Of a DNA stretch of 41,268 nucleotides, positions 1 to 41,268 are shown piece by piece. The notes beneath the pieces were generated by a model, which worked only from the letters and a program-made list of their open reading frames with translations, searched no databases and was not told the origin of the DNA. The translations under genes were made by a program, and so were the position numbers. The number at the start of each line of letters is the position of its first letter. Positions within the stretch are counted from its first letter, which is position 1. Origin of the DNA: Deltaproteobacteria bacterium (lineage in GTDB: Bacteria > Desulfobacterota > DSM-4660 > Desulfatiglandales > Desulfatiglandaceae); assembly GCA_021163285.1 (NCBI GenBank), contig JAGGXA010000221.1:1-41268 (forward strand), read 5' to 3'.

Positions 1-344
1 GCCAGATAGACATAGCATAATTTATATCTGATCTTTGACTGGTAGTTAAGGTAATAATTTATTCGATGGCACTACACATGAAAATCAGTGAATCAACCCC
101 TGAAATTATTGTCTTTTTTTGGAATTTATGGGCAAAAATGACCTTTTTTACTGAAATCTTGTTAAACATGGGCTAACGTAACATTTCAATAAACATGGTA
201 GCCCTTGCTTCAACAGTCCTTCAGGATTCCCTTGCTTATATATCAAAGAACGTTCTGCTCAGCTCCCCCCCCCCTTGACATCTGTATCCTGAATCTGATA
301 GAATATTTTTTTCGTAAAAACTTGCAAATTAAAACTGAGGCTTA

Positions 345-523
345 GGGCTCGCGCAAAAATAACTTAACATTTTGGCATATCATTTTCAGGTTATTTTCGG
401 CAGATTCTAAAGAGCAAAAACCTTGAAATAGTCCCATATTACTGCGCCTTTTGCTTTTTAATATCTACCGAACCTAACCTAAATATGAGCGCCAATTCTG
501 TAAAGTTATTTTTGCGCGAACCC
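345..523. repeat. MITE-like element, family A copy 1 (179 bp, TIR GGGYTCGCGCAAAAATAACTT, flanked by TTA)
   Basis: gggctcgcgcaaaaataactt...aagttatttttgcgcgaaccc; TTA directly before and after; near-identical inverted copies at 12939 and 26254. Confidence 0.85.
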
Positions 524-582
524 TTATCGCGAGTATCAGAAAGCATTTCAATAATACCCAACAAAAGAGAGAAAGGAAATAA

Positions 583-1206
583 ATGGGTCTCATAAGCGGC
601 TCGGGAAGCTTTTGCAGGTATGAGGTAAAGGACAGGCCCGGGGAAAGTTTTCTGGAAGGATTGGCTGACAGAATAGGTCGTTACGCCTTTCGGAATCTGA
701 CTGAAAATTCCACGGAAGAACGTTCTGTGGGCTGGGTCAATCTTATGGATATGTTCGATAACCGGTTTTCGGGGCTTGAATTTCTCAAAGAACCTTACAT
801 TACCATGTCCCTGCGAGTAGATGAAAGAAAAGTTCCTGCAACGGCCATCAAAGAGTACTGCCTCGAAGCCGAAGAAAAGATCAAGGCTACTGAAAACCTG
901 GACTTTCTGCCGAAAAGTCGGCGTGTGAACATTAAGGAGGGTATTGAACTTCGTCTTCTTAAAAGGGTAATTCCCGGTTCCAGGGTTTATGATATGATCT
1001 GGAACTACAGTACCGGCCAGCTTATTTTCGCCTGTACCAATGCCAGGCTCTGCGACGAATTTCAGGAACTCTTTCTTCAAACCTTTGAATTCCGTCTTTT
1101 CGCCATGTGCCCCTACACCCTCGGCCGCAAATTTCTTGAACAAAATGGCGAGTCTCCCGATCTAATTGACGGCCTGAGCCCTTCGAATTTCCTGGAGGGA
1201 CCCTAA
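583..1206 (+). CDS. RdgC-like recombination-associated protein
   Basis: Domain pattern from memory: VGWVN, LPKSRRVNIKE, long helix, tFEFRLF...Y C-terminal pattern; RBS agaaagga upstream. Confidence 0.55.
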   Translation: MGLISGSGSFCRYEVKDRPGESFLEGLADRIGRYAFRNLTENSTEERSVGWVNLMDMFDNRFSGLEFLKEPYITMSLRVDERKVPATAIKEYCLEAEEKIKATENLDFLPKSRRVNIKEGIELRLLKRVIPGSRVYDMIWNYSTGQLIFACTNARLCDEFQELFLQTFEFRLFAMCPYTLGRKFLEQNGESPDLIDGLSPSNFLEGP

Positions 1207-1209
1207 AAC

Positions 1210-1731
1210 ATGCAGTTACTTGAAAAAGCGAGAAAAACGGAATACCTGGGAAGGGAATTCCTTGCCTGGCTATGGTTCAGAACGGAAACGGAGAGGGGAA
1301 AATTTAAACTGGGCGATAAGAATGTCGAAATATGGTTTGATGGAAAAATCACGCTTCAAGGGGAAAATGAAAGAGGCCTTGAAACCATTACCTGCAGCGG
1401 CGAATCCCAAGACATGAAAGAAGCCCGTTTCGCCCTGGCGGAAAACAAAGAGATTGTTCAAGCCACTCTTGTACTCAACATTGGCGACAACCAGTGGATG
1501 TTTGTTCTGGATTCCCTCTGGATGAATTTCAAAACGTTCAAGACGCCCAGGATCATCCAGGACAAAAAAGACGATCCGGACGGGCTCTTTTATGAAAAAA
1601 TGTTCCTCATCGAAGAGGCTGTATCTGCCATGGATGGAGTCTACGCAGAATTTATCAAACAGCGTATCTCCCCGGAATGGGCAGAAGAAGAAGTTCCGGC
1701 CCTTGCCGGATGGATCAGGGAAGGCAAATAG
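1210..1731 (+). CDS. Conserved protein adjacent to RdgC-like gene (LGREFLAWLWFRTE motif)
   Basis: Starts 3 bp after the upstream stop; good coding character; probably translationally coupled. Confidence 0.6.
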   Translation: MQLLEKARKTEYLGREFLAWLWFRTETERGKFKLGDKNVEIWFDGKITLQGENERGLETITCSGESQDMKEARFALAENKEIVQATLVLNIGDNQWMFVLDSLWMNFKTFKTPRIIQDKKDDPDGLFYEKMFLIEEAVSAMDGVYAEFIKQRISPEWAEEEVPALAGWIREGK

Positions 1732-1744
1732 AGTATCCTCATAA

Positions 1745-1908
1745 GAGGGTGTCCGAGAATGCCCTTTTTTCCCAAACTCTGCGTTATGTTCAAAAAATTA
1801 TCCCCGGAGGTAAATGAGCTTGAGAGACTCCGATATCGACCATATACCTGCGGTAATTTTTTGAGCAAGCCTTGATTTTGAAAAAAATTTCTATTCCCGG
1901 ACAGCCTC
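1745..1908. repeat. MITE-like element, family B copy 1
   Basis: gagggtgtccgagaatgccc...ctattcccggacagcctc; similar copies at 6384, 18167, 25163, 37314. Confidence 0.8.
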
Positions 1909-1983
1909 CTGTAAACTAGATTAGCCGCTCCTCAAGATCAGATTAGCCCGGTTCCTTCGATATTCATAATTCCCTGTTCGATA

Positions 1984-3108
1984 TCATTCCGGTTTATCCG
2001 GGGTAGGATTAATGACGCATGATAAAGCCTTATCTTCAAAAAGACGGCCTATACAGCCCTTGTTGCACCCTTGACATACACATATCTCCTTCTCTTTTCC
2101 CGTCATAACCTTTATCGGAAAATCGGCATCAGCTAAAAAAGCTCTGCCAAGGGCTATCATATCTGCTTTGCCTTCATCTAAAATCTCTTTTGCCTTATAC
2201 GGGTCTTTGATATTACCGGCTACAATAACCGGTACGCGCGCTCTGATGGCCGCCCTGATAGATGAGGCGTTGTCGGTAAAAATACCCTGAGGCATATCAG
2301 CAGGCTGAATTATCATTTCGTGAGATTCATAGACTCCTCCTGACACATCAATAGCATCAATTCCGTTTTCCACAAGGAGCAGGGCAAATGATTTTGTATC
2401 TTCAATGGTCAGACCTCCGGGAACGAATTCAGCAGAACTTATCCTGTATATAAGAGGAAAATCCTTCCCGACCTCCTTTCTTACACTTTGAACAACTTCT
2501 AAGGGAAATTTCGTTCTGTTTTCAAGAGAACCGCCATATTCATCGCTTCGCCTGTTACTGTAAGGCGAGAGAAACTCGTTTATCAGATAACCGTGAGCTC
2601 CGTGTATCTCAATAAAATCAAATCCGGCTTCTTTTGCTCTGCGCGCCCCCCTGCCGAATGCCTCGATCGTATCCTCAATTTCTTTAAGAGTCATTTCTAA
2701 GGGCATTTCCCGGCATATAGGGCAAGGCAAAGGAGACGGAGCAATCAGCGGAGCCCCCGTGACTGACGAATGGCCCTGCCTTCCGCAATGGAATAATTGA
2801 ATGGCGATTTTCGTTCCGCATTGATGGATTAGATCAACAAGATCCCTTAGACCTTCAATTAATTCATCCTTGTAGATACCGATCTGGTTTGAAAACCCCC
2901 GACCGCCCGGATGCACATATGCAGCTTCGACAATTATAAGGCCGGCCCCTCCTTTGGCTCTTGCCACAAGGTAGTCCTTCAACCTCTCCGTTACAACCCC
3001 GTCGCTGCCGCAATAATTCGTTACCATAGGGGCCATAACAATCTTGTTTTTTACTTCTGACGATCCTACTTTTATAGATCGAAATAATACTTCAAATTTA
3101 TTTTCCAT
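1984..3108 (-). CDS. NADH:flavin oxidoreductase / old yellow enzyme family, with C-terminal Cys cluster
   Basis: KNKIVMAPM, HGAHGYLINEFLSPYSNRRSDEYGGSLENR, CQGCNKGCIGRLFEDKALSCVINP. Confidence 0.9.
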   Translation of the reverse strand: MENKFEVLFRSIKVGSSEVKNKIVMAPMVTNYCGSDGVVTERLKDYLVARAKGGAGLIIVEAAYVHPGGRGFSNQIGIYKDELIEGLRDLVDLIHQCGTKIAIQLFHCGRQGHSSVTGAPLIAPSPLPCPICREMPLEMTLKEIEDTIEAFGRGARRAKEAGFDFIEIHGAHGYLINEFLSPYSNRRSDEYGGSLENRTKFPLEVVQSVRKEVGKDFPLIYRISSAEFVPGGLTIEDTKSFALLLVENGIDAIDVSGGVYESHEMIIQPADMPQGIFTDNASSIRAAIRARVPVIVAGNIKDPYKAKEILDEGKADMIALGRAFLADADFPIKVMTGKEKEICVCQGCNKGCIGRLFEDKALSCVINPTPDKPE

Positions 3109-3122
3109 TGTTTAATCTGTCA

Positions 3123-3194
3123 GGAACGAGGACGAATTAACTTCTCCAACTATGCATTACAGCTTACTTGGGGATGTTATTTCATCCTCGTCCC
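3123..3194. repeat. Family D MITE-like element, internally deleted (72 bp)
   Basis: ggaacgaggacgaattaacttctccaactatgcattacagctta...ggggatgttatttcatcctcgtccc; reverse complement of the ends of the 13121 copy. Confidence 0.75.
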
Positions 3195-3253
3195 TTATTA
3201 TAATTAGCGCTTGAACGAAAACATTATTAATCAAAATAAAACAAGGGGTTATT

Positions 3254-3403
3254 GGGCATCCTTCATTTTGAGGTAAAAGTAGTTGACATTTTTATTGGAA
3301 CTAAAAATTGTAAATTGCAGAAGAGGCTTACAGCCTCTTAAATCAGCGGCAGGATGCCGCTGCCACTTTTCTGTCAAGTGTAAAGTAAAAATGAAGGATG
3401 CCC
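3254..3403. repeat. MITE-like element, family C copy 1 (150 bp)
   Basis: GGGCATCCTTCATTTT...AAAATGAAGGATGCCC TIRs; internal hairpins AAGAGGCttacaGCCTCTT and GCGGCAggaTGCCGC. Confidence 0.85.
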
Positions 3404-3579
3404 GGGAATCCATAAGTTATTACTCTGAATATTGAGCTATTAACCTTCTACCTTTAACCTTCAAACGCGTGAACGGTTACTATTTTTTCTAATGGGCAAT
3501 CCCCTGTGTCCGCCCTGAAATGATAGGCCACTATATGGATCACAGTCTTCCAGCTACATATCCTTTCTGTTTTTCCGGC

Positions 3580-3921
3580 TCAACAGGTTAAGTGGAACCC
3601 CGCTGCCACATTACGGCCTTCCTTATAAAGCCAGTTATAGGTTTGAATTGCCTTTGAAGTGTTCTCAACAATAAGTTCAATTCTGTTTTCTTGAAAAAAA
3701 ATTCTTAAGGACTCCGCCGGTTTCATCAGACCGGGTTTTCCTTTTCCAAGCACAACTATCCTCGGCCTCTCTTTGAGAATATCCTCAACATCGCTAATCT
3801 CAACCCTGTGCCCGCTTTTTCTCCACCAGTCCGGAACAACCTTTCCCTTAATTATTTTAAGATCTCGGGTATATTCCACACCATCAATTACTATTTTCCC
3901 GAAAGAGTACCTTTCAATCAT
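3580..3921 (-). CDS. Mth938-like (DUF498) domain protein
   Basis: MIERYSFGKIVIDGVEYTRDLKI...DWWRKSGH...VVLGKGKPGLMKP pattern. Confidence 0.75.
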   Translation of the reverse strand: MIERYSFGKIVIDGVEYTRDLKIIKGKVVPDWWRKSGHRVEISDVEDILKERPRIVVLGKGKPGLMKPAESLRIFFQENRIELIVENTSKAIQTYNWLYKEGRNVAAGFHLTC

Positions 3922-3930
3922 AATATTTTT

Positions 3931-3988
3931 ATCCTGTGTTGATTAGACAGTCAAGTATTTATCCTGTGTTGATTAGACAGTCAAGTAT
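3931..3988. repeat. Tandem duplication, 30-bp unit x 2
   Basis: atcctgtgttgattagacagtcaagtattt followed directly by atcctgtgttgattagacagtcaagtat. Confidence 0.95.
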
Positions 3989-4181
3989 AATGGATTTGAG
4001 TTCTGACTCCCAGTTTGTGCTTTCATGGATTTCATCAGGAAAGAAAAATCCTTTTTTCCCTTTTCCCGCATGAATATTTTTCTAAAGTTCCGCAGATGCT
4101 TTGAAATGGATTCTGCCCCTACTTTTGAAAAACGAATTTGGTAATTGTGGCTACCAACTTAAATCTGGACAATTTTCGCTT

Positions 4182-4268
4182 TTTGGTGGATTCTTAATCC
4201 ACCCTACAAAGTTACGTTGGGAGCCGGTGTAGGGTGAATTAAGGAGCGTAAGCGACGAATCCACCAAA
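4182..4268. repeat. Short TIR element (TTTGGTGGATTC ... GAATCCACCAAA)
   Basis: Perfect 12-bp terminal inverted repeat around an 87-bp non-coding segment. Confidence 0.65.
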
Positions 4269-4395
4269 GCAACTGTCCCGCCTTACGTTGGCAGTTGCAA
4301 TTGTAACCCGTGAACGGTTATCTTAGATACTTAGATACAGGGGCAGAAACGGATTCTGCCCCTACTGTAATAATTAATTGATTTTGGAGTCAAAC

Positions 4396-4875
4396 ATGTC
4401 TTTTTGGAATCACGGGGTTATCCATAGATATCATGAAGAAAATGATGTTCATACATATCATATTCACGAAGTATATTATGATGAAAATGGATCAATTGAA
4501 GTGTGGACTGAATCAGCAATGGAACCATTTGGGGAAACACCTTACGAGCTTCGTGAAGACATCAGGCATTTTATAAAGGCCTTTCAAAAACCAATATTGA
4601 TAGCGAAGATGAAGGATGGTAAAGAAATTTTGATCCCGGATGAAGAGGCTCCGGAAATAAATCAAGGCCATTATTCTGAATTCCTGGATCGATCATGGGT
4701 AGCCATAGATTATATTTACCAATTTCTTGGATGCCATCCATTGCTGAGAAAAGAAAAAAAACTTCAGGATATTTATTTTAAAGCAGAAAGTGCTCTATCT
4801 GATTTATATCAGGAGGCTGGAAAACTCGAATATGAATCAGAACAAAACCGCAGCAAACAAGGCGGTTGCACCTGA
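4396..4875 (+). CDS. Hypothetical protein
   Basis: ORF 4378..4875; MSFWNHGVIHRYHEEND... is a likely start; coding-like composition. Confidence 0.6.
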   Translation: MSFWNHGVIHRYHEENDVHTYHIHEVYYDENGSIEVWTESAMEPFGETPYELREDIRHFIKAFQKPILIAKMKDGKEILIPDEEAPEINQGHYSEFLDRSWVAIDYIYQFLGCHPLLRKEKKLQDIYFKAESALSDLYQEAGKLEYESEQNRSKQGGCT

Positions 4876-5085
4876 TCGCAGGGGCCGTGCCGCTTTGAAA
4901 GTCTTCAGGTATAACGAAAACCTGAGCATTTAGTCAGTTTTGTGGAAGCCCCTGCGCCAGGTGACTTTTCTTTTAACCTGACAATTTCTTATATTATCAT
5001 AGACTGATGAACCAAGTAAAAGATAAAGGAAAAAGCAAGGTGTCTGGCCTTCATTCATCCTTGATGGAATTTTAAGGAGGTATCA

Positions 5086-6207
5086 TTGAAAAAACTATCC
5101 AAATATCGATCCGAATTTCCAATTACTGAAAAATATACTTACTTGAATAATGCCGCTATTTCAGCCCCGTCAACGAGAGTGGTCAAGGCAGTAGAGGCCA
5201 TCTACGGGGAATTCAGCCGTTGCGGGATTGATTGTGGTTCTGCCTGGATAGAGAGGATTACCGAGGTCAGGGAACTTTTTGCACGGCTTATTCATGCGGA
5301 TCCTGATGAAATTGCCTTTACCGGAAATACCTCGGAAGGTCTGAGCGCAATTGCTGCGGGCCTTAAATGGAAAAAGGGAGACGTGGTACTTATCCCGGAA
5401 CCTGAATTCCCGGCCAATGTCTATCCCTGGATGAATCTTGAAAGGCATGGCGTTAAGGTAACCTTTATTCAGAGAAGGGATGGAAGACTGGATATTGAAG
5501 ACCTGAATAAGGCCCTGCAACCCAAAACCCGCTTGATTTCTCTAAGCTCAGTCGATTTTGCAGGTGGTTTTCGTTCTGATCTGAAAGCAATGGGGAGTTT
5601 TTGCAAGGAAAAAGGTATACTTTTCTGTGTTGATGCCGTTCAAAGCCTGGGGGTTATCCCAATGGACGTCAAAAAATACGGTATCCATTTTTTGTCTGCG
5701 GGCGGTCATAAATGGCTCATCAGCTCCATGGGATGTGCCGGATTATTTATCTCAAAGGATGTGGCTGATCTCCTTCATCCCGAAATTGTCGGCTGGAAAA
5801 GTGTAGTAGACGACAATAATTTTTTCCGGATCGATTTTGATCTGAAACCAAACGCCCTCCGTTTTGAGCCAGGGACAATGAATGTAGCGGGAATTTATGC
5901 CCTTGGTGCTGCAATAGACCTGCTCCTTGAGGCGGGTATAGATAAGATATACCGGCATGTTATGGATATAATTGACTACCTCGTTGAAGGTCTGAAGGGT
6001 AAAGATATAATCATAAAAACACCTATGGGTCAAAAAGAACGTTCCGGTATATTCAGTTTTGTCCCTGCGTCTGACCCTGAAGCGCTTATCAAATCGTTTC
6101 AGGAGAAAAAAATTATAGCTTCTCTAAGAAACGGTATGATACGGATTTCTCCACATTTCTATAACAACATAGAGGACATAGATCTGCTTTTAAAGGCCTT
6201 TCATTAA
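5086..6207 (+). CDS. Aminotransferase class V-fold PLP enzyme (cysteine desulfurase-like)
   Basis: YLNNAAISAPS, CVDAVQSLGVIPMDVKKYGIHFLSAGGHKWL (PLP Lys motif); TTG start with aaggaggt RBS. Confidence 0.88.
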   Translation: MKKLSKYRSEFPITEKYTYLNNAAISAPSTRVVKAVEAIYGEFSRCGIDCGSAWIERITEVRELFARLIHADPDEIAFTGNTSEGLSAIAAGLKWKKGDVVLIPEPEFPANVYPWMNLERHGVKVTFIQRRDGRLDIEDLNKALQPKTRLISLSSVDFAGGFRSDLKAMGSFCKEKGILFCVDAVQSLGVIPMDVKKYGIHFLSAGGHKWLISSMGCAGLFISKDVADLLHPEIVGWKSVVDDNNFFRIDFDLKPNALRFEPGTMNVAGIYALGAAIDLLLEAGIDKIYRHVMDIIDYLVEGLKGKDIIIKTPMGQKERSGIFSFVPASDPEALIKSFQEKKIIASLRNGMIRISPHFYNNIEDIDLLLKAFH

Positions 6208-6383
6208 ATACAGCGTAACCCTGTTCACAGGTTCAAGATTAATCGTTCATACCAAGGGGTGCGAATTTACGGGAACGAATGGCATGCAGTTAGGCCACCC
6301 GGCAAAAAATTGACGGGCCGGGTGGTGTCTGTCGCCCCGATGGGGCTTATACAGTACCGCAGGGAAGATAGATAATAGCCTGC

Positions 6384-6548
6384 GAGGCTATCCGAGAATG
6401 CCCTTTTCCCTAAACTCTGCGTTAAGCGATAACAGTCATCTTCGGAGGCAAGGGAGCTTGTGTGACTCCGATATCAACTATATGCCTGCAGTAATTTTTT
6501 TCGCAAGGCTTGATTATGAAAAAAATTGCTATTTTCGGGCAGCCGCCT
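6384..6548. repeat. MITE-like element, family B copy 2
   Basis: gaggctatccgagaatgccctttt...ttgctattttcgggcagccgcc. Confidence 0.8.
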
Positions 6549-6615
6549 GGGGTAGAAACCCCGGGCGGCAAATGGCCGAAACGATGATAAAGGCACAAAA
6601 AAGGCGTCTGCATTT

Positions 6616-8391
6616 ATGAAAAATAGTCCTTCCTGGAATCTTTCTGAAATATATCGAGGGGCTGAAGACCCGGAACTTTATAAAGACCTGAATGCAGCTT
6701 ACGTGAGAGCCGTTTCTTTTTGTCTTTCATATAAGGACAAAATAGATGATACGGCGCTGGATGCCCGGACACTCTGTTCAGCCATCAAAGAATATGAATC
6801 TATTCATGAACAGGGTTTGAAACCCAAAGTCTTTGCCTTTCTAATCTACTCATCAAATACTCTGGATAACAAATATCAAAGCCTGTTTCAGGATGTCAGC
6901 GAAAAATGGCATAAAATCTTAAACGAAACCGCCTTTTTTATCCTTGAGTTAACTGCTCTTCCTGAAACTCTGTTATCAGAGTTGGCTTCTCACCCCTGTC
7001 TTTCAGATTATCGCCATTTTCTCCTCCGGCTGATCCCGAAAAAACCCTATACCCTGAGTCTTGAGGAAGAAAAAATCATCAAAACCAAAGAGCTTTCCGG
7101 AAAGCAGGCTTTTGCATTACTCTACGACGAACTTATCGGATCCCTTTCTTTCCCAGTGGAGATTAATGGCAAGATTAGGCAATCAGGCATTGATCAGATA
7201 CGACACGTGCTTCAGTTACCTGACCCCCTGTTACGGGAAAAAACACTTGATATATATTTGCACCGGCTCGGGGAGCATGAAATAGTATTTAAAAATATCA
7301 TTAATGCCTTAATGCTGGATTATCACCAGGAAGAAAGAATAAGGGGGTTTTCATCTCCGATGCACAACATGCACCTCTTAAATGAGGTAAATGAGGAGAT
7401 GATTGAGACGATGATGATGGTTACAGAGGAAAATTATCCTCTTATAAGGAGGTACTTTCGTACAAAGGCCGAACTGCTCGGCCTGAAAAGGTTAAAAGTC
7501 AGCGACATCTTTGCTCCCTTACAAGAAGAGACATTTCATATCACATTTAAAGATGCAACAGAAATTGTGCTTGATGCCCTGAAAGGGCTTGATCCCGTTT
7601 TTTATTCTATCGCATCCGATTTATTTAAAAAGAAAAGGATAGACGCAGAAACAAGAAAAGGCAAACTGAACGGGGCTTTTTGCAAGTGCGGTCCACCGTC
7701 TCAAGCCCCATACATCTCCATGGCTTACTCAGGGAATATAAAAGACATTATCACACTTGCCCATGAACTGGGGCACGGGATTCATTACAGACTTGCCTCA
7801 AAACAGAGTTACCTGAACTTTGAACCGCGGCCGGTCATTGCGGAAACGGCATCTACATTTTTTGAACTTGTCATCAATGCTCACCTTTTGGAAAAAGATG
7901 AATTTCAGGACTGGAAATATAGACTTGTCGCATCACAGATAGAAGGGTTTTATATTACCATCTTCCGTCAAAATGTGCTTACACGTTTTGAACTGAGCAT
8001 GCATAATTTACGGCGGGATCACCGGCTGACGGGGGAAGAGATCTCTAATATCTGGCGGGAAGAAAATTACAGGCTTTTTGGGGAAACAGTTGAAATAACA
8101 CCGGCCTGCAAATGGGGCTGGATTTCGATCCCCCATTTTATACACCTGCCCTTTTATTGCTACAGCTATATATTCGGTAACCTTCTTGCTATAATCCTGT
8201 ATCAAAACTACATAGACTATGGATGGAATTTTCTTGAAAAGGTTATTGAAATTCTAAGCGGCGGGTCCTCCCGGCCTTCCATTCAAATACTAAACGAGAT
8301 CGGCCTTGATCCCCAAAACCGCTCCTTCTGGGAAAAGGCATTTGATTATATCGGCAGGATGGTAGATTTTATGGAAAAATCCAAAAGATGA
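6616..8391 (+). CDS. M3 family oligoendopeptidase F
   Basis: HELGH zinc motif in TLAHELGHGIHYRLA; typical length of 591 aa. Confidence 0.92.
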   Translation: MKNSPSWNLSEIYRGAEDPELYKDLNAAYVRAVSFCLSYKDKIDDTALDARTLCSAIKEYESIHEQGLKPKVFAFLIYSSNTLDNKYQSLFQDVSEKWHKILNETAFFILELTALPETLLSELASHPCLSDYRHFLLRLIPKKPYTLSLEEEKIIKTKELSGKQAFALLYDELIGSLSFPVEINGKIRQSGIDQIRHVLQLPDPLLREKTLDIYLHRLGEHEIVFKNIINALMLDYHQEERIRGFSSPMHNMHLLNEVNEEMIETMMMVTEENYPLIRRYFRTKAELLGLKRLKVSDIFAPLQEETFHITFKDATEIVLDALKGLDPVFYSIASDLFKKKRIDAETRKGKLNGAFCKCGPPSQAPYISMAYSGNIKDIITLAHELGHGIHYRLASKQSYLNFEPRPVIAETASTFFELVINAHLLEKDEFQDWKYRLVASQIEGFYITIFRQNVLTRFELSMHNLRRDHRLTGEEISNIWREENYRLFGETVEITPACKWGWISIPHFIHLPFYCYSYIFGNLLAIILYQNYIDYGWNFLEKVIEILSGGSSRPSIQILNEIGLDPQNRSFWEKAFDYIGRMVDFMEKSKR

Positions 8392-8680
8392 TCGACAGGA
8401 ACGTAAAGCGCATTTTTGGTAAAAATATCATCATGATTTGCTGATAATATCTTTTGGATTATTGCCGTGGTTTTACCGACGCCTCGCTGGCCGGTAATAA
8501 TTGAAAATCTGCTCGCAAGCGGGTATTTTTCAAGAAAATACCGTTTGTAAGGTTTGTTGAAGGACGATGCATAAAACATAAATGTACGTCACGCCCTTTC
8601 AGGGCTGATAATATAATAACTTTTTCATATTGCACCCGTTCCCTGCGGTCTGCTTGAATTTTTCTTGACAACTGATCTGA
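8346..8680 (-). pseudogene. AAA/DUF4143-type ATPase N-terminal remnant
   Basis: LSRKIQADRRERVQ in one frame, then YLEKYPLASRFSIITGQRGVGKTTAIIQKIL (Walker A) in another; C-terminal part absent. Confidence 0.5.
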
Positions 8681-8760
8681 CATTCGGTTATTAATAACTA
8701 TACTGTAGCAAGAAGCTGCTCATGTAAAATATAAACAACAATAAAATATTAATTCAGTAA

Positions 8761-8817
8761 AGCCAGGAAGGTTTTAAGAGGGGCAAAATGTCCTGTTAAT
8801 CTTTCTGGCTTTTTTTT
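8761..8817 (+). terminator. Rho-independent terminator-like hairpin
   Basis: agccaggaaggtt ... aatctttctggct followed by tttttttt. Confidence 0.6.
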
Positions 8818-8937
8818 GTTTTCAGTAGCAGGCAATTTTTTAAAACCGACGCAAACAGCCTGTTTTAAGTGCCGGGAAGAGCCGAACAGAGGTAAAAACA
8901 AACGTAAAAGAATGATTATTTGATATGAGTGCTAAAA

Positions 8938-9109
8938 AAAGTATGAGCTTCCTTTGGCAAGGGAGACTGTTTATGACACTTATATCGATTTTTCAACAAA
9001 GGAAGAATATCCGTTTACCGCAAGAACCAACGCGGACGGAATAGTGAAAAACCGTATTGTGCAGCCGGGTATCTGGTGGGACAGGATTCCGTTGAAAAAA
9101 GAGCGCTAA
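8938..9109 (+). pseudogene. C-terminal remnant, possibly of a DUF4198/NikK-like periplasmic protein
   Basis: Frame reads KYELPLARETVYDTYIDFSTKEEYPFTARTNADGIVKNRIVQPGIWWDRIPLKKER* just after an upstream in-frame stop. Confidence 0.3.
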
Positions 9110-9225
9110 GGCATATCAGAGTGTGATGTTAATCAATATGCCGCCATAATTGACCTTTGAGGCAAGGGGTGCGGATAAAATAGAAAGAGTGTTTAAATTA
9201 TCAATCTAAAAAAGGAGAAAAAACT

Positions 9226-10416
9226 ATGAAGTTAACAAAAATTAATTATAACACGTTTATCAAGGTTTCTATTTTTTTGTTTTGTTTTTTTCTAACAGGT
9301 TTTTTTTGTTCCGCTGTTTCTGCAAAACAAACATCTTCAAAACACTCAAATAAGATAGAATATTTTTTCTGGAATAAGATTGCAAAACGATCAGCTATAC
9401 AGGCATGGAAAATGATGGGACACAAACCTTTACCAAAAAATTCTATTGTTCTCACATCTGCTGGATATTCAGTTATTGATGGTCATACAACAGAAGCCTG
9501 TCTGGATGGCTTAAGACGTTTTACCGGCTCATCCTCAGGCAAAGGGACTTTGATAAGTGTTCATAGAAAGCGGAATTCTCCGCTCTGGTTTTTCTTTTAT
9601 GACAAGAAGACCGGTTACGGGGTTTACTGCGAGATAAATTCCACTTTACTTTCAAGTACGTTATCATGCCTCGATAGTTTTTCTTCAAAAGAAATCAGCA
9701 ATAAATTTACAGAAATCCCCGTAGGCGCTTTCTATAATATACTTTGCATTGAAAGGATTAACGCAGATTATATGCTGTCAAACCTTGAAGAATGGAATGA
9801 TAATTTTTCTGATGAAATATTCGGTGGCAATGAATTCAGTATTGTCACAATAGCAAATATTATTGAAAAAAATGCCCCTTATGATCTAATTCGTTCGGCA
9901 ATGTTTCATGATCACCTCTGCCCCGGTCTCACAAGCGGATATCTTTTGGCAAATTATATTGAAGAGCATTTTCCAATCGACCAGAGTAGTAAATATTTTT
10001 ATTTTTCATTACCCCCATGGTGCAAGGACGATGCTATCCAGATATTATTAAATACAACACCCGGAAAACGGTCTTATGCAGTCACATACCTGACACAAGA
10101 AGATAAAGATAGATTAAAGGGTGAATATCGAAATATTGCTGGAATTTTCTTTCGTAAAAATGACAACGGAATATGGGAAGGCTCTGTGCTTGAATTTGAT
10201 TTTGATCTGGCAAGAGAGATGATGAATATAGATTGGAATGGGATGTACTGGTGGGAATCCAGATTATTAATGGATATCGGTTTTTTGCCATATCTGGAAA
10301 CTCCGGAGATTTTCATCAGCGAGCTGAAACGGTTTTTTCTGGAAGAAGGCGTTGAACCCAAAGACTTTGCTCGTCCCGGTGTTGATGTTTTGGAAGAATT
10401 CGGGCTTGTAGAGTAA
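9226..10416 (+). CDS. Secreted FmdE-domain protein
   Basis: Signal peptide FIKVSIFLFCFFLTGFFCSAVSA; AMFHDHLCPGLTSGYLLANYIEEHF FmdE motif; RBS aaaggag. Confidence 0.8.
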   Translation: MKLTKINYNTFIKVSIFLFCFFLTGFFCSAVSAKQTSSKHSNKIEYFFWNKIAKRSAIQAWKMMGHKPLPKNSIVLTSAGYSVIDGHTTEACLDGLRRFTGSSSGKGTLISVHRKRNSPLWFFFYDKKTGYGVYCEINSTLLSSTLSCLDSFSSKEISNKFTEIPVGAFYNILCIERINADYMLSNLEEWNDNFSDEIFGGNEFSIVTIANIIEKNAPYDLIRSAMFHDHLCPGLTSGYLLANYIEEHFPIDQSSKYFYFSLPPWCKDDAIQILLNTTPGKRSYAVTYLTQEDKDRLKGEYRNIAGIFFRKNDNGIWEGSVLEFDFDLAREMMNIDWNGMYWWESRLLMDIGFLPYLETPEIFISELKRFFLEEGVEPKDFARPGVDVLEEFGLVE

Positions 10417-10801
10417 TATTAAAATTTTCCGGTAACCCTTTACAAAGGCATTCATAGTATGGGCCTGGTGTGAAAATTATGAGTTTTGAATGATGGATTA
10501 TGAATTAAGGAATTCTACTGATTTATAAAATGTCATTAAACGGTATCTCATTTTCATGTTTTGTTGTGCCCGTCAGGGCATGACGGTAGATAAAGAATAC
10601 CCAATTTTTACCGGGACATGCGGCTATTGCGTGCAAAGTGAAACAATCCCTTTGTTTATGGACAATTGCTTTGGCGGCATTTGGTTTCATCGCAATAACA
10701 GATTGTTCTATTTTGTAAAGGGTTACATTTTGTCTTTGTTGATAAACTTATTACGGTAAGCAATAATTTCAATGTGCCTTAATGCATTATAGAGGTCTTA
10801 T

Positions 10802-12853
10802 ATGAAAAACTTTATGTTAATAATAATGTTATTTGCCCAATTAGTTCTTTTTTTGCCTTGCAGCTTATTGGGTGAAGAAGAAAAAAATGAGTTTATTGAA
10901 CCTGTAAGGCTGGAAAATATAGTAGTACGTTCTACCAAAGAGGCAGATGAATTAACAACAAAGATTCCGGTGGCTGAATCTACCTGCCAGGTGGCGACGA
11001 CACCGGCGGATGTCCTTGATACGATGTCAGGCATAGATATCAGTAGATCGAGCCTCGGCACACCGGACAGAAATATGATAAGAATTCGAGGGTTGAGTGA
11101 AGACAGGTATATGGTAAATCTTGACGGAAGGCCTCTTTCGGGAGCCGGTGTTTACGGCGGCTACTATATCGACTGGAACATGCTCTCCCTTCAGGATATA
11201 GAAGAGATTGAGGTTATCAAGGGCGCTGCCATGGCCGAATATGGAAACACCCTGGGCGGCGTTATAAATATCGTTCCGAGGGAACCAGCGGAAGAACTTG
11301 AAATAAAGTTTATATCAGGTATCAAGGAGTACGAAACCTGCGATACCAGTGTAATGATCTCAAAGCGCGTCGGTATGTTCGGATTTGTTGCAGGCGGCGG
11401 TTACAGGGAAAGCGACGGTTATTTGCGCAATAATGATCTGGAAAGAACGGATGCTTCCTTTAATTTTTCGTATTATTTCCCTGATGAAGGAAAAATCAAG
11501 CTGGGTGTCCGTTACAACGAAGGGGAATACGGAATGATAGTCGGGAACAAAAAAGAAAGTCCCTATTATGACAATGATTATCCCGAAAGCGATGAAGACA
11601 GACTTGTCGGACCAGGTTTCGGCTGGATTCCGGGGCGATCCCTTGGGGAAAAAAGTTATTACAAAAAAGAAAGATCCGACTGGGACGTTGCTGTGCAAAA
11701 AAAGATTTTCGGGGTTGACTGGGAAGGAAGATGGTATCTGAGCGATGAAGATCGCACTGATTATATTTATGAAATGGCCGACAGAGATCTTGCCATAAAA
11801 CGTGACTGCCCGTCGGATTACTCATGGGGCTGGAGTTTCAAGGGTGAAAAAATAATATCAAACCATACTATTAAGGCCGGAGTTGAAGGGAACTACCTGG
11901 GCTATGGAGGCACAGATTATAAATATGTTGATACAAGCTATGTCAGAGGGCATTTTACCGATTCCGATGACGAGCATGAGCTGTCAAAATTAAATTCCGC
12001 CTTTATACAGGATCGATGGTCTTTGTTATCCAGTCTGGATATTTATCTCGGTGTCAGGGTAGATGATTACAAGGCTGACAATCATGAGTGCGAAAAAACA
12101 GAGGATACACCTGTTTCCCCCAAGTTCGGCCTTTTTTATAAACCAGTGCCGTCAGTTGAAACTTTTGTAACAGTTGCAAGGGCTGTCAATTTTCCGACTA
12201 TCCCGAAATATTACTGGTATTATAACGGATACCAGCCGCCTGACAGAAAAGACCTGGCTTTTGAAGACGCCATGCAGTATGAAATCGGGGGGACTTACAA
12301 AGGGGTTAAAAACACAAGCATTTCGGCAAAGATCTATTATTATGATATTGACGATTATCTAAGATGGATTTTCGGGTATAGTCCGAGTCGTGTCGTGTAC
12401 AACATTAACAATGTTGAACTTACAGGATTTGAACTTGATATTGAATCAAAACTTTTCAGCAATTTTTTTGCATTTGGCAATTATACTTATCAAAGCACTG
12501 ACAAGGAAGGAGATATTCTTGATAAAAGCGATATCTCCGATGAGATCAGTGAACTTCCAGAACACAAGTTTAATGTGGGTGTTAAATATGAAAGGGATGA
12601 CGGCTCACTCGCTAAATTGACTTTAAAATGGGTCGATTCAAGGGAAGTTCCCCTGGGCGAGGCAAAAACAAGTAAAACCGGAAAGATGGATGATTATTTT
12701 CTTTTAAACTGTTTGGTTAAATACCCTGTTTGGAAGGATCATGGATATCTATATGCCGGATGTGAAAACATACTGGATAAAGATTATGAAGAAAGTTATG
12801 GCTATCCCATGCCCGACCGGATGTTTTTTGGTGGAGTCGAAATAAAATTTTAA
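10802..12853 (+). CDS. TonB-dependent outer-membrane receptor
   Basis: Signal peptide, TonB-box-like ENIVVRS, plug IRGLSEDRYMVNLDGRPLSG and IEVIKGAAMAEYGNTLGGVINIVPR, terminal aromatic beta-strand RMFFGGVEIKF. Confidence 0.95.
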   Translation: MKNFMLIIMLFAQLVLFLPCSLLGEEEKNEFIEPVRLENIVVRSTKEADELTTKIPVAESTCQVATTPADVLDTMSGIDISRSSLGTPDRNMIRIRGLSEDRYMVNLDGRPLSGAGVYGGYYIDWNMLSLQDIEEIEVIKGAAMAEYGNTLGGVINIVPREPAEELEIKFISGIKEYETCDTSVMISKRVGMFGFVAGGGYRESDGYLRNNDLERTDASFNFSYYFPDEGKIKLGVRYNEGEYGMIVGNKKESPYYDNDYPESDEDRLVGPGFGWIPGRSLGEKSYYKKERSDWDVAVQKKIFGVDWEGRWYLSDEDRTDYIYEMADRDLAIKRDCPSDYSWGWSFKGEKIISNHTIKAGVEGNYLGYGGTDYKYVDTSYVRGHFTDSDDEHELSKLNSAFIQDRWSLLSSLDIYLGVRVDDYKADNHECEKTEDTPVSPKFGLFYKPVPSVETFVTVARAVNFPTIPKYYWYYNGYQPPDRKDLAFEDAMQYEIGGTYKGVKNTSISAKIYYYDIDDYLRWIFGYSPSRVVYNINNVELTGFELDIESKLFSNFFAFGNYTYQSTDKEGDILDKSDISDEISELPEHKFNVGVKYERDDGSLAKLTLKWVDSREVPLGEAKTSKTGKMDDYFLLNCLVKYPVWKDHGYLYAGCENILDKDYEESYGYPMPDRMFFGGVEIKF

Positions 12854-12938
12854 TCAATTTAAGGAGATATAGATATTTATCTAAATAATTTCAAAAATAT
12901 TTGGACAAAAAGCAGACATACCCATAACTTTTGGATAA

Positions 12939-13117
12939 GGGTTCGCGCAACAATAACTTTATAGAATTGGCGCTCAGTTTTAGGTTAGGTTCGGTAGATT
13001 TTGAAGAGCAAAAGGCGCAGTAATAGTGGACTATTTCAAGGTTTTTGCTCTTTAAAATCTGCCGAAAATGACCTGAAGATGAGATGCCAAAATGTTAAGT
13101 TATTTTTGCGCGAGCCC
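12939..13117. repeat. MITE-like element, family A copy 2 (179 bp; TAA flanks)
   Basis: gggttcgcgcaacaataacttt...gttaagttatttttgcgcgagccc; inverted relative to copy 1. Confidence 0.9.
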
Positions 13118-13120
13118 TAA

Positions 13121-13300
13121 GGGACGAGGACGAAATATCATCCCCAGGCAGGCGCACGGATTTAGGCCAGGTTTGTTCGATCTAAAAGCACAAAAGTTGC
13201 AGGAATAGTGAGCTATTTCAAGGTTTTTATACTTTTAGATCGGGCAAAAATGGCCTGAAGCTGTGATGCATAGTTGGGGAAGTTAATTTGTTCTCGTTCC
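13121..13300. repeat. MITE-like element, family D full copy (180 bp; TAA flanks)
   Basis: gggacgaggacgaaatatcatcccc...ggggaagttaatttgttctcgttcc; TAA at 13118-13120 and 13301-13303. Confidence 0.85.
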
Positions 13301-13343
13301 TAACCTTTTTGAAATTTAATATAGGACTATCTATAGGTGATTT

Positions 13344-14862
13344 TTGAAAACATTTAAATTTTTTACAAGTATGCGGTTTAGAAAATTTTCCGCAAAATAT
13401 GCAGCCCTTTTTATTATCTTTTTCCTGTTTCCGTGTGCTGCGTATCCGCATACCTATAAAATTTCCGTTATCGTTGATACTGATGCTGCCCTTGATGACA
13501 TACGGGCGATTACAATGCTGATTAATTCCGATGTGGCTGATATTCCGTTGATTGTCACATCCGACGGGGCAGCGTCACCAATAGCAGGGGCCGGAAATCT
13601 GCGCAGGCTCCTTAATTATTTTGAGACAAAAAACACAAAAATCGCTGCCGGACGGGTTCTAAGAAAGGCAGCCCCGCAATGGCGCAGGTTATCAGAGGAT
13701 ATCCGCCTGCCGGAAGAGGCCCTGCCCTCCGATTTGAAACCTTTACAGTTAAACGGCGCACATCAGATTGCAGTCAGCTTAAAAGCCGCGGATGCAGATG
13801 TGATATACCTGTGTCTCGGCCCCCTGACAAATCTTGCTGACGCACTGTTGTCGGAACCTGAGATTAAAAGCAGAATATCGAGGGTGATCTATTTCGGCGC
13901 CTCTCCTGAAAGCCCGTATCCCGGCTGGAACACAATTAGGGATATGGATTCTGCCCGTGTGGTATTTGATTCAGATCTGCTGATCTACTGTTTCGGCCTC
14001 CAAAATGAAAAATTGCCGCACTTTGACTCAAAACTTTATAAACAGATCGAATCATTGAACACACCGGCTTCCAGGCTTGTAACCGGGATGCACAATACCT
14101 CTGCCGCACAAAAGCTGCCGGCTGAAGATCATTTCTACGTTTGGGACGAGTTGGCGGTAATTTTCATGAATCGGCCGTCTTTGTTCAAATTTGTGCCTGC
14201 GAAAGAGAATCCCCTGACAATGCATCTTTTGTCATACGACGCAAAAGGTGCGCATAACACCTATTTGAAACTTTTGGGATTTGCGGCTGACTCTCATATA
14301 CTCTTCCGCCATCTGGTGCTCTTAAAGGAGATTCCATCTGATCCCATACTTTTCAGAGAGGATATCGAGCCGTTTGTTAAAAAAATTATAGAAAAACATG
14401 GCCTTGAAGAATGGAAAGCAGCTTTTTTAACAAATGAATTTCACGGGCATCTCGGGATATATTCAATCATAGCGCCAAGATGGGGGTAAGGGCAAGAGAG
14501 ATCCTGCATGCGCCAATGGACGGAATCCGTGCCGTTTCAAAGGCGGGGAACAAACCGCCTTTAAGCTGCATGAATGACGGACTCCAGGCTGCAGCCGGTG
14601 CCAGCCTTGGAAGGGGCGCAATCCAGATTACAGACACAATAATTTCCCTGCCGCCGGGTTTTCATATAAGGGTAACAAATTGATATTAAAGATAAAAGAA
14701 GAAGTATCTGAAATGATTAAACAGGATATTGATTCGGCTGTTTTAAAATTCGGCGGAATAAATCGTGAATATTTTGCGCATATTCGGAAATTATCCATTA
14801 ATTATTGGCTGGAATTAGACAGAAAGAAGATATTTGAAGAGCTTTTATTAATAGAAAAATAA
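13344..14862 (+). pseudogene. Exported nucleoside-hydrolase-like / FmdE fusion, interrupted by two apparent -1 frameshifts
   Basis: Signal peptide; VDTDAALDDIRAITMLI nucleoside hydrolase motif; NEFHGHLGIYSII then MGVRAREILHAPMDGIRAVSKAGNKPPLSCMNDGLQAAAGASLGRG FmdE motif across ORFs 13344, 14480 and 14680. Confidence 0.75.
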
Positions 14863-14880
14863 AAAATTTCAGGAGGAAAA

Positions 14881-15732
14881 ATGATTATACCAAAATTTAT
14901 AACAGTTTTATTATTCGCGATATTTGTCTCTATTCATTCATTGGCGCTTCCGGCTTATGCAAAAGAGGAAGGGAAACTCTATGTCATCGGGATGGGACCT
15001 TCCGGTCCTGATCTTACTGCTCCAAGGGGACTTGCGATTCTTGAGAAGGCGGATATTTTTCTGTGCCCTCCATATATTCAGATGAATTTTCCCGGGCAGA
15101 TCGACCCTGCAAAGGTTGCCTTTGATCCCTGGGAAGGCATCCATGACGAAGAAGCGATGAAGCTGCGTAAAACCGATTATGATAAATGGCTGCAAAGGGT
15201 GGAAAAGCGAAAGAAAAAGGTTTTCAACTTTGTAATGGATGCCATTAACAAGAAAAAAACCGTAGTTATGCTGGACGGCGGAGACCCTTGTGTTTACGGC
15301 CCTTCCCTTTACTGGCTCTTAAAAGGGTTTGACCATCGATATCTTGAAGTGATCCCCGGAATAAGCGCATTTAATGCAGCAAGCGCTGCCCTTAAAAAAC
15401 CGATGATAGGAGAAGGAATTAACTTTGTCATGCTTACCGCACCCCACTCCATGTTCGGAAGATCGTTTAAAAAGGGAGATGATCTTTTAAAAGAGCTTTC
15501 CGGATATAACGTTACAATGGTTTTTTATATGGCCCTTTCATCAATGGACAAACTCGTTGAGAAATTCAGCAGATATTATCCGCCTGATCTTCCCATGGCC
15601 ATTGTATATTATGCGGGGTACCCGGACAAACAGATGGTATTAAAGACCTCTCTAAGAACTGTGTTGGATGATCTGAAAAAAACTGATGAAAAGTGGCTGG
15701 GGCTTTTGATAATCGGCAAGGCCGTTAAATAA
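14881..15732 (+). CDS. Tetrapyrrole (corrin/porphyrin) methylase-family protein with signal peptide
   Basis: LPAYA-KEEGKLYVIGMGPSGPDLTAPRGLAILEKADIFLCPP; DGGDPCVYGPSLY; PGISAFNAASAAL; RBS aggagg. Confidence 0.85.
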   Translation: MIIPKFITVLLFAIFVSIHSLALPAYAKEEGKLYVIGMGPSGPDLTAPRGLAILEKADIFLCPPYIQMNFPGQIDPAKVAFDPWEGIHDEEAMKLRKTDYDKWLQRVEKRKKKVFNFVMDAINKKKTVVMLDGGDPCVYGPSLYWLLKGFDHRYLEVIPGISAFNAASAALKKPMIGEGINFVMLTAPHSMFGRSFKKGDDLLKELSGYNVTMVFYMALSSMDKLVEKFSRYYPPDLPMAIVYYAGYPDKQMVLKTSLRTVLDDLKKTDEKWLGLLIIGKAVK

Positions 15733-17117
15733 TGAAAAATCATTTAGATAATAATGAATTAAAAAGAGAAATCGGACTATTTTCCGCAGTGATTTTAGTA
15801 GTTGCCAACATGGTGGGAACCGGCATATTCACTACCTCCGGCTTTATCATGAAAGAGCTTGGCAATCCGCAAACCATGCTGCTCTGCTGGTTTACGGGCG
15901 GCATATTCGCCCTGTGCGGCGCTCTGTGTTATGGAGAACTTGGGACCATGTTCCCAAAAGCAGGCGGCGAGTATGTTTTTTTGCGGGAGAGTTGTGGTAA
16001 AGGCATGGCCTTCCTTTCCGGGTGGATATCTCTAATCGTGGGATTCTCAGCCCCGATTGCCGCCGCGGCCATTGCCTTTGCCTCCTATTTTTTCCGTGTA
16101 CTGCCGGATCTTTCCGGCTCGCAGTTCACCCTCAGTGTTTTGGGCGTCAGGATCTTTACCATATCACCTGTCACCATTACGGCTGCATTTGTGATCATTA
16201 TCTTTTCGCTGATTCATTATCACAGCCTCCGGATGGGCGCGGGTGTCCAGAATGTATTGACCCTGTTCAAAACAGGTCTGATAGTTGTCTTTGTTGCGGC
16301 CGGTCTGTTCGCCGGGCATGGTTCAACAGATCATTTCGCAGGGGAATTCATACTAAGTTCTATATTTCTGGACAGGTTTGCCATTTCCCTGATCTTTGTA
16401 TCATTTGCTTACAGCGGCTGGAATGCGGTTGCCTACTTAGGGGGTGAAATCAAAAATCCGGGCAGAAACATTCCTATGGCTCTTTTTAGCGGCACATTTC
16501 TGGTTATATTGTTTTATATGCTTTTAAATGTGGTATATATTTATGCGCTTTCTCCAAAGGAGATGAGCGGGATTCTTGAAGTGGGAACCGAATCGGCAGC
16601 GCGATTATTCGGCGGTCGTATCGGTAAATATTTCAGCGGAGCCATTGCAGCGGGACTTCTCTCTGTTTTAAGCGCCATGATTATGACCGGACCAAGGGTC
16701 TATTACGCCATGGCAAGAGACGGTGTTTTTTTTAAACTTTTCGGCAAAGTGAACAAGATTCACAGAACTCCGGCCTGGTCTATCTTTTTGCAGGCAGGCA
16801 TAGCAATTATTATGGTTTTTTCCGCTTCGTTTGACAAGCTGCTTTTATACATAGGCTTTACCCTCTCATTATTCGCCATGCTTACTGCAGCCGGAATGAT
16901 GGCTCTCAGGATCAGAAAACCGGACATCAAGCGCACTTACAAGACCTTCGGATATCCTGTTACACCACTGGTTTTTATAGCGGGAAACCTATGGATTATC
17001 TATTACTGCATAAAAAGCAGGCCTGTTGCATCCATGTTCGGAGCTGAAACAACAGGCCTTGGTATATTGGCATATCTATATTTCTATAAAAAGGGAAAGC
17101 AGAACCATGCGATATAA
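15732..17117 (+). CDS. APC-superfamily amino acid permease
   Basis: VVANMVGTGIFTTSGFI; about 12 hydrophobic helices; start overlaps upstream stop (taATG). Confidence 0.9.
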   Translation: MKNHLDNNELKREIGLFSAVILVVANMVGTGIFTTSGFIMKELGNPQTMLLCWFTGGIFALCGALCYGELGTMFPKAGGEYVFLRESCGKGMAFLSGWISLIVGFSAPIAAAAIAFASYFFRVLPDLSGSQFTLSVLGVRIFTISPVTITAAFVIIIFSLIHYHSLRMGAGVQNVLTLFKTGLIVVFVAAGLFAGHGSTDHFAGEFILSSIFLDRFAISLIFVSFAYSGWNAVAYLGGEIKNPGRNIPMALFSGTFLVILFYMLLNVVYIYALSPKEMSGILEVGTESAARLFGGRIGKYFSGAIAAGLLSVLSAMIMTGPRVYYAMARDGVFFKLFGKVNKIHRTPAWSIFLQAGIAIIMVFSASFDKLLLYIGFTLSLFAMLTAAGMMALRIRKPDIKRTYKTFGYPVTPLVFIAGNLWIIYYCIKSRPVASMFGAETTGLGILAYLYFYKKGKQNHAI

Positions 17118-17571
17118 AATGCTGACGATGTATTTATGTGCGATAATTTCTTTGCTTCCCTTTCAGGCTTACGCCCACGGCGTAAAAGGAAAGGTGGATG
17201 CCGGCGGTGTTGTGGTATCAGCCGAATACGACGACGGGGAGCCGATGAGCTACGCCAGGGTAAAGATTTCAGCCCCTGCTGCAAAGTTAAGCTTTCAATC
17301 CGGAAGAACAGACAGAAACGGCCGGTTTTGTTTTTTTCCGGATATGCCCGGAGAATGGAAAGTGGTGGTGGATGATGAGATGGGACACAGACTCGAAGTT
17401 CCGGTTACTGTTGATAAGGCAATGGAACTGAAAGCAGATGAACAGGCAGGCGGCTATTTGTCGAAATATGAAGGGGCGCTTATGGGTATCTGTATCATTT
17501 TTGGCATTTTTGGGTCTCTTTTAGGGTGGAGGGGCTTTAGAAAGGCTAAAGGCGAGAATTCAAGAAAATGA
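17107..17571 (+). CDS. NikL-like / carboxypeptidase-regulatory-like periplasmic membrane protein
   Basis: Signal peptide ...FQAYAHGVKGKV, YDDGEPMSYARVKI, GRTDRNGRFCFFPDMPGEWKVVVDDEMGH, C-terminal TM; overlaps permease end by 11 nt. Confidence 0.65.
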   Translation: MRYKMLTMYLCAIISLLPFQAYAHGVKGKVDAGGVVVSAEYDDGEPMSYARVKISAPAAKLSFQSGRTDRNGRFCFFPDMPGEWKVVVDDEMGHRLEVPVTVDKAMELKADEQAGGYLSKYEGALMGICIIFGIFGSLLGWRGFRKAKGENSRK

Positions 17572-17783
17572 TGACATTAGGAAAGACTATATTGATACTC
17601 TGATTGGTGATATCCGCCCCTGCGGCATTATCCTTATAAGCAGCCCTGATAGAAGAAATATTAATCGATACCGGCTGTTTGGCTTGACAAGCTACATTTC
17701 CGACAGTATGAATTAAATATATTTGTTCTTTATTTTGCTTGACCCTCCTTTTTCCATGCAGGTGTAAGGAACGATTTTTATAG

Positions 17784-17858
17784 TGGACCCCAAAAATGTG
17801 ACAATATGTTAAGGTGTAATTCTAAACAAACAGGAGGAAGCAAATGAAAAAGAAAAAG
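17784..17858 (+). mobile_element. Left-end remnant of an insertion sequence (IS3-like?)
   Basis: tggaccccaaaaatgtgacaa end-like sequence, then RBS aggagg and atgaaaaagaaaaa ORF start, cut off at a response-regulator fragment. Confidence 0.4.
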
Positions 17859-18110
17859 GCTTGATCATATAGTCATCGCTTCCGGTCCTAAGTCCTTTAA
17901 TACAATCATCTATTGTTCTTTTTGCGCTCAATATAATTACAGGAGTGTTGATTTCTTGCCTCCGCAAATCTTCAATAATACTTAGTCCGTCAAGTCTGGA
18001 CAGCATTATGTCTATTATGGCGGCATCATAAATTTCATTCAGCGCCAAGTAGAATCCTTCTTCGCCGTCTGCTGCGTAATCCACGGCATACCGGCCTCTT
18101 TCATCCCTTT
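17859..18110 (-). pseudogene. Response-regulator receiver domain remnant
   Basis: VDYAADGEEGFYLALNEIYDAAIIDIMLSRLDGLSIIEDLRRQEINTPVIILSAKRTIDDCIKGLRTGSDDYMIKPF, ends at IS remnant. Confidence 0.75.
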
Positions 18111-18166
18111 CAGAATAAAAATAGTTGTTTAAGGACGAAAAAATCTCTATAAAGTATGTAGTATAG

Positions 18167-18417
18167 GAGACTGTCCGAGAATAACAATTTTTTTCAAAAT
18201 CAAGGCTTGCTCAAAAATTTTCGCAGACATATAGTTGATATTTCGATATCCTTCATTTTGAGATAAAAGTAGTTGACACTTTTATCGGAACTAAAAATCG
18301 TAAATTGCAAAAGAGGCTTATAGCCTTTTAAATCAGCGGCAGGATGCCGATATTTCGAGGATAATTTTTTTGAGCGTAACGCAGAGTTTGGGAAAAAGGA
18401 GATTCTCGGACAACCTC
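18167..18417. repeat. MITE-like element, family B copy 3, interrupted by a family C insertion
   Basis: gagactgtccgagaata...ggagattctcggacaacctc with a 102-bp insertion at 18247-18348. Confidence 0.8.
18247..18348. repeat. Family C element (deleted variant) nested in family B
   Basis: tatccttcattttgagataaaagtagttgaca...gcggcaggatgcc flanked by direct repeat GATATTTCGA. Confidence 0.8.
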
Positions 18418-18553
18418 CTAATGCCAAATAATTTTACGGAGACTTTCTCACATAATACAAGAATATCAAAGCAATAACCAGAAAACAACTGAAAACCCAT
18501 TGTCGAAACTAAAAGCGGCTGAAGAAACATGAAAAGAAGGTGATTGCCAAAAA

Positions 18554-18703
18554 AGGCACTGGTTCAGCTCAAGAGGTAAAAAAGACACGGATATCAAAAT
18601 TATATCTACTATAACAATTACTTGCGTTGATTATGCCTCATTTCCAAAAGGCCATGTAACCTATTGATATAATTGAATTGCCTATTCAACTGAACCAGTG
18701 CCT
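18554..18703. repeat. 150-bp element with TIR AGGCACTGGTTCAG
   Basis: aggcactggttcag ... ctgaaccagtgcct perfect 14-bp inverted ends. Confidence 0.65.
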
Positions 18704-18770
18704 AAGAGCCTCGCCCTTAAATAACTGTGAACGCTTATAGTTCTAAATACCTCAAGGAGGTATTTTAAAA

Positions 18771-19439
18771 ATGAATGCTTACAACCTTGGTTTACTTGAG
18801 TATGGTGATTGCTGCAGGTTACAGTGGAAGCTCAACCGCCTGAGATTGGATGGAGAAATAGAAGATCTGCTGCTTCTTCTTGAGCACCCGCCTACCTTTA
18901 CCATAGGGAAATCAGGTAATTTAAACAATATTCTTGTTTCAATTGACAGGCTGAGGCGGGAGGGGATCTCGCTTTTTACCGTGCAAAGGGGAGGGGATGT
19001 CACCTATCATGGTCCCGGGCAATTGGTTGTGTATCCTATTATTTCTTTAAGGCAAAGAGGCAAAGATGTACATTCCTATGTCTATGATCTTGAAGAGGTG
19101 TTGATACGAACCCTGAGTGATTTTTGTATCAACGCATGTCGGGATAAGGGGCACGCCGGGGTCTGGGTAAATAAAAAAAAGGTGGCTTCTATCGGACTCG
19201 GTGTCAGAAGATGGATTACCATGCATGGTTTCGGACTCAATATAGACCCTGACCTGGAGCGTTTTTCATTCATAAATCCCTGTGGTTATTCAGATAGGGA
19301 AACAACATCCATGTCTGAAATCCTTGGATTTAATATCCCCATGGAAGAGGTAAAAAGACAGGTTATCCCCCATTTTTCTTCTGTGTTTGATGCGGATATA
19401 AAGACTGAAGATGCGTTAGAGGTCAGTAAATATATATGA
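18771..19439 (+). CDS. lipB: Octanoyltransferase LipB
   Basis: LLLEHPPTFTIGKSG, RGGDVTYHGPGQLVVYPI, KVASIGLGVRRWITMHGFGLNI. Confidence 0.95.
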   Translation: MNAYNLGLLEYGDCCRLQWKLNRLRLDGEIEDLLLLLEHPPTFTIGKSGNLNNILVSIDRLRREGISLFTVQRGGDVTYHGPGQLVVYPIISLRQRGKDVHSYVYDLEEVLIRTLSDFCINACRDKGHAGVWVNKKKVASIGLGVRRWITMHGFGLNIDPDLERFSFINPCGYSDRETTSMSEILGFNIPMEEVKRQVIPHFSSVFDADIKTEDALEVSKYI

Positions 19440-20326
19440 TGGAAAGAAGATTTCCGCCCTGGCTCAAACGTAAGGCTCCTTCTCCTTCCGACTTGAAGAG
19501 GATGAATGAACTGTTTGACGGTCTGAACCTTCATACAATATGTGTCAGCGCCGGGTGCCCGAATATTGGAGAATGCTTTTCAAGGAAAACAGCAGCCTTT
19601 CTTATCCTCGGAGACAACTGCACCAGGAGATGCGGATTTTGTGCCGTCAGGAAGGGAGCGCCTCTTCCGGTGAATAATAAAGAGCCGGAATCCCTGCTCA
19701 AGGCGGTCAGGACGCTTGGCCTCCAATATGTTGTTATTACCTCTGTGACAAGGGATGACCTTGAAGATGGCGGCGCATCCCAGTTCGTAAAGGTTATTGA
19801 AATACTTCATAAAGAAGGTATTGTCGTTGAGGTTCTTATCCCCGATTTTTGCGGTTCACATGAAGCATTGACGGCTGTTGTCGGTTCATCTCCTCATGTC
19901 ATCAATCACAATATTGAAACTGTCCCGCGCCTCTATGGCCGGGTAAGACCCGGAGCAGGATATCACCGCTCTTTAGACCTGCTTTTTTACGTCAAACAGC
20001 TTGATCCGTCCATTATTACCAAGTCCGGTTTGATGGCAGGGCTTGGAGAGTCAAGGAATGAAGTTATAAATGTTATGAGAGATCTGCGTAAGCGGGGTTG
20101 CGATCTTCTTACTATCGGCCAGTATCTTCAGCCCTCTTCGAGGCACTATCCGGTTGCTTCATTTATATCTCCGGAAAGATTTTCAGAGTATAAACGTATT
20201 GGAATGGAGATCGGTTTTGCATCTGTTGCCTCCTCACCCTTTGTGAGAAGTTCCTACAGGGCGTCGGAACTCTATGCCTGTGCAGTCTCGAAAAATGTGT
20301 TGCTTCCGGAAGCCGGAACCCCCTGA
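19436..20326 (+). CDS. lipA: Lipoyl synthase LipA
   Basis: AGCPNIGECF, CTRRCGFCAV, VVITSVTRDDLEDGGASQF, TIGQYLQPSSRHYPV. Confidence 0.96.
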   Translation: MMERRFPPWLKRKAPSPSDLKRMNELFDGLNLHTICVSAGCPNIGECFSRKTAAFLILGDNCTRRCGFCAVRKGAPLPVNNKEPESLLKAVRTLGLQYVVITSVTRDDLEDGGASQFVKVIEILHKEGIVVEVLIPDFCGSHEALTAVVGSSPHVINHNIETVPRLYGRVRPGAGYHRSLDLLFYVKQLDPSIITKSGLMAGLGESRNEVINVMRDLRKRGCDLLTIGQYLQPSSRHYPVASFISPERFSEYKRIGMEIGFASVASSPFVRSSYRASELYACAVSKNVLLPEAGTP

Positions 20327-20354
20327 ACCTCTAAATCCCTAAGGGTTATAATAA

Positions 20355-22112
20355 ATGAATCCAGGACAACATCTGATAAAGGCATCTTTTTTTTGGATTT
20401 TGTGTATTTTCCTTTGTCCCCTCCAGTCTATGGCTGATACAGTCAAAGTGGATATTGTCCATTCCAGGAACAAATATCCGGCCGGGAGTGCATACCCGAT
20501 TATTTTTCGCATCCATATCCCTTCCGGGCTGTATATCCATGGCACTCAAAATAATGAAGACGGCATAATTCCTACAAGGTTTTCCTTTGAGAATTTACCT
20601 CTTCTCAATATAGGGCAGGTACGATTTCCATTACCTGAGAAGAAAAAATTCGCTTATACAAATAAAGAGATTGATCTGTATTCAGGAGAAGTCCTGGTGT
20701 GGGCCAGTCTAAATGTAATGGAAAATGCGGATCAGGGTAAACAATTAATAAAAGGCATTTTATCTTATCAGGCATGTTCTTCCACATCATGTCTCCCGCC
20801 GGAAGAAGCAGACATTCCTGTCACCATATTAATTGTTCCTGCAGATGAACCTGCAGAACAGCGGAATCAGATGGTTTTTGAAAGCCTGGATGGAACCGGG
20901 ATCTTTCCGGAACAGGTGAAAGGATGGAATCCGGGAACTGGTTTCTGGTTGACCCTGACAGGAATCTTCTTTGGAGGACTTGCCCTGAACCTTACTCCAT
21001 GCATTTACCCTTTAATCCCTATCACAATATCATATTTTGGTGGAAGGGACAAAAAGGCGGGAGAGCGAACTTATTTACATGGGCTTTTATATATCTCAGG
21101 CCTTGCTTGCACCAATTCCCTTCTTGGTCTTTCCGCGGCCCTGTCCGGAGGCATGATCGGCTCAGCCTTACAAAAACCGATTGTCCTCATCCTGATCTCA
21201 GGAGTGCTGGTTTTTCTCGCTTTGAGTTTTTTTGGCCTCTGGGATTTAAATCCGCCATCCTGGCTGACCCATGCGGCCTCGAAAAACTTTAGCGGTTATT
21301 TCGGGACATTTTTTATGGGCCTGACCCTGGGGATCGTTGCAGCCCCATGTCTCGGTCCATTTATATTAGGGTTGTTGACCTATGTAGGGCAGAAAGGAGA
21401 CCCTTTTTTAGGATTTCTCTATTTTTTTGTTTTAAGCATCGGTCTGGGGCTTCCTCTTTCGTTAATGGCAATATTTTCAGGGGCTGTTAACAGGTTGCCT
21501 CTCTCAGGCGCATGGATGGTATGGATAAGGAAGATCCTTGGATGGGTTTTGGTGGGTATGGCAGGTTATTTATTAAGGCCCCTGATACCCGGGCAGGGCT
21601 ATCGATCCGCGCTTATGGCCGCTATCCTGCTGGCCGCCGGTTTGCATATCGGATGGCTCGAAAGGACCTGGCAATCATCCTTATATATCAAAAGAGGAGT
21701 CGGAGCAGTCCTGACGGGAGCCGCCATAATCTTGTTTCTCTCTACATACGGAAACTATACGGGTGTTCAATGGGTTCCCTATGATAATACCATGTTTAAA
21801 GAGGCGTTAAGCATGAAAAAGCCCGTTATGCTGGACTTTTATGCAGATTGGTGCGGCCCGTGCAGAGCAATGGACAAAGCGGTTTTTAATGACCCTGAGA
21901 TAATGAATCTAGGCCGACAATTTACAACGATCAGGGTCGATTTGACAACGAGGAAGCCCTTTCAAAAGGAGCTTCAACGGCGTTACAACATAAGGGGAGT
22001 CCCTACGATTATTTTTCTTGACAGTAACGGTATCGAAGAAAAAAGATTGAGAGTAACCTCTTTTGTAAGTCGTAACGGGATATTAGAAAGGATGAAGAGT
22101 TTGTCTGAATAA
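20355..22112 (+). CDS. dsbD: Thiol:disulfide interchange protein DsbD
   Basis: Signal peptide, N-terminal DsbD domain, membrane core, C-terminal YADWCGPCRAMDK thioredoxin motif. Confidence 0.93.
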   Translation: MNPGQHLIKASFFWILCIFLCPLQSMADTVKVDIVHSRNKYPAGSAYPIIFRIHIPSGLYIHGTQNNEDGIIPTRFSFENLPLLNIGQVRFPLPEKKKFAYTNKEIDLYSGEVLVWASLNVMENADQGKQLIKGILSYQACSSTSCLPPEEADIPVTILIVPADEPAEQRNQMVFESLDGTGIFPEQVKGWNPGTGFWLTLTGIFFGGLALNLTPCIYPLIPITISYFGGRDKKAGERTYLHGLLYISGLACTNSLLGLSAALSGGMIGSALQKPIVLILISGVLVFLALSFFGLWDLNPPSWLTHAASKNFSGYFGTFFMGLTLGIVAAPCLGPFILGLLTYVGQKGDPFLGFLYFFVLSIGLGLPLSLMAIFSGAVNRLPLSGAWMVWIRKILGWVLVGMAGYLLRPLIPGQGYRSALMAAILLAAGLHIGWLERTWQSSLYIKRGVGAVLTGAAIILFLSTYGNYTGVQWVPYDNTMFKEALSMKKPVMLDFYADWCGPCRAMDKAVFNDPEIMNLGRQFTTIRVDLTTRKPFQKELQRRYNIRGVPTIIFLDSNGIEEKRLRVTSFVSRNGILERMKSLSE

Positions 22113-22155
22113 GGGACGAGGACAAATCTTGGGGAAGTTATTTCGTCCTCGTCCC
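22113..22155. repeat. Minimal family D element (43 bp, ends only) at dsbD stop codon
   Basis: gaaTAA-gggacgaggacaaatcttggggaagttatttcgtcctcgtccc-TAA. Confidence 0.8.
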
Positions 22156-22338
22156 TAAGGAAACGTTCAGGTGTTCAAAGGTTCAAGGTTCAGGATTCAT
22201 GGTTAATAATATCCTGCTGTCCTGTTATCTATGTAATGTCGCAAAGATGGCCGTCATTCCCGCGGAAGCGGGAAGGACTTTAATGGTATTCTGCTTTCTT
22301 TCACCTCAAACACTTGATACCTGACAAAACGGCGATTT

Positions 22339-22599
22339 TTATCCGCATAGTCTCAGTTCACGTCCCGTAAGTTTAAGGCCTGAGTTAATTGTTATTTCCG
22401 CAAACCTGCAAATAATTTCCTTCATTCCTCTTCTTGTTAATGCCCACCAGGCATCCATAACATCATAATTATCTGATCTGGAGTAGACTGTTTCAATTAG
22501 GTCTGCATCGATCTGTAAGTTGTTGACTGCCTTTTTAATATCATTTTCATCATAATCAGATTCACAGTTGACAACATAAAGGATGGTTCCTTTTTTCAT
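22339..22599 (-). CDS. Hypothetical small protein
   Basis: 86-aa ORF, upstream AraC-type gene on same strand. Confidence 0.5.
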   Translation of the reverse strand: MKKGTILYVVNCESDYDENDIKKAVNNLQIDADLIETVYSRSDNYDVMDAWWALTRRGMKEIICRFAEITINSGLKLTGRELRLCG

Positions 22600-22641
22600 T
22601 TTAATTACCTCATTAGAATAAATATTTGTGAGAAATCCGGT

Positions 22642-22980
22642 TTAATTATGGTCCATTATTTGACATTGTTTTCTATATGAAGAAGGAGTCATTCCTTCAT
22701 GCCTGCGGAATATCTTGTCAAAGTATGAGAGATCGTTATAGCCGATAGCATAACATACGTCAGTGATACGATTGTTCTGGTCTTTCAGAAGGGCCTTTGC
22801 GGCCTGTACTCTCATTTTGTTGTGATAAGACTTAAAAGTCCAGCCGGTAAAGGCCTTGAAACTCCTTGTAAAGTGAAATTTGCTTATGCCGCTTTTGCTT
22901 GATAAATCATGCAGACTTAATGGCTTCTCAAGATTGTCTTCGATGAAGCGCTGTGCTTTTTCCATATCAATAGCGTCCAT
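22642..22980 (-). CDS. AraC-type helix-turn-helix regulator, DNA-binding domain only
   Basis: IEDNLEKPLSLHDLSSKSGISKFHFTRSFKAFTGWTFKSYHNKMRVQAAKALL...ICYAIGYNDLSYFDKIFRRHEGMTPSSYR-type pattern. Confidence 0.9.
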   Translation of the reverse strand: MDAIDMEKAQRFIEDNLEKPLSLHDLSSKSGISKFHFTRSFKAFTGWTFKSYHNKMRVQAAKALLKDQNNRITDVCYAIGYNDLSYFDKIFRRHEGMTPSSYRKQCQIMDHN

Positions 22981-23289
22981 TTAAAACTCCTTTTGATTTG
23001 AGTGTAACCTTTTTGAATGACAATGTTTTATTAACAATATCAATAAGTTGGCTGAGCATTAAACTCTACATTTTCCCTTGTTTGTACCAAACATTATTGT
23101 GGCTTAAATGTTGTCACATGTGTAAGCGAACAAGAATTTCTCATTTATAATAATTGATAATAAATACCAGTAGTTAAGCTGTAACTGAAAGTTTGGTGAT
23201 AAATGGAGCTATCTTTCACATATTATCACAGGCAAAACAATACTTGCGCAATAACTGTCTGATATCATGAAAATCTTAATTGATCTCAC

Positions 23290-23332
23290 CAAAAAAAATC
23301 CCCGAAACGATAATAGTATCGCCTCGGGGATG
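23290..23332 (-). terminator. Strong intrinsic terminator downstream of cobalamin riboswitch
   Basis: Minus strand ATCCCCGAGGCGAT-ACTATT-ATCGTTTCGGGGAT then T-run. Confidence 0.85.
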
Positions 23333-23419
23333 TCCCTTTTTTATCCTCAAGAACTATTGCATTACCCCTTGCCACGGGAATAGCGCATAAGACCTTTCAA
23401 AAAAAGTCTTTTTATCTAT

Positions 23420-23590
23420 GTTTAGGCAGGTCTTCTGACTTCCGGATCATCCTAATTGCTTCGTCTTCCCATTCAACAGTTGAACAGTGACATTATAAAG
23501 CGTTTGTCCCCGGTTACAGCGGCGGGCCCGTCTCCGATTTACACAGAGTTCCCTGTTAGGCTCAATATGAGCACCTTTACATTATAAAAA
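23420..23590 (-). ncRNA. Cobalamin riboswitch
   Basis: Minus strand: GGTGCTCATATTGAGCCTAACAGGGAACTCTGTG...CCGCTGTAACCGGGGACAAACGC...TGTCACTGTT...TGGGAAGACG...CCGGAAGTCAGAAGACCTGCCT matches conserved cobalamin riboswitch segments. Confidence 0.93.
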
Positions 23591-23986
23591 AATAATAGTA
23601 TAAATTGCGGTAAGTTGTCAATAAAAAATGACAGGAAGGAATTATAACCTCATTCCGGATTGTGGAAATAATTGTAACTGAATTTGGCATCGCATCTATT
23701 TTTGTCCACGCAAAAACCATACTCAAAAAATTAACATGACATTACTGAAAAAATAGGCTAATATCAAATAATTGACTTTGTTTTTGTGTCAAAAGACCGG
23801 ACGGTATTTTGTCCAAATTCCAGGGGGGTGTTGGTGAACCCTTACCCTGGGTGTTTGATCTCGGTGAGCCGGGCTGTGCGCTTCCAACAAGTATTCTGAA
23901 GATGAAAACATGGTTCAACGAAAAAGTCAACCTGACACGGATGCAATACAAAAAAGTAATTAATAAGGAATGTGACAATTTTTTTG

Positions 23987-24013
23987 TTCCCAGGCTCTGC
24001 CTGGGAACGAGAC
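23987..24013. repeat. Short palindromic intergenic hairpin (GTTCCCAGGC-TCTGC-CTGGGAAC)
   Basis: Inverted repeat read directly. Confidence 0.7.
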
Positions 24014-24170
24014 GAACGGTGGCAGAACCTGGGAGCGAAGGAAAATCTTACTTTTTTGTATTTCATCCATCTGATGCCTATGGCGCGGCGGCGCTGTGGC
24101 GGCTATATTGGATCGCGTTGCAGGTTACACCTGCGCCATACATTAGGTATCCTAATCAAGGACTTTAACT

Positions 24171-24992
24171 ATGTCTAAAATCTTCGGTTTTGACGCTTAT
24201 TCTCCTAAGCAAATCTCTGAGCGGGTAGAAACAGTGGGCGTTGCCAAGGTCCATCTTCCGCTGCTGTCTATGCTAATGCTCGGTGTGCTGGCAGGTGGAT
24301 TTATTGGTTTGGGCGGACTCTTCTTTGTGTTGATTAAGTCCGATGCTTCCCTGGGCTTTGCCGTCAGCCAATTTCTTGGCGGTCTCGCTTTTTCATTGGG
24401 ATTGATTCTCGTTGTTGTTGCGGGCTCAGAATTATTCACTGGAAATAACCTGCTCGCAATGGCGTGGGCCGATGGTAAAATATCAACTTTTGACCTGCTA
24501 AAAAATTGGGTGGTAATCTGCTGCGCCAATTTTATTGGCGCAGCCGGATTGGCGCTGCTGGTGTTTCTCGCCGGCCACCCTGAAATGAATAACGGCGCAA
24601 TTGCAGATCAATATCTCAAAATTGCCGCTGCCAAATGCTCTTTGCCGTTCCGGATTGCTTTTTTTAGAGGAGTCCTATGCAATATTTTAGTCTGTATGGC
24701 AGTCTGGATGGCACTTGCAGGGAGAAGCGTATTCGATAAAATAGCGGCAATTGTTTTTCCAATTTCAGCTTTCGTTGCAGCCGGGTTCGAACATAGCATT
24801 GCCAATATGTATTTTATTCCGATGGGTATGCTGGTGAAGACCTTTGGTAATATTGGGACGGGCGCTGATGCGATCAGTTGGGCTGGATTCTTCAGCAATA
24901 TAGTTCCAGTGATACTTGGTAACCTGATCGGTGGCAGTGTACTGGTAGGGTTGGTATATCACATCATTTACCAACGCGCCAAGCCTGAGTGA
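24171..24992 (+). CDS. Formate/nitrite transporter (FNT) family protein
   Basis: GGLAFSLGLILVVVAGSELFTGNNLLA, NWVVICCANFIGA, GFEHSIANMYFIPMGM, GNLIGGSVLVGLVYH. Confidence 0.95.
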   Translation: MSKIFGFDAYSPKQISERVETVGVAKVHLPLLSMLMLGVLAGGFIGLGGLFFVLIKSDASLGFAVSQFLGGLAFSLGLILVVVAGSELFTGNNLLAMAWADGKISTFDLLKNWVVICCANFIGAAGLALLVFLAGHPEMNNGAIADQYLKIAAAKCSLPFRIAFFRGVLCNILVCMAVWMALAGRSVFDKIAAIVFPISAFVAAGFEHSIANMYFIPMGMLVKTFGNIGTGADAISWAGFFSNIVPVILGNLIGGSVLVGLVYHIIYQRAKPE

Positions 24993-25162
24993 AAATGGCT
25001 GATAAATATGAATTTATACTTTGTGAAACCAAAACATAATTCCGGGTTGAATTAAGGTTTCGCTTAATCGGAGCGTACAGGTAAGCGAGCTTGTAAGATT
25101 CCGAATCCAACTTAAATCTGAGCGCCAATTCTGCGAATTTATTTTTGAGAGAGTGACAATAG

Positions 25163-25325
25163 GAGGCTGTCCGAGAATAGCAATTTTGTCTAAAATCAAG
25201 GCTTGCGAAAAAAATTACCGCAGGCATATGGTTAATATCGGAGTCTCGCAAGCTCGCTTAGGAACGAGGATAATTTTTTTCGCATAACGCAGGGTTTGGG
25301 GAAAAGGGCATTCTCGGACAGCATC
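25163..25325. repeat. MITE-like element, family B copy 4
   Basis: gaggctgtccgagaatagcaatttt...aaaagggcattctcggacagcatc. Confidence 0.85.
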
Positions 25326-25412
25326 ATAGTTATCCTGTGTCGCTTGCCCTGAACGCGTGCAGATGAGTGTCAAAAAACTCTTACAATCTTATTTTTAAGA
25401 AATGAGGTTCAC

Positions 25413-26159
25413 ATGAAGAATTATAAAAAAATTATTTGTCTGACTCTACTCATTTTTTCCTTTTCAGCAAGCGAGGTAAATGCGGGAAGTAAATGGTGGG
25501 AGAAAGGGATTAATTTTTTTAAAACTCAGGATGAAAACCGGAAATCAAAAGAACCTGGTACAGGTGAAATTGGTGAGGCATTTAAGGAAGCGCTTCGTAT
25601 CGGCTCAGAAAATGTAGTTAGCAAGTTAGGCAAAGTTGATGGTTTTAATGCTGATCCTGCTGTTCACATACCGTTGCCGAAGGAATTAAATACTGTAAAG
25701 ACAGTGTTAGCTAAGGTTGGGATGTCTCGAACAGTTGATGACCTTGAGCTAAAACTTAACCGTGCAGCCGAGGCCGCAACCCCAAAGGCTAAAGAACTTT
25801 TCCTGCAGTCAATAACTGAAATGACGTTTGACGATATAAAGGGTATTTATGAAGGTCCCGAAGATTCCGCAACAAGATATTTTCAGGAGAAAATGTCTCC
25901 ATCGTTGAGCAAAGGAATGCGTCCGATAGTTGAAAACAGCCTGTCACAGGTGGGAGCAGTTCAGGCTTTTGACAACGTAATGCGCGAATATCAAACATTG
26001 CCATTTGTGCCCGATGTAAAGGCAAATTTAACAGACTATGTTGTTCAAAAAGGAATGGACGGGTTTTTTTATTATATTGCAAAAGAGGAAACTGCTATTC
26101 GAAAAGATCCTGTGAAACAAACTACCGAGTTGTTGAAGAAAGTGTTTGGCGCTAACTGA
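25413..26159 (+). CDS. DUF4197 family exported protein
   Basis: Signal peptide; FKEALRIGSENVVSKLGKVDGFNADPAVHIPLP pattern. Confidence 0.85.
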   Translation: MKNYKKIICLTLLIFSFSASEVNAGSKWWEKGINFFKTQDENRKSKEPGTGEIGEAFKEALRIGSENVVSKLGKVDGFNADPAVHIPLPKELNTVKTVLAKVGMSRTVDDLELKLNRAAEAATPKAKELFLQSITEMTFDDIKGIYEGPEDSATRYFQEKMSPSLSKGMRPIVENSLSQVGAVQAFDNVMREYQTLPFVPDVKANLTDYVVQKGMDGFFYYIAKEETAIRKDPVKQTTELLKKVFGAN

Positions 26160-26253
26160 TTATTAGTTTTCATCCCCGGGTATTTCTGCATTCAAGGGGA
26201 CACCTCATTTAATTATTCCCGAAAACCGAAGCATACGGATTATTTTCAAATAA

Positions 26254-26431
26254 GGGTTCGTGCAACAATAACTTTACGGAATTGAGGCCCGGTTTTAGGT
26301 TAGGTTCGGTAGATTCTGAAGAGCAAAAGGCGCAGTAATAGTGGACTATTTCAAGGTTTTTGCTCTTTAAAATCTGCCGAAAATAACCTGAAGATGAGAT
26401 GCCAAAATGTTAAGTTATTTTTGCGCGAACC
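26254..26431. repeat. MITE-like element, family A copy 3 (TAA flanks)
   Basis: gggttcgtgcaacaataacttt...gttaagttatttttgcgcgaacc; TAA 26251-26253 and 26432-26434. Confidence 0.9.
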
Positions 26432-26803
26432 TAAGGCAAAAGATGTCAAACAGTACGAAATATCGTAATAGTTTGGCAGGGGTACGAAATTACGGGAACC
26501 CCGTGCATCTAAGGGGTTGAGTAACCATTCACATATTCAGGGTTCAACCGTTCAGAGTTGAGGACAGAAAAGATATTGAAGACCGAAGTTCTTGTTACAA
26601 ATGCTTATTTTCCCAGGCAATTGTCAATATGGGTCCAAATCTTGGATTAGAACTCTCAAAGATGACCCTCTTCTCGTAAATACGCATTCTAAATGCAGTT
26701 CAGAGATAAGGAATGAAGCCCTGAACCCGTGAACGGTTACCAAAATACAATGTTATGTCCAGATGTTGGACATGTTTTATTAACTTAATTTATATAAGGA
26801 GGT

Positions 26804-27256
26804 ATGGTCATGAAACATTTAATTCTTTTTTTTGGGGTGTTCTTTTTTCTGGTTTTATCGATCAGTAGCTGTGACAGGGGTGAACAACCCGCTAAAACCA
26901 CAACAGAGGAATTGACACAAACTGCAACCGAAGTCCCTAAGGCAACCATTGAAACGGAGGATCAAAAGGCCGGAGAAACAGTTGAGGGTGTAAAACAAGA
27001 GGCGGAGGAAGCGATTGAGGGGCCAAAACAGCAGGTAAAGGAAGTGGTTGAGGAGCCAAAACAGCAGGTAAAGGAAGTGGTTGAGGAGGGTATAAAGCGA
27101 TCAGAGGAGATGGTTGAAACGGCCGGGGATAAAGCGGCCGAAATAACCGAAGAGGCCGAGGAAAAAACCCGGGGCGCTATGGGTGATACAAAAGAGAAAG
27201 CCGAGGATATGAGTGAGAACGCGCAAAAAGAAGTTAAAGGGTTGCTTAATCCGTAA
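26804..27256 (+). CDS. Lipoprotein with Glu/Lys-rich amphipathic repeats
   Basis: Lipobox LSISSC; EEPKQQVKEVV tandem repeat (33-bp unit). Confidence 0.75.
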   Translation: MVMKHLILFFGVFFFLVLSISSCDRGEQPAKTTTEELTQTATEVPKATIETEDQKAGETVEGVKQEAEEAIEGPKQQVKEVVEEPKQQVKEVVEEGIKRSEEMVETAGDKAAEITEEAEEKTRGAMGDTKEKAEDMSENAQKEVKGLLNP

Positions 27257-27545
27257 CGGTCGAATGAGCGTAGGAGCAGGGAACCTGAGCTGTGAGCTGT
27301 AAGATAGTACGTAATTGTTCACGGAACGTTGAAATCAGAAAAACGGGCATCCTTCAAACCTGATTTCAGCTTTGCAGATGTTGTTTTTCGTCTGGTTCCC
27401 ATTCTCCAGCGTAGAAACCCGTATGGGATGCATTCCCGCGCTGGAGCGTGTGAACGGGAAACGTTCAAACTGTAAACTATTTTTTGAACTTATTGAAAGA
27501 TGCCCAGGAATCTATGAGTTATTACCCTGAATATTGAGCTGTTAA

Positions 27546-27644
27546 GGGACGAGGACGAAATAACATCCCCAGGCAGGCGCACGGATTTAGGTCGGGTTTG
27601 TTCGATCTAAAAGCACAAAAGTTGCAGGAATAGTGAGCTATTTC
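27546..27644. repeat. Family D element, left-half copy
   Basis: TAA-gggacgaggacgaaataacatccccaggcaggcgcacggatttaggtcgggtttgttcgatctaaaagcacaaaagttgcaggaatagtgagctattt. Confidence 0.8.
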
Positions 27645-27666
27645 GAGACTTGACCCATTCTGTTTG

Positions 27667-28641
27667 CTACGAGGTTTGTATTAAGACCTTGAGATATATA
27701 TCTCCCCGTTTGTTCTCATCTATCTGCTTGCCCATGCCCGGGAGTTTCAGGAGGGCGCCGTTGTGAATGCCTGGCGGTATGGTGACAATAAAAAGTCGCT
27801 TATGGAACCCCCAGGGGATATTGACCATCTTCCTGGTGCCTGTCCGGGCCTCCTTCGATGTAATATCTATAGTCCCATATAGGTGTGGATCACCTGATGA
27901 CCCCGACGTGTTGATTACCCTGAGACGATGGGACTTATCTTTCGAGGTCCTGCCCTGCAAGTTCTTTGTTATTGATAGTTCAGGTAGATGCATAAACATT
28001 TTTAAAAATATCACCCCGAATAAAAACCCGCCTATATGTGCCCACCAGGCAATGCCGCCACTATGCGCGGACGAGCCTGTCGCATTGATAAATTGAAAAA
28101 GAAACCATATGCCGATAAAAAGAAAGGCCGGAATTTCTATGAAATAGGGGATAATAATAATGGGGATTAGTGTAAGTATTCTGGCCCTTGGGTAGAGCAG
28201 AAAGTAGGCGCCCATGATGCCTGCAATAGCCCCGCTTGCCCCGATCGTAGGCATTTTGGAGTGCCAGTTGATTATAAGATGGAAGACTCCGGATGCAATA
28301 CCGCACAGGATGTAAAACAGAAAGTATCGCAAGTGTCCCAGGCGGTCTTCTATACTATTTCCGAATATATAAAGAAACCACATGTTTCCGATTAAGTGCC
28401 AGAAACCACCATGAATAAACATATATGAAAAAAAAGAAAAAACCTGTTGGCCGGTAGTAAAGAAATGGGCAATTTCAGGTATGGAGTAGCGGCCAGGAAC
28501 AAGACCATAGGTAAAAATAAACCTGTCCAGTCTCTCTCTCAGGGTTAATTGCGCCAGGAAAATAAAAATATTTGTGGCGATCAGGGCATAGTTGACAACG
28601 GAATAATTTTTCGATTGAATTGTATCTCGAATAGGAAACAT
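27667..28641 (-). CDS. Rhomboid-family intramembrane serine protease with DnaJ C-terminal-like extension
   Basis: GASGAIAGIMGAYF, FSYMFIHGGFWHLIGNMWFLYIFG; tail VTIPPGIHNGALLKLPGMGKQIDENKRGDIYLKVLIQ. Confidence 0.88.
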   Translation of the reverse strand: MFPIRDTIQSKNYSVVNYALIATNIFIFLAQLTLRERLDRFIFTYGLVPGRYSIPEIAHFFTTGQQVFSFFSYMFIHGGFWHLIGNMWFLYIFGNSIEDRLGHLRYFLFYILCGIASGVFHLIINWHSKMPTIGASGAIAGIMGAYFLLYPRARILTLIPIIIIPYFIEIPAFLFIGIWFLFQFINATGSSAHSGGIAWWAHIGGFLFGVIFLKMFMHLPELSITKNLQGRTSKDKSHRLRVINTSGSSGDPHLYGTIDITSKEARTGTRKMVNIPWGFHKRLFIVTIPPGIHNGALLKLPGMGKQIDENKRGDIYLKVLIQTS

Positions 28642-28664
28642 AGGATTTGGCAGATGTGAATTTA

Positions 28665-28917
28665 GGGCTCACTCAAAAATAACTTTACAGAATTGGCGCT
28701 CGGATTGAAGATGAGATGCCAAAATAATAACTATTCAACCACAGATCTACGCTGATCATCACTGATATATTTTCTTTTATTATCATATACAAATCTTTTA
28801 AATTCCGGTTTTTCGCCGAAATTTAATAATAAGCCAGGAATAATATCTGTGATTTCTTTTGTGTAAATAGGTGTCTGAATAATTACCCGAGATGTTAAGG
28901 TACTTTTGCGCGAGCCC
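28665..28917. repeat. Family A element copy 4, core deleted and carrying an inserted gene fragment
   Basis: gggctcactcaaaaataactttacagaattggcgctc...gatgagatgccaaaat / gatgttaaggtacttttgcgcgagccc. Confidence 0.7.
28731..28890 (-). pseudogene. GxxExxY-family protein C-terminal remnant
   Basis: Minus-strand reading ITDIIPGLLLNFGEKPEFKRFVYDNKRKYISDDQRRSVVE*. Confidence 0.5.
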
Positions 28918-29083
28918 TAAGGACATTTGTAACCGTTCACCAGGATAATTAATATAGATCACAATATTTAGTAACAATTTTTTGCTTGTTATGCAAGTTT
29001 TTATAAAATAAACTTATCATTAAGCGTTCGTGGGTTCATTGTTAATAATATCCCAACTTTCATTCGCTTAAAGGAAGTTTTAA

Positions 29084-30811
29084 ATGAATCAAATACACAG
29101 GACAGGCTGCAAAAACAGGGTAGAATCGGAAGAAACATCGGGATATCCCCTAACCCGGGAAAAAATGGATTCCGAGCAACTTAAGCGGATGGAATCTCAT
29201 AAACTTTTTCGTCTATTTTATCCTGAATCGGTGGCCTTAATCGGTGTATCTATAAACACTACCTATGGCGCTGCATCCTTTATGCAGGCCCTTAAGGGTT
29301 TTCATTACCCTGAGTTTGGAAATCTCTACCCGGTCAATCCCAGATATGCCGGCAAAGAGCTGCACGGTTTCAGATGTTATGATTCTATTGATTCGCTTCC
29401 TGAAATCCCGGATTATGTGCTGTGCGGCCTTCCGGCAAAGAATACCCCTGAACTGATTGATCGGTCAATAGACGCTGGTGTGAAATTTATTACTATTTTT
29501 ACTTCAGGCTTTGACGAGACAGGTTCTTCTGAGGGTAAAACTTTGCACGAAGAACTTGTTTCGATATTAAATTCGGATAAAAACATAGATAAAGATGGTA
29601 ATAAAAGATTAAGGGTAATTGGGCCGAATTGTCTTGGAATTTATAATCCATCCTGGGGGCTTGCCTACTTCTATAACCAGTCAAAGCAAAAAAACGGCAG
29701 GATATCCATAATCTCACAGTCAGGAGGCCAGGCCCTTTATTTAGTTAATTTTTTTTCAAACAGGGGCCATCCTGTAAGGATGTGCGTGTCGATCGGCAAT
29801 ACGATTGACCTTGATGTCTTGGATATTCTCGATTTTTACCGGGTTGACCCATTTACAAAAGCTATTGCCTGTTATCTTGAGGGATTTCGTTCAAAAGAGG
29901 GCAGGCTTATGATCAATCTGATCGAAGAAATATCAAGAGAAAAGCCGGTTGTAATTTGGAAAACCGGCCGGATGGAGGATTCATTAACCGCTATTTCGTC
30001 TCATACAGGGGCACTTGCAGGTGATGCCGTGATTTTTGAAGCTGCAATGAATCAGGCAGGAGCGATCCTTACCCATTCAATGGAATCCCTGTTTGATACC
30101 ACTTCCTCTCTGCTTCTTTCCCCTCTTCCTGCGCCTGTTCATTTAAAAAAAACCGTGACAGCGCCGAAGAAAGTTTGTAATAAAGCTTATAACAGGAATG
30201 GGCGTGCTCAGGTCCATGATCATGTCGAGGTCGAGGGTCGTGCAAGACCGCCGCAGTTGAGAATCGGGATCGTAGTAAGCGGCGGCGGATTTTCTGTTGA
30301 TATGATAGATACCTTCAGTTCCATGGGTTTAAAAAAGGCCGAGCTCTCTCCGGAAACTGTTAAAAAAATGGGAGAAGTCCTGCCGGGTATAAACACCTTT
30401 ATAGTAAACCCGGTAGATATTGGGGATCAGGGTTATCATCCTGATGTTTTCAAAAAGATTCTTGAACTTTGTGCTGCTGATGAAAACGTGAATTTTATCG
30501 TAACCGGCCGTGAGGTCGAGAGGTTTGCGCCTTTCGGAATTTGGTTAAATATCGATGATATTGCCATGAAATATGTCAAGGCAATTGAAGAAGTTTATCT
30601 GAAATATCAAAAACCTGTTTTTGTTGTTGTGCCCCATATTGATATTGATGAAAAGACTCATGCCGAACGATTAAAATTCCTCAAGATGCTCAGGAAAATA
30701 AACGTCCCCAGTTTTTCAACTGTGGAACGTGCAGCGGTTGCCGCTTCCTCATTCAAAATTCATATGAGAAACAGGGCTCGTATGGATTCCTCAGGGACGA
30801 GGACAAAATAA
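29084..30811 (+). CDS. CoA-binding acyl/acetate-CoA ligase (NDP-forming) alpha-subunit-like protein
   Basis: FYPESVALIGVS, VNPRYAGKELHG, IGPNCLGIYNP, ISQSGGQAL, WKTGRMEDSLTAISSHTGALAGD. Confidence 0.85.
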   Translation: MNQIHRTGCKNRVESEETSGYPLTREKMDSEQLKRMESHKLFRLFYPESVALIGVSINTTYGAASFMQALKGFHYPEFGNLYPVNPRYAGKELHGFRCYDSIDSLPEIPDYVLCGLPAKNTPELIDRSIDAGVKFITIFTSGFDETGSSEGKTLHEELVSILNSDKNIDKDGNKRLRVIGPNCLGIYNPSWGLAYFYNQSKQKNGRISIISQSGGQALYLVNFFSNRGHPVRMCVSIGNTIDLDVLDILDFYRVDPFTKAIACYLEGFRSKEGRLMINLIEEISREKPVVIWKTGRMEDSLTAISSHTGALAGDAVIFEAAMNQAGAILTHSMESLFDTTSSLLLSPLPAPVHLKKTVTAPKKVCNKAYNRNGRAQVHDHVEVEGRARPPQLRIGIVVSGGGFSVDMIDTFSSMGLKKAELSPETVKKMGEVLPGINTFIVNPVDIGDQGYHPDVFKKILELCAADENVNFIVTGREVERFAPFGIWLNIDDIAMKYVKAIEEVYLKYQKPVFVVVPHIDIDEKTHAERLKFLKMLRKINVPSFSTVERAAVAASSFKIHMRNRARMDSSGTRTK

Positions 30812-30963
30812 CATCCCCAAGTAGGCCTGCTTTTCTGTAAGTTCCCTTAAAGAGCAAAAACCTTGAAATAGCCCGCTATTACTTTGTCTTTTGTTCTTCA
30901 AAATTTACCGAACCTAACCTAAAACTGAGCGCCAATTCTGTAAAGTTATTCTTGCGCAAACCC
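30794..30963. repeat. Chimeric element: family D left end + family A core and right end
   Basis: gggacgaggacaaaataacatccccaa... then agagcaaaaaccttgaaatagcccgctattact...gagcgccaattctgtaaagttattcttgcgcaaaccc. Confidence 0.75.
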
Positions 30964-30991
30964 TAACCCGACAAAGGAGCCGGCTTAAGAT

Positions 30992-32257
30992 ATGAAAAAA
31001 TCTCTTGCAGTGATTATGGCAGGCGGCAAGGGCGAACGCCTGATGCCTCTTACCAAACACCGTTCCAAGCCTGCTATTCCGTTTGGCGGTATTTATCTCC
31101 TGATAGACCTTGCGCTTTCAAACTGCATCAACTCCAGATTATACAACATAATTGTTCTGCCGCAATATAAGTCACAGACCCTGATGCAGCACCTTGAGGG
31201 CGGCTGGAACATATTCAGCACTGATCTCGGCCATTTCCTTAAAATTGCTCCGCCTCAGATGATGTCAGGGGATAGGTGGTATCAGGGCACTGCAGATTCA
31301 ATCCGTCAAAATTTATACCTGATAGAGCAGGAGGCGGTCGATCGGGTGCTTATCCTGTCAGGCGATCATGTCTATAAGATGGATTATACACTTTTTCAGG
31401 ATTACCACGATGCCAATAACGCCGACGTAACCATCGCCGTAATTGAAGTGAGCAAGGAAACCTGTATGCAGTATGGGATTCTTGAGGTGGATGAAGGCTT
31501 TAATGTCAAGAGTTTCCAGGAGAAACCCTCCGTTTCCAAGACCATACCGGGAGACAGCGAGCACGCACTCGCTTCTATGGGCATATATATTTTTAAGGCA
31601 AAGGTTTTGATTGATCTCTTAAAGAAGGATGTCCGGTCCGATTTCGGAAAGGATATTCTCCCTGATATCCTGGACAGTCACAAGGTCATGGCCTACCCTT
31701 ACCGAAGGCAGAATAAATTACAGGATGAGATTTTTTACACAGATCAGGACGGCCTTCGTCAAAAGAGAGTGCAAACAATTGTTGACTCAGGTTACTGGCG
31801 GGATGTGGGAACCCTGGATTCATATTGGAATGCAAACATGGACCTGACAGGTGTAGACCCGTTTTTCAACCTGTATGGCCGCAGGTGGCCTATAAGAACC
31901 TATCAACGTCAGTATCCTCCGGTCAAGACCGTTTTCGCCCAAAAGAACGGCGCCGAAAAACGGATCGGCCATGCCCTTGACTCTTTGGTATCCCATGGTT
32001 CTATTATCAGCGGCGGACTTGTGCGCAACAGCGTGCTTTCATATAATGTTTTCGTGCATAGCTGGGCATCGGTAGATGAATCGGTAATCATGGAAAACGT
32101 GATCATCGGGCGTCATGCCCGGATCAAAAAGGCCATTGTTTCAGAAGGAGTTGAAATTCCACCTAACACCGAGATCGGTTATCATCCCCGGAAAGACAGA
32201 GAGCGTTTCCTTGTTACTCCGAGGGGTATTACCGTCGTTACTCAGGAAGACCTATGA
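30992..32257 (+). CDS. glgC: Glucose-1-phosphate adenylyltransferase
   Basis: MAGGKGERLMPLTKHRSKPAIPFGG, GTADSIRQNLYLIEQ, DSGYWRDVGTLDSYW. Confidence 0.96.
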   Translation: MKKSLAVIMAGGKGERLMPLTKHRSKPAIPFGGIYLLIDLALSNCINSRLYNIIVLPQYKSQTLMQHLEGGWNIFSTDLGHFLKIAPPQMMSGDRWYQGTADSIRQNLYLIEQEAVDRVLILSGDHVYKMDYTLFQDYHDANNADVTIAVIEVSKETCMQYGILEVDEGFNVKSFQEKPSVSKTIPGDSEHALASMGIYIFKAKVLIDLLKKDVRSDFGKDILPDILDSHKVMAYPYRRQNKLQDEIFYTDQDGLRQKRVQTIVDSGYWRDVGTLDSYWNANMDLTGVDPFFNLYGRRWPIRTYQRQYPPVKTVFAQKNGAEKRIGHALDSLVSHGSIISGGLVRNSVLSYNVFVHSWASVDESVIMENVIIGRHARIKKAIVSEGVEIPPNTEIGYHPRKDRERFLVTPRGITVVTQEDL

Positions 32258-34806
32258 AACCTAAAGCAAGATATAATGTTGTCCCGAAACTGCCTCCTCA
32301 ATTAGAAATATTGAGACGTCTTGCATTCAATATATGTTTCAGTTGGAAGGAGGAGATCAGAGAGATCTTTCAGCGCATAGACTCGGGTCTGTGGGCGGAA
32401 TGCAGGCATAACCCGGTCTTGATGTTAGGGCTTGTCAATCAGAAGAGGCTGGATGAATTATCCGTAGATCATGGTTTTTTGGCCCAGATTGACCGCACTG
32501 GCGAGGATTTTGATCGTTATCTCTCTCAACCGCGTATACAGGCCTCTGATTATTCTCCTGAGCAGCCTTTCCGGGTCGCTTATTTTTCCGCGGAATTCGG
32601 CCTGGCTGAGTGCCTCCCGATTTACTCAGGGGGGCTTGGTATCCTTGCAGGTGATCACTTGAAATCAGCAAGCGACCTTAATATGCCTCTAATTGGAGTG
32701 GGTCTCTTATACCAGGAGGGCTACTTCAGCCAGTATCTGACATCAGACGGCTGGCAGATGGAGACCTATCCTGTTAATGATTTTGCCAATATGCCTGTCA
32801 GTATTGTCAGGGATAATGAGCGCAGACCTCTTATAGTTTCTGTTGATTTCAAGGGAGAGCCTGTCAATATCCTGGTACGGCGTATTAACGTGGGGAGAGT
32901 GTCTCTCTACATGCTTGATACAAATATTGATGCCAATCCGCCTGAATTTCGCAAGACAACAGGCCAGCTTTACGGCGGAGACCGGGAGATGCGTTTAAGG
33001 CAGGAAATCGTGCTCGGGATCGGTGGTGTGCGTGCGCTCAAGGCCCTTGGTATAGAACCGACTGTTATCCACATGAATGAAGGGCATTCGGCTTTTTCAG
33101 CGCTTGAGCGGATCAATATCTTAAGGAGCGAACATGGCCTCTCTTTTGATGAAGCCAGGGAGATCGTCCTTGCCAGCACTGTTTTTACCACCCATACACC
33201 GGTTCCAGCGGGAAATGATACCTTTGATCCAGGTCTTGTACGCGCCTACTTTGAGGAATATACCAAACAGCTCGGCATAAATTTCAAGGTCTTATTGGGA
33301 TATGGCCGGCTTGATCCCCGGAATGATTCTGAACCCTTCGGCATGACCACCCTGGCGCTGCGGCTCTCGGCCCACACAAATGGTGTCAGCCGCCTTCATG
33401 GACAGGTCTCGCGGTCTATGTGGCGAAATGTATGGTCTCATCATCCTGTTGAAGATGTGCCGATCGACCATATTACAAACGGTATTCATGTCCCAACATG
33501 GATCTCGGATGAAATGGCGAGTCTCTATAATCGTTATCTCGGGCCGAACTGGGCGGAAGACCCTGACAATAAGCGGGTCTGGGAACAGGCAGGACAGCTT
33601 CCAAATACCGAGTTGTGGCGGACCCATGAACGCTGCAGGGAACACCTTGTAGCCTTTACCCGTCGTTCTCTGGTTACACAACTGAATAATAGAGGCGCCT
33701 CTGCATCCGAGTTGATGATGGCAAGAGAAGTCCTGACTCCGGATGCCCTGACCATAGGCTTTGCCCGCCGTTTTGCCACATACAAAAGGGCAACGCTTCT
33801 CTTTAAGGATCCGGACCGCCTGAACAAGATAATTAACCACCCTGATCACCCGGTTCAGATCATAATCGCAGGAAAGGCGCATCCACAGGATAATGAAGGC
33901 AAGAACCTTATAAAAGAGATCATTCACCTGAGCAGTAAAGATTGCTTCCGCGGGCGAATCGTATTCCTGGAGGATTATAATATTGATGTATCAAGGCAGC
34001 TGGTTTCAGGAACTGATGTCTGGCTGAATACCCCGAGAAGACCTCTCGAGGCCTGCGGAACAAGCGGAATGAAGGCACAGGCAAACGGTTCTCTTAATTT
34101 TAGTGTGCTGGATGGCTGGTGGGATGAGGGTTACCACCAGGACTTTGGGTGGGCAATCGGACACGGGGAGATATATGACGACCATGCTGTCCAGGACGAG
34201 ATAGAAAGCAGGGAATTATACAACCTGCTGGAAAAGGAGATCGTTCCCCTCTTTTACCAGCGGGGCGCCGACGGGATACCGAGGGGCTGGGTAGACAAAA
34301 TGAAATGCGGGCTCAGAAAACTGGTCCCGGTTTTTAACTCCCACAGGATGGTTCAGGATTATGGAAACCGTTATTACTTTACATGTTCAAAGCGGTTTAA
34401 TACCCTGTGCAGCGATGATTTCGCCGGAGCAAAAGACCTCTCTGCATGGCGGAACAAGATAATGACAAGCTGGCACGAGATCTCTATAGAGAATATTTCT
34501 CTGCGGGAAGGAGCGGAGATGCAGGTAGGCGATCAGTTTGAGGTGGAGGCATTTATAAGGACAGGGTCTCTATCGCCTGAAGATTTAACCGTGGAGGTCT
34601 ATTATGGCCGGTTGGACCAGAATGGGGAGTATGCCGGGCGGGGGACAGCCCCTCTTAAAGTGGTAACATCTGATAATGGACTCTATACCTACCGTGGAGA
34701 TATTCCATGCCGGGAGACCGGGCGCTTTGGTTACACGGTGAGAGTCATGCCCAGTCAGGAGCGGCTTGAAAACCGTTTTGTCATGGGGCTTGTTGCCTGG
34801 GCTTGA
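32254..34806 (+). CDS. glgP: Alpha-glucan phosphorylase
   Basis: AYFSAEFGLAECLPIYSGGLGILAGDHLKSASDL, HMNEGHSAF, TNGIHVPTWIS, RPLEACGTSGMKAQANG. Confidence 0.95.
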   Translation: MKPKARYNVVPKLPPQLEILRRLAFNICFSWKEEIREIFQRIDSGLWAECRHNPVLMLGLVNQKRLDELSVDHGFLAQIDRTGEDFDRYLSQPRIQASDYSPEQPFRVAYFSAEFGLAECLPIYSGGLGILAGDHLKSASDLNMPLIGVGLLYQEGYFSQYLTSDGWQMETYPVNDFANMPVSIVRDNERRPLIVSVDFKGEPVNILVRRINVGRVSLYMLDTNIDANPPEFRKTTGQLYGGDREMRLRQEIVLGIGGVRALKALGIEPTVIHMNEGHSAFSALERINILRSEHGLSFDEAREIVLASTVFTTHTPVPAGNDTFDPGLVRAYFEEYTKQLGINFKVLLGYGRLDPRNDSEPFGMTTLALRLSAHTNGVSRLHGQVSRSMWRNVWSHHPVEDVPIDHITNGIHVPTWISDEMASLYNRYLGPNWAEDPDNKRVWEQAGQLPNTELWRTHERCREHLVAFTRRSLVTQLNNRGASASELMMAREVLTPDALTIGFARRFATYKRATLLFKDPDRLNKIINHPDHPVQIIIAGKAHPQDNEGKNLIKEIIHLSSKDCFRGRIVFLEDYNIDVSRQLVSGTDVWLNTPRRPLEACGTSGMKAQANGSLNFSVLDGWWDEGYHQDFGWAIGHGEIYDDHAVQDEIESRELYNLLEKEIVPLFYQRGADGIPRGWVDKMKCGLRKLVPVFNSHRMVQDYGNRYYFTCSKRFNTLCSDDFAGAKDLSAWRNKIMTSWHEISIENISLREGAEMQVGDQFEVEAFIRTGSLSPEDLTVEVYYGRLDQNGEYAGRGTAPLKVVTSDNGLYTYRGDIPCRETGRFGYTVRVMPSQERLENRFVMGLVAWA

Positions 34807-34825
34807 TGCTGTCGTAATTTGTCAG

Positions 34826-34857
34826 TTAAAGGGCAGGCCTGTGTGCCTGCCCTTTAA
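34826..34857. other. Perfect intercistronic hairpin between glgP and glgB
   Basis: TTAAAGGGCAGGC-CTGTGT-GCCTGCCCTTTAA. Confidence 0.85.
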
Positions 34858-34963
34858 CCGGGGTTCATTATTCCTGCATCATAATATTGATGAAAGAGCA
34901 CAGGCAAAAGCCGATCCGGAACGGATGAACCCTGAATCCGTGAACGCTTTAGGGAGATCTTTT

Positions 34964-37183
34964 ATGATACCCGATATTGAATTAAAGCCTGAGCAGTTGA
35001 AGGACCTTGTTTCAGGGATAATGGCAGATCCGTTTGTCATGCTTGGCGCTCATCCCGTGACTCTTGATACGGGACCGGCTCTGGTGGTACGTGTCCTGTT
35101 GCCCGGCGCCGGGAATGTAACCATTCTGGACCTTGACCCCGCCCGGGATATTCAGATGCAGGTTGTGGACAGAGAAGGGCTCTTTGAGGCGGTTCTTCCG
35201 GGTATGGAGGGGATATATCCATACCGGCTGAGAGTGGATTTCGGCACAGGGTCTATCTCAACCTTTTACGACTGCTATTCCTTTTTGCCTGTTTTGACCG
35301 AGTATGACCTCTTTCTCTTCAATCAGGGCAATCATCTTGATATATATGAAAAGATGGGGGCGCACCCCATTAAACACCAGGATGTGACCGGTGTTTTCTT
35401 TGCGGTCTGGGCTCCGTCGGCCGTACGTGTGAGCGTTTTGGGCGACTTTAATCAGTGGGATGGAAGAAGACATCAGATGCGATCCCGCGGGTCGTCCGGC
35501 GTCTGGGAATTATTCGTGCCCCATTTAGGGCCCGGACTCCTCTACAAGTTCGAAATTCGTACTCAGGACGGCATACTTCTCACTAAGTCCGATCCCTATG
35601 CATTCTTTTTTGAAAAAAGACCTAAAACAGCGGCTATTGTCCATGATCTTGATCAATTTTCCTGGTCGGATCAGGAATGGATGCAGTCCAGGGCGGATAT
35701 TGACACCCTTAAAAGACCTATGGCGGTTTATGAGGTACATCTTGGTTCATGGCGGCGCAGGATCGAGGAGGAGAACCGCTGGCTTACCTACCGGGAGATG
35801 GCAGATGAGCTGATCCCTTATGTCAGGGAGATGGGGTTTAACTATATTCAGGTACTTCCTCTGGCCGAACATCCGTTTGACGGTTCCTGGGGTTACCAGA
35901 TAACCGGCTACTATGCAGCAACCTCCCGCTTTGGCATGCCGGATGATCTGATGTTCTTTGTAGACAAGTGTCATGCCGCGGGACTGGGTGTTATTCTTGA
36001 CTGGGTGCCGGCGCATTTCCCTATGGATCCCCATGCGCTTGAATTTTTTGACGGCACACACCTCTATGAACATGCCGACCCGCGTCAGGGTGTGCATTCG
36101 GACTGGGGAACCCTGATATTCAATTATGGCCGGAATGAGGTGAGGAACTTCCTTGTCGGCAATGCCCTGTTCTGGCTGGATAAGTACCACATAGACGGGC
36201 TGCGTGTCGATGCGGTGGCATCCATGCTATATCTGGACTATTCACGGAAGGAAGGGGAATGGATTCCAAACCGTTACGGCGGCAGGGAAAACCTGGAGGC
36301 GATAGAATTTATCAAGAACCTGAATACCAAAATCTTTGAGCGTTTTCCCGGTGCTGTGACTATTGCCGAAGAGTCTACCTCCTGGCCGGGTGTCACACGG
36401 CCGGTCCATCTCGGAGGGCTTGGATTCATGTATAAATGGAACATGGGATGGATGCATGACATGCTGACGTTTATGTCAAAGGAACCTGTTCACAGGCGTT
36501 TCCATATGAATATGCTGAGTTTTGCCCTGCTCTATGCCTTTCACGAAAATTTTATCCTGCCCCTGTCACACGATGAGGTTGTGCATGAAAAAGGGTCCCT
36601 CCTTTCCATGATGCCTGGGGATGACTGGCAGAAGTTTGCCAATCTGCGTCTGCTTTTCGGATATATGTACGGGGAACCAGGCAAAAAAACCCTCTTTATG
36701 GGAGGCGAGTTCGGTCAGTGGCACGAATGGGATCATGACCATTCGCTTGATTGGCATCTTTTAGACTTTGAACCTCATAAGAAGCTTCAGAGATTTGTGA
36801 AGGACCTTAACCGGATCTATCATGCGGAACCTGCCTGTTACGAACTGGATTTTGACCCTGCCGGGTTTGATTGGATCGATTTCCACGACTCCGACTCCAC
36901 GGTTGTATCCTTTATCCGGAGGGGCAATTCAAAGGATCAGGTGCTGGTATTTGCCTTTAATTTTACTCCTGTGCCACGGATTAATTACCGCATAGGCGCT
37001 CCAATTCCCGGTTTTTACCGGGAGATTATCAATTCGGATGCTGAGTGTTATGGGGGAAGCGGGTTTTCGTCAGGCGGAAGCGTAACAGCAGACTCTATTC
37101 CATGGCACGGCCGGCCATATTCCTTGAACCTCGATCTTCCACCCTTAGGAATGATAATCTTAAAACCTGATGACCGGAAATAA
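34964..37183 (+). CDS. glgB: 1,4-alpha-glucan branching enzyme
   Basis: VWAPSAVRVSVLGDFNQWDGRRHQM, GLRVDAVASMLYLDYSR, TIAEESTSWPGVTRP, LPLSHDEVVHEKGSL; start at ATG after agggag. Confidence 0.96.
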   Translation: MIPDIELKPEQLKDLVSGIMADPFVMLGAHPVTLDTGPALVVRVLLPGAGNVTILDLDPARDIQMQVVDREGLFEAVLPGMEGIYPYRLRVDFGTGSISTFYDCYSFLPVLTEYDLFLFNQGNHLDIYEKMGAHPIKHQDVTGVFFAVWAPSAVRVSVLGDFNQWDGRRHQMRSRGSSGVWELFVPHLGPGLLYKFEIRTQDGILLTKSDPYAFFFEKRPKTAAIVHDLDQFSWSDQEWMQSRADIDTLKRPMAVYEVHLGSWRRRIEEENRWLTYREMADELIPYVREMGFNYIQVLPLAEHPFDGSWGYQITGYYAATSRFGMPDDLMFFVDKCHAAGLGVILDWVPAHFPMDPHALEFFDGTHLYEHADPRQGVHSDWGTLIFNYGRNEVRNFLVGNALFWLDKYHIDGLRVDAVASMLYLDYSRKEGEWIPNRYGGRENLEAIEFIKNLNTKIFERFPGAVTIAEESTSWPGVTRPVHLGGLGFMYKWNMGWMHDMLTFMSKEPVHRRFHMNMLSFALLYAFHENFILPLSHDEVVHEKGSLLSMMPGDDWQKFANLRLLFGYMYGEPGKKTLFMGGEFGQWHEWDHDHSLDWHLLDFEPHKKLQRFVKDLNRIYHAEPACYELDFDPAGFDWIDFHDSDSTVVSFIRRGNSKDQVLVFAFNFTPVPRINYRIGAPIPGFYREIINSDAECYGGSGFSSGGSVTADSIPWHGRPYSLNLDLPPLGMIILKPDDRK

Positions 37184-37313
37184 AGAATTTACGTAACCGT
37201 TCACGGGTTCAAAGGTTCAGGGTTCAAGGTTTTATTCTTATCCCTGGTCTGTATTCAGAATGCATAGTTTCTATCCTTGCAAACAAAAAAGTGTTGGGAC
37301 AACGCCCTATTAT

Positions 37314-37471
37314 GAGGCTGTCCGGGAATGCCCTTTTCCCCGAACTCTGCGTTATGCTCAAAAAAATTATCTTCGGAAGTAAGCGAGCTTGCGAGACTCC
37401 GATATCAACTATATGCCTGCGGTAATTTTTCGAGCAAGCCTTGGAAAAAATTGCTATTCCCGGACAGCCTC
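37314..37471. repeat. MITE-like element, family B copy 5
   Basis: gaggctgtccgggaatgccctttt...ttgctattcccggacagcctc. Confidence 0.85.
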
Positions 37472-37511
37472 ATAGGAAAAGATTATATATTCCCCAAGAA
37501 CCTTGAAAGGG

Positions 37512-40301
37512 CTATTCCTGAATAGATACTGGCTGGGCCTTTTCCAGCCGAATAGCGCATACCTTATATTCAGGGATCCTCGCTATTGGATCGAGGGCCG
37601 CGTTTGTCAGTGTATTCGCTGCGGCTTTGGCATAATGAAACGGAATGAAGACCGTTCCATCAACAGCTTTTTCAGATATCATAGCCTTTGCCTCAATAGT
37701 TCCGCGTCTTGATGATATTTTTAAGTTGCTGCCTTCATGTAAATTATAAGAGGCGGCATCTTGTTGGGAAATCTCAACAAAGCACTCCGGTGCAAGTTCA
37801 TTTAATCCCTGAGATTTCATTGTCATGGTGCCTGTGTGGAAGTGGTACAAAACACGGCCGGTTGTCAGATATAGAGGATATTCATCATCAGGAACCTCCG
37901 CAGGAGGGATATAGTCTATAGCATGAAATACTCCTAAACCGCATGTGAACTTACCAACATGCAGGCAGGGTGTTCCCGGGTGATCCGTGGCAGGACAAGG
38001 CCAGGGCAACCCTTTTGTTTCGAGACGGTCGTAGGTTATTCCACGATAAGATGGCGTAACTTCGTTGATCTCATTCATTATTGCCCGGGAATTTGCGTAT
38101 TCCATTGGATAACCCATGCGCCTTGAGAGGTCGGCTATTATTTCCCAGTCTTCTTTTGCCTGCCCTGGTGGATCCAAAGCCTTTCGTACCATCTGCACCT
38201 TTCTTTCAGTGTTGGTGAATGTGCCTTTTTTTTCAGCAAATGAGGCTGCAGGCAGCACCACGTCCGCTATCAGGGCTGTCTCAGTCAAGAATATGTCCTG
38301 AACTACCAAAAAATCCAGGTTCTCCATGCTCTTTTTGACATGACCAAGGTTCGGGTCCGATACCATCGGATTTTCACCGATAATATAAAGGGCTTTCATC
38401 TTGCCTTCGTGAGCCCTTTCCATCATATCAGTAACGGTCAACCCGGGTTTTTCGGGAAGTTTTTCAACACCCCATGCCTTTGCCATACGTTCCCGCACAG
38501 CAGGATCACCCACCTTCTGGTAACCTGTGTATACATTGGGCAGTCCACCCATGTCACAGGCGCCCTGTACGTTATTCTGCCCGCGGAGTGGATTGACTCC
38601 GCCCCCTGTTATTCCCATGTTGCCGCAGAGCATGGCCAGATTGGCTAATGATTTGACGTTGTCCGTCCCGGTTGTGTGCTGAGTTATGCCCATTGCATAA
38701 ACAATCGATGCAGCCGGTGCCTGACCATAGAGACGGGCAGCATCAATAAGCTGGTCCTTTGGTATGCCGCTTATTTCTTCCACATATTCCGGCGTGTATT
38801 TCTCAACCTTCTTTTTCAATTCTTCAAATCCGACTGTCCTCGATTGAACATAATCCTTTGCATATAGATTTTCTTTGATTATTACATTCATCATTCCGTT
38901 AATAAATGCCACATCCGTGCCTAAGACAGGTCTTAGCCAGTGTGTGGCAAAACGTGTGATATCGATCTTGCGGGGATCAAACACAATCAGTTTCGTATCC
39001 TTAAAAGTTACTGCCCTTTTTATATATGATGATAAAACAGGGTGGTTTTCAGTGGTATTGGAACCGACTATCATTATCACGTTTGTCTTTTCGAGATCTT
39101 CAATCGGGTTTGTCATTGCGCCACTACCAAAAGCCGCGGCCAGACCGGCCACTGTAGAGGAGTGTCAGAGTCTTGCGCAGTGGTCTATGTTATTTGTCCC
39201 GATAACGGCCCTTGCAAATTTCTGAGCGATGTAATTCTCTTCATTGGTGGTTCGGGCACTCGTCAGCACCTGAATGGCATCAGGGCCTGATTCGTCCTTG
39301 ATCCGTTTCAATTTATCCGCAACGAGGTCAAGGGCTTCATCCCAGGAAGCCTCTCTGAAGGTACCGTTTTCCTTGATAAGAGGGGTTTTGAGCCTTTTCT
39401 TGTCGTTAACGAAATCATACCCGAATCGACCTTTTACACAGAGACTTCCGAAGTTTGGCGCAATATCGTTTACACCGGTTACCTTGACGACCTTATTATC
39501 TCTGACATGAAGATAAATCTGGCAGCCTACACCACAATAGGAACAGGTGGTATGAACTTTCTTCGTCTTTGATACCGAGCGTTCTTTCAAAAGGTCCTGT
39601 TTTGGAATAAGGGCGCCCACGGGACAGGCCTGTATGCATTCTCCACAAAAGACGCAATCACTATCCTTGAGGGCCAGATCCGCCTTTGCCACAATTTTCA
39701 GGGTAGAGCCCCTGTAGCCATAACTTATTGCGTTATTTACCTGAACTTCATTGCAGGCCTGGACGCAACGTCCGCAAAGGATGCACCTTGAAAAATCACG
39801 GATTATGAAGGGGTTTACATTCTCGATTGAATACTTTGTTTCGGTAGGTAAAAAGCGATTGGTATTCACCTGATAACGGATAGCAAGGTCTTGTAAACGG
39901 CAGTCACCGTGGGCGGGACAAAGCTCTTTATGTTCATTCGTTTCCATTGCTCTAAGCTGGAAATCCGTCCAGGAATCCATATCCATATCCTGGGCAAGAC
40001 AGTTGTGCTGGCCTGAGGCAAGCAGTAATTCAATATTTAATTTTCTTGCTTTAATAACCCTTTCGGTATCTGTTCTGACAACCATATCGGACGCAGCAGG
40101 AGTAGCGCAGGATGCCACCAGGTTTCTGGCGCCTTCCACTTCAACGAGGCATACTCTGCACGCCCCTGTAGGGCTTGTTCCCTTTAAATAGCAAAGTGTC
40201 GGTATAAAAATCCCATTTCGCTCTGCCACCTGAAGAATAGTATCGTCCTGGTTGAAGGTAAACTCTTGACCATCTATGACTATAATATTTTGAGAATTCA
40301 T
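37512..40301 (-). CDS. fdhA: Formate dehydrogenase catalytic (alpha) subunit, selenocysteine-containing; TGA (39167-39165) read as Sec
   Basis: ORFs 39165..40301 and 37512..39152 are in frame: ...NNIDHCARL-U(TGA)-HSSTVAGLAAAFGSGAMTN; N-terminal 2Fe-2S and 4Fe-4S motifs. Confidence 0.93.
39136..39152 (-). promoter_or_regulatory. Bacterial SECIS apical stem-loop
   Basis: 12 nt after the TGA: GTGGCC-GGTCT-GGCCGC, apical loop GGTCT. Confidence 0.8.
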
Positions 40302-40705
40302 AATCGCTCCTGAAAAATGGTAAAATGAATGTCAGAGATTTAATTGCATATTCTAAAATTGACATTAAGTATAACAGAAAAGATTTTGGTTTTTCAAAAC
40401 TTTTTTTCTATTTGAGGGAATTAGTGTCTGAACGGTAAGTCCGTTCAGACACAATTTTGAATTTTGAATAGGGTGTAATACAAAAAGTTACATAAATTAA
40501 GATGGCTGTTTTTAGAACATACCAGCCCTGGGAAAAGAATGGAACCTTGAATCTCTGAACCCGTGAACGAGAAAAAGATTTTCAATCTAAAAATTACGAC
40601 ATTTGCAAAAATCCTTTACAAAGAGTAGCGGCTCTTTATATAAAGGGATAACTCTGAAAACGCAAAATTTTGTTAAAAAATCATGCAAGCTCTCAATATG
40701 TACAG

Positions 40706-41155
40706 GAGGCTATTCGAGAATAGCAATTTTTTTAAAATCAAGGCTTGCGAAAAAAATTACCGCAGATATATGGTCCAGACCTTGGAAATCACAGATTGAA
40801 TAAAAATGTGAAAAGGCTTGTTGTTCAGGTCTTTCGGCCGTTACACAATAATTTATTGGACAGACACAAGCAAAAAGATTGATTAAAAACGGATTGTTTT
40901 CACCGTACGTTGGGATTTTTTCTGAAGGGCATGCGCAGGGGCCTGCCTCTGCGCCGCCCTAAGGGCAACCCCCTGTGGTTGCCAATTAGAAAAGTATTAC
41001 CGATTGAAGTTGGTTTGTCGCCTGTTTACAATGAAAAGTGTCCAGAAAATTACGCTTAAAATGCCATTCTTTCCGAGGTCTGTAGTTGATATTTCGAGGA
41101 TAATTTTTTGAGCATAACGCAGAGTTTGGAAAAAAAAGCATTCTTGGACAGCCTC
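40706..41155. repeat. Family B element split by a 305-bp insertion (left half 40706-40776, right half 41082-41155)
   Basis: gaggctattcgagaatagcaattttt...ccgcagatatatgg / tagttgatatttcgaggataatttttt...gcattcttggacagcctc. Confidence 0.7.
40777..41081. repeat. 305-bp insertion with TIR AGACCTYGGAAA inside family B element
   Basis: agaccttggaaa ... tttccgaggtct. Confidence 0.6.
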
Positions 41156-41268
41156 ATGGGTAATAGCTCATGGATATTAAGCTATTACCTAAATCCTGCA
41201 AGCGTCGAGTTTGCCGAAGACCTGCCTGCTGCAGGCAGGTGCAAGGCGGCAAGGGCGCAGACGTATTA

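Follow-up and report, generated by a model that had tools for sequence, protein, structure and literature searches.

By the textbook view, tetrapyrrole methylases reside in the cytosol because this is where SAM is found, and an exported branch of these proteins raises the question of what role a SAM-type enzyme would have outside the cytoplasm. This question arises at a locus in a Desulfatiglandaceae bacterium (assembly GCA_021163285.1, contig JAGGXA010000221.1), for which we analyzed a stretch of 41,268 nucleotides, hereafter the window. Here, a gene for a protein with a TP_methylase fold and a signal peptide (TPM) lies between genes for a TonB-dependent receptor and an APC-superfamily permease (Table 1).

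An exported branch of the tetrapyrrole-methylase fold

The reading frame given for this gene in the original prediction was recovered exactly, with its ATG start placed four bases 3′ of an AGGAGG motif. The encoded N-terminus, MIIPKFITVLLFAIFVSIHSLALPAYA^KEEGK, has the layout of a cleavable Sec signal peptide (short basic n-region, hydrophobic core, AYA-K site), and beta-strand 1 of the AlphaFold model spans residues 33–37. The position of the signal peptide is conserved in TPM orthologs, and all 79–87% identical orthologs with an N-terminus on the contig begin with one. Using our own heuristic score, a signal peptide was detected in 70 of 79 family members, two of the score-negative ones being truncated at the N-terminus, versus 0 of 27 cytosolic TP methylases. 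The signal peptide originally proposed is thus borne out by sequence features, orthologs, and the family-wide score. Inspection of the sequence also upheld the claim that no internal Met could yield a leaderless form, as the stretch from the signal to the first motif contains no ATG; codon 21 is a TTG, but lacks a Shine-Dalgarno site.

Table 1 Position and supporting evidence for TPM and neighboring features in the window
Feature	Position	Strand	Evidence
FmdE-domain protein, exported, possible partner	9226..10416	+	PF02663, 62 bits; FmdE near other TPM loci
TonB-dependent receptor, CU/PCPU-related group, without Sec	10802..12853	+	PF00593/PF07715; NF049946, 269 bits, below cut-off; compared with Sec receptors
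IU nucleoside hydrolase (IUNH) domain, exported	13344..14489	+	PF01156, 91 bits
Shine-Dalgarno AGGAGG of TPM	14871..14876	+	Sequence
Exported TP_methylase-fold protein (TPM)	14881..15732	+	283 aa; PF00590, 113.3 bits; cobM_cbiF; Foldseek 1cbf CbiF
Signal peptide of TPM, 27 aa, predicted cleavage AYA^KEEG	14881..14961	+	Sequence, ortholog position, heuristic score
APC-superfamily amino-acid permease	15732..17117	+	PF13520, 194 bits; beside TPM in many loci
NikL-like protein with signal peptide	17107..17571	+	NF058648 NikL family, 57.3 bits, cut-off of 100 not reached

The Pfam match to TP_methylase covers residues 32–260 of TPM and scores 113.3 bits, against a gathering score of 27.8. The nearest NCBIfam model was cobM_cbiF (TIGR01465), at 88.4 bits and under its cut-off of 259.65, while SUMT/CobA (TIGR01469) reached 68.6 bits for a cut-off of 185. 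CbiF ranked first in a PDB sequence search and was also the top Foldseek match (1cbf; E 6e-15, probability 1.00, TM-score by target 0.74) of the AlphaFold model (pLDDT 82), i.e., the fold as modeled is a TP_methylase fold nearest to CbiF. The host genome encodes separate cytosolic CbiF, SUMT, CbiL, CbiH, CbiE, and RsmI proteins (names assigned by motif, with a further check in the case of CbiF and SUMT), which makes TPM an additional paralog. A role as substitute for a missing CbiF was considered and rejected, since the genome has its own cytosolic CbiF.

TPM differs from both CbiF/CobM and SUMT in catalytic residues and in other features. With CbiF/CobM, the precorrin-4 C11-methyltransferase (cobalt-precorrin form included) and its best sequence and structure match, TPM shares the fold, the GxGP, GDP, and PG[ILMV][SG] loops, and a C-terminal VxxA pattern. 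Unlike CbiF/CobM, it is exported, has lost the Asp of GPGD (the GxGPGD loop reads GMGPSGP), has the Arg and His before GDP replaced, carries an extra FDPW-type insert, is found in a TonB-receptor context with no cob operon, and falls separately in the tree. With SUMT/CobA/CysG, the uroporphyrinogen-III C-methyltransferases, it has the fold and the SAM-contact positions in common, but TPM is exported, forms its own clade, and does not conserve the catalytic Asp/Lys region, which we take to be Asp248/Lys270 in CysG numbering.

Nine positions, presumably those contacting SAM in CysG, were nevertheless more conserved than the rest across 82 members (entropy of 1.25 vs 2.16 bits, p ~0.003), in a family whose median identity is 30%, and G39, G134, P136, G160, and A245 were near-invariant in the family alignment. 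The suggestion that the SAM and substrate motifs are intact therefore largely holds for the SAM-contact positions, and fails for the lost Asp. Members without a signal peptide retain the same motifs as the exported ones.

Class and phylum searches yielded ~80 relatives of TPM across Desulfobacterota (41 of 395 genomes with a match at E <1e-40 in the phylum search), mostly from this one phylum; their loci are not phylogenetically independent. Exported domains stood apart from CbiF and SUMT in a 108-domain tree, and a constraint tree uniting all 82 family domains scored above the free tree (p-AU 0.69). The 82 domains are compatible with a single clade that excludes the cytosolic CbiF, SUMT, CbiL, CbiH, CbiE, and RsmI of the host genome. 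From this, it is most likely that export arose once and was then kept, with losses in members of two genera (L058 and L060; L118–L120), whose signal-less proteins would be cytosolic. By these sequence comparisons, TPM probably represents an exported, single-origin branch of the tetrapyrrole-methylase fold. One further member, labeled Bacteroidetes (L012), lies on a possibly misbinned 4-kb MAG contig with near-identity to Eth-SRB2. Among the matches listed in a plasmid search, TP methylases were <30% identical and nearly all annotated as cobM/cobA-type. In the literature searched, with few matches examined closely, no description of an exported TP methylase was found, and the branch is apparently undescribed so far.

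Domain fusions and gene neighborhoods

In one TPM subgroup, an N-terminal Oxidored_molyb-type region is fused to the TP methylase, and 12 of the long members contain a CxxCH motif; attachment of c-type heme takes place at the periplasmic face of the membrane. Another protein (L117) combines DUF4198 and TP_methylase behind a single signal peptide. Both the c-heme/Oxidored_molyb and the DUF4198 fusions support a periplasmic location; together with the clade as a whole and its TonB linkage, they make export well supported beyond the single protein of the window. A further subgroup consists of tandem TPM–TPM proteins. Exported proteins joining a CxxCH-bearing Oxidored_molyb-like region to a TP methylase were observed, e.g., at 9318–11084 of L066, in L056, L064, and L065, and in others.

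Gene neighborhoods, delineated with a simple longest-ORF caller, set TPM loci apart from those of cytosolic relatives. Within 1.5 kb of TPM, a TonB receptor was found in 43, DUF4198 in 24, and an APC permease in 20 of 62 loci, while each of these was found at 0 of 30 cytosolic CbiF/SUMT loci. ExbB/ExbD/TonB, NikL, IUNH-FmdE fusions, FecCD, and Peripla_BP_2 also recur near TPM genes. In the window, the gene order is FmdE, TonB receptor, IUNH(-FmdE, frameshifted), TPM, APC, and NikL; TPM and APC overlap by 1 base (TAATG), the NikL-like gene overlaps the APC gene, and no terminator-like site was found on the plus strand between 12800 and 17800. The C-terminal FmdE domain of the IUNH gene continues in other frames to ~14862 through two frameshifts, so that this gene is either a pseudogene or an assembly error; IUNH-FmdE fusions are intact in L046 and L009. 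As in the window, TPM and the APC gene are overlapping or directly abutting in L011, L012, L045, L056, L066, L067, L132–L134, L138, and L142. The permease was considered as a TPM-only partner and rejected as such, since its subfamily also occurs apart from TPM. Signal-less members lie close to FecCD importers, although a rule by which an ABC importer replaces the signal peptide is suggestive only, L047 and L054 having both. TupA-like tungstate-binding proteins are encoded near TPM in L062, L065, L068, and L137.

In at least 16 loci (L046, L047, L049, L051–L055, L058, L060, and L105–L110), the receptor directly upstream of TPM contains a single TGA in frame, always at the same site, which in most reads SRSYRLPCP-U-DYYWWARC. 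Three receptors tested matched the PCPU type (NF049947) at 1148–1287 bits for a cut-off of 800. Based on the conserved site and this match, the TGA-containing receptors beside TPM are predicted PCPU-type selenoproteins, from which the window's receptor differs in having no Cys-Pro-Sec. PMC12013277 reports on a TonB receptor that is a selenoprotein; a term search of this paper and of PMC13188914 returned no mention of tetrapyrrole enzymes. Near the TPM locus L052, which has a TGA-containing receptor, a tRNA-Sec and a SelB-like gene lie at 6304–8391. Separately, the formate dehydrogenase alpha gene of the window (37512–40301, minus strand) is interrupted by a TGA codon in frame (CARL-U-HSS); its product is a likely selenoprotein, and the organism therefore probably decodes Sec.

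NikK and NikL have been proposed as periplasmic components of nickel uptake in delta-proteobacteria (PMC545781). Components of this DUF4198/NikL system neighbor TPM, and in one case DUF4198 is directly fused to it; classic nik operons, however, encode NikMQO in place of the TonB receptor and TP methylase seen at TPM loci. The host genome also has a CbiM/NikM gene next to one for DUF4198. No cobalamin riboswitch was found at the TPM loci of the window and 14 related loci, and no NikR site (GTGTTAC-N13/14-GTAACAC or reversed) at TPM loci, the 2 loose matches comparing with 14 in one shuffle. Away from TPM, the window contains a cobalamin riboswitch (23408–23593, minus strand; 116 bits). It is not directly followed by a long ORF, and the first ORF further along the minus strand encodes an AraC-type regulator (22642–22980).

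Candidate functions in the periplasm

The operon partners (APC permease, NikL, DUF4198, and TonB receptor) narrow the likely function of TPM to metal or metallo-tetrapyrrole uptake. The TP-methylase fold binds tetrapyrroles in cobalamin and siroheme relatives, and this property, together with the proposed role of NikK/NikL, leads us to prefer a Ni/Co-tetrapyrrole or similar chelate as cargo. We thus tentatively favor, at somewhat less than even odds, a TonB-dependent module for uptake of a Ni/Co chelate, probably a metallo-tetrapyrrole, in which TPM would be the periplasmic part. The TonB receptor would import a metal chelate, most likely a Ni- or Co-tetrapyrrole or similar metallophore, which TPM would take up in the groove that accommodates precorrins in its cytosolic homologs. 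The ligand or metal would then be handed to DUF4198/NikL, i.e., NikK/NikL-type Ni/Co proteins, and on to an inner-membrane transporter, either the APC permease or, in some genomes, a FecCD ABC importer. We infer that binding or processing, and not methylation, would be the main task of TPM, as we do for the cargo and the order of hand-over. Signal-less members with conserved motifs next to FecCD would fit a protein acting on its cargo wherever this cargo arrives. These few members would nonetheless be cytosolic, which counts against the proposed periplasmic module, as do the lack of a cobalamin riboswitch or NikR site at TPM loci, the presence of the APC subfamily away from TPM, and the pocket itself: a pure binding protein need not retain a SAM pocket, yet this pocket is conserved.

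That conservation, at above-average levels despite the low identity within the family and with some near-invariant residues, would fit a periplasmic methyltransferase, a distinctly less probable function in which the adjacent APC permease would export SAM (or exchange it for SAH) and an imported metallo-tetrapyrrole or metallophore would be methylated. An exported nucleoside hydrolase, where present, may then destroy SAH. The overlapping or abutting APC genes are consistent with this scheme, as is the co-occurrence of APC and TPM in 25 genomes versus ~4 expected, a figure inflated by genome relatedness; signal-less members, moreover, keep the motifs and are encoded beside FecCD importers, in a setting with access to SAM. 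However, pocket motifs are also critical for holding the TP-methylase fold together, same-group APC permeases occur without TPM, and the IUNH domain is found in few loci and is broken in the window. The periplasm, moreover, is not known to contain a SAM pool.

It is more doubtful still that TPM acts as another enzyme on the cargo, e.g., by assisting metal removal from a metallo-tetrapyrrole after its import, with NikK/NikL-type proteins then importing the ion. The DUF4198-TPM fusion and the DUF4198/NikL neighbors would suit this activity, and CbiK-P of Desulfovibrio, an exported cobaltochelatase, offers a precedent in that it likewise places a tetrapyrrole-pathway fold in a sulfate reducer's periplasm, albeit with a different fold and reaction from TPM. 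The retained SAM pocket argues against metal stripping, and we know of no chelatase activity for the TP-methylase fold alone. Finally, a misassigned start, named in the original prediction as one observation that would refute it, or a hydrophobic N-terminus arising by chance, either of which would leave TPM cytosolic, is highly improbable: the codon-21 TTG could serve as a start, but the strong Shine-Dalgarno site at the ATG, the orthologs and family-wide signal peptides, the 0 of 27 controls, and the heme-c and DUF4198 fusions all contradict it.

Taken together, the exported clade, its fusions, and its linkage to TonB receptors suggest either that sulfate reducers have an unrecognized periplasmic carrier for tetrapyrroles or metals, or that SAM chemistry takes place in their periplasm. 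If TPM were indeed a methyltransferase, SAM chemistry would be performed on imported cargo outside the cytoplasm.
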